Of a stretch of DNA of 64,000 bases, positions 1 to 64,000 are shown piece after piece. The notes beneath the pieces are model-generated. The model was not told where the DNA came from and ran no database searches. It saw only the letters and a program-made list of their open reading frames with translations. This DNA comes from Glutamicibacter sp. B1. GTDB lineage: Bacteria > Actinomycetota > Actinomycetes > Actinomycetales > Micrococcaceae. Positions within the stretch are counted from its first letter, which is position 1; each line of letters begins with the position of its first letter. The translations under genes and the position numbers were made by a program. The stretch lies in the NCBI RefSeq assembly GCF_039602135.1, contig NZ_CP125942.1:1364001-1428000 (forward strand). Reading direction: 5' to 3'.

Positions 1-855
1 TTTTTCGCCCTGTCCTGTTCCGTTAAGTGGTAGAGCTTCTTCGGCTGAGGCCAAAAGCATTCGAGTATCTGGCCGACGTGGGTTTCGGCTTCGCTGCACC
101 GATTCCCATACGTCTTTGGAATCGCGGACATAAGGACGCCCTACCGGTGCAGGCACGATGCCTTCGGTGGAATTTGGTTGCAAGATCGACAGTGCCCGGT
201 CAATCAGGCTCGGTAATTCCTGTGCAGGAACAACTGCGTCTATCAGTCCCTTGCGGAATAGATTCTCAGAAGTCTGAACTCCATCCGGGAACTTTTGATC
301 ATAGAGGGCTTCATAAACTCGGGGTCCGAGGAAACCCAAGAGTGCTCCGGGCTCAGCCACCGTGATATGCCCCAAAGATCCCCAGGAAGCCATCACTCCG
401 CCGGTGGTTGGGTGACGCAGGTAAACCAGGTAAGGAAGTGCTGCTTCCTTGTGTCGACGTACCGCATCAGTGATTGACACCATGCCCAAGAAGGCGAGGG
501 TTCCTTCTTGCATGCGGGTGCCACCGGATGCAGGTCCAGCAAGCAAGGGTAGTTTTTCTGCTGTCGCTCTCTGGATGGCTGCCACGATACGTTGCGCCGC
601 GGCCTGTCCAATGGAGCCAGCCAAAAAATTGAACTCCGAGACAATGACGGCAACTTCCCGCCCGCGGATCCGGCCTTTGCCGGTAATGACTGCTTCGTCG
701 GTATTACTTTTACTGGAGGCAGATTGCAGAGCTGCAGCGTAGTCCGCGCTGAGCAAGGGTTGTTTCGGGGAGTTATCCCATGATTCAAACGAGTCTGGGT
801 CTAAGACGATGTCTAGTAGCGTTGCTGAGTCAATGCGTAAGGTTTTGGTGCTCAT
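1..855 (-). CDS. AccDA-type acyl-CoA carboxylase carboxyltransferase, 3' end beyond window
   Basis: The frame is open from an ATG at 855 to base 1 without a stop, so the C-terminus is missing; 285 residues are visible. The first ~230 residues are a carboxyltransferase beta (AccD-like) domain without the zinc finger of E. coli AccD: ASGGTRMQEG at 109-118 and a PTTGGVMASWG segment followed by a GFLGPRV segment are the family's CoA/biotin-site signatures. After a short linker the AccA (alpha) domain begins (VWESVQRSRNPRRP). The fused beta-alpha order is known in actinobacteria. Such enzymes transfer carboxyl groups between biotin and acyl-CoA. It overlaps the upstream CoA-transferase gene by one base (TGATG), so the two are translationally coupled. 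No biotin carboxylase or biotin carrier is in view; it may lie off the edge. A malonate-decarboxylase-type role is an alternative. Confidence 0.85.
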   Translation of the reverse strand, partial: MSTKTLRIDSATLLDIVLDPDSFESWDNSPKQPLLSADYAAALQSASSKSNTDEAVITGKGRIRGREVAVIVSEFNFLAGSIGQAAAQRIVAAIQRATAEKLPLLAGPASGGTRMQEGTLAFLGMVSITDAVRRHKEAALPYLVYLRHPTTGGVMASWGSLGHITVAEPGALLGFLGPRVYEALYDQKFPDGVQTSENLFRKGLIDAVVPAQELPSLIDRALSILQPNSTEGIVPAPVGRPYVRDSKDVWESVQRSRNPRRPDTRMLLASAEEALPLNGTGQGEK

Positions 856-2081
856 CAGTTGTTCTCCCTTCTTGAAATCAGCCACTGTTCAATGTCTTGT
901 GCATTGGAGTTAAGTACCGGTGGCGCAGTGTGCACTGTGCGTGTCGTTTCATTATTGGTGGCCGGGTCGAAGAAACGTAGCGGTGGTCCTGGAAGGCTAA
1001 TTTTTCCTAGGACTTCATGCTCTACCTCAACGATCAGCCCCTGAGATTTCACTTGATCCCATCCGTAGACTTCCTCGATGGTGCGGACCTTGCCCGAAGG
1101 GATTCCTTCCGCATCAAGGGCATTGAGCAAATCTGAAGCGTTATAGCCGGAAAAGGCTTTTTCGATGAGCTCGTTGAGTGCCGGTCGGTTCTCTACGCGA
1201 ACAGAATTATTGGTAAAACGCGGATCATCTGCGGGGAGGCCAAAAGCGTTGGCGAAATTTTGCCATAATTTTTCACTGCCAATGCTGATCTGTACTTTTG
1301 AATCCTTGCAACCGTACAGTCCGTAAGGAGCAATGGACGGGTGATGGTTGCCGATGGCTCTTGGGCTTTCTCCGGCTACGGTGGTGCGGGTTCCCTGGAA
1401 TGCGTGGACACCGATGATGGATGCTAGAAGGGATGTGCGTACTACCTGTCCTCGTCCGGTCTTTTCCCGATCTAGAAGTGCTGCCAGTGCGCCGTAGGCT
1501 CCGTACATTCCTGAGAGTAGATCTGCGATAGGTACGCCGACCTTTTGTGGATCGTCGGGGCCTGAACCGGTAATTGACATCAGGCCGGCTTCACCTTGCA
1601 AGATTTGGTCATAGCCACTGCGATGAGCTTCCGGTCCATCATGTCCAAAGCCTGTGATGGACAGGATGATCAAACGAGGGTTGAGCTTGTGCAAGGTTTG
1701 AACACTGAACCCTAACCGGTCTAGGACCCCGGCGCGGAAGTTTTCCATGAGCACGTCACTGTTCTTGATGAGCTCTTCTAACTTGGCCTTGTGCTCTTGG
1801 TCTTTCAGATTCAGCGATAGTGAGAGTTTGTTGCGGTTGCAGGAAAGGAAGTAGGTGGCCTGTCGGTTCTCGGCGGGGCCAACAAAAGGTGGGCCCCAGC
1901 CGCGGGTGTCATCCCCGGTCCCTACAGTTTCAATTTTGATGACCTTGGCACCGAGGTCTCCCATCATCATCCCTGCATGCGGGCCAGCGAGAGCCCGGGT
2001 GAGGTCAAGGACAACGTATCCGCTAAGCGGCCCGGTGGTGATGCCTGACTGTGTTGTGCTTTCGGCAATTGTGGAGCTCAA
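855..2081 (-). CDS. Class III (CaiB/BaiF) CoA-transferase
   Basis: Transfers CoA between an acyl-CoA and a free carboxylate. The 408-residue length is normal for the family. The N-terminus carries the typical PLSGYVVLDLTRALAGP start and a GDLGAKVIKIE segment; Asp158 in a SGYDQ motif sits where the catalytic aspartate of formyl-CoA transferase relatives lies; a GVPIADLLSGMYG stretch follows. Start is a TTG at 2081, chosen because a strong GAGGAGG ribosome site lies just upstream and no ATG fits. It sits 45 bases after the MatC-like carrier and overlaps the carboxyltransferase gene by one base, so all three probably act on one substrate: uptake, CoA activation, then carboxyl transfer. The substrate cannot be read from sequence; a C3-C4 dicarboxylate such as malonate is an inference from the carrier. 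Confidence 0.88.
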   Translation of the reverse strand: MSSTIAESTTQSGITTGPLSGYVVLDLTRALAGPHAGMMMGDLGAKVIKIETVGTGDDTRGWGPPFVGPAENRQATYFLSCNRNKLSLSLNLKDQEHKAKLEELIKNSDVLMENFRAGVLDRLGFSVQTLHKLNPRLIILSITGFGHDGPEAHRSGYDQILQGEAGLMSITGSGPDDPQKVGVPIADLLSGMYGAYGALAALLDREKTGRGQVVRTSLLASIIGVHAFQGTRTTVAGESPRAIGNHHPSIAPYGLYGCKDSKVQISIGSEKLWQNFANAFGLPADDPRFTNNSVRVENRPALNELIEKAFSGYNASDLLNALDAEGIPSGKVRTIEEVYGWDQVKSQGLIVEVEHEVLGKISLPGPPLRFFDPATNNETTRTVHTAPPVLNSNAQDIEQWLISRRENN

Positions 2082-2125
2082 TGTGTCCTCCTCGAAATTT
2101 TCAGTTCAGTTATGGAACAGGTGGT

Positions 2126-3487
2126 CTAAAGCCAGCCCGGAAGCACTAGCAGTGCCCAAGCCAGCAGCGGCCCGACGAGTACGACGATGCCGCCGTAGCC
2201 CAGAACTTGCTTGTAGAAGCGATCCTTGTCTGTGCCTTCGGGAGCGTTGGCGAGAACGAGTGCACCGTTGGTGGAGAAAGGCGAAACGTCCACGACGGTT
2301 GAAGCGATGGCGAGGGCACAAATCAGACCGGTTGCGCTGATTGACCCGGTGCTCAGGAATGGGATGGCCAGTGGAATCAAAGCTGCCAAGATGGCGGTGG
2401 ATGAGGCGAATGCGGAGACCACGGCACCGATGTAGCAGATCAACAATCCGGCCAGTAGCGGAGCTCCAAGATTGGCCACGCCGTTGGATACGTACTCGAT
2501 GGTTCCGGCTTCTTCTAGGACACCGACGAAGGTGAGCATTCCACAGATCAACAAGACGGTGGACCAGCTGATCTTGTTTACTGCTCCCTTTTGCGCAGCT
2601 GGGTTGACCAGTGCCAGGAATACGGCGATGGTGATCGAAACGAATCCAACATCAACCTTGAAGCCCAATGCGATGACGGCAAGTGCTACCAGACCGATCA
2701 TGGTCATGATCTGGCCAAATCGCTGACCTGGAGCCTTCGGAGCTGCACCGTCTCCGGCGGGGTCGCGTGGTCCGTAGGTTCCAGATCCACTGCCCTTGAA
2801 ATCGACATCTGCGGCACGGGCACCTGCGGACACCTTCAATCGCGCTTCGGCAACACGTTCTGCGATGGCTCCGGCACGCTGGCCAGCGAGTTGACGTCCA
2901 CCAAGTACTACGAACAAGACAACAGCGATGACCAGGTTGAAGACGAAGCTGGTCAGGAACAACGCGGTGGGGCTGAAAGCGAATCCGGCTTTTTCAATCA
3001 GACCGTTGACGATGACGCCGTACACCGCGATGGGGGAGAAGCCGCCGGCTTGCGCGCCGTGAACGATGAGCATACCCATCATCAAGGGATTGATCTTGTA
3101 ACGCTGTGCGAAATTCAGTCCGATGGGTGCGATGATCGCGACCGCAGCTGGGCCCAACGCACCAATAGCGGTGATGGCCGCGGTGATGGCGAACATGACC
3201 CACGGAATTAGCGAGATGCGACTATCAACTAATTTCACCGCTTTGTCGACGAGGATGTCGATGGTGCCGTTGTTTTGCGCGATGGCGAAGAGGTAGGTGA
3301 CGCCTACCAGGGTGAGGAACAGTCCGCCAGGGAAGCTGGCGAGAATGTCCTCGGTATCCATACCGAGGAAGACTGCTCCTAGCAGGAAGGCACCGACAAA
3401 GGCGAGGGCACCCATATTGATGGGGAACATCGTGGCGATGATGAACATCACCGCCAGGATGAGGATGGAAACTAACGCGACAGACAT
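2126..3487 (-). CDS. MatC-like dicarboxylate carrier (SLC13/IT superfamily)
   Basis: Polytopic inner-membrane carrier of 453 residues with about twelve hydrophobic segments and a charged central loop near residues 210-255. The N-terminal half resembles the MatC N-terminal family named for the rhizobial malonate carrier (short first helix, MFPINMG, a GLFLTLVGVTYLF segment); the C-terminal half is an ion-transporter-type repeat ending in SPFSTNGALVLANA. The start chosen is the ATG at 3487 with AAGGA about nine bases upstream; a longer frame to 3547 lacks a ribosome site and would add a non-hydrophobic N-terminus. It is the first gene of a leftward operon and is divergent from a FadR-type regulator. 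Substrate specificity is inferred only; another small dicarboxylate or hydroxy acid is possible. Confidence 0.85.
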   Translation of the reverse strand: MSVALVSILILAVMFIIATMFPINMGALAFVGAFLLGAVFLGMDTEDILASFPGGLFLTLVGVTYLFAIAQNNGTIDILVDKAVKLVDSRISLIPWVMFAITAAITAIGALGPAAVAIIAPIGLNFAQRYKINPLMMGMLIVHGAQAGGFSPIAVYGVIVNGLIEKAGFAFSPTALFLTSFVFNLVIAVVLFVVLGGRQLAGQRAGAIAERVAEARLKVSAGARAADVDFKGSGSGTYGPRDPAGDGAAPKAPGQRFGQIMTMIGLVALAVIALGFKVDVGFVSITIAVFLALVNPAAQKGAVNKISWSTVLLICGMLTFVGVLEEAGTIEYVSNGVANLGAPLLAGLLICYIGAVVSAFASSTAILAALIPLAIPFLSTGSISATGLICALAIASTVVDVSPFSTNGALVLANAPEGTDKDRFYKQVLGYGGIVVLVGPLLAWALLVLPGWL

Positions 3488-3639
3488 GGGGGAATATCCT
3501 TTTCGTGATGGCCGCAAAGCGAGTTCTGATGATGTGACTAATGTCACTGGCTCACTGGCCTAGCCTCCTAGACTCCGAGTGTCTTGTCAAGAGAATTTTC
3601 AGTGTAAGTTTGATCTAGAACACATCTAAAGGAGTGAAC
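3488..3639. promoter_or_regulatory. Divergent promoter region of the carboxylate operon
   Basis: The 152-base gap separates the operon from its likely GntR regulator. It contains an inverted repeat GTGAC-N4-GTCAC at 3534-3547, suitable in size for a dimeric winged-helix regulator, and a second short dyad TCTTG/CAAGA near 3580-3592. Which is the operator is not determinable by eye. Confidence 0.3.
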
Positions 3640-4350
3640 GTGGCTGAAATCAACAAGCCCAAGGCCTTCGCTAAGGTGCAGCGCCCCCGGCTCTATGAAC
3701 AGCTCATGCAACAGATCTTGGCTTTCGTAGAGCAAGAGCAGCTAGGACCCGGAGACCATCTGCCAGCCGAACGAGAATTAGCAGATCAGCTAGGGGTTTC
3801 TCGTGCCACGTTGGCCCAAGCGTTAGTGGCTCTTGAAGTCTTGGGAGTCATCGATGTTAAGCACGGCACCGGTGCTGTTCTGGTGTACCGCCCTAGCATC
3901 GCAACCGTCCTACGCGAACTGCACGAGCATAAAAACAGGTTGCCGGAAATTGTTGAGGCGCGAAGCACCCTAGAAGTGAAATTGGCATCGCTGGCTGCCG
4001 AGCGACGTACCGAAGATGACATCAAACGCATCAACGAGGCACTTGAAGTTATGGCACAAGAAATTGCGGATGGTGACAGGGGCGAAAAGGGCGACGAGCT
4101 TTTTCACGAAGCAATCACCGGCGCAGCCAAATCATCAGTTCTACAAAAGCTAATGACTTTCATATCTGAAATGGTGCTTGAAACGCGCCTAGAGTCGCTA
4201 GGTCAGCCAGGTCGTCCCGAGCGCTCTCTTGAATCCCACCGGAAAATCACCGAGGCAATTATTGCCGGTGATTCGCGGGCTGCTGCAACTGCGATGCAGG
4301 AGCATATTGAATTGGTTTCTGACGTTGCGTTGCTGAAGGACAATCAGTAA
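3640..4350 (+). CDS. FadR-subfamily GntR transcriptional regulator
   Basis: 236-residue DNA-binding regulator. The N-terminal winged helix spans about residues 15-85 (ERELADQLGVSRATLAQALVALE) and is followed by an all-alpha FCD ligand domain with the expected acidic/histidine positions (FHEAITGAAKSS and the C-terminal MQEHIELV helix). GTG at 3640 is preferred over the in-frame GTG at 3634 because AAAGGAG at 3628-3634 is correctly spaced for the former and overlaps the latter. It is divergent from the MatC/CoA-transferase/carboxyltransferase operon, the usual arrangement for an autoregulated repressor released by the pathway substrate or its CoA ester. Effector unknown. Confidence 0.9.
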   Translation: MAEINKPKAFAKVQRPRLYEQLMQQILAFVEQEQLGPGDHLPAERELADQLGVSRATLAQALVALEVLGVIDVKHGTGAVLVYRPSIATVLRELHEHKNRLPEIVEARSTLEVKLASLAAERRTEDDIKRINEALEVMAQEIADGDRGEKGDELFHEAITGAAKSSVLQKLMTFISEMVLETRLESLGQPGRPERSLESHRKITEAIIAGDSRAAATAMQEHIELVSDVALLKDNQ

Positions 4351-4372
4351 CTGCCATGGGGATTTTCGGATT

Positions 4373-5035
4373 TTAGGACTTGGACCCCAAAAGCTTGAGG
4401 ACATGGTCCTGATCAATCTGACTGAAATCTTTGTAGAACGCTCCAACAGCCGAAAATTGTCGTGGTGTGAGCAGCTCCGTGAGTCCTTGGACTTGGGGAG
4501 CTAGTTCAGTGAAAGCTTCGGCCGCAATGACTGGAGAAGCGACAATCACCGATTGTGGTTTCAGCTGGTCTACAAGTTCAAGGCAGGCCTTCATAGTTGC
4601 ACCGGTGGCGATGCCATCGTCGCAGAGAATCACCGATTGTCCAGCTATCTCGGGTGTGTAGGCCTTGAATGCGTGGGCTAAGGCCAGCAAATCTGCGTGG
4701 GCCCCGTTTTCCACGGAGATCAATTCATCGTGCCCATAATATTGAAGTGCCCGGTGGTGAACCTCGGCATTAATGAAGCGCCCGCTGAGGGTGGAGTATT
4801 GGGCGATGGCGCCGAATGCCAGTTCAGGATTAGTCGGAACGCCGAGTTTGCGCACCGCTAATACGCCCAATCGTGCCCCCAATGCTTGGGCAACTTCGTA
4901 GGCGATGGGAACACCACCGCGTAATAAGCCGAGCACCGTGTACTGGCCTGCGGGCAAGGTGGTGGCGAGCTTCATTCCCAACGCGGCCCCGGCATGGCTA
5001 CGGTCATCAAACTTGGCGCTGTTGTCACTGACCAT
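4373..5035 (-). CDS. Phosphoribosyltransferase-family protein
   Basis: About 220 residues with a type I phosphoribosyltransferase fold. The diagnostic PRPP loop VILCDDGIATGATMKACL is near residues 127-144, and the GLLRGGVPIAYEVAQALGA and VRKLGVP segments are typical of the stand-alone predicted phosphoribosyltransferases found widely in actinobacteria, often of unknown substrate. The start is uncertain: ATG at 5035 has GGAG two bases closer than ideal; ATG at 5053 and a far upstream one at 5146 have no ribosome site, and the upstream extension is basic and unlike the family. It converges on the GntR gene with 22 bases between stops and has no obvious functional partner here. Confidence 0.8.
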   Translation of the reverse strand: MVSDNSAKFDDRSHAGAALGMKLATTLPAGQYTVLGLLRGGVPIAYEVAQALGARLGVLAVRKLGVPTNPELAFGAIAQYSTLSGRFINAEVHHRALQYYGHDELISVENGAHADLLALAHAFKAYTPEIAGQSVILCDDGIATGATMKACLELVDQLKPQSVIVASPVIAAEAFTELAPQVQGLTELLTPRQFSAVGAFYKDFSQIDQDHVLKLLGSKS

Positions 5036-5198
5036 AGCTCCAGTCTTGCCCATAGTCAGCCAAAAGAATAGCAAAGCCTGTAAATTACAGCGATACTTCC
5101 TGAGAACAGTGCGCGAACGGTAATAAATGCCAAAGAGCTCCCACATTCTGAACGGAATGATCCGTGCAGAACAGGGGAGCCCTTTTGAGTTTTATTGT

Positions 5199-6308
5199 TT
5201 AGACCTGGTTGCCCAGCTTGAAGCCCTTGGAAGCCTGGCCGTGGTAGGAGCCATCCTCGTCACCGGCACGGGTGTACGAGAAGCCGTCGGCGCCGATGGT
5301 CACTTCCAACTCGGAGTCATCGGTGCGCTCGACGATTTCCTGCACGTTGCCATCCAGATCCAAGACCATGGAAGCCTCGGTGTACCAGGAAGGTACAACC
5401 GGGTTGCCCCACCAGTCGCGGCGCTGGTTATCGTGTACGTTCCAGGTGATGGTCGGGTTATCCGGATCACCGGTGTAGTAATCCTGGGTGTAGATCTCGA
5501 TGCGGTGATCATCTGGATCCAAGATGTACAGGTAGAACGCATTGGACACACCGTGGCGGCCTGGGCCGCGCTCGATACGATCCGAGATGCGCAGTGCACC
5601 CATCTTGTCGCAGATCTGGATGATGTTGTGCTTCTCATGGGTGGAGAATGCTACGTGGTGCAGGCGTGGACCGTTGCCACCGGTCAGGGCGGTGTCGTGC
5701 ACGGTGCCCTTGCGGTGCATCCATGCTGCGTAGGTGGTGCCCTCGTCGTCCTGGATGTCCTCGGTGACGCGGAAGCCCAGGTCTTCTAGGTAGGCGCGGC
5801 CGCGAGGTACATTCGGGGTGACCTGGTTGAAGTGATCCAGACGGACCAGTTCGCCAGCCGAGTACAGGTCGTAGCGCATGTGCAGGCGCTCAACGTGGGT
5901 GGTCTCGAAGAAGAATTCGTAGGGGAAGCCGAGCGGATCTTCAACGCGTACGGCATCCCCGATGCCCTTGACGAAGCCGTCCTTGCGGCGTTCGGTGCGG
6001 CAGCCCAGTTCCTTGTAGTAGGCCTCTGCCTTATCCACGTCCTCGTTCGAGCGGACACGGAAGGCCATGGCTTTCAACGCAGCTACTGGACCCTTGGTCA
6101 GCACCAGGTTGTGGTGGATGAATTCTTCGAAGGAACGCAGGTAGATCTGGTTCTCATCTTCGTAGGAAACGTGCAGGCCCAAGACGTCAACGTAGAAGTT
6201 GCGCGAACGCTCCAGATCGGTGACGACCAGTTCGGCGTAGGCACAGCGCAGGATATCCGGCGCTGGAACCGAAGGGGTTGCAATCGGGTTTTCGATTTCT
6301 TTGCTCAT
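5199..6308 (-). CDS. hpaD: 3,4-dihydroxyphenylacetate 2,3-dioxygenase (homoprotocatechuate, extradiol type I)
   Basis: Opens the ring of homoprotocatechuate between C2 and C3 to give 5-carboxymethyl-2-hydroxymuconic semialdehyde. The 369 residues are two vicinal-oxygen-chelate modules; metal ligands expected from the Brevibacterium fuscum enzyme are all present as His159 (LDHFNQV), His218 (RLHHVAF) and Glu271 (HRIEIYTQDY). By recall the sequence is nearly collinear with the Fe(II) enzyme of B. fuscum, shifted by four residues at the N-terminus. AAAGGAG lies before the ATG. It is the last gene of the leftward operon, immediately after hpaE, which consumes its product. Metal (Fe or Mn) is not decidable from sequence; Fe is likelier from the homology. 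Confidence 0.95.
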   Translation of the reverse strand: MSKEIENPIATPSVPAPDILRCAYAELVVTDLERSRNFYVDVLGLHVSYEDENQIYLRSFEEFIHHNLVLTKGPVAALKAMAFRVRSNEDVDKAEAYYKELGCRTERRKDGFVKGIGDAVRVEDPLGFPYEFFFETTHVERLHMRYDLYSAGELVRLDHFNQVTPNVPRGRAYLEDLGFRVTEDIQDDEGTTYAAWMHRKGTVHDTALTGGNGPRLHHVAFSTHEKHNIIQICDKMGALRISDRIERGPGRHGVSNAFYLYILDPDDHRIEIYTQDYYTGDPDNPTITWNVHDNQRRDWWGNPVVPSWYTEASMVLDLDGNVQEIVERTDDSELEVTIGADGFSYTRAGDEDGSYHGQASKGFKLGNQV

Positions 6309-6359
6309 GTTGTTGCTCCTTTGCGAACAAGAATTTTTGGTGGGGGAAGCTGGTGCTTC

Positions 6360-7856
6360 CTAGACGCCGAACTTAGGGGAGTGGGCTTCGTTCAGGGTGA
6401 TCTGGATGGACTGCTGAGTCGTGTAGAAGTCCACCGAACGGTAGCCACCTTCGCGGCCCAGACCCGAGGCCTTCACGCCACCAAATGGGGTACGCAAGTC
6501 TCGGACGTTGTTCGAGTTCAGCCACACCATGCCCGAATCGATCTGGTGGGCGAAGTTATGCGCACGCTTGAGGTTGCTGGTCCAGACATAAGCGGCCAGA
6601 CCGTACTTGGTGTTGTTGGCCAACTCCAAGGCTTCTTCATCGGTATCAAATGGGGTAATGGCAACAACTGGGCCGAAGATTTCGTCCTGGAAGATCTGTG
6701 CATCCGGGGCAACATCGGCGAAGACGGTCGGTGCAACATAGTTGCCCTCGTTTTCGAAGCCCTCGGCACGGCCACCGCCAGCAAGCAGTCGGCCTTCCTT
6801 CTTGCCGATTTCGATGTAGCTCATGACCTTTTCGAAGTGCTTGGGGTGCACCAGCGAGCCGACCTCGGTCTTTGGATCACTGGGCAGGCCAACGCGGATG
6901 TTCTTGGCACGCTGGGCAAACTTGGTCACAAAGTCATCGTAAATATCGCGCTGAACCAGCACACGCGAGCCGGCGGTGCAGCGCTCGCCGTTCAGTGAGA
7001 AGACACCGAAGACGGTGGCATCCAAGGCAGCATCCAGATCAGCATCGGCGAAGACGACAGCTGGGGACTTGCCGCCGAGTTCCAAGGACAGTCCCTTGAA
7101 GTATGGGGCTGCCGCGGTGGAGATAGTGGCACCGGTGGAGGAGTCGCCGGTGAAGGACACCAGTGGCACATCCGGGTGCTTGACCAGGTAGTCGCCGGCC
7201 ACGCCACCCGAGCCGAAGATCAGGTTGAAAACGCCTTCTGGCAATCCAGCTTCACGGAAGATTTCTGGCCAGAGACCAGCCGAGAGTGGGGTGTAGCTGG
7301 CAGGCTTAAGCACTACGGAGTTACCGGTGGCGATGGCCGGAGCCAGCTTCCAGGATTCCTGCATGAACGGAACGTTCCATGGGGTGATCAGTGCAGCCAC
7401 ACCAATAGGCTTACGGTTCACGTAGTTCATCTGGCGTCCAGGGACGCGGAAGGAATTATCCACCTGAGCCACAATTAGGTCAGCGAAGAAACGGAAGTTC
7501 TCGGCTGCACGACGGGCCTGGCCCTTAGCCTGGGTGATCGGTAGGCCCGAGTCGTAGGATTCGAGCAACGACAGTTCCTCGTCGCGGGATTCAACGATGT
7601 CAGCGATCTTGTGCAAGACGCGGGAGCGCTCGCGTGGCAGCATCTTGGACCATGGGCCTTCCTTGAAAGCCTTCTTGGCCGCGGCCACTGCCAGATCAAC
7701 GTCGGCTGGCTGCGCCGATGCAGCGGTAGCGTAGTTGGTGTTGGTCACTGGTTCTTGTACATCAAAGGTTTGACCGCCGATGGAGTCAACGAATTCACCA
7801 TTGATGTAGTGCTGCAGATGAGTTGGCAGGTTCTCTGGTACGAAGTGCTTGCTCAT
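6360..7856 (-). CDS. hpaE: 5-carboxymethyl-2-hydroxymuconic semialdehyde dehydrogenase
   Basis: NAD-dependent aldehyde dehydrogenase of 498 residues, the family's normal length. It oxidises the ring-cleavage product to the 5-carboxymethyl-2-hydroxymuconate. Catalytic Cys293 lies in NGERCTAGSR, the general base Glu259 in LELGGKSP, and the cofactor site in ITPWNVPFMQ and FTGDSSTG. Assignment to HpaE rather than another aldehyde dehydrogenase rests on the motif NSNNVRDLRTPFGG and on its position 51 bases before the dioxygenase hpaD. AAAGGA precedes the ATG. It is in one leftward operon with the FAH-RraA fusion and a GntR regulator. Confidence 0.93.
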   Translation of the reverse strand: MSKHFVPENLPTHLQHYINGEFVDSIGGQTFDVQEPVTNTNYATAASAQPADVDLAVAAAKKAFKEGPWSKMLPRERSRVLHKIADIVESRDEELSLLESYDSGLPITQAKGQARRAAENFRFFADLIVAQVDNSFRVPGRQMNYVNRKPIGVAALITPWNVPFMQESWKLAPAIATGNSVVLKPASYTPLSAGLWPEIFREAGLPEGVFNLIFGSGGVAGDYLVKHPDVPLVSFTGDSSTGATISTAAAPYFKGLSLELGGKSPAVVFADADLDAALDATVFGVFSLNGERCTAGSRVLVQRDIYDDFVTKFAQRAKNIRVGLPSDPKTEVGSLVHPKHFEKVMSYIEIGKKEGRLLAGGGRAEGFENEGNYVAPTVFADVAPDAQIFQDEIFGPVVAITPFDTDEEALELANNTKYGLAAYVWTSNLKRAHNFAHQIDSGMVWLNSNNVRDLRTPFGGVKASGLGREGGYRSVDFYTTQQSIQITLNEAHSPKFGV

Positions 7857-7933
7857 GGCAATTCCTTTCGTGCTATTTCAGCGTTGTGTATTCCGGCGTG
7901 ATTGCCGGGCTGTCGTGAAAATTTGTGGGTTAT

Positions 7934-8605
7934 TTAGATGGCGCTGGGTTCCATACCAGCAGCTTTCAGGTAGCTGTTCAGTGTGTGGGCGCGGTGTTCG
8001 CGGCAGGCAGCTTCGATCTGTGCCGGGGTGGCGTGATCGGCAATCAAGTCCAAGAGCGCGTCATGTTCCTTGACGGATTCACGGGCGCGGTAGGGGATAT
8101 GCGTGAAGCTGCTGGCGCGCATGGCGGCCAGTCGGCGCCAACCGCGTTGCACTAGATCCAGAATGTGCGGGTTAGGGCACTGACCGTAGAGCAACTGGTG
8201 GAATTCGGTATTCATCCGGGTGAAGGCCACCGGGTCGAAATCCTCCAAGCACTGGCGCATCTTTTCATTCACCTCCCGCGCCTTGGCCAGCCAGGCCGCA
8301 TCCATGGAATCGGCGGCCAGTGCGGTAGCTGCCGGTTCGATGATCATCAGCGTCTGCATGGTGTGCAGGTACAAGGTCGAATCCACATGGGCCACCGTCG
8401 CCCCGACATTGCGGGTGAAGTGGACCAGGCCTTCGGCTTCGAGCCGGCGGATCGCTTCGCGGACCGGGACCACCGAGCAACCGAGTTCATCGGCGATGGT
8501 GCCTAGGACCAGGCGGTATCCCGGTGAGTAGGCGCCATTGGTGATGCGTTCGGAGACCAGCTGGTAGGCGGCTTCGGATTTTGAGGTGGTGGTTACAGTG
8601 CCCAT
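7934..8605 (-). CDS. GntR-family (FCD) regulator of the homoprotocatechuate operon
   Basis: About 223 residues: winged helix at roughly 10-75 (TIADELGCSVVPVREAIRRLEAEGL) and an FCD ligand/metal domain with the expected histidines in TEFHQLLY, KEHDALL and EHRAHTLN. The ATG at 8605 overlaps the end of the FAH-RraA gene by 13 bases; it is preferred to a longer frame from 8659 that would run further into that gene. Being encoded inside the catabolic operon it probably autoregulates, most likely as a repressor released by homoprotocatechuate or a ring-cleavage product (inference). The next gene, hpaE, follows after 77 bases, which leaves room for a secondary promoter. Confidence 0.88.
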   Translation of the reverse strand: MGTVTTTSKSEAAYQLVSERITNGAYSPGYRLVLGTIADELGCSVVPVREAIRRLEAEGLVHFTRNVGATVAHVDSTLYLHTMQTLMIIEPAATALAADSMDAAWLAKAREVNEKMRQCLEDFDPVAFTRMNTEFHQLLYGQCPNPHILDLVQRGWRRLAAMRASSFTHIPYRARESVKEHDALLDLIADHATPAQIEAACREHRAHTLNSYLKAAGMEPSAI

Positions 8606-10095
8606 GAGTCCAACTCCGGGCTGCCGGCGTCTTTCCACGCGGTGTATTTGGCTTTCCACTCGGCGTTCATCGGGAACAGGCCTTCGATACCGTAGCCGCG
8701 CTTGACCATGGCGAAGATGAATTCGTCGTTGGACTCGGTGACCATGGCTTCGGCAGCCACCTCTTCGACTAGGGCTGGTGGGATGACCACGATGCCATCA
8801 GAGTCGGCGACGATCACATCTCCTGGTTGGACCGAGACGCCACCGCAGGCCACGGTGATGTCCTTGTCCCAGGCCACGTGCTTGCGGCCCAAGACTGCTG
8901 GGTGGGCACCGTTGTAGAAGACCGGGATGTCCAAATTGCTCACGGCGTCGAGGTCGCGTACCCCACCATCGGAGATGATGCCGGCTGCGCCCAGCTGCTG
9001 GGAGCGCAGTGCCAAGATGTCGCCTAGCGTGGCCGAACCGGTTTCTCCGCGGGCTTCCATCACCAGGATTTCGCCACTGTTCAATGAGTCAATGGACTGC
9101 TTCTGGGTGTTGTATCCGCCGCCGTGTGCCTTGAAGAGGTCTTCGCGGTTCGGGATGTAGCGCAGGGTGCGGGCGGTACCGATGACGCGCTGCATACCCT
9201 TGGTGGCGCCAGGAACTTCGATGTTGACGTTGTTCAACCCGCGCTTGCGCAAGGTGGCCGACAGGGTCGCGGTGGCCACCGAGGCGAGCTGTTCGCGGAC
9301 CGCGTCGGTGAGTACTTCCTTGCCGGTGATTACCGGTGGTAGGCCGGCGGTAGCGCGGTCGCCGTAGGCATCTTCCTTATCCTTCTCGGTGACCTTGGGC
9401 TGGTTGCCGAAGGAAGCGAAGGTGGCGGTGCCCTCGGTGGCGGTGGTCTTCAGCTTGCCCGTGGAGGTGCCGGTGATCAGATCGGTGACTTCAACTTCCA
9501 CCGCATCGCCTGGGAAGAAGACGGTGGAGCCGGCAGGGGTGCCGGTGAGGATGATGTCCCCGGGCTGCAGGGTCATCTGCTGGGAGAGATCAGCGATGAT
9601 CTGCGCGAAGGAGAAGAGCAGTTCAGAGGTGGTGGCGTCCTGAGCGATTTGCCCGTTGACCCAGGTCTGCACCCGCAGTTTGGCGGGATCCAGTTCTGCT
9701 GCCGGGAGCGCGTTCGGGCCCAGTGGGGTGTAGCCGTCGCCCGACTTGGAGCGGATGTTTGATCCCTTGTCGGCGTACTTCATGTCGTGGACACCCAGAT
9801 CATTGGATGCGGTGACCGAACCAACGTGGCTCCAGGCTTCTTCTACCGAAACGCGGCGGGCGGTGGTGCCGATGATCAGTGCGATCTCACCTTCGAAGGC
9901 GAGCAGTTCGGTTCCGGCCGGACGTTCAACGGTGCCGTTGGTGGCGGCCAGGGAGCTGGAGGCCTTCATGAAGTAACTGGGGAACTTTGGGGTGCGTCCG
10001 CGCTGTGCTGCGCGGGAGGAGTAGCTCAGGTGTACAGCGAGAACTTTGCCTGCCTGGGCGAAGGTCTCTTGGGTTACTGGGAGAGTAGTGCTCAC
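8593..10095 (-). CDS. Fusion: fumarylacetoacetate-hydrolase domain + RraA-like (class II aldolase type) domain
   Basis: 500-residue two-domain protein. Residues ~50-230 are an FAH/HpcE-type domain (FEGEIALIIG, SNDLGVHD, PGDIILTGTPAGS with metal-ligand acids), the family that decarboxylates and isomerises 5-oxopent-3-ene-1,2,5-tricarboxylate in this pathway. Residues ~275-480 are an RraA-like domain; it keeps the D-X20-R-D motif of the HMG/CHA class II pyruvate aldolases (Asp359, Arg380, Asp381 in SDGGVRDLDAV), unlike non-enzymatic RraA. Start GTG 10095 with AGGA nine bases upstream is preferred over ATG 10119, which has no ribosome site. First gene of the operon. E. coli HpcE/HpaG instead has two FAH domains. 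The RraA half may act as the pathway aldolase (see findings). Confidence 0.88.
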   Translation of the reverse strand: MSTTLPVTQETFAQAGKVLAVHLSYSSRAAQRGRTPKFPSYFMKASSSLAATNGTVERPAGTELLAFEGEIALIIGTTARRVSVEEAWSHVGSVTASNDLGVHDMKYADKGSNIRSKSGDGYTPLGPNALPAAELDPAKLRVQTWVNGQIAQDATTSELLFSFAQIIADLSQQMTLQPGDIILTGTPAGSTVFFPGDAVEVEVTDLITGTSTGKLKTTATEGTATFASFGNQPKVTEKDKEDAYGDRATAGLPPVITGKEVLTDAVREQLASVATATLSATLRKRGLNNVNIEVPGATKGMQRVIGTARTLRYIPNREDLFKAHGGGYNTQKQSIDSLNSGEILVMEARGETGSATLGDILALRSQQLGAAGIISDGGVRDLDAVSNLDIPVFYNGAHPAVLGRKHVAWDKDITVACGGVSVQPGDVIVADSDGIVVIPPALVEEVAAEAMVTESNDEFIFAMVKRGYGIEGLFPMNAEWKAKYTAWKDAGSPELDSWAL

Positions 10096-10165
10096 CGTTG
10101 ATCGTCCTACTTTCGTCATGCATCATGTCGTACATCAAATCGTATATGATCAGTGTGCGCCGAAT
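10096..10165. promoter_or_regulatory. Probable promoter/operator of the homoprotocatechuate operon
   Basis: AT-rich stretch just before the first gene. On the leftward strand ACGA recurs at about one-helix-turn spacing (around 10140, 10129 and 10116) within alternating ATAC/GTAC/ATGAT words, suggestive of a GntR-type operator region. No clean palindrome longer than four bases per arm is visible, so the site is only indicated. Confidence 0.3.
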
Positions 10166-10338
10166 CTCATCCACTGTCAAGCGTGATTTCAAGTAGCCTG
10201 CGAGTTTGGAATTCTTTTCCATGTAGATGCGCGAGCAGGACTATCCGCCGATCCAGTACAAATTTAAAAGTTGGAATGTTGATAATTATCTAGTACTTTA
10301 CTTAATAGCACTAGAAAGACATCAATTTTGGAGAATTC

Positions 10339-11967
10339 ATGGAAAGCATGTTCAGGTTGCTTAGAAAAGAGTCCGAAGCTAAAGCAGAAGGCTTTTATTT
10401 ATTCAAGCGAAGCTGGAATGACTACTGGGATTATGAAACTACTTATTTGTTAGTGTTTTTTGATGAGAAGCTAACGCGTAAGGACATTGGCGAGGTGAAG
10501 ATTGGAAGTTCTCATTTTGAGTACTCCAAGGAAACTCCTTCAGCTCCAATTCCGAAAAAGTTCACTCTTTTGGGATCGGAATATTTTTCATTAGGGCAGT
10601 CAACAGAGTATTATCATAACTTACGCAGTCTAGGAAATGAAATTGCTACCGCGGCATTTATTGCATTAAGAGATATCTCATATGACCTGAATATATATAA
10701 AAATGTATCAGGAAGTCAAGTAGCAAGTATTTCCCTTTTAAGATTCATTAAACCCGCTACTGTTAAAGGGCAATTTAATAGGTTGGCTCGCGGCGGATCG
10801 CGACTCGAGAACTTCAACTTTGAGTACGTTTTCCCTGAGTCAGAAGAATTTTCATTTGTTCCTAAGACGATCGACTTTAACGTAAATATTTCCTCGGTTA
10901 TCCCTTCAAACGTTCAAGTTTTAATTGGAAGAAATGGAGTCGGAAAATCTACGTTACTCGATGCTATGGCTCGTACTTTCGTCCTTTCCAAAGATGGTAA
11001 TGAAGAAATTAAGTCCAAGTACGGATTTTTTCGGGGTAACTCCGCGTCTGAGGATCTTCCATTTGCCAACCTAGTTTCGGTGTCATTTAGTGCCTTTGAT
11101 TCTTTCACTCCAATCGCAGAGCAGAAGAATCAGGTTGATAATCACGGATATACGTACATTGGGCTTAAAGTTAAAAAGAAGAGTTTAAGTCTATTTAAAG
11201 AAGAATACGACAACGAAGAATTACTTGAACAAACATATTTCAAATCACCTCAAGAATTGAGAGATGAGTTTTCGGAAGTGGTACGTAACTGTCTTCTACC
11301 TTCAAATATTAATCGATGGAAACAAGCAATCGACTTATTAGAATCCGATCCTGTGTTTACGAGAACTGGAATAAGTCAGCATATTTCTTCCTTACTTGAT
11401 GAGTACGTCGACTTGCGTTCAAGCCAAGAGAATCTTGCCGTGGTGGTGAATAGTCATGCTGCAGATCTCTCAGAATTATTTACCAAGAGGTTAAGTTCAG
11501 GCCACAAGATTGTCTTACTTACAATCTCGCACCTCGTGCTATCTGTGACTGAAAAGACCTTGGTTCTTATCGATGAACCTGAGGCACATCTTCATCCTCC
11601 ACTGTTGTCAGCGTTTATGCACGCATTGTCAAATTTGATGGCTGACAGGAATGGTGTTGCGCTGTTAGCTACACATTCGCCTGTGGTACTTCAAGAAGTG
11701 CCCAAAGAATGTACTTGGATTCTGAACAGAATTGGGACTTCATCGAAGCTTGGACGACCTTCGCTTGAAACTTTTGGTGAAAATGTGGGCATCTTGACAA
11801 GCGAGGTATTTGGACTCGAAGTATCCTCAACCGGATTCCACAGACGACTTCGTGATCTTGCTCTTAAATTTGATAATTACGAGGACGCAGTCCGAGAAGT
11901 TCATGGACAATTAGGCGAAGAGGCGAAACTTATTCTCGATTCGCTTATTTGGTTAAAAAAGGCATAA
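10339..11967 (+). CDS. AAA/ABC-type ATPase of a Septu-like defence pair, with long N-terminal extension
   Basis: 542-residue ATPase of the OLD/RecF-like AAA class. Walker A GRNGVGKST is at 197-205, an LSSG signature at 385-388, Walker B LIDEPEAHLHP around 410-420, and the H-loop ATHSP with His446. This C-terminal two-thirds matches the PtuA type of defence ATPase. The first ~190 residues match no family I recognise and are not present in ordinary PtuA, where Walker A lies near the N-terminus. Start ATG has GGAGA four bases upstream. The gene is visibly AT-rich compared with its neighbours, suggesting transfer. An HNH nuclease gene follows after five bases, as in PtuA-PtuB. Likely role: nucleotide-dependent sensing and control of the nuclease during phage infection (inference). 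Confidence 0.8.
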   Translation: MESMFRLLRKESEAKAEGFYLFKRSWNDYWDYETTYLLVFFDEKLTRKDIGEVKIGSSHFEYSKETPSAPIPKKFTLLGSEYFSLGQSTEYYHNLRSLGNEIATAAFIALRDISYDLNIYKNVSGSQVASISLLRFIKPATVKGQFNRLARGGSRLENFNFEYVFPESEEFSFVPKTIDFNVNISSVIPSNVQVLIGRNGVGKSTLLDAMARTFVLSKDGNEEIKSKYGFFRGNSASEDLPFANLVSVSFSAFDSFTPIAEQKNQVDNHGYTYIGLKVKKKSLSLFKEEYDNEELLEQTYFKSPQELRDEFSEVVRNCLLPSNINRWKQAIDLLESDPVFTRTGISQHISSLLDEYVDLRSSQENLAVVVNSHAADLSELFTKRLSSGHKIVLLTISHLVLSVTEKTLVLIDEPEAHLHPPLLSAFMHALSNLMADRNGVALLATHSPVVLQEVPKECTWILNRIGTSSKLGRPSLETFGENVGILTSEVFGLEVSSTGFHRRLRDLALKFDNYEDAVREVHGQLGEEAKLILDSLIWLKKA

Positions 11968-11972
11968 AAATA

Positions 11973-12869
11973 ATGTGGAGAACTCATCATACCCCCGATG
12001 AATTTTGTCCTCGGGAATATTCTCGGGATCAGTTTGCATATTCTGTATGGGAAAAGTGCTTAGATACAGTCAGGGACAACGACGATCCTAATTCGAATTG
12101 GTCCGTTCGTAAATCAGCATTGACTGCTTCACTCAATCTCGTTTCGTCTGCTCATGAAAAATTCTATACTTCGGCGCGAACGGATGCTCTTTGGGAGTTG
12201 GACGAGGCTAAATTTCAGAATGGCGAAAAATCGAAAGAGTATTCTGGCTGGTTGTACACCGAAAAGCTTAAAGGATACAAGGTTGTTGATAAATTACGAG
12301 AACGCATTTTATCGACCAGCATGGATGACCTATGTCCATACTGTAATCACAGAACCGTGTACGATCTGGATCATTTTCTCCCAAAAGAGAAGTTTCACCT
12401 CATAGCCGTAAATCCCTGGAACCTTGTTCCAAGCTGCAAAGAATGCAATTCGCTTAAGTCTTCATTTTCACCAAAATTTTCAGAAGAGCAATTCTATCAC
12501 CCCTATTTTTCATCGACCGAGAATTTAAATTGGCTTAAGGCTAAAGTAATCGAAAGTGATAAACCGGTAATTAACTTTTATGTATCTGATGATTTTGCAG
12601 AATATGGTAGGGTGAAACGAATATTCGAGAAGTTGCAACTTAATAGACTTTATAAAGCGCAAACAGCTCGTGAGCTTCTGGTGTTTTCTAAGTCTTTCGC
12701 GAGGCTGAAACATATGCCAGAACGCATTCTTAGGCACCGTGTTAGGGAGAATCTCATCGCGAGGGGTGCAGAAAGGAGTCTGTTACCGAATGATTGGAAA
12801 CGTGCCATGTTTATTGCTATGGCCGAATCTGATTGGTATTGCGACATTGGGTTTAAATCGTCGTGGTAG
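11973..12869 (+). CDS. HNH endonuclease, PtuB-like partner of the ATPase
   Basis: 298 residues from ATG 11973, five bases after the ATPase stop; a TTG at 11949 inside the ATPase gene is a possible alternative, and ribosome sites are weak, so translational coupling is likely. The HNH/zinc core is in the middle: CPYC at 121-124, DLDHFLP with His134, NPWNLVP with Asn150, and CKEC at 155-158, the CxxC...DH...N...CxxC layout of PtuB/retron-associated HNH nucleases. About 110 residues precede and 130 follow the core without recognisable motifs. Low GC like its partner. Expected to nick or cut nucleic acid when released or activated by the ATPase (from the Septu family). Whether the target is phage or host DNA or tRNA is unknown. 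Confidence 0.8.
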   Translation: MWRTHHTPDEFCPREYSRDQFAYSVWEKCLDTVRDNDDPNSNWSVRKSALTASLNLVSSAHEKFYTSARTDALWELDEAKFQNGEKSKEYSGWLYTEKLKGYKVVDKLRERILSTSMDDLCPYCNHRTVYDLDHFLPKEKFHLIAVNPWNLVPSCKECNSLKSSFSPKFSEEQFYHPYFSSTENLNWLKAKVIESDKPVINFYVSDDFAEYGRVKRIFEKLQLNRLYKAQTARELLVFSKSFARLKHMPERILRHRVRENLIARGAERSLLPNDWKRAMFIAMAESDWYCDIGFKSSW

Positions 12870-13214
12870 ACTTCCGTTGACTAGCCTGTAGAAATTGCCG
12901 TCTTCTAATGAAGTCTTGGATTTTGGGTTGAGAAAGATAGCTTATTGCCTTAGTATTCCCCGTGTTTGGGTATGCATATTCGCAGTGGATAGGTGCCAAT
13001 TATCTATGGAAACTGATGTCTAGATTGAATGTATTAGTTGAGCAGAACCAACGGGCGGCGTGAAGACAACGACGGTAAATCTTATTATATGTGAGTTGTT
13101 AGTCATTTCGAATACGAAGATACCTGCTTCCACGACCGATGCAGGACAAAACACCAGCTTGGAACTATGGACAACTGTCAATATTCAGGGCAATTTATTT
13201 ATAGTCTTTTCTAG
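12870..13214. other. AT-rich gap, no gene seen
   Basis: 345 bases between the nuclease gene and mobile-element relics. No frame with a ribosome site or recognisable product. Base composition stays low in GC like the defence pair, so the transferred segment probably extends to here. No clear hairpin terminator was found after the nuclease gene. Confidence 0.5.
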
Positions 13215-13367
13215 TGCTGAATAGAGTTAGTTGGTACCGCACTCCGGCTAGATGGTGTGAAATCGCATGGGTTCGTAGGCGTCGAAAATTAAGTCCTTAT
13301 GGACAACCGATCTGTTCATTTCGTTTTCGGTTACCAACTGCCACCCAAGAGGAGCGGCTGGTAACCG
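13215..13367 (-). mobile_element. Diverged solo end of an IS481-type element related to the downstream IS
   Basis: This stretch aligns with the right end of the intact element (15558-15715) in inverted orientation. Shared landmarks are a TGCTGAATAG...TTAGTTGGTACCGCAC outer part, TGGTGTGAAATC, a TTCGTAG core, TGGACA, a GTTACCAAC arm, and an exact 16-base GAGCGGCTGGTAACCG at 13352-13367 matching 15558-15573 reversed. Many scattered substitutions show it is an old remnant. No transposase fragment accompanies it. Confidence 0.7.
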
Positions 13368-13865
13368 AATACCAACTAGCTGTATTCATCATCCGCTAGC
13401 ATCTGCGGGCTTGCATGAAGCCGTCCCGTAGTGAGTATGAGTGAATATTCAATGAAAATTACTTGAATATTTGAACTACAAATGAATCGCTGGACAAATT
13501 GGAGCTTAAACTGGCAATAAAAAGTGGATGACATGGATTGTCTGAATTGTGAGCAGAATAACCCTTGAAGGTACTGCCATTCTTGCAACGTGAAACCACT
13601 GTTCTTCTAACCGGGTATTGTTCGCCACTGTCGCTGCTTCAAGGCGGATTCTTCAACCAACTTTCGGCCTCAAATCTGTCAACGGGAACTTCACTTGACC
13701 GAGAAAGAAGAAGGCTGCGGCACACCCGGTTTATTTGTCAGCGCGGCAGCTCGTCGCCATTCCGAAAGCGCCGCGGAGATGCTACCCACGTATCAATCGG
13801 AGGATGACCTGATGATTCCTTGGGCCCAGGTTGTACGGGCATGAGGATTCACCGTCCTTCAGCAA
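13368..13865. other. Gap between relic end and intact IS, no convincing gene
   Basis: About 500 bases. GC rises after 13600. A short frame reading through roughly 13680-13842 has a protein-like composition and an acidic ...DDLMIPWAQVVRA end, so it may be the tail of a broken small gene, perhaps an antitoxin-like one, but there is no start or recognisable domain. Otherwise nothing seen. Confidence 0.35.
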
Positions 13866-13921
13866 CGACGAAACCACCGCATTGCTGAATGCGGCTAGTG
13901 GGTACCCCTAGTCCGGACAGA

Positions 13922-13993
13922 TGGTGTGAAATCTCGTTACTTCGTAGACACTGAAACTCACGGCTTCGTGGACATTGGATCTCAATACTTTGT
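13922..13993 (+). repeat. Left terminal inverted repeat, 72 bp
   Basis: Starts TGGTGTGAAATCTCG and ends CAATACTTTGT; exactly reverse-complementary to 15594-15665. It contains two of the tandem CTTCGTgGACA units described separately, presumably transposase-binding sites. Confidence 0.9.
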
Positions 13994-14085
13994 ATGTCCT
14001 GTCTCATCACATTGTGGACACACGAACTCATGACTTCGTGGACACCATGCCTCAACAGATCGTGGACAAAACAAGACTGCTTTCT
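13938..14085 (+). repeat. Tandem 22-26 bp repeats at the IS left end
   Basis: Six degenerate direct units of the form (A/G)CTTCGTGGACA...CTCA follow one another: near 13938 (ACTTCGTAGACACTGAAACTCA), 13962 (GCTTCGTGGACATTGGATCTCA split by one base), 13986, 14010, 14032 and 14057. The first two lie in the inverted repeat; the rest run into the 5' part of the transposase frame. The right end has only two full units plus a partial one. Arrays of this kind usually bind transposase; the asymmetry could mark left and right ends. Confidence 0.65.
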
Positions 14086-15549
14086 GGCACTGTCGAAATC
14101 ATGACAAGTGCCCTTCCGCCACGCGTGCGATCCATGATCATCAACTTCGACCCCACACAACCAGACGCCCTGAGCATCAGCGAATTCTGCAAGACTCAGA
14201 AAATTTCCCGAAGTATTTTCTATCGACTTCGGAACAGAGCCGTCAACGAATCTGCTGCGGCTCTGCACCCGCAATCCAGAGCGCCAAGGGAGCCAGCCAG
14301 GAAATACGGACCAGAAGTAATCAACGAGCTGGTGAAGATCCGTCAGAAACTCAAGAAGGATGGTTGGGATTACGGTCCCAAAACCATTCATTGCGAAGCG
14401 ACGATTAACCAAGACACTTTCCCGGGCGGCAAGATTCCGTCAATTGCTACGATAGGCCGCTTACTGGCCGGCGTGGGTCACGTGGACCGCAACCCTCGCA
14501 AGCGGCCTAAATCTTCCTACGTTCCCTTCGCAAGGTCAACGGCCATGGCTCTGTGGCAACTTGATGCTTTCGAATACCGCACCGCCAAAAATCAGCTGGT
14601 CACCGTGTACCAGCTCATTGATGATGCCAGCAGATTCGATGTTGGCTCCCGAGCTTTCCAACGCCACGAGAATAGCCAGGATGCTCAAGAAGTACTTGCG
14701 CACGCCATCGCGGAGTACGGTGCACCACAAGAAGTACTCAGTGATAATTCCAAAGCGTTCAACCAGTTACGTAGCGGGACATTCGGTTCAGTAGAAATGT
14801 TTCTCGCATCCAAAGGAACCATGCCGATCACAGGGCTTCCGGGAAGGCCTACTACTCAGGGGAAGAACGAACGCTCGCACCGTACGTTGCAACGCTTCTT
14901 GACGGCGAATAAGCCACAGGATCTCGCTGATGTGCAGAGGCTACTGAAACGCTATCGAGAGCATTACAACAAACGCTGTCCACATCAATCCTTGAATCAA
15001 GCAACCCCACAGGCTGCCTGGGAACTGTTGGAGCATACACCGGCCACCGAACCGATTCACTTATCAGTGTTGGAAGCGAAAGCCGCCGAATACCTCAGTA
15101 AACGTCGCTTGGCTCAGCCTCTGGCAAGCTGGTTGGATGTGGTCGTGTCGAAGTCGGGTGAAATCATGCAAAGCACTCATGACGCCTCGGATCCCGTACC
15201 GCTGTTGGAATCTAATCAGATGCTTGTGGAAGTCACCAGAGAAAACCGGCGCACGTTCTATCAAGGGTTTCACATTTCGTTGCCGACATCGTTCGCTCGC
15301 CGTCAGTTCATCAGGACGATTACAGACACAGAATTCTTATTGTCGGACCCTGATACAAGCGAAATTGTCATGTCGTTCCCTTTACCGATGGTGGCGTTGA
15401 AAGTTGAGGGGAAGTTCGTTTCGTCGTATTCAATCAGGGGTATTCAGATGACCTTGACGACTCGTCAGTGGGAGAAGAAAGCCGAGCAGTATCGTACTGT
15501 CATTCAGGCTCGTGAGGAGCAATCGCCGACGTTCTTCGATCATCACTAG
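13975..15549 (+). CDS. IS481-family DDE transposase
   Basis: Catalyses excision and insertion of the element. The frame is 524 codons from the first ATG, but that codon lies inside the terminal repeat and the first ~40 codons encode the tandem repeats, so translation more likely begins at ATG 14047 or 14101. Domains: helix-turn-helix near residues 63-85 (LSISEFCKTQKISRSIFYRLRNRA), then the rve integrase core with catalytic Asp in WQLDAFEY, Asp in VLSDNSKAF and Glu in KNERSHRTLQR; a beta-rich C-terminal tail follows. The longer C-terminus than in minimal IS481 members is notable. No frameshift or internal stop, so it may be functional. Confidence 0.88.
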   Translation: MDLNTLYVLSHHIVDTRTHDFVDTMPQQIVDKTRLLSGTVEIMTSALPPRVRSMIINFDPTQPDALSISEFCKTQKISRSIFYRLRNRAVNESAAALHPQSRAPREPARKYGPEVINELVKIRQKLKKDGWDYGPKTIHCEATINQDTFPGGKIPSIATIGRLLAGVGHVDRNPRKRPKSSYVPFARSTAMALWQLDAFEYRTAKNQLVTVYQLIDDASRFDVGSRAFQRHENSQDAQEVLAHAIAEYGAPQEVLSDNSKAFNQLRSGTFGSVEMFLASKGTMPITGLPGRPTTQGKNERSHRTLQRFLTANKPQDLADVQRLLKRYREHYNKRCPHQSLNQATPQAAWELLEHTPATEPIHLSVLEAKAAEYLSKRRLAQPLASWLDVVVSKSGEIMQSTHDASDPVPLLESNQMLVEVTRENRRTFYQGFHISLPTSFARRQFIRTITDTEFLLSDPDTSEIVMSFPLPMVALKVEGKFVSSYSIRGIQMTLTTRQWEKKAEQYRTVIQAREEQSPTFFDHH

Positions 15550-15559
15550 ATTGTGCACG

Positions 15560-15588
15560 GTTACCAGCCGCTCAACGCGGTTGGTAAC
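15560..15588 (+). terminator. Hairpin after transposase gene
   Basis: GTTACCAGCCGC, loop TCAAC, GCGGTTGGTAAC: a 12-pair stem with one wobble, 11 bases after the stop codon and just inside the right repeat. No T-run follows, so it may equally protect the element from read-through or be a structural feature of the end; a diverged version is kept in the solo end at 13329-13367. Confidence 0.55.
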
Positions 15589-15593
15589 TGTGT

Positions 15594-15665
15594 ACAAAGT
15601 ATTGAGATCCAATGTCCACGAAGCCGTGAGTTTCAGTGTCTACGAAGTAACGAGATTTCACACCA
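15594..15665 (-). repeat. Right terminal inverted repeat, 72 bp
   Basis: Exact reverse complement of 13922-13993. The outer flank continues with ACTAGCCGGACGTGCGGTACC, which pairs imperfectly with the sequence outside the left repeat. Confidence 0.9.
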
Positions 15666-15806
15666 ACTAGCCGGACGTGCGGTACCAACTAACCCTATTC
15701 AGCAACCGCATTGCGTACGACGCCCGACGGTTAGATGGCCACGTGGTACGGTTTGTCCGATGCGATCCCCACGGACTCCTAACGCACCAAAGTTCACATC
15801 ATCAGC

Positions 15807-15880
15807 GGTACCTCCTAGCAGAAATTGAAATACCAGGCCGTAAGAATTGCTCGGTACCCGGTCGCAGGAATTGAAGTACC
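15807..15880. repeat. Three degenerate ~23-bp tandem repeats, probable relic IS end
   Basis: Units GGTACCTCCTAGCAGAAATTG, TACCAGGCCGTAAGAATTG and GGTACCCGGTCGCAGGAATTG follow at 22-24-base spacing and are followed by another TACCA. The architecture resembles the binding-site arrays at the ends of IS481-like elements but the sequence differs from the neighbouring IS, so it probably marks a second, lost element. The rest of 15666-16006 shows no gene. Confidence 0.45.
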
Positions 15881-16006
15881 ATTTCGGGCTATTCGGCAAT
15901 TGTGAACTGAACACTTCGCTAGAACAAAAAGCTGGCTCTATTGAAGAGACGATCAGTTCACGTGCGGGATGTGCATCGCTCAACGATAAGCGGTTCCAAT
16001 ATACAA

Positions 16007-16040
16007 GGTGACCCCAACCCAGAATGTGGGTGGGGTCACC
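16007..16040 (-). terminator. Terminator of the ABC exporter pair
   Basis: GGTGACCCCAACCCA, loop GAATG, TGGGTGGGGTCACC: 14 pairs with one bulged base, 42 bases after the stop of the leftward ABC gene. The T-run is weak (TTGTATATT). Confidence 0.7.
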
Positions 16041-16081
16041 CGAATTTCAATGCGATTCATTATGCCATCGAGTAGCGAGGC

Positions 16082-17860
16082 TCAGCCCTCCCAAGCTCGC
16101 CAAAGCTTGGCATACTTCCCATCGGATGCCAGTAGCTGTTCATGGGTTCCATCTTCAATAATTTCTCCGCGGTCCATCACTATAATCCGATCAGCGGTTC
16201 TCGCCTGGGATAAACGATGCGCGATAACTAGAGCGGTTCGTTCCTTTGTTAATGCCGCTGCTGCGATATCCAACTCGCGGGAGTTGCTGGATCCCGACTC
16301 TGCCGTAGCCTCGTCCATGACGACAATGCGTGGATTAAGTACGGCAATACGAACTAGGGCAAGATGCTGCTCTTGATGACTTGATAGTTGGTGGCCATTG
16401 GAACCCAGCATTGAGTCCAAGCCTTGGGGCAGATCGTTAATCCAGTGCGCGTGGCAAGAAGCGATTGCCGCTTGAAGCTGGGCTTCAGAGCACGGAGTAG
16501 AAGATCCGAGCGTGAGGTTCTCCCGCACGGTTCCGGAGAAGATATGAGTATCTTGCGAGATGAGCGCGATATTCTGGCGAAGACTCGTCATCTCATATGC
16601 GGAGAGCTGCTTCCCGTCTAAAGTCGCTATACCCCCGGCCGGTTCGATAATGCCGGATAAGATCCGCGCTGCAGTGGTTTTACCTGCTCCGGTGGTACCC
16701 ACCAAGGCGACACATTGTCCATCGGCCAAGGACAAATCAAGATCCTTGAGCACAGCCACGTCCGAATCAAAATGATGACTTACTGCGTGCAGTGCCAGCC
16801 CGGAGGTGGTGGGTTCATGTGATTCGAGAGAAGTTTCACTGGGAATGCGACGTTTAGCTAGGAGAATACCGGTGACTCGTCGTAGTGCGATGCCTGCCTC
16901 TTGAACCATGTCAAAGAGCGTGACTACCTCAGAAATTGGATCGAAAAGTCGATGATAGAGCAAAGCGGCAGTCGTGACCGCACCCACCGTCGTGGCATCG
17001 GCCTGCACGAGGAAGAATCCTGCAGTCAGCAAGGCGGCCATGGTGACAAATTCCGCTCGATTGTTGCGCGCGAAGTAGCGGGTAAGCATACGGAACACGC
17101 GGTCTGCCACGTTGCGTGAATCGTCGCTGGCTCGTTCAAGAGCGTCAATCTGTCCTTGCGCCCAACCTTGAGAATGCAACATGGCCCGTCCGTGGAACGC
17201 ATTGAGAAATGTATTGGTTCGACGGGCAAGGATCTCACGTTCTTCGCGATATAACGGTGCACTTCGCGGTAAGTACCAGCGCAAGGACAGCCAGTACATT
17301 GGGACGGCGATCAACCCGGTGAGACCCAAAACCCAGTGCAGGGTAAATAACCCTGGAACCGAGAGCACCAGCAGGGTGGCCGCGGACAAGAAGGCCGGCA
17401 AAAGCCACGCGACGGCTTGAGAAATCAATCGAGAATCATCGGATACGCGTGAGACGAGCTCGCCATCACCGGCGCGCTCCAAGATTCCCGATTCCAAATT
17501 CAACGCATGCTCAACCGCGTCTTCTCGAAGAGTGGCCACCGTAGGTTCAGCAATTTTCGCGTAGAGAACTCGGGCATACCAGGTGAGCGCGGCACCGAAG
17601 ACCAACGAGGCAGCGATGGCAAGTAAGCATCGGACCAGCGTGGGTTCAGGGTTGTTAGTGCCCAATGCATCAACAAGAATGCCTATAGCAAAGGGCGTGA
17701 TCATGGCAGTGGCCGAGGCTGCCAAGGTGATCAGCGAGGCCCAGATGATCAACCAGCGTTGCGGGCGTAGAGTACGACCCAAAACCCGCCAAGCTGTTCC
17801 AATGCTGGCCGTGGGAAGTGCGGAGGGTACTTGATCCGTGTTTTCGGGGGCGAGGCTCAT
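16082..17860 (-). CDS. ABC exporter-fold half-transporter, catalytic NBD partner
   Basis: 592 residues: six-helix transmembrane domain (about 35-320) then a nucleotide-binding domain. Walker A GTTGAGKTT (388-396), Walker B VVMDEA (513-518) and the H-loop VIAHRLS are intact, but the signature is LSSHQEQHL instead of LSGGQ. Its partner, encoded upstream with an ATGA overlap, shows the exact complement: intact signature and broken Walker motifs. Together they form a heterodimer with one working ATP site. Such pairs beside siderophore genes (YbtPQ, IrtAB) import ferric siderophores despite the exporter fold; the divergent siderophore operon and an iron box support that role here, but siderophore or peptide export is not excluded. 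Confidence 0.85.
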   Translation of the reverse strand: MSLAPENTDQVPSALPTASIGTAWRVLGRTLRPQRWLIIWASLITLAASATAMITPFAIGILVDALGTNNPEPTLVRCLLAIAASLVFGAALTWYARVLYAKIAEPTVATLREDAVEHALNLESGILERAGDGELVSRVSDDSRLISQAVAWLLPAFLSAATLLVLSVPGLFTLHWVLGLTGLIAVPMYWLSLRWYLPRSAPLYREEREILARRTNTFLNAFHGRAMLHSQGWAQGQIDALERASDDSRNVADRVFRMLTRYFARNNRAEFVTMAALLTAGFFLVQADATTVGAVTTAALLYHRLFDPISEVVTLFDMVQEAGIALRRVTGILLAKRRIPSETSLESHEPTTSGLALHAVSHHFDSDVAVLKDLDLSLADGQCVALVGTTGAGKTTAARILSGIIEPAGGIATLDGKQLSAYEMTSLRQNIALISQDTHIFSGTVRENLTLGSSTPCSEAQLQAAIASCHAHWINDLPQGLDSMLGSNGHQLSSHQEQHLALVRIAVLNPRIVVMDEATAESGSSNSRELDIAAAALTKERTALVIAHRLSQARTADRIIVMDRGEIIEDGTHEQLLASDGKYAKLWRAWEG

Positions 17861-19602
17861 CGACTGACCACCTTTTCATAGGTTGACTTTGCACAGAGAT
17901 CTAGGTGCGTGGAGCGGGCGATTGATCCATCGCGATCAACGAAAACTACTTCATCTGCCGCATGCAATAAGGTGGGTGAGGTGCTCAGGATGAGTAAAGT
18001 TCCTGCACCTGTACCGCTTTCTTGAGCGTGTTCGCGCCACCGGAGCAACCCCTGGGCGATGTTTGCTTCGGTCACCGAATCTACTGCGCTGGTGGGCTCT
18101 TGAAGCACTCTGATCAACGGGCCGCCTGCCAAAGCGCGGGCCAGTGCGATGCGCTGTCGTTGCCCGCCGGAAAGGTTAAAACCACGCCCTTGCACGAGAT
18201 GTTCTAAACCCTCGGGGAAGTTTTCTAGTAATTCATCGACACCGCTGGCTCGCAGCAGTAGTTCTAATGATCGTGGATCAGGAACCGGAGCTTCACCAAA
18301 AATGTTTTCCCTGATGGTTCCTTCGACTAGGTGTGCCTGATGAGGGGCCAACCTCAACAGATTCGGCAGGTAGGCCGGGTCAATGAGTGAAATATCGATC
18401 CCATCGAGCAGAAGATGTTGCAACGAATCAGCTGAGTTTGGTGCTGCTTTCTGCTGGCGATTTCCAAGGCTGAGTGTTGTCGCTAGTTGTGCTCGCAGGG
18501 AATCTTCAGCGCACACCAGCACCGTGAAGCTGTCGGGAGCCAGGGTGAGAGGGCGATCGGATAACGCGGGTAAATCGATGGTCAGTGCGCACTTAGCGCG
18601 CGGAATCGGACGTTGATCCCCGGAGGATTCTGCGCCATCCTCTAGCAAGGCTGCGATGCGATCGGCAGCGGCAAGAGACCGGGTTCGGGCTTCCACGGTA
18701 GAAACCAAAGTGCCCAGGGGAGTGGAGAGGAACTGAGCCACTCCCAGCACGCCGAGTAGTGCGCCGATGCTCATGTGGCCAGCCAGAACCTGCCAAGTAC
18801 CCAAACCTGCAGCGGCTAACAAGACGGTCCCGGAGACTAAAACCTGGGCAGCGTCGATGCGTCCGGAGGCGGAAGCTGACACAATTCCAGCACTTGCGGC
18901 CCGTTGGCTGGCATCACGATAACGAGCGGCAGCCTGATCGTGACCACCAATGCCACGCAATACCTGAACACCGGCCATAAGGTCGGCGGCCGCGGCGCCA
19001 GAGGCTGCGATATCTGCCTGAAGGTTATCGCTGGCTTTGCTAAGTCGTGGGGTGAGCCAACGCAGCGCAGCCATCCCCAAAGGGGTGATGACCAGTACCG
19101 ACAGACCCACCCAAAGATTGGCCCAGAGCAGGTAGGCGGCGCAGACCAAGAGGCCACACAAAGCGCTAAGGCCCAACGAAGCTTGGCGGATAATCGACGC
19201 GCTCACATCGGTGTCAACCGAGGTGATGGTCGCTATTTCTCCGGGCATGCGGTGAGTTTGTGGCCGGTAGTCAGGAGCCATGACATGTTCGGCAATACGC
19301 GTGCGCAGGTGGTGAACTTGTCGGTTCATTCCAGAATTTCCTAGGCGAGCTCCAAAACGATAACCAAAGGAGAGCATCGCGAAACACAGTCCCAGTGCGG
19401 TGAGCCAAAGGACCAGTTGGGTCATGGTGCCACCGGCTATTGCATGATCAATGGTTGCGCCAATCAGGGCAGGGACGAGTGCTTCGCCAGCTGTCCAGCA
19501 TGAGAGCAGGGCGACCGCAGCGATGATTCGTCGACGTTCTGCGTGCAGTGAGGCACGCAACAATAATGACCCGGAGGGGCGAGGTGAGGACATGGAATTC
19601 AT
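17857..19602 (-). CDS. ABC exporter-fold half-transporter with degenerate NBD
   Basis: 581 residues with a six-helix membrane domain (about 25-310) and a nucleotide-binding domain in which the ATP-contacting elements are lost: where Walker A should be (around 355-370) the sequence reads VLVCAEDSLRAQL without any GxGK; Walker B reads RVLQEPTSAVD; the switch histidine region reads ILSTSPTLL. The signature LSGGQRQRIALARAL near residue 475 is perfect, as needed to complete the partner's ATP site. Start is ATG 19602 or 19593; neither has a ribosome site, so a very short leader is possible. Co-translated with the partner and divergent from the siderophore-uptake operon across an IdeR-like box 32 bases upstream. 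Confidence 0.85.
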   Translation of the reverse strand: MNSMSSPRPSGSLLLRASLHAERRRIIAAVALLSCWTAGEALVPALIGATIDHAIAGGTMTQLVLWLTALGLCFAMLSFGYRFGARLGNSGMNRQVHHLRTRIAEHVMAPDYRPQTHRMPGEIATITSVDTDVSASIIRQASLGLSALCGLLVCAAYLLWANLWVGLSVLVITPLGMAALRWLTPRLSKASDNLQADIAASGAAAADLMAGVQVLRGIGGHDQAAARYRDASQRAASAGIVSASASGRIDAAQVLVSGTVLLAAAGLGTWQVLAGHMSIGALLGVLGVAQFLSTPLGTLVSTVEARTRSLAAADRIAALLEDGAESSGDQRPIPRAKCALTIDLPALSDRPLTLAPDSFTVLVCAEDSLRAQLATTLSLGNRQQKAAPNSADSLQHLLLDGIDISLIDPAYLPNLLRLAPHQAHLVEGTIRENIFGEAPVPDPRSLELLLRASGVDELLENFPEGLEHLVQGRGFNLSGGQRQRIALARALAGGPLIRVLQEPTSAVDSVTEANIAQGLLRWREHAQESGTGAGTLLILSTSPTLLHAADEVVFVDRDGSIARSTHLDLCAKSTYEKVVSR

Positions 19603-19633
19603 AATATGTTATAAATATGTTTCGTAACTACCA

Positions 19634-19652
19634 AAGGTTAGCCTATGATAAG
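19634..19652. promoter_or_regulatory. IdeR/DtxR-like iron box
   Basis: AAAGGTTAGCCTATGATAA matches the DtxR/IdeR consensus TTAGGTTAGCCTAACCTAA strongly in its left half and centre. It lies between two divergent transport operons of iron-uptake type, 32 bases from the ABC pair and 68 from the binding-protein gene, so one Fe(II)-regulator dimer pair could repress both when iron is sufficient. The regulator itself is not in the window. Confidence 0.7.
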
Positions 19653-19719
19653 TTTTTCGGGGTGTATGGCCTCTCTGGCGCTATGCACACCCGCCCCTCC
19701 AACACTAAGGATCACTCGC

Positions 19720-20709
19720 ATGTCCCGGACTTTCGCACGCGCTTTGCTAGCCCCAGCGGCGCTGTTGGCACTGGCCTCACTATCACTGACAGGTTGTGGG
19801 CAATCTTCAGGCCAGGCCGCCGAAAATACTTCTTCATCAGCGGATCAGACACCCCTTAAAACGGTGGATCCGCAGGGGCACGAGGTAAGTTTGGATCAGC
19901 AGCCCACCGCCGCCCTTGGCTTCTACACCACCGACGTTGACATCCTGGCAACCCTCGGCATTCCATTGGCTGCCGAACAGCCCATTCGTGGTGATTCTGG
20001 GTTCACGACATTCCCCGATTACTTCCCTCAGGAAGCACTTGCAGGGGTGACCCCTTTCGCTAACTACCCGGAGTTCAACTATGAACGGGTACTGGGTGCA
20101 GCTCCTGATCTCATTCTTAATGGATTAGGCTACGATGCCGAAGTCCACGAGAAACTCGCAGCGATCGCTCCGACCTACACCACCAATGCCTTTGATGGCG
20201 AAACCTGGCAGTCGCACTTTGAACAGACCGCTAAAGACTTGGGTCGCCAAGAGCAGTATGACCAGTGGCTGAAGGAGTACCAACAGGACGGTGCAGAAGC
20301 CAAGAAAGCCATCGATGAAGCAGACAACGGAGACCTGACGGTTGCTACCTTGGGCTACTGGGACGGCAAGGTCAATGTTGACTGCTACTCGTACCTGGAA
20401 TGCGGTGTCTTTGACACGATCGGTTTGAAGACCGAAGAGCTGAGCAAGCAAAAAGGTTTGAGCCTGTCCTTAGAAGAACTGGATCAGCTCAAGAACGTTG
20501 ATGCGGTGTGGATGTCCATGGGTGTTGGAGAGGACTCGCAGGCAGAACTGGATAAGTCCATCGCTGCCATGGAGAAGTCGCCGTACTGGAAGAACCTGCC
20601 ATTCGTAAAAAATAACCGGATCTATACCTACAACATGGAAATGACCTATGGCTCGCCTTCAGGCGCCGTAGCGTTCATGGATCAAGTACGCAGCGATCTA
20701 ACCAAGTAG
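19720..20709 (+). CDS. Siderophore-binding lipoprotein (FepB/FecB type)
   Basis: 329 residues; ATG 19720 with AAGGA upstream gives a proper lipoprotein signal (basic start, hydrophobic LLALASLSL, lipobox LTGC), whereas the longer frame from 19645 has none. The mature part is a type III periplasmic-binding fold with a single long hinge helix: TLGIPLAAEQPI in the first lobe and the NVDAVWMSMG segment in the second. It captures the ferric siderophore outside the membrane and delivers it to the FecCD permeases encoded downstream. First gene of the rightward iron operon, below the IdeR-like box. Confidence 0.9.
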   Translation: MSRTFARALLAPAALLALASLSLTGCGQSSGQAAENTSSSADQTPLKTVDPQGHEVSLDQQPTAALGFYTTDVDILATLGIPLAAEQPIRGDSGFTTFPDYFPQEALAGVTPFANYPEFNYERVLGAAPDLILNGLGYDAEVHEKLAAIAPTYTTNAFDGETWQSHFEQTAKDLGRQEQYDQWLKEYQQDGAEAKKAIDEADNGDLTVATLGYWDGKVNVDCYSYLECGVFDTIGLKTEELSKQKGLSLSLEELDQLKNVDAVWMSMGVGEDSQAELDKSIAAMEKSPYWKNLPFVKNNRIYTYNMEMTYGSPSGAVAFMDQVRSDLTK

Positions 20710-20725
20710 TCCAGGCGTTCTGCTT

Positions 20726-20767
20726 GGGCCGGACGCAGCAGTGATTTCTTCATTGCCGCTCCGGCCC
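20726..20767 (+). terminator. Intercistronic stem-loop after the binding-protein gene
   Basis: GGGCCGGA and TCCGGCCC pair around an inner imperfect stem (GCAGTG/CATTGC). It lies in a 156-base gap inside an otherwise tightly overlapping operon. No T-run, so it more likely protects the binding-protein mRNA or partly attenuates, giving more binding protein than permease (inference). Confidence 0.45.
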
Positions 20768-20865
20768 GCAGAGCATCACAGCAAACATCCCCATTCCAGC
20801 TCAGCCCCAGAATCATCGGTGATCCCCAAATAATCTCCGGTGCATCGCGTCAACAGGATCAGTCA

Positions 20866-21741
20866 ATGGAAATCTTTGAAGCTGCCGTTCAATCCACTCA
20901 TCATCTCTCGCCCACCCTGAAGCGACTGCGCTTTAGCATTCAAGGATTTACCAGCACCGGAATTGGAGATGAATACGTCAGGCTCTTCTTCCCGCATACC
21001 GAAGATCGCAACCTTCTGAGCCTGCCGGTGGCTGACGGTGACACCTGGCGCACCGTGGAAGGCCAACCAGATGCACCGATGCGTACCTACACCATCCGTG
21101 ATGCTGGTGAAGGATGGATCGAGATTGACTTCGTTGTTCATGAGGGTGGCATCGCCGCAGCTTGGGCACTTGAAGCTCAAGAAGGCGATCGGATTGGGTT
21201 GAATTCGCCCACCGGTCTCTATGATTGCCCGCCGGAAACTACCTCCCAAGTGTTGATCTGCGACCTGACCGGACTGCCAGCTGCCGTACGCATTGCCGAA
21301 CTCAGCGATGCTCAACTGCGTACCGAACTGGTGGTGGAGATTCCCGATGAATCATCTCGCCTAGACCTCAGCTACCTGCCACAAGTCACGGTCCAGTGGA
21401 TCGTGGCTGGCAATGGGATAGCCCCCAGCGTACTTCCACAGGTGGCCCGCAAAGCCGTGGAACGACTAGGGGGCAACGAACAGCGGCCCTATGTGTGGGT
21501 GGCCGGTCAGTCGGCGGCGTTGCGCGAGATTCGTAAGATGCTGCATCGGGAACTGCGGTGGCCCAACACCCAGTACAAGGTGATTGGCTACTGGGTAGAA
21601 CTAGCAGAAAAATGGCGCGAACGATGGGATGCCTTGGATCCTACGACCAAGTCCTCCCTCGATGCACTGTGGGAGAGTTTTGAGGATCAAGACGAGGCGC
21701 TCATCGCCTACGAATCTGAACTTGCGCGTCTGGGCCTGTGA
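20866..21741 (+). CDS. Siderophore-interacting protein (FAD-dependent ferric-siderophore reductase)
   Basis: 291-residue cytoplasmic flavoprotein of the ViuB/YqjH type that releases iron by reducing the ferric siderophore. N-terminal FAD-binding barrel with MRTYTIRDAG (flavin-binding RxYT motif near residue 65-72) and IDFVVHEGGIAAAWA; C-terminal NAD(P)H-type lobe with WVAGQSAALREIRKMLHRE. AGGATC precedes the ATG. The stop overlaps the first permease start, placing it between the binding protein and the permeases, consistent with intracellular iron release after import. Confidence 0.9.
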   Translation: MEIFEAAVQSTHHLSPTLKRLRFSIQGFTSTGIGDEYVRLFFPHTEDRNLLSLPVADGDTWRTVEGQPDAPMRTYTIRDAGEGWIEIDFVVHEGGIAAAWALEAQEGDRIGLNSPTGLYDCPPETTSQVLICDLTGLPAAVRIAELSDAQLRTELVVEIPDESSRLDLSYLPQVTVQWIVAGNGIAPSVLPQVARKAVERLGGNEQRPYVWVAGQSAALREIRKMLHRELRWPNTQYKVIGYWVELAEKWRERWDALDPTTKSSLDALWESFEDQDEALIAYESELARLGL

Positions 21742-22868
21742 ACATGGTGACTTCCACGCAACGTGGCGATACCGAACATGCGCCCCCGCGTGCCGCAGAA
21801 ACACAGCAGAAGCCGGATGCGCCTGAGAGTTCAGAACTGCCACCTGCCACAGGCAATCTCGTAGATTCCACCGGTGCGAAACTTGCATGGTTAGTTGGAC
21901 TGGTCATTCTCCTCGCCTTCACCATACTGTGCTCATTGGCTTTTGGTAGTCGGCATATCGACTTTTCTGTGGCGTGGAGCAGTATCGTGGATCCATCGTT
22001 GAACTCAGAGGAAGTTCAGGTCATCAGGCAGCTAAGGATCCCGCGCACGGTTTTGGGGGTATTGGCTGGAATCGCCTTAGGCGTAGCCGGTGCGCTGATC
22101 CAGGCCCTGACCCGAAATCCACTGGCTGACCCCGGAATTCTCGGCGTGAATGCCGGAGCACAATTCGCGTTGGTTACCGCCAGCTTCTTCCTCGGCTCCC
22201 TGTCGGTGATTGCCTCGATTTGGTGGGCACTGGCTGGAGCGTTGGTAGCTACCCTTGCGGTATATGGGCTATCCCTGTCGCGCAATGGGCGTAGTGCTGA
22301 GCCTGCCACTTTGGTGCTGGCCGGTGTCGCCTTCGGTGCAGTTCTTTCCGGTGTCACAACTGCCCTGGTACTAATCAGGCCACAAATTTTTGACATGATG
22401 CGGGTTTATGCGGCCGGAAATATTAACGGACACGAGCTCTCCACCGTCCTGGTGATCGTGCCCTTCGTTGCAGTAGGACTGCTCATTTCACTGTGCTGTG
22501 CCGGGTCGCTGAATGCGATCGCCTTGGGTGATGCTCCGGCTAAGGCTTTGGGCGTTCGTATCGCACCGGTGCGTATCGCTGTGATCACCTCGGTGACGCT
22601 GCTGTGTGGAGCTGCCACTGCGTTGGCTGGTCCCATCGGTTTTGTTGGATTGATGATTCCACATGTGGTGCGATGGCTCTTTGGCGTTCAACAAGGGTGG
22701 ATTTTGGTTTTCACCATGGTGCTCGCACCGGTACTCCTACTCGGCTCGGACATTCTTGGCAGGATCATTTTGCCTAATACCGAGGTGTCCGCCGGAATTG
22801 TCACCGCGTTCCTTGGGGCTCCAGTGTTACTCATTTTGGCCCGCCGAAAGAAAGCGAGCACGCTATGA
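21738..22868 (+). CDS. FecCD-family siderophore permease, subunit 1
   Basis: 376 residues, about ten transmembrane helices after a ~55-residue hydrophilic N-terminus. Typical BtuC/FecC features: RIPRTVLGVLAGIALGVAGALIQALTRNPLADPGILGVNAGA, the AVLSGVTTAL region, and the ATPase-coupling loop ALGDAPAKALGV. The GTG at 21738 overlaps the upstream TGA; ATG 21744 two codons later is an alternative. It forms a heterodimer with the next gene product. The final codons overlap the next start by four bases. Confidence 0.9.
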   Translation: MNMVTSTQRGDTEHAPPRAAETQQKPDAPESSELPPATGNLVDSTGAKLAWLVGLVILLAFTILCSLAFGSRHIDFSVAWSSIVDPSLNSEEVQVIRQLRIPRTVLGVLAGIALGVAGALIQALTRNPLADPGILGVNAGAQFALVTASFFLGSLSVIASIWWALAGALVATLAVYGLSLSRNGRSAEPATLVLAGVAFGAVLSGVTTALVLIRPQIFDMMRVYAAGNINGHELSTVLVIVPFVAVGLLISLCCAGSLNAIALGDAPAKALGVRIAPVRIAVITSVTLLCGAATALAGPIGFVGLMIPHVVRWLFGVQQGWILVFTMVLAPVLLLGSDILGRIILPNTEVSAGIVTAFLGAPVLLILARRKKASTL

Positions 22869-23965
22869 GTACTAAGAGCGTGATTGATCTTCCGTCGCCG
22901 ACAGAACTTTCGGCAGCCCAAGACTTAGTCGTCCCCACCGGGCGCCGGGAAATCCAAGTGCGGCTGGGTCGGTGGGCCTGGCGTATTGACCGCACCTCGA
23001 CGTTGGTTGCCATACTGTTAGCGGTGGCGGCCCTGCTCACCGGATTCATTTCGTTAGCCTTGGGTGACATCCGTGTTCCCTTTGACCAGATTCTGCCTGC
23101 ACTGCTGGGAGATTCCGAGCGCCGTTATGAGGTGGTGGTGCGCGATTGGCGTTTGACCCGAATGATTCTGGCCTTAGTCTTCGGTTTTGCCTTGGGTATT
23201 TCTGGAGCCCTGTTCCAGTCGCTGACACGCAATCCGCTTGGTAGCCCTGATGTCATCGGATTTAGTTCGGGCGCATACACCGTGGCTTTGGCGCTCATGC
23301 TGTTCACCACCGCCAGTGCGACACAGATCGCTCTTGGGTCGATTGTTGGTGGCTTACTTGCTGCGGCCTTGGTATTCATCATCGCAAGTCGAGAAGGGAC
23401 CAACGGTTTCCGGCTCATTGTGGTTGGTATTGGCGTGGGCGCGATGCTAGCTTCGGCCAACACTTTTATGCTCTTGGCGGCGCAAAGCCAGGTGGCGATG
23501 TCGGCCGCCGTTTGGGGTTCTGGATCTTTGAACTCGGTCAGCAATACTGTCTTGGGCCCGTCCTTGGTGGGCATCGCGTTATTTGCTGTGGCGGCGGTAT
23601 TCCTGCAACGCCAGGCCCGCATTTTGGAGTGCGGTGATGCTTTGGCCACTTCGCTGGGGGTCAACGCTCGATTGTTGCGTGCTTCGATGGTCATCGTTGG
23701 TGTCGGTTTGGTGGCCGTGACCACCGCAGCTGCCGGTCCCATCGCTTTTGTCGCTCTGGTTGTCCCACAGATTGCTGCCCGGTTAACTCGCAGGGCCGAA
23801 TTAGACCTGCTGCCAGCCGGCTGTTTGGGAGCGTTGCTCCTCGTACTGGCTGACACGATTGCGCGGGTTGCATTCATGCCCATCCAGTTGCCGGTTGGAA
23901 TCGTGACGGTTTGCCTCGGTGGCGTCTACTTAATTTGGTTGTTGGTAAGGGAGAGTCGTTCATGA
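22865..23965 (+). CDS. FecCD-family siderophore permease, subunit 2
   Basis: 366 residues with about ten helices and the same fold as the preceding subunit: LTRMILALVFGFALGISGALFQSLTRNPLGSPDVIGFSSGA, GSLNSVSNTVLG and the coupling loop CGDALATSLGV. Start and stop both overlap neighbours by four bases (ATGA), so the permease pair and ATPase are made in fixed ratio. The two permeases probably assemble into one heterodimeric channel for a ferric hydroxamate- or catecholate-type siderophore; the ligand cannot be told from sequence. Confidence 0.9.
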   Translation: MSTKSVIDLPSPTELSAAQDLVVPTGRREIQVRLGRWAWRIDRTSTLVAILLAVAALLTGFISLALGDIRVPFDQILPALLGDSERRYEVVVRDWRLTRMILALVFGFALGISGALFQSLTRNPLGSPDVIGFSSGAYTVALALMLFTTASATQIALGSIVGGLLAAALVFIIASREGTNGFRLIVVGIGVGAMLASANTFMLLAAQSQVAMSAAVWGSGSLNSVSNTVLGPSLVGIALFAVAAVFLQRQARILECGDALATSLGVNARLLRASMVIVGVGLVAVTTAAAGPIAFVALVVPQIAARLTRRAELDLLPAGCLGALLLVLADTIARVAFMPIQLPVGIVTVCLGGVYLIWLLVRESRS

Positions 23966-24843
23966 CTTCACTAGAAACGGAACAAACGCAGTACGATCAG
24001 CGAGCAATGCCCGCCGCAAAGGATGCCGTCGGGCATGGTGCGCCGACGAATTCCAAGGGGCTGAAAGTACAAGCGTTGAGCTTGGGATACGACCGAAAAA
24101 CCGTTATTGATGCCCTGGACTTATCTTTTGAACCGGGAAAATTCACGGCGATTATCGGTCCCAATGGTTGCGGAAAATCGACGTTACTCAGCGCGTTGGC
24201 ACGGCTCTTGAAACCATCCGCCGGCCAAATATTCCTCGGTGACAAAGCCATTGATTCTTTCAAGCCCAAAGCTTATGCCCGGGAAGTATCGCTGCTCAGT
24301 CAGCAGGCCGTGGCTCCGTCGGGAATCACCGTAGCTCAACTTGTTTCTCGGGGGCGTTTCCCGCACCAAGGTCTACTTGCACAGCACAGTAGCGAAGATG
24401 AGGCACCAGTACATCAGGCACTACGCACTACTGGGACCCTGGAATTGGCCACGCACAGACTTTCAGATCTATCAGGTGGTCAGCGTCAGCGGGTATGGGT
24501 GGCAACCACCCTGGCACAGCAGGCTCCGATTTTGTTATTAGATGAGCCGACGACGTATATGGATGTTGCCCACCAAGTGGATTTGCTTGATCTCTTTGCA
24601 TCACAACGTGATGCTGGGAAAACGGTGATTACCGTGCTCCACGACATTAACCAGGCGATGCGTTATGCCGATACGGTAGTGCTCATGCATGAGGGCAAAG
24701 TTCTGGCCAGCGGTGCACCGGATGAAGTCATCACCGTGGATAGCCTTGGTGCTGCCTTTGGTGTTCACTGCGAGATCCATCCAGATCCGGTCACCGGAGG
24801 CCCGATGATGGTGACAGTTCCTGGAGCACGGGTTACTGTGTAA
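23962..24843 (+). CDS. ABC ATPase for ferric-siderophore import (FepC type)
   Basis: 293 residues from ATG 23962 (GGGAG upstream, overlapping the permease stop; the longer frame from 23911 lies in the permease gene). Walker A GPNGCGKST, Q-loop SLLSQQAVAPSG, signature LSGGQRQRVWVATTLAQ, Walker B ILLLDEPTTYMD and switch histidine VLHDINQAMRYAD are all intact. The ~30-residue hydrophilic N-terminal extension before the domain is longer than usual. Energises the FecCD pair; last gene of the operon, followed by a hairpin at 24891. Confidence 0.93.
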   Translation: MTSLETEQTQYDQRAMPAAKDAVGHGAPTNSKGLKVQALSLGYDRKTVIDALDLSFEPGKFTAIIGPNGCGKSTLLSALARLLKPSAGQIFLGDKAIDSFKPKAYAREVSLLSQQAVAPSGITVAQLVSRGRFPHQGLLAQHSSEDEAPVHQALRTTGTLELATHRLSDLSGGQRQRVWVATTLAQQAPILLLDEPTTYMDVAHQVDLLDLFASQRDAGKTVITVLHDINQAMRYADTVVLMHEGKVLASGAPDEVITVDSLGAAFGVHCEIHPDPVTGGPMMVTVPGARVTV

Positions 24844-24890
24844 TACGCTGTGTTTCTGTCGCCGCACCATTGTTGATGCTAATAGATTCT

Positions 24891-24916
24891 ATGGGTTTTG
24901 CTCGAGTGAAACCCAT
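24891..24916 (+). terminator. Hairpin after the iron-uptake operon
   Basis: ATGGGTTT, ten-base loop, AAACCCAT: 8-pair stem 47 bases after the ATPase stop. No T-run; moderate support as a terminator. Confidence 0.45.
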
Positions 24917-25714
24917 GGAGGGGACCCGACTAGATTTTTGCTAAGCTAGGCAACTCATTGGGACCTATGCAATTGAAGATTTTTTAGAGCATGGATGATC
25001 ACATGGTGGTTGTACTTTTCGGCGGACAGCACGCCGCGGAGGTCATCGCCACTCATGTCGTTTTCACATTCATATCGGTGAAGCAGCAACGGGCGTTCTG
25101 AGTACGTTAGAGCTTCTGGTACTGGGTTGATCATCAATCTTAGGAACTAGAGCGCAGGTCGCGGAGTCATCAGTTTACGGAGCTGTCAATTTTGCGGAGG
25201 CTTTTTCTCCACAAGTTCTGGCTATTGTGTTGGTGTGGGCGTAGTATTTATCGTCGTACCGATGTAGCGAATTGGGGGATTTGAAGACGCGTTAGATCGC
25301 TCGCAGTCGTTGCGCATCTTTAGATTTGTCGAGGATCAGCTCTAAACGTTTACGTCGTATGGGGCGATTTCAACAGAGTATTGCTAATTTGATATGCAGG
25401 GCTGATCTTCGACTTGAAACCCGCTTTATGCAAGAACGTCCCATGAAGGATACTTCGTTGCGGTCGTTCTAGACCGAGTAAAATGCATAGAAATCTAAGG
25501 GATAAGACTCTTTGAGCCTCGTGCATCACCCTATAGATTCCTAACCCTAACTCACGTTTATTCTCAGCAAGGCCTTCTGCCCATTTGTGAGTAATCCATA
25601 ACAATGGCACATGAACAATTGGCTCTATCAAGCTATTCCAGCGAACCGCCAACTCGGTCAGCATCGGGGCCTGGTTTTATCGTGATGTGCAAGAGCCTGT
25701 GATGTGAATGCGGA
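24917..25714. other. 800-base gap, no gene seen
   Basis: Several short frames exist on the minus strand (for example 25350-25664 and 24955-25137) but none has a ribosome site or recognisable domain. The stretch may hold decayed coding DNA. No long repeats or clear RNA fold noticed. Confidence 0.4.
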
Positions 25715-25748
25715 AATGCCGGGCCAACCATTTGGTCGACCCGGCATT
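25715..25748 (-). terminator. Terminator of ilvD
   Basis: AATGCCGGG...CCCGGCATT with an inner CCAA/TTGG stem, 33 bases after the leftward ilvD stop codon. Confidence 0.7.
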
Positions 25749-25781
25749 CATTGCACGCTGGAAGTTCCAGCGACGATATTG

Positions 25782-27704
25782 TTAGGCCTTGGCGCCAGCG
25801 CGTGCAGCTGCAGCTTCACGCTCATCGGCTTCGCGCAGTGCACGCTCCACACGATCAACATCGCGGACTGCACCCTTATCGGCGGACAGTGCCATCGCAG
25901 CATAAGCGCGCAACGCAGGGGAGACCACACGCTCGCGGTTAGCTGGGCGGTAACCGGTGGTAGCGATCAAGCGCTCACGACGCTCAGCCAGAACTTCCTC
26001 GGAGACGTTCAAGGTCAGTTCACGAGTTGGGATATCGATGGAGATGGTATCTCCGTCTTCTACCAATGCGATCATTCCCCCGGATGCCGCCTCTGGTGAA
26101 ACGTGGCCGATGGATAGACCAGAGGTACCACCGGAGAAACGTCCGTCGGTGATCAGTGCGCAAGACTTGCCCAGACCGCGTCCCTTGAGGAACGAGGTGG
26201 GGTAGAGCATTTCCTGCATGCCCGGGCCACCCTTTGGACCCTCATAGCGGATGACAACAACGTCGCCTTCCTTGACCTGCTTGTTCAGGATCTTTTCAAC
26301 TGCTTCATCCTGAGACTCACAGACCACGGCGGGACCGGTGAAGGTCCAGATGGATGGATCCACACCAGCGGTTTTCACCACGGCACCATCAACGGCAATG
26401 TTGCCACGTAGAACGGCTAGACCGCCGTCCTTGGAGTAGGCGTGTTCAACGGAGCGGATGCAACCAGCCTCGGAGTCGGTATCCAGGGTTTCCCACTGGG
26501 CCGACTGCGAGAAAGCCTTGGAGGAACGTACACCCGCTGGAGCCGCGTGCCACAGGGCGAGGGACTCTTCGCTGGCGTTACCGCCACGGATATCCCACTT
26601 ATCCAGCCATTCACCCAGGGTGGTGGCGTGAACGGTGTGGACGGTTTCGTCCAGCAGTCCGCCACGGCGCAGTTCGCCAAGGATTGCTGGGATGCCACCG
26701 GCACGGTGAACATCTTCCATGTAGTAGATCTTGCCGGCACCAGCAGCGTTAGGCGCGACCTTGGCAAGACAAGGCACACGGCGGGAGACTGCATCGATTT
26801 CATCCAAACCGAAGTCCACTCCGGCCTCGCGGGCTGCAGCCAGCAGGTGCAAGATGGTGTTGGTGGAACCGCCCATGGCGATATCTAGTGCCATCGCGTT
26901 GCCGAAGGCTTCGACGGTGGCGATATTGCGTGGCAGTACCGTCTGGTCGTTGTCCCCGTAGTAACGGTTAGCGATGTCTACTACCAGCTTGCCTGCATTT
27001 TGGTACAGGTCCTTACGAGCGGTATGCGTGGCCAAGGTGGAACCGTTGCCTGGAAGGGACAGACCCATAGCTTCGGTCAGACAGTTCATCGAGTTTGCGG
27101 TGAACATACCGGAGCATGAACCGCAGGTAGGGCAGGCAGATTCTTCGATGCGCAGCAGATCTGCATCGGAGACGTTTTCGTTGACTGCTTCGGAGATCGC
27201 GTCAACGAGGTCCAGGGTGCGAACGGTGCCGTCTACTAAGGTGGCACGGCCGGACTCCATAGGGCCACCGGAGACGAAGACGGTAGGGATGTTCAGGCGC
27301 AAAGCGGCCATGAGCATGCCCGGGGTGATCTTGTCACAGTTGGAGATACAGATCAGTGCGTCGGCGCAGTGTGCGTTAACCATGTATTCCACGGAGTCTG
27401 CGATGAGATCTCGGGAAGGCAAGGAGTAGAGCATGCCGCCGTGGCCCATGGCGATGCCATCATCAACGGCGATGGTATTAAATTCGCGGGGGATACCACC
27501 GGCAGCTTCAATGGCCTCGGAAACGATGCGACCTACTGGCTGTAGGTGAGTGTGTCCTGGAACGAACTCGGTGAAGCTATTGGCCACGGCGATGATTGGC
27601 TTGCGGCCAAGGTCAGCGCCGTTAACGCCGGCTGCGCGGAACAGTGCGCGAGCGCCGGCCATGTTGCGGCCATGGGTAACGGTATGTGAACGAAGTGTGG
27701 TCAT
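25782..27704 (-). CDS. ilvD: Dihydroxy-acid dehydratase
   Basis: Dehydrates 2,3-dihydroxy-isovalerate and -methylvalerate to the 2-oxo acids in branched-chain amino acid synthesis. 640 residues, normal for the longer bacterial form. Iron-sulfur ligands are in [10 protein letters not shown] and [17 protein letters not shown]; the N-terminus [19 protein letters not shown] is highly characteristic, as are GGPMESG and [20 protein letters not shown] near the active-site serine. No other ilv gene is nearby, as is common in Arthrobacter-type genomes. Divergent from an MmyB-type regulator with a perfect palindrome between them. The ribosome site is weak (run of A before the ATG). Confidence 0.96.
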
Positions 27705-27753
27705 TTTAAAATCTCACCATAAATTTGTTCCCAAACCCAGACGGTGTCGATAC

Positions 27754-27767
27754 TAGTAGTACTACTA
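27754..27767. promoter_or_regulatory. 14-bp perfect palindrome between ilvD and the MmyB-type regulator
   Basis: TAGTAGTACTACTA lies 49 bases from the ilvD start and 21 from the regulator start. Size and position suit the operator of the adjacent HTH regulator, at least for autoregulation. Confidence 0.55.
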
Positions 27768-27788
27768 CCATGATAAGAAGGCTGGGTT

Positions 27789-28568
27789 ATGAACGCAGGT
27801 CAGCGCCGTCGAGAGGAACTGGCGGCATTCCTCAAAGACCGTCGGGCTCGTGCCGATAAAGCATCGCACGGGTTACCGGAGGTTGGTAGAAGTCGAGTTC
27901 GAGGGTTGCGGCGCGAAGAAGTGGCCACGCTGGCTGGGGTTTCCGCCACTTGGTACACCTGGTTGGAACAGGCACGCGATATCAATCCTTCGCGCCAGGT
28001 GATGTTGTCTCTAGCTCGTCTTTTCCGACTAAGTTCCGTTGAAAGTAGCTATCTTTTATCGCTTGCGGGGCACGGTGAAGTGGATCCTGAAGAACCCAGC
28101 GCCATGACTCCCGCTCTACAACGTCTATTAGATGTCATGAATTTTCCGGCATTTTTGCTCTCGACAGACTGGGCCATCATTGGCTGGAATGCCGAATATG
28201 CGCAACTTTATCCGCGGATCACCACGGTCAATGTTGAGGACCGCAATCTATTGTGGCTGGTGTTTACCGATGCCCAATTACGTGAAATGCTTCCGGACTG
28301 GGAAAAGCAAAGCAGGGGATTTGTTGGTAGCTTCCGTGCGGAGACCAGAGGGTGGCTCAGCCCCTCCGGTGAATCAGGAATTGTCGCGCGCGTCTCTGCT
28401 GCTTCAGAGGCGTTCGCTTCAATTTGGAATGAACGCGATGTCGCAGGATTTCAGACAGGGGAGAGGGTTTTCCGTCATCCAGAGAAGGGGCTGACCACAT
28501 ACGAGCAACATAACCTCACCCCCGCAGAAGCTCCAGACCTCACCTTGCTGATGTATACGCCGCTATAG
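27789..28568 (+). CDS. MmyB-family XRE transcriptional regulator
   Basis: 259 residues: N-terminal XRE helix-turn-helix (residues ~20-80, RRARADKASHGLP then GLRREEVATLAGVSATWYTWLEQ) and a C-terminal PAS-like ligand-binding domain of the MmyB type, which in the Chloroflexus structure binds a fatty acid (WNAEYAQLYP, DRNLLWLVFTD, FRAETRGWLSPSG segments). These regulators usually control an adjacent divergent gene; here that gene is ilvD, which is unusual since the common partner is a short-chain dehydrogenase. The palindrome at 27754 is a likely binding site. Ribosome site GAAGG is close to the ATG. Confidence 0.88.
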   Translation: MNAGQRRREELAAFLKDRRARADKASHGLPEVGRSRVRGLRREEVATLAGVSATWYTWLEQARDINPSRQVMLSLARLFRLSSVESSYLLSLAGHGEVDPEEPSAMTPALQRLLDVMNFPAFLLSTDWAIIGWNAEYAQLYPRITTVNVEDRNLLWLVFTDAQLREMLPDWEKQSRGFVGSFRAETRGWLSPSGESGIVARVSAASEAFASIWNERDVAGFQTGERVFRHPEKGLTTYEQHNLTPAEAPDLTLLMYTPL

Positions 28569-28593
28569 AAGTTCGCGAGCGTTGGCGAGGGAT

Positions 28594-28618
28594 TGAGCCA
28601 GCCAGAGTTTCTGGCTCA
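28594..28618 (+). terminator. Hairpin between convergent regulator and lipoprotein genes
   Basis: TGAGCCAG, nine-base loop, CTGGCTCA, 26 bases after the MmyB-type stop; probably bidirectional for the convergent pair. Confidence 0.5.
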
Positions 28619-28637
28619 GATCCGTTCGCCGTCGCCG

Positions 28638-29348
28638 CTAGTCAAGGTTCAGAACGAATTCTGAGCCTTCCTTGCGAGGAAAGGTAATTTCCCCCAGGTC
28701 TTTGGCAGTTTCCGGTTCCATTGCTAAGGAGACTAGTCCATCTTCGGTAGCTCTGAATTCCACCGGTGGGCGAAGATCTTCGTGGTTGCCCGGAATCTTC
28801 AGCAGCACGCTTCGAGCGACATCTTCGGTTATCTCTGGTGGAAGCATTGCCAATACGACGCCAGGTTTGTCTTTGTCGCTCTCAATCTTTAATGAGATCC
28901 CATTTTCTTTGGCTTCAGTGGGATCCTGACATTGGATTTTTGGCCCGTTGAGTGTGGCGGGCCCATCGCCATCGCCACTTGAAGCCCAAGCTACTAAGCA
29001 AAGATCGCCAGATTCATTGACGGCCGGGTACTCGCGTGAGTAGGAGAGTGGAGCCAGGGCCCTGAAGGTTTCTTTTTTGATTGAAGCATCTTCGATTTCT
29101 TCGGGCGGCAAATCGGTGTCGGACTGCGCCAGCTTTAGGGTTGGCACGATGTCTTCAGCCGTGATTTCTTTGGATTCTGCCGTAGTGGAAGGTAATGCGC
29201 TTTGCGTATTGCTTTCAGTAACGTCACTGACAACCGGTACGGATGTAGTTGTGTCTTTTGCGTTCGGTGCCGTTTCTACAGACGCTGCGCATGAAGTTAC
29301 GAGTAAAACTGTGCTCAGACCGAGAACCAGCGGAATCTTGGAATTCAT
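28638..29348 (-). CDS. Predicted secreted lipoprotein of unknown function
   Basis: 236 residues. Signal peptide with lipobox: short basic start, LVLGLSTVLLVTSC with Cys20 as the lipidation site. The mature N-terminus (about 21-75) is rich in Ser/Thr/Val/Glu and likely a flexible linker; the rest is a mixed, acidic domain with one CLVAWASSGDG segment and a later Cys that could form a disulfide. No family recognised. It stands alone: convergent with the regulator and more than 350 bases from the next gene. Likely an exported cell-envelope protein; function unknown. Confidence 0.7.
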   Translation of the reverse strand: MNSKIPLVLGLSTVLLVTSCAASVETAPNAKDTTTSVPVVSDVTESNTQSALPSTTAESKEITAEDIVPTLKLAQSDTDLPPEEIEDASIKKETFRALAPLSYSREYPAVNESGDLCLVAWASSGDGDGPATLNGPKIQCQDPTEAKENGISLKIESDKDKPGVVLAMLPPEITEDVARSVLLKIPGNHEDLRPPVEFRATEDGLVSLAMEPETAKDLGEITFPRKEGSEFVLNLD

Positions 29349-29700
29349 TTGAAAGCCTTACTTGATTTGTAAGATGCGCATGTCTTGCTGTGCGCACCAG
29401 CGACAAAGTTAGTAGGCGTCCGACGTTCTGGCTAATCATTGAATCAACAATAGTCAAGTCGGGCGAGAACTGAACTTACCTTTCTCTTCGACGCTAGCAC
29501 TAGATCGCAAGCCCAACAAGGAGTTAAATCCAAGTAGTTGCCTAAAGTTTGGGCATGCAATCTTGTCAAGGGAAGTGTAAGTGAATAGTGGGTGAATATT
29601 CTTGGCGTTCTCGAGTATTAGGTGAACCCTGGCTTCAAATGGGCAGTCTGATCTATCGGGTGGCCTCGATGCGAATAGTCAGTTGAATCGGCACCAGGGG
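29349..29700. other. Intergenic gap, no gene seen
   Basis: 352 bases holding the lipoprotein promoter on one side and the end of the hydrolase gene on the other. No frame with a ribosome site, repeat or strong hairpin noticed. Confidence 0.5.
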
Positions 29701-30450
29701 CTAACCCTTGAGAAATTCCAGCGCCTTCTCTTTGAACTCCCGACTGGTGACCGCGTTGGCGTGATTGCGGCCAGCTAGCCACAGGACTTCATTGGTCGTA
29801 CCGGCATCTTTGAGTAGGCGACGCAAGCGAGGCATGGTGGTGGCTAAGTCATCCTGATCTCCAGCGACCAAAAGTGTTGGGGCTGAGGGAACCTTCGCTG
29901 CCGGGTCATATGGTTCTGACTTGATGGCTTCAATCAATTCAAATAATGCGCTCAAGTCATTACTTGGCTCTGCGGAAGCAATCTTCATGATGGTCGCGGT
30001 GTAGTCATCGTTGATCGGTTCACCGGTTGCAAGATGTGCCTTGGCTTGTTCGATTTCAAAGGCGGCGAGTGGGTCTCCTGCTCCTGGGCCGCCCATGACA
30101 AGGTGTTCAACCAAATCTGGGTTAAAGGCAGCGAATTCCCAAGCGAGCCTCGAGCCTAGCGAATAGCCAATGACGTCGACTGGACCTTCATCTAGGTCCA
30201 TGACGGTGGCAGCTAGTGCCTGACGAATCTGACTCGGCGCCCAACTGCCCTCATTGCGGCGTGGATCTTCGCCATGACCGGGAAGGTCAACAAGTAGTAC
30301 GTTGCGGCCGGAGTCGGTGAAATATTTCAGCCAACGCGAACGCTCCCAATTCAGTTCGCCGGATGAGGCAAAGCCGTGGATGAAGAGCACGGATGGGCCA
30401 CTCACCTCAGTGTTTGTGCGTACCACTCGAAGATTCAGATCCAGTGTCAT
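29701..30450 (-). CDS. Alpha/beta hydrolase
   Basis: 249-residue cytoplasmic hydrolase. The oxyanion HG motif is in LFIHGFASSGELNW, the nucleophile Ser is in the elbow GYSLGS (about residue 97), the acid follows LLVAGDQDD and the catalytic His is in GRNHANAV. No lid insertion large enough for a lipase is seen, so an esterase or C-C hydrolase of small molecules is likelier. Substrate unknown. It is divergent from nrtR with a 70-base gap, and no operon partner suggests a pathway. Confidence 0.82.
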   Translation of the reverse strand: MTLDLNLRVVRTNTEVSGPSVLFIHGFASSGELNWERSRWLKYFTDSGRNVLLVDLPGHGEDPRRNEGSWAPSQIRQALAATVMDLDEGPVDVIGYSLGSRLAWEFAAFNPDLVEHLVMGGPGAGDPLAAFEIEQAKAHLATGEPINDDYTATIMKIASAEPSNDLSALFELIEAIKSEPYDPAAKVPSAPTLLVAGDQDDLATTMPRLRRLLKDAGTTNEVLWLAGRNHANAVTSREFKEKALEFLKG

Positions 30451-30482
30451 GCCTTAGATCATAGGACATTTTTACCTAAATC

Positions 30483-30511
30483 TTGGACAGCGGTTAGTTT
30501 CACACTCTACT
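30483..30511 (+). promoter_or_regulatory. Promoter of the nrtR-nad operon, possibly leaderless
   Basis: TTGGAC at 30483-30488 and TCTACT at 30506-30511 with 17-base spacing. Expected transcription start falls within a few bases of the ATG at 30522, and no ribosome site is present there, which fits a leaderless mRNA, common in actinobacteria. Confidence 0.5.
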
Positions 30512-30521
30512 TAATGTCAGA

Positions 30522-31295
30522 ATGACTCTAACCAAAAATCGACGCAACGAAAACGAGGCCAACACAAAAATGTCATCGGTACCGGGATGGGCGAACGTCA
30601 ACGAGCGCCGCAACCTGCCACCGGCCCTAGCCGTTTCGACGGTCATCTTAGGTATCCGAGAAGGGCAGGATGGAGGCCCAGACAAACTCTGTCTGCCACT
30701 GGTCCGCAGAATCCGGCAACCACACGCAGGATTATGGGCGTTGCCAGGTGGTCCGGTTGATGCACGAGAATCCCTAGGCCAAGCGGCCGGCCGGAACCTG
30801 GCCGAGACTACCGGCCTACGTCCGAGCTATCTCGAACAGCTCTACACCTTCGGTGACATCGACAGATCTCCCACCCACCGTCTAGTGACCATCGCCTACT
30901 TTGCGTTGCTCAATGCAGACCAGGTCGGCGCCACAGTACAAGACGAGAACGTCGCCTGGTTCGACATCGATGATCCGAACATTGCTCAATTGGCTTTCGA
31001 CCACCGAAAGATCGTGGACTACGCCCTATGGCGGCTACGGAACAAGACCGAATACGGGCAAATCGCTCACCGACTCTTGGGCGAACGATTTACGCTCGCC
31101 GCGCTGCGGGGAGTCTACGAAGCAATCCTTGGCCGACGCCTAGACCCAGCAAACTTTCGGCGCACGCTAAAAAATACCGCCACCATCGAAGAAACCGATG
31201 AGTACCTTGCCGGTGGGCAACACCGTCCACCCCGTCTCTACCGCTACGTAGGTCACGGTCCTGACCCCTTGGAAGTCGACCCAACGCAAGCCTAG
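30522..31295 (+). CDS. nrtR: NrtR-type Nudix-related transcriptional regulator of NAD synthesis
   Basis: 257 residues with an N-terminal Nudix-like domain (about 35-165) and a C-terminal winged helix (about 175-240). In the Nudix box region the sequence GGPVDARESLGQAAGRNLAETTGL lacks the REXXEE catalytic core, as in regulatory NrtR proteins that sense ADP-ribose rather than hydrolyse it. The winged helix has the family segment FTLAALRGVYEAILGRRLDPANFRR. The NAD de novo genes follow directly in the same direction, the classical NrtR context, where it represses nadABC until ADP-ribose accumulates. ATG 30570 is an alternative start. Confidence 0.9.
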   Translation: MTLTKNRRNENEANTKMSSVPGWANVNERRNLPPALAVSTVILGIREGQDGGPDKLCLPLVRRIRQPHAGLWALPGGPVDARESLGQAAGRNLAETTGLRPSYLEQLYTFGDIDRSPTHRLVTIAYFALLNADQVGATVQDENVAWFDIDDPNIAQLAFDHRKIVDYALWRLRNKTEYGQIAHRLLGERFTLAALRGVYEAILGRRLDPANFRRTLKNTATIEETDEYLAGGQHRPPRLYRYVGHGPDPLEVDPTQA

Positions 31296-31341
31296 AGATT
31301 TCACCAACTTCTCCCTATCAATCGCAAGAAATGGATATCCC

Positions 31342-32622
31342 ATGAGCACTCAACTCACCGACAACAGCCAATCTGTTGCTCAGAACATCACCCGGCTGAA
31401 CCTCTTGGCCCCAGACTCCACCTGCTCCACGGATCTGGCAGCCAACCCATGGGATACGCCGGCAGGGTATGGCCCGGGTGCCTCTCAGGAAGACCGTGTG
31501 CCAGCAGGCTACCCGGTCCAGGGATCCATTCCAGAAGAGTATTTGAAAGCCAGTGATGAAGATCTGGACGCTCGAATTCTGGCAGCGAAAGAAACCCTGG
31601 GGGAGAAGGCCGTAATCCTTGGCCACTTCTACCAGCGCGATGAGGTAGTGAAGTACGCCGATTTTGTCGGTGATTCCTTCCAACTGGCCAATGCTGCGCT
31701 GACCCGAGACAAAGCCGAAGCCATCGTCTTTTGCGGTGTGCATTTCATGGCTGAAACGGCAGATATCCTCAGCCGTGATGACCAGTCGGTGATCCTGCCG
31801 AATCTTGCCGCCGGGTGTTCCATGGCTGACATGGCCGACGGACCAAGTGTGCAAGCCTGCTGGGATGAACTCACCGCACTCTATGCCGATGAAGCCGATG
31901 ACGGACGTATGCCGGTTATCCCAGTGACGTACATGAACTGCTCGGCAGAGCTCAAGGCGTTTGTGGGACGCAACGGTGGACTGGTCTGCACCTCATCAAA
32001 CGCTGCGACCGTCTTGGAGTGGGCCTTTGAGCGTGGACGCCGCGTGCTGTTCTTCCCGGACCAGCACCTAGGACGCAACACCGCCAAGGCCATGGGTGTG
32101 CCACTGGAACACATGCCGATGTGGACTCCGCGCAAGTCACTAGGTGGAAACGACGAGCAGACGATGAAAGATGCCAAGGTCATCTTGTGGCACGGTTTCT
32201 GCTCGGTGCACAAGCGCTTCGCCCCAGCGCAGATCACCAAAGCCCGTGAAGAATTCCCTGGCGTCAAGGTAATTGTTCACCCTGAATGCCCGATGGAAGT
32301 TGTCGATGCAGCCGATGCTGCTGGCTCCACCGACTTCATTCAAAAAGCTATTGCGGCGGCCACCGAACCAACAACTTTTGCTATTGGCACCGAAATCAAT
32401 ATGGTCAACCGCCTTGCTGCCCAGTACCCGCAGCACACCATCTTCTGCCTCGACCCAGTGATTTGCCCCTGCTCCACGATGTATCGCATCCACCCCGGCT
32501 ACCTGGCCTGGGTGCTTGAAGAACTGGTGGCAGGACGAGTAGTCAACCAAATCACCGTTCCAAAAGAACAACAGGGTGACGCAAAAACCGCATTGGAACG
32601 CATGTTGGCAGCAAAGCCATGA
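31342..32622 (+). CDS. nadA: Quinolinate synthase
   Basis: Condenses iminoaspartate with dihydroxyacetone phosphate to quinolinate. 426 residues, the long actinobacterial form. The [4Fe-4S] cysteines expected of the family are present in TYMNCSAELKAF, WHGFCSVHKRF and ICPCSTMYRI; substrate-site segments GHFYQRDEVV, FCGVHFMAETADIL and HPECP are intact. The ~75-residue N-terminal extension is typical of this group. Starts 46 bases after nrtR and overlaps nadB by four bases (ATGA). The cysteine desulfurase at the end of the operon may supply sulfur for its cluster. Confidence 0.95.
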   Translation: MSTQLTDNSQSVAQNITRLNLLAPDSTCSTDLAANPWDTPAGYGPGASQEDRVPAGYPVQGSIPEEYLKASDEDLDARILAAKETLGEKAVILGHFYQRDEVVKYADFVGDSFQLANAALTRDKAEAIVFCGVHFMAETADILSRDDQSVILPNLAAGCSMADMADGPSVQACWDELTALYADEADDGRMPVIPVTYMNCSAELKAFVGRNGGLVCTSSNAATVLEWAFERGRRVLFFPDQHLGRNTAKAMGVPLEHMPMWTPRKSLGGNDEQTMKDAKVILWHGFCSVHKRFAPAQITKAREEFPGVKVIVHPECPMEVVDAADAAGSTDFIQKAIAAATEPTTFAIGTEINMVNRLAAQYPQHTIFCLDPVICPCSTMYRIHPGYLAWVLEELVAGRVVNQITVPKEQQGDAKTALERMLAAKP

Positions 32623-34241
32623 GCCGGCCTGCCAACACCCCACGAACACTAGCGATTGTTGGTTCCGGAGTTGCTGGTTTGTGCGCAGCTCTTCAAGCGG
32701 TACGTCTAGGTTTAAGAGTTTCGCTACTGACCAAAGGATCGTTGGGCGACGGAAATAGTTCCTGCGCACAAGGCGGATTATCCGCAGTGACCACGCAGGG
32801 AGAAGCCACGGGGGATTCGGTGGCCAGTCACGTCACCGATACCTTGCGCGCCGGAGCCTGGCACGGAACACAAGAAGCAGTTCAAGAGCTCTGCGGATCT
32901 GCCAACGACCTGGTCAATATCTTGGAAGAGCACTCGGTACAGTTCGACAAGGATGCCGCCGGCAATTACCAGCTGGGTTTGGAAGCAGCACACAGTGCGC
33001 ACCGAATCCTGCACGCTGGCGGGGATGCTACCGGTGCTGGTCTCGTGGCTGCCCTCGCCAGTGCCGTCCGTGCGGCGAAGGATGCGGGACAACTCGACTT
33101 AATCGAGAACGCCTTCGTGGTGGACATTGAGGTCACCGAGGCAGACCAGCGTAGTGTGAAGTATCTGCAAGAGGATGCTATCGACCAGCTACACGTTGAC
33201 GCGGTGCTACTGGCCACCGGTGGACTGGGCTCGCTCTATGCGGCGAGCACGAATCCGCACGGGGCCACCGCGGACGGTATCGGTCTGGCGGCTCGTGCCG
33301 GGGCGGTGATCAGCGATATGGAATTTATCCAGTTCCATCCAACACTCGTTGACCCGCAGCTCTACCCGGAAGCCGGGATGATCAGCGAAGCAGTTCGTGG
33401 AGAAGGCGCAGTGCTCATCAATGAGCTCGGCGAGCGTTTCATGATTGACATTGATGAACGGGCAGAACTCGCCCCACGCGATGTGGTGGCCCGTGCCATT
33501 CACGCTCAATATCAAGCCGGGCACCAGGTCTTTATCGATGCCAGAGCAGTGGAAACTGCCAAAGGTGCAGGCTTCCTTGCACGCCGATTCCCCTCCATCA
33601 CCGCACGTCTGAAAGCCTGTTCACTGGACATGACGTTGGCTCCGATTCGCGTAGTTGCCGCCCAGCACTATGCGATGGGTGGAATCCACACCGATACCCA
33701 AGGACGCACCAGCGTTCCCGGGATTTATGCGGCTGGCGAATGCGCCAACACCACGGTGCACGGTGCGAATCGTCTCGCCAGTAATTCCTTACTCGAAGCC
33801 ATGGTGTTTGCGCGCAAAGCAGTGCATGCTGCAGCTACCGATGAACCAGGCAGTGCCTGTGATCTGAACGGTCTTGTGGTCGGTGAGTTACCAGAAACGC
33901 AGACACAAGCTCCCATGGAATTGAAACAACTCAAGGATCTTGCCAGCGAACATTTGGGGGTCTACCGCACCGGTGACGGGCTGCAACAGTTCATGAGTGT
34001 GCTCGACTCCAGCGCCCCGGTGGCACAAGCACCACGAGCACAAAGTGAACTGAACAATCTATACACCTGTGCACGACTGATCGCTTACGCTGCTCAACAG
34101 CGGACACAGTCCTTGGGGGCACACCACCGGCTGGACGCTAACGACCAGGAAGCGACCGCACACACCATTCGTTATGGCTGGGTCTTATCAGGCGTGCAGT
34201 CAATAGATCATCAGCTTAAAACCAAGGAAGTTAACGCGTGA
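32619..34241 (+). CDS. nadB: L-aspartate oxidase
   Basis: FAD enzyme that oxidises L-aspartate to iminoaspartate for NadA. 540 residues. FAD-binding GSGVAGLCAALQAV is near residues 13-26; family signatures SSCAQGGLSAV, MEFIQFHPT and HYAMGGIHTD...GIYAAGECANTTVHGANRLASNSLLE (written in parts) fix it to the succinate dehydrogenase/L-aspartate oxidase group, and the absence of sdh partners and the operon fix it as NadB. Overlaps nadA at its start and nadC at its end by four bases. Confidence 0.95.
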   Translation: MSRPANTPRTLAIVGSGVAGLCAALQAVRLGLRVSLLTKGSLGDGNSSCAQGGLSAVTTQGEATGDSVASHVTDTLRAGAWHGTQEAVQELCGSANDLVNILEEHSVQFDKDAAGNYQLGLEAAHSAHRILHAGGDATGAGLVAALASAVRAAKDAGQLDLIENAFVVDIEVTEADQRSVKYLQEDAIDQLHVDAVLLATGGLGSLYAASTNPHGATADGIGLAARAGAVISDMEFIQFHPTLVDPQLYPEAGMISEAVRGEGAVLINELGERFMIDIDERAELAPRDVVARAIHAQYQAGHQVFIDARAVETAKGAGFLARRFPSITARLKACSLDMTLAPIRVVAAQHYAMGGIHTDTQGRTSVPGIYAAGECANTTVHGANRLASNSLLEAMVFARKAVHAAATDEPGSACDLNGLVVGELPETQTQAPMELKQLKDLASEHLGVYRTGDGLQQFMSVLDSSAPVAQAPRAQSELNNLYTCARLIAYAAQQRTQSLGAHHRLDANDQEATAHTIRYGWVLSGVQSIDHQLKTKEVNA

Positions 34242-35104
34242 ATCAGCCCATCCATCCGGTCCCACTAGCTGCCATCGACCGGATCCTTGCACTGGCCTTC
34301 GAAGAAGACTATCCGCGCGGGGATCTGAGCGCAGACACTATTGTTCCAGCTGAGGCCCAGGCGACCGCCGTGGTCAAAGCTCGGGAACCAGGAGTCTTGG
34401 CTGGAGGCACGGTTTTTGCCCGGGCCATGACCACCTTGAACGATAAGACCGAAGTAACCCAGCTGGTTGCCGATGGCCAAAAGTTTGACGCTGGCGATGA
34501 GCTTCTCAAGGTGCAGGGGCCAGCGATTTCGGTCCTCAGCGCCGAGCGCGTGGCTCTCAACCTATTACAGCGGATGAGCGCCATTGCGACGTCCACCCGT
34601 GAATTGGTGGACCTGGTCTCGCACACCAAGGCAAGGATTGCCGATACTCGAAAAACGACGCCGGGATTGCGCGTGCTAGAGCGGTATTCGGTGCGTTGTG
34701 GTGGGGGAGTGAATCACCGAGACAATCTCTCCGAAGCGTTTATGGCCAAAGATAATCACCTTGCCTTGCTCGGCGACGGAGAAGAACTCACCGACGCTTT
34801 GAAGTCCGTGCGTGCCCGGCTGGGGCACACCACGGCGATGGAAGTTGAAGTTGACCGGATTGAGCAAATCCCTGCCGTCCTAGCGGCCAAGGTGGACATC
34901 ATCATGCTGGATAACTTTGATGTCGCAGATCTTCCGGCAGCCATCAAACTCATTGATGGTCAGGCCATTATTGAAGCCAGTGGCACGGTGACTGCGCGTA
35001 CCGTTGCAGCCATCGCTGAACAAGGTGTCGACATTATTTCTAGTGGAGCCATCACTCACTCGGTGCGGGCTATTGATCTGGGCTTGGATATGGTTATTGC
35101 ATGA
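34238..35104 (+). CDS. nadC: Nicotinate-nucleotide pyrophosphorylase (carboxylating), quinolinate phosphoribosyltransferase
   Basis: Converts quinolinate and PRPP to nicotinate mononucleotide. 288 residues. Starts at GTG overlapping the nadB stop. Typical elements: EEDYPRGDLSADTIVP, ALNLLQRMSAIAT, ADTRKTTPGLRVLERYSVRCGGGVNHR (in parts), EVEVDRIEQ and the C-terminal IEASGTVTARTV and ISSGAITHS phosphate loops. Third enzyme of the NAD de novo operon. Confidence 0.95.
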   Translation: MNQPIHPVPLAAIDRILALAFEEDYPRGDLSADTIVPAEAQATAVVKAREPGVLAGGTVFARAMTTLNDKTEVTQLVADGQKFDAGDELLKVQGPAISVLSAERVALNLLQRMSAIATSTRELVDLVSHTKARIADTRKTTPGLRVLERYSVRCGGGVNHRDNLSEAFMAKDNHLALLGDGEELTDALKSVRARLGHTTAMEVEVDRIEQIPAVLAAKVDIIMLDNFDVADLPAAIKLIDGQAIIEASGTVTARTVAAIAEQGVDIISSGAITHSVRAIDLGLDMVIA

Positions 35105-36243
35105 TCTACATGGACGCGGCTTCCACCGCCCCGCCTCGTCAAGAAGTTCTTGACCTCATCACCCCACTATTAACCAGCAATTTTGGGAACCCTGCTTCCT
35201 TGCACGAGCTCGGTCATCAGGCACGAAGAGCCAACGACTGGGCACGCAATCAGGTTGCTGGACACCTCGGCGTCGAAGAGAGCGAAATCTACTTCACCTC
35301 CGGCGGTACCGAGTCGGATAATACGGCCGTCATCGGTGGGGCCTTGGCTAATCCTCGTGGCAAGGTGGTTGTCAGTAGTGCCATTGAGCATCCTGCAGTG
35401 TTGGAAGCCTGCGCGTACCTTGTCAGGGTTCACGGATTTTCTCACAAACTCATCCCTGTCGATGAGTTTGGCATTGTGGATCTACAGGTTGCCAAAGAAT
35501 TGATCGATGACCAGGTCTCGGTAGTTTCCGTGATGGCTGTGAACAATGAAGTGGGCACCATCCAGCCCATCAAAGAACTGGCAGAACTGGCCCATAGTGC
35601 GGGAGCTTTGATGCACACCGACGCGGTGCAAGCCGCCGGATGGCTGGACCTCACCGAACTTACCGCACACGTGGACGCCCTAAGCCTCTCGGGACACAAA
35701 ATTGGTGCACTCAAAGGCAGTGGCGTGCTCTATGTCAGTAACCGTTACGAAGTTCTGCCATTGCTTCACGGTGGCGGGCAACAAGGTGGAATGCGTTCTG
35801 GCACCGAGAATCCGGGATCATCGGTCGGTATCGCCAGGGCCTTGCAACTGTGTGCTGAACAGCGCCAAGCCAGGGCAGGAGATGGTTACGGCAATTATCT
35901 GATCGAGAGGATCACCAAAGAACTGGGGAAGATTGCCCCGGGGCTGGTGCAAGTGACCGGGCATCGTAAACAACGCATCGGTGGCATTGTTTCTCTGGTT
36001 TTCCCCCGTACCGCAGGAGAGACAGTGCTCATTGAATTAGAGCGCCGTGGGGTGCTGTGCTCTTCGGGCTCCGCTTGCGCGGCAGGGAGCACCGACCCTT
36101 CGCCGGTGCTCACCGCCATGGGCTATGACGAGCAGCTCGCGCATGCAGCGGTGCGCTTGTCCTTTACTCGTGCCACGAAGGAAAACGAGATTAGTCAGGT
36201 GGCCAGCGCAGTGGTGGCCACGGTGAAATCCTTGGTGGCCTAA
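35101..36243 (+). CDS. Cysteine desulfurase of the NAD operon (NadS/IscS type)
   Basis: PLP enzyme that mobilises sulfur from cysteine. 380 residues. PLP-binding Lys is in LSLSGHKIGALKGSG (about residue 200) and the active Cys in GVLCSSGSACAAGS (about residue 322); TSGGTESDNTAV and HTDAVQAAG are also diagnostic. Its start overlaps nadC by four bases, so it is the fourth co-translated gene. Cysteine desulfurases in nad operons are thought to build or repair the oxygen-sensitive [4Fe-4S] cluster of quinolinate synthase. No other isc/suf gene is adjacent. Confidence 0.9.
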   Translation: MIYMDAASTAPPRQEVLDLITPLLTSNFGNPASLHELGHQARRANDWARNQVAGHLGVEESEIYFTSGGTESDNTAVIGGALANPRGKVVVSSAIEHPAVLEACAYLVRVHGFSHKLIPVDEFGIVDLQVAKELIDDQVSVVSVMAVNNEVGTIQPIKELAELAHSAGALMHTDAVQAAGWLDLTELTAHVDALSLSGHKIGALKGSGVLYVSNRYEVLPLLHGGGQQGGMRSGTENPGSSVGIARALQLCAEQRQARAGDGYGNYLIERITKELGKIAPGLVQVTGHRKQRIGGIVSLVFPRTAGETVLIELERRGVLCSSGSACAAGSTDPSPVLTAMGYDEQLAHAAVRLSFTRATKENEISQVASAVVATVKSLVA

Positions 36244-36244
36244 A

Positions 36245-37201
36245 TTACCGTTCAGCGATGAACCGCTTGGTCACCGAGATGTCTCGATCGCCGAGTCCTG
36301 CCTCAATGACCTCGTCGATGGCTTGACGCAAGAGCGGTAGGAGCACTGGATCGGTGTTGGTCGCCGCAGCGATCTCATTGGCGCCAGCCAGATCCTTGCG
36401 CATGTACTTGATGGCACCGGATGGCGAGTCATCTCCGCTGACCAGACGATCTTTGCGGCTGTCCAAGAGGCGTGATGAGGCATAACCGTGGCCCAGCAGA
36501 TCCCACATGGCTGCCAGGTCTAGACCGGAGCGTTCGGCAAGTACCGATGCTTCACCTAACGCAAAGATGGTGGAGCTAACGACAAGCTGGTTGCAGGCCT
36601 TGGCGACCTGGCCGGCACCGAGTTCGCCAAGTCGTACCGGGGTTCCGCAGGGTGCGAGGACTTGGGTCGCTCGGGCACAGAGCGCTTCGGAGCCACCAAG
36701 CATGATGGACAGCGTGCCTTGGATGGCGCCGTCTTCACCGCCAGAGACAGGGGCATCAACGATGGCGATGCGCTCGCCGTAGCGTGCAGCCAGATCATCG
36801 GCCAGAGCGCGAACGCCCGGTGCGGAGCAGGTGGAACCAATAAGAAGAAGTAGGGGAGTTGCAGCTGGGTCTCGTTGCTCAAGTCCGGCCAGAATCCCCT
36901 CGGGACCTTCCAGGCACTGACTGATTTGGGGAAGGTCCGGCAGCATGAGCAGGATGTCTTCGCAGTCTTTGGCTAATTGTGCTGCATTGTCGGCCCAGTG
37001 AATTTTGTTGGCTGCCGTTTCTGAAGACAAGCCTGAGCTGAGGTCCGCTAGAACGTCATCTTTCGCGCGACTGGACGTCACTTTAACCCCAGCGTGAGTG
37101 GTGGCCAGCAGGCGGGCCATCGGTCGTCCGATGGCTCCCAGACCAATCACGCCTACGACAGATTGTTGGTCTGATTGCTGGGCTTGGTTTTCTGAATTCA
37201 T
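36245..37201 (-). CDS. NAD(P)-dependent beta-hydroxyacid dehydrogenase (3-HIBDH/GlxR type)
   Basis: 318 residues. N-terminal Rossmann domain GVIGLGAIGRPMARLLA (about 17-33), substrate motif DAPVSGGEDGAIQGTL, and the catalytic lysine in GQVAKACNQL; the all-alpha C-terminal domain completes the fold. The family reduces or oxidises 3-hydroxy acids (3-hydroxyisobutyrate, tartronate semialdehyde, similar). AAGGAG precedes the ATG. It is divergent from a 2-hydroxyacid dehydrogenase/IclR operon and shares the intergenic operator candidate, so it probably belongs to the same pathway. It converges on the nad operon with one base between stops. Confidence 0.85.
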   Translation of the reverse strand: MNSENQAQQSDQQSVVGVIGLGAIGRPMARLLATTHAGVKVTSSRAKDDVLADLSSGLSSETAANKIHWADNAAQLAKDCEDILLMLPDLPQISQCLEGPEGILAGLEQRDPAATPLLLLIGSTCSAPGVRALADDLAARYGERIAIVDAPVSGGEDGAIQGTLSIMLGGSEALCARATQVLAPCGTPVRLGELGAGQVAKACNQLVVSSTIFALGEASVLAERSGLDLAAMWDLLGHGYASSRLLDSRKDRLVSGDDSPSGAIKYMRKDLAGANEIAAATNTDPVLLPLLRQAIDEVIEAGLGDRDISVTKRFIAER

Positions 37202-37245
37202 CTACAACTCCTTTGTTGAACGGTGGTCAAAAGATAAAAAATCAT

Positions 37246-37282
37246 TGGACAACATAGCGAACTCTGTTCAATATACTGTCCA
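37246..37282. promoter_or_regulatory. Probable IclR operator in the divergent dehydrogenase promoter
   Basis: TTGGACA at 37246-37252 and TGTCCAA at 37277-37283 are inverted arms around a core containing CATAGCGAAC (37253-37262). The same core, in opposite orientation, is in front of the MHS permease gene (39335-39344). The IclR gene lies between the two sites. Confidence 0.55.
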
Positions 37283-37321
37283 AAGCGGTATGCTGTCACT
37301 CGACGGAAGGAAAAGGAAGCA

Positions 37322-38383
37322 ATGACGCCAACTACACAACGTCTGCGCGTGGGAATCGCCGTAGATTTACCAGCAGCAGATCTTGAACTGATGCGAGAAC
37401 TCGAACCACGTTTGGATTTCGTTTATGAACCCGAACTCTACCGCCCGCAGCGCTGGCAGGGTGACTGGGAAGGGGATCCAACCTTCACACGCACCCCAGA
37501 GCAGGCGGAGCGTTATCACCAGATCATCACCTCATCCCAGGCACTGTTCGGCATCCCAGATGTCAACCCCGAACTGTTGCAAAAGACTGTCCGCGAAAAC
37601 CCGGATCTCCGCTGGGTACACACCACGGCCGCCGGCGGTGGCTCCCAGGTTAAGGCAGCCGCACTAACTGCTGACGAACTGGAACGAGTCACCTTTTCAA
37701 CCAGCGCCGGAGTTCACGGCTCCACCTTGGCAGAATTTGCTCTCTTCGGTGTTTTGGCCGGAGCAAAGAACCTGCGCAAGCTCGAAGCCGACCAAGCGAA
37801 CAAGTACTGGCCTTCAGAGCGTTGGCGTATGCGCCACCTCGATGAGATGACCATCCTGGTGGTTGGTCTCGGTGGTATTGGTACTGCCGTGGTCGAACGC
37901 TTCAATGCCTGCGGCTCCACCGTCTGGGGTACCTCGCGAAGCGGTAAGCCAGTGGCCGGTGTTGACCGCCTGATTGATCCATCGCAGCTTGCAGAAGTTG
38001 CCGGCCAGGTGGACGCGATTGTGGCAACCCTGCCAGGAACCAAGAGCACCGAAGGCCTACTGGGTGCCGATGTTTTCGAAGCCGTTCAAGAAGGAACGAT
38101 CCTAGTGAACGTTGGCCGTGGAACTGTGGTGGATGAATCCGCACTGATTCCTGCGCTCGAAGCTGGTCGAATTGGCTTCGCTGCCTTGGATGTTGTCGCG
38201 CAGGAACCGCTGGATCCCAAGAGCGTTCTGTGGGAGCACCCCAATGTTTTGATCAGCCCGCACACTGCGGCCCTGAGCAATCAGGAGACGACGCGTATCG
38301 CCCGACTCTTCGCCCATAACGCAACTTGCCTGCTCGACGGGCAGGGCTTGCGCAATAAGGTGGATATCGTAGAGTTCTACTGA
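37322..38383 (+). CDS. D-2-hydroxyacid dehydrogenase (NAD-dependent)
   Basis: 353 residues. Nucleotide-binding VVGLGGIGTAVVERF (about residues 181-195), and the catalytic triad of the family: Arg in NVGRGTVVDE, Glu in QEPLDPKS and His in SPHTAALS. The N-terminal part has an unusual insertion, PQRWQGDWEGDPTFTRTPEQ, compared with short members. GGAAGC precedes the ATG and its stop overlaps the IclR gene by one base. Reduces a 2-oxo acid or oxidises the D-hydroxy acid; substrate probably that imported by the MHS permease encoded downstream. Confidence 0.88.
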   Translation: MTPTTQRLRVGIAVDLPAADLELMRELEPRLDFVYEPELYRPQRWQGDWEGDPTFTRTPEQAERYHQIITSSQALFGIPDVNPELLQKTVRENPDLRWVHTTAAGGGSQVKAAALTADELERVTFSTSAGVHGSTLAEFALFGVLAGAKNLRKLEADQANKYWPSERWRMRHLDEMTILVVGLGGIGTAVVERFNACGSTVWGTSRSGKPVAGVDRLIDPSQLAEVAGQVDAIVATLPGTKSTEGLLGADVFEAVQEGTILVNVGRGTVVDESALIPALEAGRIGFAALDVVAQEPLDPKSVLWEHPNVLISPHTAALSNQETTRIARLFAHNATCLLDGQGLRNKVDIVEFY

Positions 38384-39201
38384 TGACAAGCGTAAACGAC
38401 GTTACAGGCCAGAGCGGGGAGCGGGCTACCCGCGACCCTGCCCCGGCCGTTACCAGAGCCATTGCTATTCTGCGGTTGCTCGCCGAGGCTGATGGGCGTT
38501 CACTCTCGCTCAGTGAACTCGCGCGCACCCTAGGGATTGCCAAGTCCTCGTGCGCCAACCTTTGCCAGGCGCTGGAAGACGGTGAGATGATCCGTCGCAC
38601 CAGCGATGGCTTTGGTCTGGGGCGTCGTAACGCAGAGCTAGGCGGAGCTTTTTCGGTTCAGTTCAATCAGGTGCGCGAATTCTTTGACCAGATCTCCTCA
38701 TCGCCTACGCTGCGTGGGGAATTGGTGCAGATTGCCATGCTTGATGGTTCTGACTCGCTGTATCTTGCCCGGCATGAGGGTCGTAACCCCTATCGCTTTG
38801 GGGCACCTTTAGGCTCACGTTTGTCGGCCGCATTCAGTGCTGCCGGTAATGCTTTGCTGATGAACCTCGATAAAGACCAAGTCGCTGAGATCATGGGCGA
38901 GGTGCTGCCCATGCGCAGTGGTGTTGATGGTCTAGAGCTGACTCTGGAAGATCTCCATCAGCGTCTTGAAGTCGCCCGCGAGCGGGGTTTTGCCGTTGAT
39001 GAAGGGCATTCCACTAGCGGGGTGACCGGGGTTGCTGTGCCATTGGCGGCATGGTCCCCGGGTGACCCACCATTGGCCTTGGGAACGGCTCTTCCTGTTG
39101 ACCAGGCAGATCCGATCCGAGTGGCGGCCACCGGTACCGCCTTGCGCGAGGTTGCCGCACGCTTGGAAAATCCGTGGAGGAAGCGCGCTGCGCGCAGTTA
39201 A
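38383..39201 (+). CDS. IclR-family transcriptional regulator
   Basis: 272 residues with an N-terminal winged helix (about 22-85: LAEADGRSLSLSELARTLGIAKSSCANLCQALED in parts) and the C-terminal IclR effector domain (YLARHEGRNPYRFGAPLGSRLSAAFSAAGNALL in parts; GFAVDEGHSTSGVTGVAVPL). Translationally coupled to the hydroxyacid dehydrogenase. Candidate operators with a shared 10-base core sit upstream of that dehydrogenase and upstream of the MHS permease, which suggests it controls both units. Effector unknown, probably a hydroxy or oxo acid. Confidence 0.9.
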   Translation: MTSVNDVTGQSGERATRDPAPAVTRAIAILRLLAEADGRSLSLSELARTLGIAKSSCANLCQALEDGEMIRRTSDGFGLGRRNAELGGAFSVQFNQVREFFDQISSSPTLRGELVQIAMLDGSDSLYLARHEGRNPYRFGAPLGSRLSAAFSAAGNALLMNLDKDQVAEIMGEVLPMRSGVDGLELTLEDLHQRLEVARERGFAVDEGHSTSGVTGVAVPLAAWSPGDPPLALGTALPVDQADPIRVAATGTALREVAARLENPWRKRAARS

Positions 39202-39239
39202 TGAGCGCAGTACTAAGTTCATAGAACACTGAAAACGAG

Positions 39240-39281
39240 CATCGGCCCGTACCCCTAAATTCTTGGGGGTGCGGGCCGATG
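39240..39281 (+). terminator. Terminator after the IclR gene
   Basis: CATCGGCCCGTACCCC, ten-base loop, GGGGTGCGGGCCGATG followed by TTCTG: 16-position stem with one mismatch, 38 bases after the stop. Confidence 0.75.
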
Positions 39282-39320
39282 TTCTGTGCGTGGTGCAGAT
39301 CCCCGAAAATAAACCGTCCA

Positions 39321-39350
39321 CTATGTTGTACGTTGTTCGCTATGCTGGTA
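39321..39350. promoter_or_regulatory. Second copy of the IclR operator motif, before the MHS permease
   Basis: CTATGTTGTACGTTGTTCGC then TATGCTGG; compared with the reversed 37246-37282 site it shares the pattern TAT-TTG-AC...GTTCGCTATG-TG, with ten identical bases in a row (39335-39344). Confidence 0.5.
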
Positions 39351-39400
39351 TCTTCGATGCAGGAAGTAGTGATGTGATTCACTTGTCGAAGGAGACCTCC

Positions 39401-40879
39401 ATGAATACAACACCAGCACGCGCCGCCGGCTCCGGCGGAACAGCGCTTGACGAGAACTACGCCAAGAATCTGCAGCGGGCCACTCTGGCATCCAGCATTG
39501 GTAGTGCACTCGAATATTTCGATTTCGCTTTGTATGGCTTGGCCACAGCCCTGATTTTCAACGTGTTGTTCTTCCCGCAAGGTGATCCAGCCATGGCCAC
39601 CGTCGCGGCGTTCGCAACCTTCGGTGTTGGCTTCGTGGCCAGGCCCTTTGGTGGTTTGTTCTTCGGTATGCTTGGTGACCGTCTGGGGCGCAAGATCGTT
39701 TTGGTCATCACCATCGTGCTCATGGGCGGTGCTTCAACGCTGATCGGTGTCCTGCCAACCTACGAGATGGCTGGCATTTGGGCACCAATATTGTTGGTTC
39801 TCTTGCGACTGCTTCAGGGCTTCGGCGCAGGTGCCGAGCAGGCTGGTGCAACGGTTCTGATGGCGGAATACGCTCCAACTGCCCGCCGCGGATTCTTCTC
39901 CGCACTGCCATTCATTGGTATTCAGGCCGGTACCCTGTTGGCTGCAGTCGTTTTCTCGCTGCTGACCATGTTGCCTGAAGAGGCTTTGATGACCTGGGGC
40001 TGGCGTGTTCCATTCCTGGCATCGTTCTTGCTGATCATTCTTGCGGTTCTTATTCGTTCAAAGCTGGAAGAGACCCCAACCTTTGTTGAGATGGAAAAGC
40101 GCGAGCAGGTTTCAGAGCACCCACTGCGTGAACTCTTCCGCAACGGATTCCCAGGCGTCCTGGTTGGTATCGGTCTGCGCATGGCAGAAAACGGTGGCTC
40201 CTACATGTTCCAGGGCTTGGCTTTGAGCTTCTTCGTCACCGTTGTTGGTCCAGAAGCCGATAAGGGTCTGCTGACCTGGGGCGTGACCATTGGTTCGCTG
40301 ATCGGTGTGTTCTCGGTGCCGTTCGCCGGTGCGCTCTCCGACCGCTTTGGCCGTCGGGCCGTCTACCGTGCTGGTGCTCTGTTCATGCTGGTCTACTCGC
40401 TGCCAGCCTGGTGGATGCTGACTCTGGGCAACCACGCACTAGCTATTGCAGTCATCGCTATTGGTATCGGCTTCGCCGTAGCCACCATGCTTGGCCCACA
40501 GTGCGCGATGCTTCCAGAACTCTTCGGTAGCCGTCACCGTTACCTGGGCGTGGCTATGGCTCGCGAAATCTCGGCTGTGTTGGCCGGTGGCTTGGCAGGT
40601 GTCCTAGGTGCTTACCTGATCGCCATCACCGATGCTAACTGGCTAGTACTCGGCCTATACATGACGGTTCTGGCAGCCATCACCGTGGTTTCGACCTTCC
40701 TGGTTCCAGAAACCCTGCGCCGAGACCTAACCCGCACCGATGATGCAGTGAAGATTTCCTCGGTGGAAGCCGGCGATGATGTCTGGCTCAACGGCAGCCA
40801 GGGCACCGGAGCATCGGCAGTCTCCGCTCGTACCTCCTTCACCGTAGACCGCACCCCGGTCTCGGCAGATGAGCGCTAG
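39401..40879 (+). CDS. MFS permease of the metabolite:H+ symporter (MHS) family
   Basis: 492 residues, twelve predicted helices. ATG 39401 has GGAG eight bases upstream; a longer frame from 39263 runs through the terminator and operator and is rejected. The MHS hallmarks are IGSALEYFDFALYG in helix 1, the motif GMLGDRLGRK between helices 2 and 3, and GFGAGAEQAGATVLMAEYAP. The family (KgtP, ProP, ShiA) imports carboxylates, osmolytes or aromatic acids with protons. Its ~50-residue charged C-terminal tail is longer than usual. The shared operator motif links it to the hydroxyacid dehydrogenase genes upstream. Confidence 0.9.
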   Translation: MNTTPARAAGSGGTALDENYAKNLQRATLASSIGSALEYFDFALYGLATALIFNVLFFPQGDPAMATVAAFATFGVGFVARPFGGLFFGMLGDRLGRKIVLVITIVLMGGASTLIGVLPTYEMAGIWAPILLVLLRLLQGFGAGAEQAGATVLMAEYAPTARRGFFSALPFIGIQAGTLLAAVVFSLLTMLPEEALMTWGWRVPFLASFLLIILAVLIRSKLEETPTFVEMEKREQVSEHPLRELFRNGFPGVLVGIGLRMAENGGSYMFQGLALSFFVTVVGPEADKGLLTWGVTIGSLIGVFSVPFAGALSDRFGRRAVYRAGALFMLVYSLPAWWMLTLGNHALAIAVIAIGIGFAVATMLGPQCAMLPELFGSRHRYLGVAMAREISAVLAGGLAGVLGAYLIAITDANWLVLGLYMTVLAAITVVSTFLVPETLRRDLTRTDDAVKISSVEAGDDVWLNGSQGTGASAVSARTSFTVDRTPVSADER

Positions 40880-40950
40880 ATCAGAGGCAACCACGTCTCA
40901 GTCTTCACGACCATAGACAGCCCCTGACCTACTCGTAGGATCAGATATAA

Positions 40951-41002
40951 CGCAGTGGGCCGTTCAAACAATCAGATTGTTTGAACGGCCCACTGCGTTT
41001 TT
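40951..41002. terminator. Strong terminator between MHS permease and VanY genes
   Basis: A 23-base inverted repeat (CGCAGTGGGCCGTTCAAACA... and its complement) with almost no loop, followed by TTTTTG on the plus strand; it serves the permease gene and probably the convergent peptidase gene. Confidence 0.85.
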
Positions 41003-41060
41003 GATAAAAGATACCCAGGTGCTCAGAGTTTCTAAGTTCCCCAGTTCCCTAGGTGTCGGC

Positions 41061-42494
41061 TTAGCGCAGGTACTTACCCGAAACCCAGCCAGTCTTAGAT
41101 GAGTACTTGACCTTGTACCAACCCGATTTTTCGGTACCGGTCAGTGTTACCTTCTTACCCTTCGGGATGGTCAACACAACACGATTCGAAGTGCCTGCGC
41201 CACTGCGCATGTTCAAGTTTGCGACAGTCGTCTTGGTGGCCGCTTTGGGGCTAGACTTCTTCTTCTCGGTATTGGACTTAGGTGCCGAATCCGAGAAGTT
41301 GCTCAGATACTGTCCCGAGACCCAGCCCGACTTTCCCGAGTACTTCACGGGGTACCAGCCGGATTTCTTGGAACCAGTGATGGTCACCTGCTTGCCACGC
41401 GGAATGGTCAACACGACGCGGTTGCCGGTGCCGGCACCAGTGCGCATATTGAGATTCGCGGTGGTCTTTGCGGACTTGGAGTTCGTGCTCTTGGACTTGC
41501 TGTCCTTCGACGATTCCTTCTTCTTAGGAGTCGAAGGTATCGAAATGTTGCTTAGGTAGGTTCCAGAAACCCAGCCGGTCTTCGAGCTATAACGCACTTC
41601 ATACCAGCCGGACTTTTTGGAACCGGTCAGTTGTACAGTCTTGCTACGAGGGATGGTCAGGACAATCCGATTGTTTGTTCCGGCACCTGAGCGCATGTTC
41701 AGATTTGCGGTGGTCTTTGCGGTGCCCTTGGCGCTCTTGTCGCTGTTGTTGTTGGACTTGCTCTTGGCCACCCCGTAGTAGGCCTCAAGGGTTTTCGCGC
41801 CCGAGTTCTTGTAGCTCTTGGCCAGCGAGGTGCCTAGGTAGCGGAAGTGCCACGGCTCATAGGAGTATCCGGTGACGGATTCTTGACCCTTGGGGTAGCG
41901 AAGAATGAAGCCATACTTGTAGCCGTTCTTAGCAACCCATTTGCCCACCGGAGTGTTCGCGAAGCAGGCCTGCAACCCACACTGGCTATTGTTGTTGCCA
42001 ACGTCGATGGCCAAACCAGTCTGGTGTTCGCTGGTTCCCGGAACGGCAGAAATTCTTGAAGCGTAGCTTTGCCCGTAGATTCGTGAATAGTAGTTGTAGA
42101 GCTCAGCTTGGCGAGCGTAGGAACGATACCCACTGACCGCCCGAATTTTGACGCCATCTTTGGCTGCAGCCTTGACCATCTTTGAGTAAGCGCTGGCAGC
42201 TGAGGATTGCAATCGCACGTTGGTGCCTTTAACTGCCACAGTTTTTGGCGCGTACTTCTTGGGGCTCAGTGGGTAGCTCTTGTTGACGAAGACATCAGTC
42301 TTGCTCGGATCTCGCTGAATCTTCTTGGTAGCAACCTGCACTGCAGAATCAACGGTGACAGCCTGCGCGTTTACTTCAGTTCTCGCCGTTACTTCGGTGG
42401 CGGCGGTTGCAGGGGCTAGAGGCAAGAGCGTTGCCATCAGGGCTGCAGATACCGCAGCAGCCAGTGGCGCTTTGAAGGCTCGCGTCTGTTTCAT
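41061..42494 (-). CDS. Secreted D-alanyl-D-alanine carboxypeptidase (VanY type) with three SH3 repeats
   Basis: 477 residues from ATG 42494 (GGAGA upstream), which gives a clean signal peptide ending APATAA; the longer frame has none. Peptidase M15/VanY domain at about 75-235 with zinc ligands in TSEHQTGLAID (His, Asp) and YEPWHFRYLG (His). Then three bacterial SH3 domains of ~65 residues, each with the repeated words ANLNMRSGAGT, VVLTIP and SGWYEVKYSSKTGWVSGxYL, separated by Ser/Lys-rich linkers. It trims the D-Ala from cell-wall stem peptides, with SH3 domains anchoring it to peptidoglycan. The near-identical repeats suggest recent internal duplication. Confidence 0.93.
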   Translation of the reverse strand: MKQTRAFKAPLAAAVSAALMATLLPLAPATAATEVTARTEVNAQAVTVDSAVQVATKKIQRDPSKTDVFVNKSYPLSPKKYAPKTVAVKGTNVRLQSSAASAYSKMVKAAAKDGVKIRAVSGYRSYARQAELYNYYSRIYGQSYASRISAVPGTSEHQTGLAIDVGNNNSQCGLQACFANTPVGKWVAKNGYKYGFILRYPKGQESVTGYSYEPWHFRYLGTSLAKSYKNSGAKTLEAYYGVAKSKSNNNSDKSAKGTAKTTANLNMRSGAGTNNRIVLTIPRSKTVQLTGSKKSGWYEVRYSSKTGWVSGTYLSNISIPSTPKKKESSKDSKSKSTNSKSAKTTANLNMRTGAGTGNRVVLTIPRGKQVTITGSKKSGWYPVKYSGKSGWVSGQYLSNFSDSAPKSNTEKKKSSPKAATKTTVANLNMRSGAGTSNRVVLTIPKGKKVTLTGTEKSGWYKVKYSSKTGWVSGKYLR

Positions 42495-42956
42495 TGATTC
42501 TCCATTGCAAGTGATGAGCGATGCGCCACTTATTCCATCATCATTTTTCGAACGGTTCAAGGTTTCTGCAAACGGTTGACGATGAACGGGCAGACCAAAT
42601 TCCTCAAAGGAATTGAGTGTTCATCACATAACCTCATGCTGGGAAGCATTGGTTTTGACTATGAATTTATGCGTGATCTTCTAGGCTAGATCAGCGTTTC
42701 ACCTGAACGAATAGAAGGGGAAAAGAATTCTTTGAACTGCCCGCGCCAACGCGCAATCGACAGTGCCAACACGATGCTTCACACAGTGGAAGAGCTCTAA
42801 AGCATCTAGAAAGTGAAGCTTCGGTGAACGAGTCACGCGCAGTCGTAATCTTTGGATGGTTGGCCCGAAAATTCTTGATACGGCGGCCGAGTTAAGAACC
42901 AATCAATACTCTGGTTGAATTTTCCTTGGTTGGTGAGTTTTGATAGGTTTGCGATC
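42495..42956. other. Intergenic gap, no gene seen
   Basis: 460 bases between two divergent genes. It must carry the promoters of the peptidase and acetyltransferase genes. A short minus-strand frame at 42699-42902 has no ribosome site or recognisable domain. Confidence 0.5.
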
Positions 42957-43466
42957 ATGCATATCCGTCCCGAAGTCTTTGATGACCGTGCAGCGGTGTA
43001 TGCAGTAACGCATGCTGCCTTTGCTGGAATTGACCCCATGGTTGAGCCTGAGGAAGTCGGGTTACTCCAGAACCTCTTCGAATGCGAAGACTACGACTCG
43101 CGCTTCTCCTTAGTAGCTCTCGATGACTCCGTTGTTATCGGCCACGTCATAGCTACGTGGGGCCGAATCAACGGCGAACCCATGCTGGGACTTGGGCCAC
43201 TAGCTGTTGCCCCGGAGTATCAGCATCGTGGCGTGGGATCGATTCTGATGCAAAGTATTCATGACCGAGCTGAAGCCGAATCGTTAAGCGCCATCGTTTT
43301 ACTCGGGGCTCCTAGCTACTACCGCCGGTTTGGTTATGAACCTGCTGGGGCCCGTGGCATTACCCCGAGTGATGCCAGTTGGGGTGAACACTTTATGGTG
43401 CGAGTCTTCGACGAAGCAAAACTTCCCCGTGGGGCTTATCAATACGCAAAGCCATTCGGCGTTTGA
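42957..43466 (+). CDS. GNAT-family N-acetyltransferase
   Basis: 169 residues from ATG 42957. GNAT fold with the acetyl-CoA loop in APEYQHRGVGSILMQSIHD (Q/R-x-x-G-x-G/A motif) and the preceding strand LGLGPLAV; the C-terminal YYRRFGYEPAG segment is the usual last strand of the YhbS-like subgroup. Transfers an acetyl group to an unknown amine. It stands alone, followed 68 bases later by an unrelated SRPBCC protein. Confidence 0.87.
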   Translation: MHIRPEVFDDRAAVYAVTHAAFAGIDPMVEPEEVGLLQNLFECEDYDSRFSLVALDDSVVIGHVIATWGRINGEPMLGLGPLAVAPEYQHRGVGSILMQSIHDRAEAESLSAIVLLGAPSYYRRFGYEPAGARGITPSDASWGEHFMVRVFDEAKLPRGAYQYAKPFGV

Positions 43467-43534
43467 GCCAGCGCTTAGCTGGGAATCGTGCGATACCTAT
43501 TGTCTGCTGAGAGCAACGGGCGTAAACATAAAAT

Positions 43535-44011
43535 ATGTCCTCACCTCAAGAGCAAGAGAAACTCTCCTTCAATGTCTCCGGCATCATTTCCAAATCGGTA
43601 ACCCAGGATTATGACGCCGTGGCAGACCCCGTGCAATTATCCAGCTATTTCACGACCGGCGGAGCCCAAGGAAGATTAGAAACCGGTAACACCGTCACCT
43701 GGGACTTCCACGATTTTCCCGGTGCCTTCCCAGTCCAAGTGATTGAAACTGAGTACCCACGCAAGATTGTCGTGCAGTGGGGCGCCGATAAAGGAACAGC
43801 CGAAGGCAACCTGACGACGGTGACCTTCGAATTCACCTCGATGGACGATGGAACCCGCACCAAGGTGGTCATTACCGAGGCCGGTTGGGAAGCCAGCCCT
43901 GAAGGAATTAAAGCGGCCTTCGGTAATTGTGAAGGATGGACCGGGATGCTCGCGGCTATGAAGGCATGGCTGGAATACGGGATCAATCTCCGCGACGGTT
44001 TTTATAAGTAG
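43535..44011 (+). CDS. SRPBCC (AHSA1-like) domain protein
   Basis: 158 residues; helix-grip fold with the START/AHSA1 pattern: FNVSGIISKSVTQDYDAVADP at the front, TVTWDFHDFPGAFPVQVIETEYPRKIVVQWG in the middle (in parts), and the GWTGMLAAMKAWLEYG C-terminal helix that closes the ligand pocket. Such proteins bind hydrophobic ligands or act as polyketide cyclase-like or stress proteins; no specific role can be assigned. Convergent with the next gene, nine bases between stops. Confidence 0.82.
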   Translation: MSSPQEQEKLSFNVSGIISKSVTQDYDAVADPVQLSSYFTTGGAQGRLETGNTVTWDFHDFPGAFPVQVIETEYPRKIVVQWGADKGTAEGNLTTVTFEFTSMDDGTRTKVVITEAGWEASPEGIKAAFGNCEGWTGMLAAMKAWLEYGINLRDGFYK

Positions 44012-44020
44012 AAACTCTGA

Positions 44021-44614
44021 CTATCGCCGGCGCTGATATGTCACGTGAGTAACTAGGGGTGTCTCACGTCGGGATACTCGATCCATGTGAAGGCCGATAT
44101 CTTCGGTAGTAATGGCTTCGCCGTGCCCCAATTGAATGGGTGCGATGTGGAGTCGTAATTCATCAATGAGTCCCGCTTGAAGGAATTGCGTGATGGTCTG
44201 TGCTCCGCCGGCGATGGCTACGTGTTGCTCACCGGCAGCTTCCCGAGCTTCTTCGAGGGCTTCGTGGATTCCTCGGGTGATGAATTGAAAACTTGTTCCA
44301 CCTTCTAAACACAAGGTTGGTTGGTGATGGTGGGTGAGCACAAAAACTGGAGCATGATATGGCGGGTTATCTCCCCACCAGCCATCCCAGTCAACGTTGA
44401 TGTCGCCGGCTGGTGGTCCGAACATATTGCGCCCCATGATGAATGCCGAAGCCTGGGTGATGGCAGCGATCTCTTCAGCATTCTGATCAGTTTGTTCAAA
44501 CTGCCAACGGTGTAATGACTCGCCACCCTCACCTAAGGGGTTCTGCATGCTTTGGTTCACTCCAGCACAGAAACCGTCTAATGACACCGTGACATCACAA
44601 ACAACGTCCCCCAT
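44021..44614 (-). CDS. Dihydrofolate reductase-family (RibD C-terminal) protein
   Basis: 197 residues of the RibD-C/DHFR-like fold: SLDGFCAGVNQS at the front, FIMGRNMFGP for the cofactor loop, VFVLTHHHQPTL, and AIAGGAQTITQFLQAGLIDELRLHIAPIQLG (in parts) near the end. This group is common in actinobacteria as NADPH-dependent reductases of unknown substrate and is distinct from true folate DHFR and from riboflavin-pathway RibD since no deaminase domain or rib gene is nearby. Alone in its transcription unit. Confidence 0.85.
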   Translation of the reverse strand: MGDVVCDVTVSLDGFCAGVNQSMQNPLGEGGESLHRWQFEQTDQNAEEIAAITQASAFIMGRNMFGPPAGDINVDWDGWWGDNPPYHAPVFVLTHHHQPTLCLEGGTSFQFITRGIHEALEEAREAAGEQHVAIAGGAQTITQFLQAGLIDELRLHIAPIQLGHGEAITTEDIGLHMDRVSRRETPLVTHVTYQRRR

Positions 44615-44724
44615 GGCTATCTCCTTGAATCAGCACTGGTGCAGCGAGGTCTACCTGATAGTTCCACAGTGAACCTGAACCGAGCGAGAATCAAGGAAAA
44701 ATCTCGTTGTTGAGTTGCAAATGG

Positions 44725-45405
44725 CTAGTCGGCCGATTGTTGGGGCACCCCTGCAACATTCCATACGGTCTGATGATGCTGCTTGATCAATGCATCTTCT
44801 ATAACTAGGGCGGCTTTGCGATGGATACAGGTGACCCAGCGAACCTCTAGCTCTAAACGGTCGATGGCACGCCGGGCGACCGTTTGAATAGTCGAAGGGG
44901 TGCCAGCTTCTGCTTCAGCGGCGAGTTGGCGAAGCCACTGTGGATCTTTGAGAGCATCGTCAAAGGCATGCTTACCGAAGCCGGAGGTGGCACCTACTCC
45001 GCTGGAGTAGATTTTGAGTCTGCCACGCAAGCCTTTGCCGCTTCGTTCTCCTGCGGCCCCGATATAGATTGGGGCAGCATCAGGCTGGTCGGTGCGTCGG
45101 AGCATATAAACGCCAGGAGCTACCGGTGCGGTAGTGGCGGCTTGCTCGAAGGGGAGCCAAGGTGACCAATCCAGGGATGCGAGGACTGACTCATCAATGG
45201 CTCGAAGGGTGATCTTCAGCTCCGGTGCGCCAGCAATCTGCAGCTGAAGCAATAAGGTAGTGCTAACGTGCCATAGCCCACCGGGCTGAGGCGGCTTTTG
45301 AACGGCACCCTTGGGGCGGTGTTTGCGCAGATAGCTACGTAGAGACTTGGTATCCACTCCAAGTTGTCTCGCAGCGTCATCTAGGTTCAAAAGCGGTTCG
45401 TTCAT
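44725..45405 (-). CDS. HTH and GIY-YIG nuclease-type domain fusion protein
   Basis: 226 residues. N-terminal MerR/excisionase-like helix-turn-helix at about 5-30 (LNLDDAARQLGVDTKSLRSYLRKH). The C-terminal half from about residue 97 shows the GIY-YIG nuclease pattern: GVYMLRR, then APIYIGAAGE, an Arg in LRGRLKIY, and IEDALIKQHHQTVWN holding the family's Glu and Asn. All key residues of the active form are present, so it may cut DNA at sites chosen by the HTH. No DNA-repair or modification gene neighbours it. A repressor-like or host mobile-element function is an alternative. Confidence 0.72.
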   Translation of the reverse strand: MNEPLLNLDDAARQLGVDTKSLRSYLRKHRPKGAVQKPPQPGGLWHVSTTLLLQLQIAGAPELKITLRAIDESVLASLDWSPWLPFEQAATTAPVAPGVYMLRRTDQPDAAPIYIGAAGERSGKGLRGRLKIYSSGVGATSGFGKHAFDDALKDPQWLRQLAAEAEAGTPSTIQTVARRAIDRLELEVRWVTCIHRKAALVIEDALIKQHHQTVWNVAGVPQQSAD

Positions 45406-45531
45406 TGCAGCTGGTTTATCTTCTCTTGAAAGTGTCGGTGCCGGTCATTGAGCTTTACGTGAATCTCTTCAGTGATCCCGGCGCCCGCACGTTGATGGTT
45501 GTTGCATCAGTTTGTGGGTGCCGGGACGTTG

Positions 45532-45990
45532 TCATTGCACCGCTTCGCGCAGTTTGGTGCTCAGGCGGTTGAGTTGATTAAATTCTTCTTCGCTCAGCGC
45601 CGATCCCAAAAGCTCATGCAGGTGCTTGACATGCTCGCGACCGATTTCTTGCTGCATCTTCAGTCCCTTGTCGGTCAACGAGAGCTGCGTGGCACGCTGA
45701 TCCGCTGGGTCTGGCTCACGTACGACTAGTCCTTGCTCTTCTAGTCGTACCACCATGCGGCTGAGGCTTGGCTGGGAGATCAGTAACTGCTTATTCAAAT
45801 CAACCATGCGGCTTTTTCCGCCCGGGCAGGTCCGCAAGTTGAACAGCACGTCATATTCACGCATCGACAGCTTGCCGAACTCCGGCATTGCTGCAATCTG
45901 ACGCATCACCGCCACCTGCGCCCGGAACAAGGATTCCCAGGCGTCGGTGGTGACCTTCAATGAGGCTACTGCTTTATTGGTCCCGGTCAC
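45532..45990 (-). CDS. MarR-family regulator
   Basis: 152 residues, winged helix-turn-helix of the MarR type: MREYDVLFNLRTCPGGKSRMVDLNKQLLISQPSLSRMVVRLEEQGLVVREPDPADQRATQLSLTDKG (in parts) with the DxR wing. The start overlaps the stop of the upstream flavin monooxygenase gene by 17 bases, so both are made from one mRNA and the regulator probably controls the enzyme in response to its substrate. Ligand unknown. Confidence 0.9.
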   Translation of the reverse strand: MTGTNKAVASLKVTTDAWESLFRAQVAVMRQIAAMPEFGKLSMREYDVLFNLRTCPGGKSRMVDLNKQLLISQPSLSRMVVRLEEQGLVVREPDPADQRATQLSLTDKGLKMQQEIGREHVKHLHELLGSALSEEEFNQLNRLSTKLREAVQ

Positions 45991-47107
45991 TGACTACTGG
46001 CTCCTTGGTGTTTGCTACGTCAGCTTCCAGTTTAGCCCGATGAGCAGCTACCAGCCCTTCATGGGTTGGGGCTGGGGTCAGATCTGCTGGTGCCCGCGAT
46101 TCCATTTCCTTGCGCAGTTCAGGCAGTACGTATTCGCCAAACATATCCAGCTGGTTCAGTACGGTCTTCAGTGGAAGACCAGCGTGGTCCACGAGGAATA
46201 GTTGGCGCTGGTAGTCGCCGAAGTATTCCTGGAAGGTCAGGGTCTTCTCCAGTACCTGCTGTGGCGAGCCCACGGTCAAGGGGGTCTGCGCGGTGAAGTC
46301 TTCCAGTGATGGGCCATGGCCGTAGACCGGGGCGTTATCAAAGTAGGGGCGGAATTCCTTGACGGCCTGTTGGGAATCCTTGGCCATGTAGAACTGGCCA
46401 CCGAGACCAACGACCGCCTGGTGGGCTTTGCCGTGACCGTAGTGTTCGTAGCGCTCACGGTAGAGGTTGATCAGCTGCTGATAGTGCTCCTTAGGCCAGA
46501 AGATGTTGTTGGCGAAGAAGCCATCACCGTAGTAGGCAGCGATCTCAGCGACCTGTGGGGTACGGATCGAGCCGTGCCAGACGAAGGGTGCCACATCATC
46601 GAGTGGTCGAGGCGTCGAGGTGAAGTTCTGCAGGGGAGTGCGGAATTTGCCTTCCCAGTTCACTATCTCTTCATCCCAGAGTCGGCGCAGCAGGTTGTAG
46701 TTCTCTACGGTCAGGTTCACCGAGTCCTGAATGTTCTTTCCGAACCATGGGTAGACCGGGCCGGTGTTGCCGCGGCCCAGGACAATATCGGTGCGTCCAT
46801 CGGACAGGTGCTGGAGCATCGCGAAGTCTTCGGCGATCTTCACCGGGTCGTTGGTGGTGATCAGCGTGGTGGTGGTGGACAGGATGATGCGTTCGGTCTG
46901 GGCGGCGATGTACGCCAGGATGGTGCTGGGGGAGGAGGAGAAGAACGGCTTGTTGTGGTGCTCGCCGATGGCGAAGACATCCATGCCGATCTCTTCGACC
47001 TTTTTGGCGATGGCTACCTCGGCGTCAATGCGTTCTTTTTCGGTAGGGATGTGACCGGTGGTGGGATCCTGGGTGATGTCGCTGACTGAAAATACTCCGA
47101 ACTGCAT
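45974..47107 (-). CDS. LLM-class flavin-dependent monooxygenase
   Basis: 377 residues from ATG 47107, which has AGGAG five bases upstream; a longer frame from 47182 lacks one. Bacterial luciferase-like TIM barrel: MQFGVFSVSDIT, DVFAIGEHHNKPFFSSSP, ILSTTTTLITTNDPVKIAEDFA and LGRGNTGPVYPWFG are typical of the CE1758/alkanal-monooxygenase-like branch. Uses reduced FMN supplied by a separate reductase. The C-terminal 25 residues are an unrelated hydrophilic tail. Overlaps the marR gene, forming a two-gene unit probably for oxidising a small organic or sulfonated compound. Confidence 0.88.
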   Translation of the reverse strand: MQFGVFSVSDITQDPTTGHIPTEKERIDAEVAIAKKVEEIGMDVFAIGEHHNKPFFSSSPSTILAYIAAQTERIILSTTTTLITTNDPVKIAEDFAMLQHLSDGRTDIVLGRGNTGPVYPWFGKNIQDSVNLTVENYNLLRRLWDEEIVNWEGKFRTPLQNFTSTPRPLDDVAPFVWHGSIRTPQVAEIAAYYGDGFFANNIFWPKEHYQQLINLYRERYEHYGHGKAHQAVVGLGGQFYMAKDSQQAVKEFRPYFDNAPVYGHGPSLEDFTAQTPLTVGSPQQVLEKTLTFQEYFGDYQRQLFLVDHAGLPLKTVLNQLDMFGEYVLPELRKEMESRAPADLTPAPTHEGLVAAHRAKLEADVANTKEPVVSDRDQ

Positions 47108-47285
47108 GTTCACTCCTACTTGTGATGAGATTCTGCGGTGTACGCTCATCTCTAATTTATATGCGTATGCATGTAATAACAAGTTGATGCGTCAAATATT
47201 CCCGGAGTTGGACCCTGCCCGGTGGCACACCAGAATTTCTCGCAGTGTTAGAGCGCAAGAGACGTAGTTCTAGGACTCCAAGCAG

Positions 47286-47951
47286 CTAGTCGACCAGTCC
47301 GCCTTGGTAAGCAATCAACGCCGCTTCAACACGATTGCGTACCTTGAGCTTGATCAAAATCGAAGTCATATGGCCCTTCACAGTGGCGGGCGTGAGCACC
47401 AGTACATCGGCGATTTCCGAATTAGAATTCCCCGCTCCCACAAGCGCCAAAACATCATGCTCCCGGGGCGTCAGCTGCTCGATCAAGCCCATGGCCCTCG
47501 CGCGCCGATCATGATCCACACTGCGAAACTTGTCCACCAGACGCTTGGCAATACGCGGCGACAGCGCTGCTGCTCCATCGGCCACAGAGTAGACTCCTCG
47601 AATCAACTCTTCAGGGTCAGAACTTTTGAGCATAAAACCCGCAGCCCCAACGGACATGGCGCGATCAATATACTCTTCCTCGCCAAAAGTGGTCAGGATG
47701 AGCACCTTGGCCGTCGCAGACTCGGCGAGAATCCGCTCCATCGCCCCGAGCCCATCAAGCTGCGGCATGCGAATATCCATCATGATCACCTCAGGTTGCA
47801 GGCGCGATGCCAACTCGATAGCCCTCAGTCCATTCTCCGCTTCACCCAAGATTTTTAATCCAGGATCACTAGCCAAGATAGTGCCAAGCCCTGCCCGGAT
47901 TAACGGGTCATCATCAACCAGTAGGAGGCCTATCGGTAGTCCTGAGCTCAT
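47286..47951 (-). CDS. NarL/LuxR-type response regulator
   Basis: 221 residues. Receiver domain with acidic pocket VDDDP and phospho-acceptor Asp59 in IMMDIRMP, Thr in LILTTF and Lys in MLKSSD; LuxR helix-turn-helix at about 155-210 (LTPREHDVLALVGAGNSNSEIADVLVLTPATVKGHMTSIL in parts). Paired with the histidine kinase gene nine bases upstream and divergent from an ABC exporter, which is its likely target. Confidence 0.94.
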   Translation of the reverse strand: MSSGLPIGLLLVDDDPLIRAGLGTILASDPGLKILGEAENGLRAIELASRLQPEVIMMDIRMPQLDGLGAMERILAESATAKVLILTTFGEEEYIDRAMSVGAAGFMLKSSDPEELIRGVYSVADGAAALSPRIAKRLVDKFRSVDHDRRARAMGLIEQLTPREHDVLALVGAGNSNSEIADVLVLTPATVKGHMTSILIKLKVRNRVEAALIAYQGGLVD

Positions 47952-47960
47952 AATCCGATC

Positions 47961-49319
47961 CTAAGGTGCAGGGTAAAGATGGTCAGCGGATGTGAGCACA
48001 TCGTCGGTGAAACAAAGGCGGAACATTTCGCTGCCGAATTCCAACACCCCGGTACGTGCCGCATAGTACCGACACTGACCGCTGGCAGGTTGTTGTGATT
48101 CATCGATGACCGGAAGCGGCTGATCCAAGCCTTCAGCCTGAACACGCTGTGCCACTTCAGTGCGGGTCATCCCCGGCTTGAGTTGTTGGAAATCTGACGG
48201 GCTCAAGGCTGTTGCCCGGAAGGTCGCCAGCTGCAAGACATACAAACCCACAACCATAACCGCCACCGCGCACACCGGAACAAGTACCAATAGCCAGCGC
48301 GAGGTCCGTTTGGGTGCCGAGGTGGCCGATGCGGATTCTCGCCGGGGCCGACTGCGCTGCACTTCGGCGACGACATCAAAGGAAGTCTCGGAATGGTTCA
48401 CACTCAACGAGCCGCCGTGCCGTTCCAGGACTTCTCGCAAACCACGCAACCCCGAGGCTCCGGGGCGCTGCGGTATTGGCTGGCCCTCCAATGGATTACT
48501 GATCCGCACCCTGACGGGCTGGTGACGCGTATCAATATTAATGCTCACCGGTTGCCGTGGAGCATATTTGGCAGCGTTCGTCAGCGTCTCCTGTAGTACC
48601 TGGCGCACCACAGCACCCGTTTCGGCATCGGTCGCATCGATCAGTAATGGACCGCTGATCTGGTAGTCGATCTGCATGCCACGATTCCGCGCCTGATCGA
48701 TCAGGCGATCCACCGACTGATCAGAAGGAACCAACGATGCCTGTTCATCCGGTTCACGAAGAACCTCAATAATTTCGTGTAGATGCTCAACGGCCTCATC
48801 CGCCTGAGCACGGATACGCACTGCTTGCGAATATGCCTCGGTGTCCTTGTCCAAAGACACTTGTAAACCGCCGGTGGACAAGGCCAATAACGCCATATCG
48901 TGACCCAGCTGGTCATGCATCGCCTCAGCTATTCGAGCGCGCTCACGTAGCTTGGCTTGAAGTTCTAGATGGTGCCGCTCCTGTGCACGAAAGGCTAATG
49001 TATTGGCTCTGGCCCGCCCCGCCCACCAGGGTAACAGCACAAAGAGAACCACCCCGGTACTGATATTCAAAGCGAAGGTCAGCGCACTGACATGTGCCGA
49101 AAGCAGCAGGCTCACACCTGAAGCGAGCGCTCCAGCAACTAGGGCAACAATGCCGTGAAGGGCAGAAGCCACGTAACGGCCTGCAAAAAAGCTACCCACG
49201 GCTGCAACAGGCGCCAGCACCAACCACGCCCCATTGGTAGAAATCGGAAGTAGGTAGGCGCTCAACGCGAGAAAGATCAACAAGAGGATCTGCTTGAGCT
49301 GGGTAGTCATGCTGAACAT
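47961..49319 (-). CDS. NarL-partner histidine kinase with an extra C-terminal extracytoplasmic domain
   Basis: 452 residues. Four to five N-terminal helices (10-105), HisKA_3 dimerisation helix with His135 in EAMHDQLGHDMALLAL, and an HATPase domain with the N box LQETLTNAAKYAP and G box GASGLRGLREVLERHGG. The kinase ends near 325, but the chain continues with a basic linker, another membrane helix (about 343-368) and a ~80-residue segment that must lie outside the cell. That tail opens with FQQLKPGMTRTEVAQRV, resembling the SmpA/OmlA/BamE fold, and has two cysteines. The tail may sense the signal while the N-terminal helices only anchor. Cognate regulator gene follows. Confidence 0.9.
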   Translation of the reverse strand: MFSMTTQLKQILLLIFLALSAYLLPISTNGAWLVLAPVAAVGSFFAGRYVASALHGIVALVAGALASGVSLLLSAHVSALTFALNISTGVVLFVLLPWWAGRARANTLAFRAQERHHLELQAKLRERARIAEAMHDQLGHDMALLALSTGGLQVSLDKDTEAYSQAVRIRAQADEAVEHLHEIIEVLREPDEQASLVPSDQSVDRLIDQARNRGMQIDYQISGPLLIDATDAETGAVVRQVLQETLTNAAKYAPRQPVSINIDTRHQPVRVRISNPLEGQPIPQRPGASGLRGLREVLERHGGSLSVNHSETSFDVVAEVQRSRPRRESASATSAPKRTSRWLLVLVPVCAVAVMVVGLYVLQLATFRATALSPSDFQQLKPGMTRTEVAQRVQAEGLDQPLPVIDESQQPASGQCRYYAARTGVLEFGSEMFRLCFTDDVLTSADHLYPAP

Positions 49320-49445
49320 GCTACTGAAAATCTGCTTGGGCAGACACCGACCAAAGTAGGGGATCCCCGGTTAGTAATGCCGACTAAATGCCGGTGTGCC
49401 AGGCCGCGCCCAATGACAGGGTTGAAACAACAAAAGGAGCACACC

Positions 49446-50363
49446 ATGATCACCTTTGAATCGCTGAGTAAACACTACGGAACTACCCGAGCCGTCAACC
49501 AATTGAGCGTTGAGATTCATCCCGGAAAAGTCACCGGCTTCCTCGGGCCCAACGGAGCCGGGAAAAGCACCACCATGCGGATGATCCTTGGACTAGATGC
49601 ACCCACCAGTGGCCGGGCATTAATTAACGGGCAACGCTATGACCAGTTGACCTACCCCATGCACACCGTAGGCGCGCATATTAGTGGCACGGCCGGACAC
49701 CCCGGACACACTCCACGAACATTCCTGCGCGCGCTGGCCCAGAGCAACCGAGTACGCCAACAACGAGTTGAGCAGGTCCTCGAAGAATCCGGACTCAGCA
49801 GCGTGGCAACCAAACGCATCAGGGGATTCTCCCTTGGCATGCGCCAACGTTTAGGTATTAGTGCCGCATTACTCGCTGACCCCGACATCCTCATTCTCGA
49901 TGAACCGATGAATGGACTGGACGCGCAAGGAATCACCTGGATTCGCCAGCTGATGCGAAACCGTGCTGATCAAGGAGGAACGGTATTCGTCTCCAGCCAC
50001 CTGATGAGTGAAGTGCAGCAAGTGGCAGACCAACTCATCCTGATCGGCCGTGGGGATCTGATCGCCAACGCCACCACTCAACAGCTGATCAATGAAGCCA
50101 CCGAACTGGTCGTGACCGTACGCTCGCCACACGTACTGGCGCTCGCCGACCTGCTCACCAGCCGAAATCTCAAATTCAGGGTGGTGGATGAGCAGCTGAT
50201 AGAAGTCATCGGCCTTGGACTTCAAGCAACCGGTGCATTGGCCTTTGCCAACGGCATCGAACTTCACGAATTGAGTGCAGCTCACGGGTCGCTGGAATCC
50301 GCGTATAACCAGCTAACCCAAGAGTCAATGGAATTCTCAGCACCATCAGTAGAAAGAGGCTGA
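49446..50363 (+). CDS. ABC transporter ATPase (antibiotic/drug-export type)
   Basis: 305 residues from ATG 49446 with GGAG seven bases upstream. Walker A GPNGAGKST, the signature region FSLGMRQRLGISAALLADP, Walker B ILILDEPMNGLD and switch histidine SSHLMSEV; a ~90-residue C-terminal domain follows as in bacitracin/nisin-type (BcrA-like) exporters. Permease gene begins four bases later. Divergent from the two-component system, which probably induces it; role likely in resistance to a cell-envelope compound (inference). Confidence 0.92.
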   Translation: MITFESLSKHYGTTRAVNQLSVEIHPGKVTGFLGPNGAGKSTTMRMILGLDAPTSGRALINGQRYDQLTYPMHTVGAHISGTAGHPGHTPRTFLRALAQSNRVRQQRVEQVLEESGLSSVATKRIRGFSLGMRQRLGISAALLADPDILILDEPMNGLDAQGITWIRQLMRNRADQGGTVFVSSHLMSEVQQVADQLILIGRGDLIANATTQQLINEATELVVTVRSPHVLALADLLTSRNLKFRVVDEQLIEVIGLGLQATGALAFANGIELHELSAAHGSLESAYNQLTQESMEFSAPSVERG

Positions 50364-50367
50364 ACCA

Positions 50368-51162
50368 ATGAAAACACTAGATCTTGCCGAATCGCACTCG
50401 GCCCATGGCCTCTCAGTGCTATTGGCTACTGCCCGGGCTGAAATCACGAAATTCTTCGGACTACGCTCGCTGACGGGACTTTATATGGTCGGTCTCGTGG
50501 TTACGGTGGGCCTAGGGTGGTTGCTGGGAGCCAGCGCCAAAGCCAGTGGCGAAAACGGTATAGATTCCGTAATGCCCGCACCCTTGATCGTGTTTGCCAC
50601 CTTGCAGTTTGGGCAACTATTTTTTGCGGCGGCCGCTGCCTTGCACCTAACTGGCGAATACTCCAGCGGAACAATGAGTAGCACGCTGCAAGCGGTGCCA
50701 CGTCGAGCTATACTTGCGGGCGCGAAAGCTTTGGTGCTTGGAATTTTTGGTTTTCTTACCGGTCTCGTGCTCATCCCGGTAGCAACCATTCCGACAGCTC
50801 TGGCTGCCGGTAGGTACGGAGAGTTTGATGTGTCTGAGCTATTCTCGGCATCCTTGGGGGCCGGAACCTATCTGGCATTGTTGAGTCTCATGGCCCTGGG
50901 GCTGGGTCTACTGTGCCGCAACTCAACGGGAGCATTAATCTCATTGATTGTGCTTGTGATTGGACTGCCGCAAATCCTTGGGCTGATACCCATTGATTGG
51001 GTTCAATCGCTGATTCAGTACCTACCCACCAACGCTGCAACGTTCATGGCGACCGGTGCCAGCGAACCGTATGGGCCAGTCCTGGCCGTGGTGGTTCTTG
51101 CGCTTTGGAGCGTAATACTGTTGGGCGCCGGGATGCTGATGATGAAAAAGCGGGACGCCTAA
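50368..51162 (+). CDS. ABC-2-type permease, partner of the ATPase
   Basis: 264 residues with six predicted helices: after a cytoplasmic start, helices near 30-55, 65-95, 115-145, 165-185, 190-210 and 230-255. The LTGEYSSGTMSSTLQAVPRR segment is the hallmark of BcrB/ABC-2 permeases. Very small outer loops argue for lipid- or antibiotic-type substrates. Forms a transporter with the ATPase gene product encoded four bases upstream. Confidence 0.88.
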   Translation: MKTLDLAESHSAHGLSVLLATARAEITKFFGLRSLTGLYMVGLVVTVGLGWLLGASAKASGENGIDSVMPAPLIVFATLQFGQLFFAAAAALHLTGEYSSGTMSSTLQAVPRRAILAGAKALVLGIFGFLTGLVLIPVATIPTALAAGRYGEFDVSELFSASLGAGTYLALLSLMALGLGLLCRNSTGALISLIVLVIGLPQILGLIPIDWVQSLIQYLPTNAATFMATGASEPYGPVLAVVVLALWSVILLGAGMLMMKKRDA

Positions 51163-51222
51163 TCCGGGCTGGCCCCACGCCTACGGCGCCTGTTGATTTA
51201 CGAATGGGAACTGAACTTCGGT

Positions 51223-51675
51223 ATGTTGATGTTCATGGGCAAAAACCGCAATGCGATGCGTCGGAACCAGAAGGGCCTTCCTTCTCTGCTGCTGATGCAA
51301 TTAGCTTTGCTGTTAGGTGCCGTTTTTCTTGGACTGTTTTCAATGCATATTTTGATTGCACCAAGCATGTCACCGAACGGGCACCCAAGCACACACGAAC
51401 AAGAACAACTCGCTGATCATGCGATTATTGATTCTCAAATACCGCTACAACAATACGATGATCAGCATGGGTGTTCCACATGCCCTATGAACCATGAATT
51501 GTCTGCAGTCGGATGCATTCTTGCATTGTTGGCCCTGCTGCTAGTTTTGCGTCCACCGGGACTTCGCGCCTGCAGAAAAAAGTTTGATTTACGGCTAATC
51601 GTTTTGCTACGAGATCTCCGGGAGCAAGCGTCTACCAAGCCAGATCTGACCGCGTTAGGGATTAGCCGAACGTGA
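51223..51675 (+). CDS. DUF6153-family membrane protein, probable metal-linked
   Basis: About 150 residues; start uncertain among ATGs 51223, 51229 and 51235. Two hydrophobic helices flank an extracellular loop rich in His, Met and Cys: the loop ends HGCSTCPMNHELSAVGC, followed by helix ILALLALLLVLRPPG and a basic tail. This two-helix, metal-loop layout matches the DUF6153 proteins commonly found beside DUF305 and copper-handling genes in actinobacteria (by recall). A DUF305 lipoprotein gene follows after 88 bases. Possibly a copper sensor or chaperone in the membrane; function unproven. Confidence 0.7.
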   Translation: MLMFMGKNRNAMRRNQKGLPSLLLMQLALLLGAVFLGLFSMHILIAPSMSPNGHPSTHEQEQLADHAIIDSQIPLQQYDDQHGCSTCPMNHELSAVGCILALLALLLVLRPPGLRACRKKFDLRLIVLLRDLREQASTKPDLTALGISRT

Positions 51676-51763
51676 TGAGGTGGCAAGCATGTTTTTGCTT
51701 GCTAGATCTTTTCTGTGCCGAAACATACAAGGCACTAGTCAATCAGGCAACGTAGGAGAACCC

Positions 51764-52378
51764 ATGAAGAACAAGTCCCTATACTTCAGCGCCCTATCGC
51801 TGAGTGCTCTCATAGTGTTGACCGCTTGCACAGCAAGTCAGCCCCAAGACGATGCGAAAGACTCAGTAGACCACGGAATGGCGCATCAGATGACCTCGGC
51901 GCCGGAAGTGAGCTCTAAAGACGCAAACGCGGCAGACATGAATTTCGCCAGTGGCATGAAGGCTCATCATGAACAAGCCATGGAAATGTCTACGGAGGTT
52001 TTGGGCAAAGAGCAAATTCCAGCCGAGGTGCAAAAGGTGGCTGAAGAAATCAAGTCCGCTCAGGGTCCAGAGATTGAACTCATGGACCGCTGGCTCGCCT
52101 CGTGGGATATGCCAGAAGGAATGGATCACCAACAGATGGATCATGGTGAGGCAATGGTTTCGTCGGAGGACATATTAAAGCTGAAAAATGCTCAAGGAAG
52201 GGAAGCCGCCAAGCTTTTTCTGGAACAGATGATCCAGCACCATGAAGGAGCGGTCGAGATGGCGAGGACTGAAATAGATCAAGGCTCGGACCCTGAGGCC
52301 ATCAAGCTCTCAGAGAGCATCGTTGAATCTCAGAATCAAGAGATTCAACAGATGAAGGACATGTTGAGCAGACTCTAA
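51764..52378 (+). CDS. DUF305 lipoprotein
   Basis: 204 residues from ATG 51764 with AGGAGAA upstream. Lipoprotein signal with lipobox LTAC, then a low-complexity Ser/Asp segment and a ferritin-like DUF305 four-helix domain (about 65-204) whose helices carry regular His/Met pairs: MKAHHEQAMEMS, MDHQQMDHGEAM and MIQHHEGAVEMA. Such proteins are periplasmic/cell-surface copper-associated in actinobacteria, frequently encoded beside copper oxidases or DUF6153. Probably sequesters or senses copper outside the membrane. Followed by a strong terminator. Confidence 0.88.
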   Translation: MKNKSLYFSALSLSALIVLTACTASQPQDDAKDSVDHGMAHQMTSAPEVSSKDANAADMNFASGMKAHHEQAMEMSTEVLGKEQIPAEVQKVAEEIKSAQGPEIELMDRWLASWDMPEGMDHQQMDHGEAMVSSEDILKLKNAQGREAAKLFLEQMIQHHEGAVEMARTEIDQGSDPEAIKLSESIVESQNQEIQQMKDMLSRL

Positions 52379-52410
52379 GCTCCGTTGTAGATCTGTTTGC
52401 TCTGAAAACT

Positions 52411-52450
52411 AGTAGTGGGCAGGACACCAAAAGGTGTCCTGCCCACTACT
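52411..52450. terminator. Strong bidirectional terminator
   Basis: An 18-pair perfect stem (AGTAGTGGGCAGGACACC and complement) with loop AAAA, between the convergent DUF305 and DoxX genes. Confidence 0.88.
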
Positions 52451-52470
52451 CGTATTGAGTCGAGTCCTCT

Positions 52471-52893
52471 TTAGTCCTTGGTGCGTAACTGTGCACGGTC
52501 ACGCCATGCCCCGGTGCCCCAAAGAGCAAGGGCGATCAGAACCGGCTGGAAGAACAGTCGCGCAACACGTTTCCCATCGGTATCCAAACCGAATGCGTCC
52601 CGGTGATCAAGAAGCTGAGCAATATTTCCTGGGAAGACTGCCACGAAGAACAAGGCAACAATCCACCCGACATGAACCCGCTTCTTCAGTAGGGTCATCA
52701 GCGATAGTCCCAAGCCGACCTCCGTCACTCCTGAAAGAATGACTACCAGATCTGGATCCATTGGAAGGGACCGTGGAACCTGCGCTTGGAACTCTTCTCG
52801 ACCAAAGCTGAGGTGGCTTACACCTGCATAGGTCAAGAAGGCGCCAAGGGTCAGCCGAACTGCATGCCTTTTCTTGCTGAGCTGATTAGTCAT
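52471..52893 (-). CDS. DoxX-like membrane protein
   Basis: 140 residues with four hydrophobic segments and the DoxX pattern FLTYAGVSHLSFGREEFQAQVPRSLP at the front and FPGNIAQLLDHRDAFGLDTDGKRVARLFFQPVLI near the end (in parts). DoxX-like proteins assist thiol or redox protection in the membrane. Its start overlaps the end of ohr by eight bases, so it is co-expressed with peroxide defence and may take part in it (inference from context). Confidence 0.82.
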   Translation of the reverse strand: MTNQLSKKRHAVRLTLGAFLTYAGVSHLSFGREEFQAQVPRSLPMDPDLVVILSGVTEVGLGLSLMTLLKKRVHVGWIVALFFVAVFPGNIAQLLDHRDAFGLDTDGKRVARLFFQPVLIALALWGTGAWRDRAQLRTKD

Positions 52894-53305
52894 CCGAAAC
52901 GGTGATGGTCACGTCGATGTTGCCACGGGTGGCGTTTGAGTATGGGCATACAGCGTGGGCGGCGTCAGCAAGTTCCTGAGCTGCATCGTGATCCATACCT
53001 GGGATGATGACTTCCAATTCAACCGAGAGCTTGTAGCCTTCGCCCTCGCGGTGCAGGCTGACTCGTCCGCCAACGCTGGAATCCTCAACCTTGATCTTGC
53101 GAGCGCGGGCTACGGTGTTCAATGCCGAATGGAAGCAGGCCGAGTATCCTGCGGCAAAGAGCTGCTCTGGGTTGGTGCCCAGTCCGCTGCCACCCAAGTC
53201 TTTTGGCACGGTGAGGACTAGGTCCAGTTTTCCATCGGGGGTCTGGGTGCGGCCTTCGCGACCCTGGCCGGTGGAGAGTGCTTCTGCGGTGTAAAGAGCT
53301 TCCAT
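52886..53305 (-). CDS. ohr: Organic hydroperoxide resistance protein
   Basis: 139-residue peroxidase of the Ohr branch of OsmC. The reactive cysteines are both present: Cys57 in [10 protein letters not shown] and Cys120 in [12 protein letters not shown]; the catalytic Arg is in the [10 protein letters not shown] segment. Reduces organic and fatty-acid hydroperoxides with a dihydrolipoyl thiol donor. AAGG near the ATG. It is the middle gene of ohrR-ohr-doxX and is presumably induced through OhrR. Confidence 0.95.
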
Positions 53306-53341
53306 TGTTGTGCCTTTCCTAAAAGGTTGAGGTGTTCTGGG

Positions 53342-53791
53342 CTAGTTGGTGGGCTGGATTTTGATGGGCAGTTTCTGCATCTGTTCGGTGATTTGATGCA
53401 GGGTGTCCAGGTATTCTCTAGCGCTTTGGATGTCCGGCAATCCGGTGCCGCAGGCAATCTGTTCTGGAATGTGGGCCAGTTCCTTGCGAAGGGCGCTGCC
53501 TTGCTCGGTCAGTTCCACATTCACCACCCGGGTATCGGTCTCGCTACGTTCGCGCCGGATGAACTCTTTGTTCTCGAGGCGGCGAAGCAGTGGGGAGAGG
53601 GTCCCGGAATCAAGCTGGAGCATCTCGCCGATTTCTCGGACGGGCTTTGATCCTTCGTTCCACAACACAACCAACACCAAGTACTGGGTGTAGGTCAGCT
53701 GCCAAGGGGAAAGGAGCTCCGTGTAGGCCCTGGTTGTTGCTCGGCTTGCGGAGTACAGAGCGAAGCACACCATTTCATCAACTATTGCCAT
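53342..53791 (-). CDS. ohrR: OhrR, organic-peroxide-sensing MarR regulator
   Basis: 149 residues from ATG 53791; an upstream in-frame GTG at 53824 would put the start inside the operator and is less likely. The peroxide-sensing cysteine is in EMVCFALYSASR at the N-terminus, and the tyrosine partner in LTYTQYLVL is present, as in Bacillus OhrR. The winged helix is at about 55-110 (GEMLQLDSGTLSPLLRRLENKEFIRRER in parts). A second Cys in EQIACGTGLP may allow a disulfide. It represses itself and ohr, 36 bases downstream, until oxidised. Confidence 0.92.
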   Translation of the reverse strand: MAIVDEMVCFALYSASRATTRAYTELLSPWQLTYTQYLVLVVLWNEGSKPVREIGEMLQLDSGTLSPLLRRLENKEFIRRERSETDTRVVNVELTEQGSALRKELAHIPEQIACGTGLPDIQSAREYLDTLHQITEQMQKLPIKIQPTN

Positions 53792-53806
53792 GAGAAAATC
53801 ATTGCA

Positions 53807-53821
53807 CACAATTGAATTGTG
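53807..53821. promoter_or_regulatory. OhrR operator
   Basis: CACAATTGAATTGTG, a perfect 7+1+7 palindrome, closely matches the known OhrR site TACAATTNAATTGTA. It lies 16 bases upstream of the ohrR ATG, where it would cover the promoter start site. Confidence 0.85.
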
Positions 53822-53928
53822 CACAACTTAAAATAATGGTGATCTGTTGCATAGCTGTCATGCCTGGCGCACAGAACCTGCATGCGGCGCTTACAACGCT
53901 GATAAAAGACGAGGTTGAGAAAGCAAAA

Positions 53929-53962
53929 CGGGTCGGAAGCCAGCTAACTGGCTTCCGACCCG
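53929..53962 (-). terminator. Terminator of the RND pump gene
   Basis: 15-pair stem (CGGGTCGGAAGCCAG/CTGGCTTCCGACCCG), loop of four, followed on the minus strand by TTTTGCTTT, 14 bases after the stop. Confidence 0.9.
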
Positions 53963-53976
53963 CAACGCACCTGACG

Positions 53977-56900
53977 TTAGGATTCGTTAGTTGAATCCTT
54001 CGTCGACTTATTGAGCATCTCTTCGATCTCGCGGCGTTCCTTACGGGTAGTCGGGATCTGCCCGGTCAACGGATGAACCAAGGAATTCTTGGAATCACTG
54101 TTTGTCGCAGGCTCAGTCGAAGCCGGCTTCGACGGCTTGGCCGCCTCAGTCTTCGCTGCCTCAGTTTTCGTTGCCGCAGGCTTTGATACCGATGGGTTGG
54201 CAGGAGCGGTGATCTTAGCAGTGGCAGAATCCATGGCCACAGCAAGATCTGCCGCGTCGGTCTCCTTCTGAGCCGAATGCTTACGGTTAGCCCGACGTAG
54301 GGCCCGCTTTTCCTTGCGCGACTCAACCAGGCGGTACAAGACCGGCACCAGAATCAACGTCAGCAGGGTGGAGGACACCAAGCCACCAATGACCACCACA
54401 GCCAAGGGCTGTGAAATGAACCCGGACTGACCGGTCAATCCAAGACCCATTGGAATCAACGCGAAAATGGTGGCCAATGCGGTCATGAGAATCGGGCGCA
54501 AACGCTGACGAGCGCCGTGCATGATCGCATCATCCAAACTCATCGCTTCACGCTCTGGGGTAGCCAAGCGGTACTGGTTGATCAAGTCGATGAGCACGAT
54601 GGCGTTGGTGACTACGATGCCCACCAGCATCAACATACCGATCAGTGACGGCAAGCCCAGCGGAATGCCGGAGATCAGCAGCAAGCCGATGGCGCCGGTG
54701 GCTGCGAATGGAATGGAGACCAACAGGACCAGAGGCTGGATCAGCGACTTGAAGGTGGCCACCATGATCACGTAGACAATGGCAATAGCCGCCAGCAGTG
54801 CCAGATACAGCTGGTTGAAGGAGTCAGCCTGTTCGGTGGCAGCGCCACCGATCTCCGCGCTGGCACCTTCTGGCAGTTGCACGGTTTCCAGGGACTTGGT
54901 GACCTCCGTAGAAACCCTGCCCAGCATGTTTTCTTCGGGCGTCAGCGTGACAGTGGCGATGCGCTCACCATTGGAGGTGGTGACCTGCTGGACGACCTTG
55001 GCACGGTCAACCTTGGCAAGGTCCTGAAGTTCCTTCACGCCGGTGGCCGTCGGGATCTTCAGCTCGCGCAGCTTCTGCAAGCTATCCAGTTTCAGGCCTT
55101 CACCGATCTGTACGGTCAGGTCCGTGTAGTCCAGACGCAGCGTACCGGCAGGTACAGGGGAGACCTGACCAGCAACCATGCCAGCCAACTGTGTTTCGGT
55201 CAGCCCGGCAGCAGCAGCCTTTTCAGCATCGATGTCGATGGAGACCTGCTCGCGTTCGGCCGATAGGTTATCGGTAATCCCGGTGACGTGGGCAGTATCC
55301 TTCAGTGCATCGCGCATCTTCTGCGTGGCCTCACGCAGGATCGTCTCATCCGGAGCCTTGACCTCAACGGTGACATCGCTAGAGGTCATTGCAGAAGAGT
55401 TGGAGCCGAAAGTGACGGTCATGTCCTTGGAAAGATCCAAGCCCTTGATCTGCTCACGAACCGTATTACCTAGTGCTTCCTGATCAACATCAGGATTGGT
55501 GATCGCCGTGAAGTTGGCAGTATCGGAGCCGGAAGCAAACATGGCTGCGATACCACTGGCGGTACCGACAGTCATCTGTACATCTTCAACACCATCGATA
55601 TCACGCAGCTTAGACTCAATCTTTGCTGCTTCGTCCGCCGTCGTATTGAGGGCCGTGCCTGAAGGCATCTTCGCGGTGACGGTGATGGAGTTTTCACCGG
55701 TGGAACCCAATAGGTTGGTATTGAGCAGCGGAGTCATGGCGGCGGTCCCAGCCAGAATCAGCACCGAGGCCAGCAAAGTAATGACAGGATGCTTCTGCGT
55801 GGACTTCAATACAGGCAAATAAGCACGTTGCATCCAGGACTTGTCTTCAGCAACGTGAACCGTGCGAACCTTATCGCTACCTGGACGATGCGGCAGGAAC
55901 CAGTAGGCCAATACCGGCACAATGGTCAGCGAAACGAGCAAGGAAGCCAGCAACGCAATGGTCATGGTCAAGGCGAACGGGCTAAAGAGCTCACCGGCCA
56001 TACCACCAACCATGGCGATGGGCAGGAAGACCGCGACAGTAGTCAGCGTTGCTGCGGTAATAGCACCGGCAACTTCCTTGACCGCCAACAAGATGGATTG
56101 AGCTTTGGACTCACCAAAGGCCAGATGTCGTTTGATGTTTTCAATGACAACAATCGAGTCATCCACCACGCGACCAATGGAGATGGTCAACGCACCCAAA
56201 GTCAGCATGTTCAACGTGTAGCCGAAGACATTCATCCCAATGAAGGTGACCATCAGGGAGAGTGGGATCGAGATCGCAGTGACCAAGGTGGAGCGTACCG
56301 AGAAGAGGAAGATCAGAATGATGATGACCGCGAAGCCCAAACCGAGGGCACCTTCAATAGCCAGGTGGCTAATGGAGTCCTCAATGAAAGGTGCCTGATC
56401 AAAAATTGTGGTCATCGTGGCCTTGTGGCCCAACTCTGATTCAAGATCCGCCACCATGGCTGCAACCGCATGTGAGATCCCGACGGTGTCACCATCCGGG
56501 GTCTTGGTGACCGAAATGGAAAGCGTCTCTTCACCATTGGTACGGGTGATGCTGGTAGCTTCATCAGCCTTCACCGAAACATCCGCCACATCCTTGAGCA
56601 GAACTGGACCATTGTCGGTGACCAGTGGGATGTTTTTGATGGCATCGAGGTTATCTGGGGTGGAACCGGCAATAACTGGCAGTTCCAAACCGTCCACATC
56701 CATGTTGCCAACCGGGATGGGCGAGCCAGCATTTTCAATGCCGTCCTTCAAGTCACTCACGCTCAGACCGGCACGGGTCATCTCGGCGTTCTTGGGGATC
56801 ACAGCAATGTGCTGGGATGCGCCACCGGAAACTGAGGCTTCACGGACGCCGTCGATTTTCTGAAGTTTAGGCAGTGCAATGCGTTCAACATCATCGTTGA

Positions 56901-57354
56901 GGGCGTCGAGCGACTCATCCGAGGACACCGCGAGCATCAGCACCGGCAGATCAGCAATGGAACCGGCTAACGCAGTGGGCTCAACATCATCAGGAAGTTG
57001 CTGCTTGGCATTGGAGATGGCGCGCTCAACTTGTGAACGTGCGCGGTCCATATCCGTGCCATATTCGAAGGTCAACGCAATCCGAGTGAAACCCGCCTGA
57101 GAGGTAGCACTGGAAGATTCGAGACCTTCCACCGCCTGCAAAGAAGTTTCCAGCGGCTTAGCGACTTGTTCATCGATGACCTCCGGGCTGGCACCCATCT
57201 GGGTCGCCATGACTGAGATCTGGGGGAACTCCATGGACGGGATGAGCTCTTGCTTGAGCGAGCCCATGGAAATCACGCCGAATATGGCAGCAAAGACGGT
57301 AACCAGTGCAATGAGCGCACGGTTTTTTAGTGACAGGATGGCCAAGCGATGCAT
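53977..57354 (-). CDS. RND-family efflux permease (AcrB/MMPL-like, HAE type)
   Basis: 1125 residues with twelve helices in the 1+5+1+5 order of HAE-RND pumps and two large extracellular loops. N-terminal MHRLAILSLKNRALIALVTVFAAIFGV, proton-relay acidic residues in GRVVDDSIVVIENIKRH (helix 4), and a second repeat with LPEGASAEIGGAATEQADSF then MLMLVGIVVTNAIVLIDLINQYR (in parts). The last ~90 residues are a Lys/Ala/Pro/Thr-rich cytoplasmic tail. No membrane-fusion protein or outer-membrane channel is encoded nearby, as expected in a Gram-positive. Substrate unknown; lipids or drugs are possible. Confidence 0.92.
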   Translation of the reverse strand: MHRLAILSLKNRALIALVTVFAAIFGVISMGSLKQELIPSMEFPQISVMATQMGASPEVIDEQVAKPLETSLQAVEGLESSSATSQAGFTRIALTFEYGTDMDRARSQVERAISNAKQQLPDDVEPTALAGSIADLPVLMLAVSSDESLDALNDDVERIALPKLQKIDGVREASVSGGASQHIAVIPKNAEMTRAGLSVSDLKDGIENAGSPIPVGNMDVDGLELPVIAGSTPDNLDAIKNIPLVTDNGPVLLKDVADVSVKADEATSITRTNGEETLSISVTKTPDGDTVGISHAVAAMVADLESELGHKATMTTIFDQAPFIEDSISHLAIEGALGLGFAVIIILIFLFSVRSTLVTAISIPLSLMVTFIGMNVFGYTLNMLTLGALTISIGRVVDDSIVVIENIKRHLAFGESKAQSILLAVKEVAGAITAATLTTVAVFLPIAMVGGMAGELFSPFALTMTIALLASLLVSLTIVPVLAYWFLPHRPGSDKVRTVHVAEDKSWMQRAYLPVLKSTQKHPVITLLASVLILAGTAAMTPLLNTNLLGSTGENSITVTAKMPSGTALNTTADEAAKIESKLRDIDGVEDVQMTVGTASGIAAMFASGSDTANFTAITNPDVDQEALGNTVREQIKGLDLSKDMTVTFGSNSSAMTSSDVTVEVKAPDETILREATQKMRDALKDTAHVTGITDNLSAEREQVSIDIDAEKAAAAGLTETQLAGMVAGQVSPVPAGTLRLDYTDLTVQIGEGLKLDSLQKLRELKIPTATGVKELQDLAKVDRAKVVQQVTTSNGERIATVTLTPEENMLGRVSTEVTKSLETVQLPEGASAEIGGAATEQADSFNQLYLALLAAIAIVYVIMVATFKSLIQPLVLLVSIPFAATGAIGLLLISGIPLGLPSLIGMLMLVGIVVTNAIVLIDLINQYRLATPEREAMSLDDAIMHGARQRLRPILMTALATIFALIPMGLGLTGQSGFISQPLAVVVIGGLVSSTLLTLILVPVLYRLVESRKEKRALRRANRKHSAQKETDAADLAVAMDSATAKITAPANPSVSKPAATKTEAAKTEAAKPSKPASTEPATNSDSKNSLVHPLTGQIPTTRKERREIEEMLNKSTKDSTNES

Positions 57355-57485
57355 GCGGGTGTAGTCCTAGTTAGGTCGCAGTACGGAAGTGGGCTTGATG
57401 TTAAGTCTATGTGGTTGTTAAAGCTCAACTGTCCGTTCTGACAGTAAAACCGCAAAGATCATCCGTTTGGACTAGGTCAATAAGA

Positions 57486-57519
57486 GAACCCCTTGAATGT
57501 GAAGGCGTTCGAGGGGTTC
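57486..57519. terminator. Hairpin between aldo/keto reductase and RND pump
   Basis: GAACCCCTTGAA and TTCGAGGGGTTC pair with one mismatch around a ten-base loop. It lies 34 bases after the leftward aldo/keto reductase stop and probably ends that transcript. Confidence 0.6.
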
Positions 57520-57552
57520 AACTACTGACAAATGTGAGTTTGGAAGCAAGAA

Positions 57553-58584
57553 TTATGCTCTGAAATTTCCACCTGGTTCGGCAGCGAACTTATCGATGGC
57601 TGTCATCTCTTCTGTCGAGAACTCGAGATTATTCACTGCGGCCAGCGAATCTTCTAGTTGCTTCACGCTGGAAGCACCGATTAGTGCCGAGGTCACCGGT
57701 GTGCCGACTGGCTGATCGCGCAAGAGCCAAGCAATGGCCATTTGGGCTAAGGTCTGTCCACGCTGTTCAGCGATATCATTTAGCCCGTGAATTCGCTCCA
57801 AAATGGGTTCGGTAATCGCGGACTCGGAAAGGAAGCGCCCCTTGGTGGCACGGGAGTTCTCCGGGATCCCATTCAAATACCGATTGGTCAGCAGTCCTTG
57901 AGCTAAGGGCGAGAACGCAATCGAGCCGGCGCCAACTTGCTCCAGGGCTTGGAAGAGATTCGGTTGCCCGTCCTCGGTCCAGCGATCAAACATCGAGTAA
58001 TGAGGTTGGTGGATGAGTAGCGGTGTGCCAAGTTCCTTGAGAATTCGAGCCGCTTCAATGGTCTGCTCGGGGGAGTAGGAGGAAATGCCCGCATAGAGGG
58101 CTTTACCGGAACGAACTGCTTGATCCAATGCGCCCATGGTTTCTTCCAATGGGGTATCTGGGTCTGGTCGGTGGCTATAGAAGATGTCCACGTAGTCCAG
58201 GCCCATGCGCTCTAGCGACTGGTCAAGGCTGGAGAGTAAGTATTTACGTGAACCACCATCGCCGTAAGGACCGGGCCACATGCGGTGCCCGGCCTTGCTG
58301 GAGATGACCAATTCATCACGGTAGGGCTTAAAGTCCTGGGCAAGGTGCCGACCGAAGTTCGTCTCGGCGGTGCCATCCGGTGGACCGTAGTTATTGGCCA
58401 GATCAAAGTGCGTGACGCCGAGGTCGAAGGCTCGGCGCAGAATGGCACTCTGTTCATCAAAACGCTTGTCGTCACCGAAGTTATGCCAAAGTCCCAAGGA
58501 GATGATGGGAAGTTTCAGTCCGCTACGCCCGACGCGACGGTAAGGCATGGACTCATAACGGTTCTGAGCTGCACTGTAAGTCAT
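57553..58584 (-). CDS. Aldo/keto reductase (YghZ/L-glyceraldehyde-3-phosphate reductase type)
   Basis: 343-residue NADPH-dependent TIM-barrel oxidoreductase. Catalytic tetrad: Asp in DLANNYG, Tyr in the same motif, Lys in VISSKAGHRMWPG and His in FYSHRPDPDTP. The FNYGPPDGTAE-type segment and the RYL near NRYLNGIPENSRA place it in the YghZ/Kvbeta-like branch that reduces aldehydes such as methylglyoxal or L-glyceraldehyde 3-phosphate. Single-gene unit. Confidence 0.9.
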   Translation of the reverse strand: MTYSAAQNRYESMPYRRVGRSGLKLPIISLGLWHNFGDDKRFDEQSAILRRAFDLGVTHFDLANNYGPPDGTAETNFGRHLAQDFKPYRDELVISSKAGHRMWPGPYGDGGSRKYLLSSLDQSLERMGLDYVDIFYSHRPDPDTPLEETMGALDQAVRSGKALYAGISSYSPEQTIEAARILKELGTPLLIHQPHYSMFDRWTEDGQPNLFQALEQVGAGSIAFSPLAQGLLTNRYLNGIPENSRATKGRFLSESAITEPILERIHGLNDIAEQRGQTLAQMAIAWLLRDQPVGTPVTSALIGASSVKQLEDSLAAVNNLEFSTEEMTAIDKFAAEPGGNFRA

Positions 58585-58751
58585 TGATACCTTTCAGCAA
58601 GTATGTCCGGCATGGTCTGCGTTGGACAACATTTCTGAGAATACCGGCAAAAGTGATTTAGGACTCTTTCTTGCGAAATGAGTCGTAGTGGAACGTCAGA
58701 GACACCATGAAAGCAAATAGTACGGGCTCAGATATCTGTTGTTAAACGCAG

Positions 58752-58781
58752 TGGACCGCCCACCAAATGGTGAGCGGTCCA
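58752..58781 (-). terminator. Terminator of mqo
   Basis: TGGACCGCCCACC, loop AAAT, GGTGAGCGGTCCA, 13 positions with one mismatch, 13 bases after the mqo stop. Confidence 0.8.
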
Positions 58782-58794
58782 AAGCATATGGGGA

Positions 58795-60285
58795 CTAAGC
58801 CAGTCCCAGAGTCTTGTCAGTAGCTGCCTTGACCTCAGCGTAGAGTGCTGGGTTCTCATTGAGCTTCTGGCCGTAGGAAGGAACGATGTCCTTCAGCTTC
58901 GATTCCCAGCCTGCAAACTGCTTCGGGAAGCAGCGTGAGAGCAGGCCGATCATGATTGGGGTTGCGGTCGAAGCGCCTGGCGAAGCACCGAGCAGACCGG
59001 ACATGGAACCATCCGAAGAAGTGATGACCTCGGTACCGAACTGCAGTACGCCGCCCTTCTTGGCATCCTTCTTGATGACCTGAACGCGCTGACCAGCAGT
59101 GATCAATTCCCACTGGGAACCATCGGCAGCTGGGAAGTACTCGGTGAGTGACTCGTCCTTCTTGGCGCGAGACTTGAGAACTTCCTTGATTAGGTAAGTC
59201 GTCAGATCCAGGTTGTCCTTGCCGACAGCCAACATTGGGATGATGTTGTGCAGACGCAGGGACAGTGGCAAATCAAGCTGACCGGTGGACTTTAGGAAGT
59301 TCATGGAGAAGCCAGCGTAAGGACCGAACATCAGCGAACGCTTGCCATCAACAAAACGGGTATCCAAGTGAGGAACCGACATTGGAGGCGCGCCTACCGA
59401 TGCCTGGCCGTAGACCTTGGCATTGTGCTGAGCAATGACCGTCTCATCGGTGCAACGCAGGAACTGACCGGAGACTGGGAAGCCACCGAAGCCCTTGATC
59501 TCATCGATACCGGACTTCTGCAACAGTGGCAGTGCGCCACCGCCAGCGCCAACGAAGACGAACTTAGCCTTGACGTTCTTTACTGCGCCCGAAGCCTTGT
59601 CCTTGACGGTCAGTTCCCAACCAGCACCGGAGCGCTTGAGATTCTGTACCTTGTGACCGTAGTTCACCGAAGCGCCGGCAGCGCTCAACGAGTTGGTCAG
59701 GTCACTGGTCAGTCGACCGAAGTCGACGTCGGTTCCAGCCACAACGCGGGAAGCAGCCACGGTCTGCGAAGCATCGCGACCCTGGGCCACCAGTGGAGTC
59801 CACTGGTTGATGGTATCCAGGTCGTTGGTGAATTCCATGTCCTCGAAGAGCGTCTGAGTCTTCAGTGACTCGTAACGGGTCTTGAGGTACTTGGAGTGAT
59901 CTTCGCCGATAACGAATGACATGTGAGGCAGTGGGTTGATGAAGCTATTGTCAGCAACACGCTTATTTTCTACTGCCCAGGAGAAGAACTGGCGGGAGAT
60001 CTGGAACTGCTCGTTGATGCCAACAGCCTTAGTTGGATCAACGGAACCGTCAGCCGCAGCCGGTGCGTAGTTCAACTCGCACAGGGCCGAGTGTCCGGTG
60101 CCTGCGTTGTTCCAAGGGGAGGAGGATTCCTCACCGGCCTTGTCCAGGTTCTCAAAAAGACCAATGGACCAGGTTGGCTCCAGCTGGTTGATCAGAGTGC
60201 CAAGGGTGGCACTCATGATGCCGGCACCGATTAGTACTACGTCAAAAGATTCGGTTGACGTTTCAGAAGGCACGAGGATCTCCAT
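58795..60285 (-). CDS. mqo: Malate:quinone oxidoreductase
   Basis: Membrane-associated FAD enzyme of the citric acid cycle that passes electrons from malate to the quinone pool. 496 residues, the family norm. FAD-binding [18 protein letters not shown] (about 14-31), [29 protein letters not shown] and the [14 protein letters not shown] region (in parts) are highly characteristic, as is [19 protein letters not shown] near the end. No NAD-malate dehydrogenase is in view. Monocistronic, with its own terminator. Confidence 0.96.
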
Positions 60286-60363
60286 CGACAGTGATACTTT
60301 GCTCTAACCCAGAGTAGACCTAACCACCCTTGGGTTAGAAATCCTTAACTGGGCTACTGGTCA

Positions 60364-62208
60364 TTAATTTGTGACGGATGGTGAGTTCGTCATCTGGACA
60401 TCGGCGAAGCATTCATTGAGCATCGGCGATGGCGGATAGAAGGTGACATTTCCGTTAAACGCCAGCGCAGAGATCGGAAATACCAACGGGAGCAAGGGTA
60501 GGTCCTGCTCCAGGGTTTGCATGATGGTTGCGTAGGCGGCGGTGCGTTCCTCACCTACAGGGATCGATCTAGCCAACATGATTTGTGAGTCAAGTAACGC
60601 GGACTTGTAGCCGAATTCATTCTCTTTATTAGCCAATATGCCAGAGAGGAAATCATCGGGGGAGCGGTAGCCACCAGAGAATCCAAGCAGATGCAGTCCA
60701 TTGAACTTATTGGACTGAACCGTCTTGACGTAACCATCGGTCCAAGCAATGGGACGAGGCTTGATGCGAATGCCTACCTTGGCAAGGTCTTCAGCAATTT
60801 GCGCGAAGGTACGTTCAGGTAACGGAAGGTAATTGCGGGAGACATGCAGCGGATACGCAAACTCGATTTCCTCGCCTTGATATTCGACATCTGCCAAGAG
60901 CTCTTTAGCCTTGGCCACATCATGAGAGGCGGTGTTATCGGGATTGGGGATGTTCAGTGCCGGCGGCAAAATGGTTTGCGCGTACTTGGAGCCCTGGATG
61001 AATAACTTGTCGGCAAGGGTGCTGCGATTAATTGCGTGCGCCACGGCTTGACGGAATTTTGGCTTGGCCAGCCATTTATTCTTCTGATCCATCCCCAGAT
61101 AAAGCACGGAGAACGGGTCACGTTGTACGACGACTTTAGCGTTTCGAACTAGCGTGCGCATGGTGTCAACTGAAACCATGTCGAAACCATCAATCTCGTC
61201 GGCCAGTAGGGCGCCCTCGCGGTTGTAGGGAGAGGGAACCGAGGAAATCAGGGCGACTTCAGGATATTGCTTATTGTTATTCAGTCGATCCTGATCCCAG
61301 TAATCAGAAAAAATCTCTAAACGAACTTGATCGTCTTCCAAGGAATGGAACTTATACGGCCCGGTGCCCATGGGAGCAGTGGTCAATGATTCTGCAGGAT
61401 TGTCCTCTGGGCCACCGGTCAGCGCGCTGGGCGCAGCGATTGCCATGCCAGGAAGGGTTAGGGCTTCAATGAGCCCCGGTAGTCGGCGACGCAAGTTGAG
61501 GGTGACAACATACTTATCCGTGGCCTCGATGGACTGGAAGTAGCTCGCGGTGCCACCTTTGGAGCTGCCTTGGAAAAGATCTGTGGTGAACTGCTTCTGC
61601 AGGTCGGTGAGTTGTTGGAGGCGCTGCTGCTCTGCAGTGAGCTCCTCCGGGGTAGCATCTTCTTTTTCTTTGGTGCTCAGTTCAAGGTCTTTGGCCTTGG
61701 GCAAGGTGGGAATGTTGCTGTAGTGGTGGAAGACATCAAAGAATCCCTGAGCTGATTGTGCGCTCAATGATGTGGACAGAGACTCCCAGCGCTCAAAGTT
61801 CTTGACTACTGCCTCGGCATCTAGCTCCGTACCATCGTGAAAATGCACGCCTTCGCGAAGGTTGAAGGTGTAGCGCAAGCCATCACTGCTTTCATTCCAG
61901 GTCTCGGCCAGCCCGGCGACCGTAGCGCCGGTATCCAAATCGATATCGACCAAAGTTTCGTAGACTTGGCGCGTGACGCGGAAGGACTCGTTGTCCGAAA
62001 CGATGGCCGGATCCAGCTTGACCGGGGGAGCAGAGACCGCCAAGCGCAGTGTGCGGGGGACAGCGTCTGATGATGCAGAAGCAGCTCCAGTCGATGATGC
62101 CTGAGACTGAGGTCCTCCGGTGCAAGCAGTCAATGCCAGTGCGGTGGTCGCTAAGGTACCGGTGAGCACTGCGCGTCGAGATACGAGACTTGGTGGCAAA
62201 TCGGGCAC
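60364..62208 (-). CDS. Solute-binding lipoprotein of a peptide-type ABC transporter (family 5)
   Basis: 614 residues from a GTG. Signal has a twin-arginine element SRRAVLTG followed by a hydrophobic stretch and lipobox LTAC, so it may be a Tat-exported lipoprotein. The mature protein is an SBP family 5 (DppA/OppA) fold: RTLRLAVSAPPVKLDPA, YETLVDIDLDTGATVAGLAETW and LREGVHFHDGTELDAEAVVKNF (in parts), and the C-terminal NGLHLLGFSGGYRSPDD. No permease or ATPase genes adjoin, so it may work with a distant transporter. A Gln/Glu-rich insert at 195-215 is unusual. Confidence 0.88.
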   Translation of the reverse strand: MPDLPPSLVSRRAVLTGTLATTALALTACTGGPQSQASSTGAASASSDAVPRTLRLAVSAPPVKLDPAIVSDNESFRVTRQVYETLVDIDLDTGATVAGLAETWNESSDGLRYTFNLREGVHFHDGTELDAEAVVKNFERWESLSTSLSAQSAQGFFDVFHHYSNIPTLPKAKDLELSTKEKEDATPEELTAEQQRLQQLTDLQKQFTTDLFQGSSKGGTASYFQSIEATDKYVVTLNLRRRLPGLIEALTLPGMAIAAPSALTGGPEDNPAESLTTAPMGTGPYKFHSLEDDQVRLEIFSDYWDQDRLNNNKQYPEVALISSVPSPYNREGALLADEIDGFDMVSVDTMRTLVRNAKVVVQRDPFSVLYLGMDQKNKWLAKPKFRQAVAHAINRSTLADKLFIQGSKYAQTILPPALNIPNPDNTASHDVAKAKELLADVEYQGEEIEFAYPLHVSRNYLPLPERTFAQIAEDLAKVGIRIKPRPIAWTDGYVKTVQSNKFNGLHLLGFSGGYRSPDDFLSGILANKENEFGYKSALLDSQIMLARSIPVGEERTAAYATIMQTLEQDLPLLPLVFPISALAFNGNVTFYPPSPMLNECFADVQMTNSPSVTN

Positions 62209-62312
62209 AGGAGTAGCTCATCTTCCTTTGGGTAAGCAATCTTCACATCCACGCGTCGCGATATACGGCGAGAGTGGAATGGTATTTATCAAAGATAGCG
62301 CACTAAAGCGAT

Positions 62313-62340
62313 GCTCCCGGGAGCTGAACCTCCCGGGAGC
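62313..62340 (-). terminator. Terminator of the 2-hydroxyacid dehydrogenase gene
   Basis: GCTCCCGGGAG, loop CTGAAC, CTCCCGGGAGC, an 11-pair perfect stem, 19 bases after the stop. Confidence 0.82.
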
Positions 62341-62359
62341 AAATTCTGTCGCCGAATCG

Positions 62360-63292
62360 TTAACTACGGTGTACGAGATTCTCGCCCGCTTCACCTGCGG
62401 ACCATGCGACTAACTGTCGTTGAAGTAGCTTTACCATGCGTGGGAAGAATGCCCCGGTATTACCGCCGTTGTGCGGAATGATCAGTGCATTGGGGCAGCC
62501 CCACAGTGGGTGGTCCTTCGGTAGTGGCTCCGGATCAAAAACATCAGAGGCAACGTTGAGTCGGCCTGAAGCGACTTCGGCCACAAGAGCATCCGTGTCG
62601 ACAACTGGACCACGTGCAACGTTAACAATGGTGGCCCCATTGGGAAGCTGAGCAAGGAGTTTGGCATCTACTAGGTGATGGGTTGAATCATTAAGCGGGA
62701 CAATCAGAATCAGCACCTCTATCTGCGGTGCAAATTTTGCCAGCTCGGTGGTGGCGTGGACTTGACAGTGCTCATCGGTGCGAGCTGAAGAACCAAAACG
62801 CAGCAAGTTGACCTCAAAAGGTGCCAACCGTTTACGGATTTCTTCGCCGATTCCACCAACACCAACAAGTCCGACGGTCCGGTCGGCTAACCCTGGCCAC
62901 TGATGAGGATTCCAGTGGCCCTCCTGCTGGTCTCGTACCGACTGCGGGAATCCGCGTAACGAGGCAATGGCTAGGCCGATGGCCATTTCCGCGGTCGAAG
63001 CAGCGTGAACGCCGGCGGCGGTATTGATGTTGGCCCGGTCTCCAATAAGCTCAACCATTCCGTCATAGCCCGTGGTCTGAGTCTGAACTATCTTCAGGTT
63101 GGGAGCCTTGCGAACATTGCGCAAGGTATTGGCGGTAGCCATATAAGGCATGACCGCAATATCAATGTCCTCCAGTGGTACTTGCGGGTCATTCTGTAGA
63201 TCCCACAGTACTGGCTTGAGATTTTGTGGGAACTGGCCGACTGCATCAATGAGTTCTTGGCTGGGGAGTGAAATAGTTCGTGGGGCGCTCAT
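62360..63292 (-). CDS. D-isomer-specific 2-hydroxyacid dehydrogenase (short form)
   Basis: 310 residues. NAD-binding VGLVGVGGIGEEIRKRL (about 140-156), catalytic Arg in NVARGPVVD, Glu in PEPLPKDHP and His in IPHNGG. Shorter and quite different from the other 2-hydroxyacid dehydrogenase in this window (37322-38383), so not a duplicate; the pattern is closer to glyoxylate/phosphoglycerate-type dehydrogenases common in Actinobacteria. Substrate unknown; single gene after the tRNA cluster on the opposite strand. Confidence 0.88.
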   Translation of the reverse strand: MSAPRTISLPSQELIDAVGQFPQNLKPVLWDLQNDPQVPLEDIDIAVMPYMATANTLRNVRKAPNLKIVQTQTTGYDGMVELIGDRANINTAAGVHAASTAEMAIGLAIASLRGFPQSVRDQQEGHWNPHQWPGLADRTVGLVGVGGIGEEIRKRLAPFEVNLLRFGSSARTDEHCQVHATTELAKFAPQIEVLILIVPLNDSTHHLVDAKLLAQLPNGATIVNVARGPVVDTDALVAEVASGRLNVASDVFDPEPLPKDHPLWGCPNALIIPHNGGNTGAFFPRMVKLLQRQLVAWSAGEAGENLVHRS

Positions 63293-63383
63293 GGATTCAC
63301 TCTACAAACGCCATTGGCGCTTGAGAAGTAACCCCTAGTCATATCCTGTAATGAAGGTCACCGCTGATCTGCACCTTTCGAAT

Positions 63384-63411
63384 TTGCGCTGGGGGATAAA
63401 GCTGGTAGAGT
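63384..63411 (+). promoter_or_regulatory. Likely promoter of the tRNA-Lys pair
   Basis: TTGCGC (63384-63389) and TAGAGT (63406-63411) with 16-base spacing, 55 bases upstream of the first tRNA. Confidence 0.4.
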
Positions 63412-63466
63412 TCTATCTCGTTGCGAAAGCGCGGAGCCCCAAAAAGCTTCTAGAACATCGCAGCGG

Positions 63467-63542
63467 GCGCCTCTAGCTCAATTGGCAGAGCAAATGACTC
63501 TTAATCATTAGGTTCCGGGTTCAAGTCCCGGGGGGCGCACCA
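63467..63542 (+). tRNA. tRNA-Lys (anticodon CUU), copy 1
   Basis: Cloverleaf complete: acceptor GCGCCUC/GGGGCGC, D arm AGCUCAAUUGGCAGAGCA, anticodon CUU at 63500-63502 with loop ACUCUUAAUC, T arm with GGUUCAAGUCC, and the 3' CCA encoded (63540-63542). Reads AAG codons. Confidence 0.97.
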
Positions 63543-63543
63543 A

Positions 63544-63569
63544 CATATAGTCGCTTTTCCGACTATATG
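63544..63569 (+). repeat. Hairpin between the two tRNA genes
   Basis: CATATAGTCG, loop CTTTTC, CGACTATATG: a 10-pair stem directly after the first CCA end. It may guide processing of a dicistronic precursor or act as a weak terminator. Confidence 0.5.
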
Positions 63570-63584
63570 CTGATAAATAAATAC

Positions 63585-63660
63585 GCGCCTCTAGCTCAAT
63601 TGGCAGAGCAAATGACTCTTAATCATTAGGTTCCGGGTTCAAGTCCCGGGGGGCGCACCA
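63585..63660 (+). tRNA. tRNA-Lys (anticodon CUU), copy 2
   Basis: All 76 bases, including encoded CCA, are identical to copy 1, repeated 118 bases downstream. Same CUU anticodon. Confidence 0.97.
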
Positions 63661-63664
63661 AAAT

Positions 63665-63708
63665 CAAGGTTCGAATAACTACTAAGTTAGGTAGTGATTC
63701 GGACCTTG
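63665..63708 (+). terminator. Terminator of the tRNA-Lys cluster
   Basis: CAAGGTTCGAATAACTAC and GTAGTGATTCGGACCTTG pair at 16 of 18 positions around an eight-base loop, followed by TCTCATTTTG. Confidence 0.75.
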
Positions 63709-64000
63709 TCTCATTTTGTGTGAAATGAATTTTCTTTTGCCCGCTGTCGCTGTCGCTGGCTTTGCGGTGTGGCCTGGGGCGATAATCTTGATCTCCATTC
63801 ATGCGTAAGCGACATTTATAGAAAACTGCACCCGTCATCTTGAGAACGCGTGGTCTATGCAATAGCGCACCTTGATCAAGGGGCGGTCTACTAAGTTCTT
63901 TCATGGCGCGCTGAAAAGGGTGGGTTAAAGAATCCCTGCGATGTGCTGGACCTTTCATGACCGTATGCGACAGAGTTCGATGCAAAGAAGTTGTGCGAGC
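63709..64000. other. Window end, no gene supported
   Basis: The only sizeable frame here reads back through the second tRNA gene on the opposite strand and is a known kind of false call. No repeat of the tRNA end (attachment site) is visible before the window ends. Confidence 0.5.

Follow-up and report, generated by a model that had tools for sequence, protein, structure and literature searches.

Among the closest described relatives of the locus analysed here are the Septu system, in which the ATPase PtuA is paired with the HNH nuclease PtuB, and the retrons that carry a PtuAB pair. For the E. coli Septu system EcB88, the available part of PMC13096335 reports that the Walker and H-N-H residues are required and that tRNA-Tyr is cleaved. 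Depletion of tRNA-Tyr is likewise described for retron-Eco7 PtuAB in the accessible text of PMC11555353, which also reports that PtuAB of strain ATCC 25922 is active on nicked DNA. A further candidate, PDC-M01, is listed as a predicted system in papers including PMC11811056, as far as their available sections go.

We analysed a stretch of 64,000 nucleotides from Glutamicibacter sp. B1 (the window, to which all coordinates refer), in which two adjacent genes on the + strand encode an ATPase of 542 aa (10339..11967; PtuA-like and lambda Ea59-like, PADLOC PDC-M01A) and an HNH endonuclease of 298 aa (11973..12869; PtuB-like and lambda Ea31-like, PADLOC PDC-M01B). The second gene starts with an ATG at 11973, 5 bases past the ATPase stop, and its own stop ends at 12869. 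The ATPase contains a Walker A motif GRNGVGKS (residues 197-204, including K203; 10927..10950), an ABC signature-like LSSG (residues 385-388; 11491..11502), a Walker B motif LVLIDE (residues 408-413; 11560..11577), and H446 within LLATHSP (11674..11676), all preceded by an N-terminal region (residues 1-148; 10339..10782). The nuclease core reads C121xxC124...D133H134...N150...C155xxC158 (12333..12446). These motifs and the short gap between the genes had been noted in the original prediction, and the open reading frames and motif positions confirmed each of them where it had been placed. Several P-loop families, AAA_21 and AAA_15 among them, exceeded the Pfam cut-off for the ATPase; the Pfam HNH match of its partner was below cut-off. 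Residues were then counted in 74 pairs, comprising 72 loci, the window pair, and the lambda pair: K203, G388, D412, E413, and H446 of the ATPase and the seven residues of the HNH core are identical in 74/74, and the motifs are therefore not a matter of chance. The same holds in the N-terminal region for W26, D28, D112, and R135. K54 and R148 are identical in 72/74 pairs, and Q87 and N159 in 69/74 each.

A profile search placed both proteins in families of defence candidates and not of housekeeping proteins. The best PADLOC family for the ATPase is PDC-M01A (PDLC04235, 576 bits, residues 11-539), matched nearly over the full length, followed by one PtuA model (PDLC00282, 487 bits), and the HNH protein matches PDC-M01B (PDLC04264, 206.5 bits, residues 25-295), with no PtuB among the best 25 of its 60 matched PADLOC families. 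The candidate system PDC-M01 thus consists of the same two proteins, nearly full length and encoded by adjacent genes, and we noted no difference from it. The NCBI models gave a different picture. The ATPase scored 54.6 bits against the cut-off of 500 for the PtuA model NF041760, which is named for retron Ec78 PtuA and is hence narrower than Septu, the HNH protein scored 16.8 bits against 52.15 for the PtuB model TIGR02646, and TIGR04435 was likewise not reached by the pair. Across 296 genomes of the phylum, TIGR02646 gave weak matches in 10 and none above its cut-off. A sequence search of the PDB with a profile of 84 ATPases returned retron Ec78 PtuA as the best match (42.6 bits), and for the HNH profile, general HNH nucleases ranked ahead (22 bits) of a weak match to PtuB (18.4 bits, E 0.011). 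The Septu-like reading of the original prediction is supported by these families, by the predicted folds, and by the neighbours of relatives described below; its limits are that PDC-M01 ranks first and that the NCBI PtuA and PtuB models were not reached. The pair is an additional member of the already catalogued Septu-like candidate family PDC-M01.

Structure prediction of the single proteins pointed in the same direction. The predicted ATPase fold best matches PtuA, with the Walker A, signature, and Walker B motifs in place, and the predicted HNH fold best matches PtuB, less firmly; E. coli Septu PtuA-PtuB (8ee4, 8eea, 8sux) and retron PtuAB shared the top rank among the fold matches of the two subunits. 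The matched part of the ATPase covers residues 149-496. E. coli PtuA starts at the ABC core, its residue 1 aligning at model residue 159, and lacks the N-terminal region of the window ATPase; in retron PtuA, residues 41-62 align at model residues 143-157, and the stretch before the core is shorter than in the window ATPase, at about 50 residues. Block pLDDT is 86-98 over the N-terminal region of the window ATPase, whose predicted model ends in helices. The HNH chain is also the longer one, with 298 aa versus 205-234 residues in the PtuB chains compared.

These comparisons bear on whether the pair is simply type I Septu that happens to go by a different model name and shares its trigger and target with E. 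coli PtuAB. The PtuA model PDLC00282 matches lambda Ea59 as well, at 611 bits, and according to the available part of PMC11811056, 41 PDC-M01 calls, made on the same genes as Septu calls, were removed as duplicates of Septu. A pair on the Priestia megaterium plasmid NZ_CP065214 (L130:2008-4552) looks intermediate: its ATPase matches PtuA models best and apparently lacks the N-terminal region, while its HNH protein matches PDC-M01B models only, at E 1e-12, so that judged by sequence it possibly stands between Septu and PDC-M01. It was one of five weak plasmid matches opened as classical Septu comparators (E. coli, Priestia, Vibrio, Klebsiella, Aliarcobacter). The E. coli comparator was set aside, with an ATPase scoring best as AriA and a partner that matched no PADLOC family at E 1e-12, as was the Vibrio one, in which both proteins are PDC-M01; for Klebsiella and Aliarcobacter the partner alone was scanned and fell into PDC-M62B and PDC-M01B, respectively. 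Against an identity with plain Septu stand the NCBI cut-offs that were not reached, the N-terminal region absent from E. coli PtuA, and the longer HNH chain, and the targets of PtuAB itself are variable in the accessible text of PMC11555353 (nicked DNA, tRNA-Tyr). We consider this identity unlikely, if still worth keeping in mind.

A second relative came from phages. A tblastn search of a phage collection with the ATPase returned 24 records, 18 of which show 38.1-38.6% identity over 96% of the ATPase and belong mostly to lambda and related phages; the remaining six align in part or are more diverged. In lambda (NC_001416), ea59 (25396-26973, complement, annotated as an AAA family ATPase) and ea31 (24509-25399, complement, annotated as an HNH endonuclease) overlap by 4 bases and lie in what we take to be the b2 region. 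BLASTP aligned the window ATPase with Ea59 at 39% identity (303 bits) and the HNH protein with Ea31 at 24% over 191 residues (E 2e-12), and a profile comparison of the latter two gave probability 100 and E 2.6e-44 over 275 columns. PADLOC assigns Ea59 to PDC-M01A (667 bits) and Ea31 to PDC-M01B (375 bits), both over the full length, and the window and lambda proteins share the PHROG families phrog_8066 (ATPase) and phrog_10378 (HNH), which the window pair matches over the full length (456.3 and 120.6 bits). The lambda pair has the same families and the same gene adjacency, and differs in being phage-borne, beside int. This link was absent from the original prediction. In the literature found, as far as its text is available, ea59 and ea31 are nonessential and have no assigned role. 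Our search returned no paper tying ea59 to defence or to an ATPase, none that joins Septu with the b2 region of prophage lambda, and none among the matches listed that treats prophage lambda together with PtuA; subscription papers lay mostly outside this search, and a prior statement in print is possible.

The two genes travel together. Among genome contigs we found 293 relatives of the ATPase and kept 80 loci, and an ORF with the HNH pattern lies directly downstream in 74 of these. In four of the other six loci the sequence runs out soon after the ATPase, within 185 bases in three and within 426 in one; of the remaining two, one has shorter, pattern-free ORFs only and the other a 280-aa ORF missing the pattern. 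The whole pair is present on 33 of the 36 viral contigs examined (36 of 45 viral loci, with nine partial or weak ones, L171-L179, left out), and the other three stop at the contig end. Distances between ATPases and between HNH proteins correlate (r 0.80), a value reached in 0/999 shuffles. The ATPase tree (85 rows), built by the 'quick' method and unsure in its placement of Ea59 and two plasmid outgroups, requires 14 phylum changes where the least possible is 7, and near-identical copies occur in different families (L020 and L025, for example); both would be as expected of a mobile gene, judging from the sequences. At E 1e-50, 43 plasmid records hold an ATPase relative. At least six of these, among the 40 listed (H13-H16, H22, H37), are 47.4-48.5 kb long, go by E. 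coli, Stenotrophomonas, Paenibacillus, and Salmonella names, carry the ATPase at lambda-like identity, and are probably lambda DNA filed as plasmids, and the count of 43 is inflated because these records look like lambda itself. Within the phylum, the ATPase occurs in at least 3 of 396 genomes, the own one included (threshold E 1e-60, with three candidates considered in each genome).

To characterise the surroundings of the relatives, we took 57 loci with two neighbours per side and scanned 147 of the 218 neighbour ORFs, of 100-900 aa. The first 25 of the 183 PADLOC families found at E 1e-15 include AbiEi and AbiEii (2 ORFs each, from the near-identical loci L002 and L004), Old (2), and GajA-/AriA-type models (2). 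In Pfam, the first 25 of 85 families include OLD-like TOPRIM (2 ORFs) and, with one or two ORFs each, SAVED, a C5 methylase, a Schlafen-type helicase, ArdC, and transposases; SAVED is a domain of CBASS systems. Ordinary metabolic genes are also found among the neighbours. A control of 96 ORFs (out of 147 prepared; 52 from the window and 44 from sister stretches, 100-900 aa) gave three PADLOC families, mad3 in 4 ORFs, SspA in 1, and DndA in 1, which in our reading are ABC ATPases plus a cysteine desulfurase; 183 versus 3 is a rough contrast and not a rate, as families and not ORFs are counted and PADLOC models overlap. Homologues of the pair are accordingly found near other defence genes, and no other clear defence system was seen by PADLOC among the 52 window ORFs of 100-900 aa.

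This distribution also raises the idea that the pair serves a mobile element, as an accessory nuclease of temperate phages (for DNA processing, as a recombination aid, or for attack on competitor DNA) that became stranded in the chromosome. The position of ea59-ea31 beside int and the many viral contigs with the whole pair fit such a role, and so does the lom-ea59 region of lambda, termed nonessential and deleted in the available part of PMC12318184. However, the window pair has no recognised phage gene as a neighbour, some bacterial relatives adjoin AbiE, OLD-type, SAVED-domain, or methylase genes, and the solved structures closest in fold belong to defence effectors. Moreover, attack by a prophage on competitor DNA would still amount to defence of the lysogen. 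We regard a purely element-serving role as improbable.

The pair most likely represents a two-subunit anti-phage module of PtuA/PtuB (Septu) architecture, within a PDC-M01 branch that includes lambda Ea59-Ea31, in which an HNH nuclease held by the ATPase would be freed on infection. Septu and retron-Eco7 PtuAB are the precedents from which, by analogy, the window pair may be regarded as an ATPase-gated nuclease. Most likely, the ABC-type ATPase forms oligomers and keeps the HNH nuclease restrained. A trigger provided by infection could be read by the ATPase, possibly via its own N-terminal region, and would release the nuclease for cleavage of DNA or tRNA; this cutting would stop the infected cell and presumably give protection from phage. 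A mobile and compact unit of one ATPase and one nuclease might instead be a toxin-antitoxin or addiction module that maintains itself with no anti-phage benefit, and retron-Eco7 PtuAB does cause growth arrest when the other retron components are absent, according to the accessible text of PMC11555353. There, the arrest requires both subunits and neither PtuA nor PtuB alone produced it, unlike a toxin with its antitoxin, which makes an addiction module a poor candidate.

The pair appears to have been acquired. GC content is 0.401 in the ATPase gene and 0.416 in the HNH gene versus 0.546 in the window and 0.620 in the neighbouring hydrolase gene; only 3 of 615 sliding windows of the pair's length are equally AT-rich, and all those within 0.01 of its GC start at 10001-10801, the pair's own spot. 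The foreign AT-rich segment spans 10186..13424. Its left edge is the end of homology to the other same-genus genomes, which stops at 10181-10189 in 17/17, inside the stretches compared; its right edge was placed just before 13425-13503, a piece common to one of eight sister stretches. An IS481-family transposase gene (13975..15549, +; E 1.9e-60, 204.8 bits, below the NCBI cut-off of 224) adjoins the segment, so that both the low GC and the nearby insertion-sequence debris of the original prediction were borne out. On visual inspection, long inverted terminal stretches (13910-14060 and 15590-15690) bound the IS481-type element, and a lone similar end sequence near 13235 (13235-13245) gives the impression of a second, lost copy. 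With up to nine candidates scored per genome, the ATPase is present in at least 3 of 147 relatives, own genome counted (E 1e-20), and was found in none of the 17 other same-genus genomes; the neighbouring fumarylacetoacetate-hydrolase-type gene is present in 17/17 of these and in 38/58 genomes overall, own included. Longer stretches of 16 kb were compared for eight of the 17. Homology picks up again at 16084 in 2/8, one of which shares 13425-13503, first returns near 25.2-25.8 kb in 5/8, and never does in 1/8. A 411-aa gene, which on visual reading looks like a component of an ABC exporter, occupies the corresponding place in 6/8 sister stretches and is absent from 2/8. The stretch from the hydrolase gene to about 25 kb is variable among the eight sister genomes sampled, and since the pair lies in this variable stretch, the simplest reading of the sequences is that it was gained in the window's lineage. 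The pair might also be a degenerating passenger on an insert scarred by insertion sequences, its function lost in this strain. Such a reading would fit the interval from 12870 to the transposase gene, for which no ORF of 100 aa is listed on the + strand, and the sister-DNA remnant ahead of the IS481-type gene, but with both reading frames intact and the counted catalytic residues kept it is very improbable.

Retron-Eco7/Ec78 and Ec83 (type I-A) differ from the window pair in having a reverse transcriptase, and none lies beside the pair, as originally predicted. The two RVT_1 matches of the genome are about 670 kb away and were rejected as partners, being Drt3a and Drt3b by PADLOC. These adjacent genes (311 and 474 bits; about 703.6-707.6 kb, outside the window), which directly follow a type I restriction subunit gene, are a probable DRT3 defence pair in their own right. 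An Rfam search of window positions 1-30000 for an msr-msd RNA gave zero matches at the gathering score; Rfam models are not available for all retron RNAs. OLD and Gabija are characterised by a C-terminal TOPRIM nuclease on the ATPase; the window pair differs from these, and from PARIS AriA, in that its ATPase has no TOPRIM family among the Pfam matches at E up to 1 and the partner is an HNH protein. As a tentative extension, which we hold with somewhat less than even confidence, lambda ea59-ea31 may be a prophage-borne PtuAB-type immune pair of which the window operon is a bacterial copy, the N-terminal sensor region taking the place of the retron reverse transcriptase and RNA as the brake on the nuclease. 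The window pair adds one more member to a catalogued family, and the link to lambda matters more: with it, the old question of what two nonessential genes do in lambda, the temperate phage studied best, can be approached by a brief experiment in standard laboratory strains. Set beside Septu and the retrons, the pair is a naturally occurring PtuAB variant that has an additional region, in which to ask how such nucleases are triggered without a retron.
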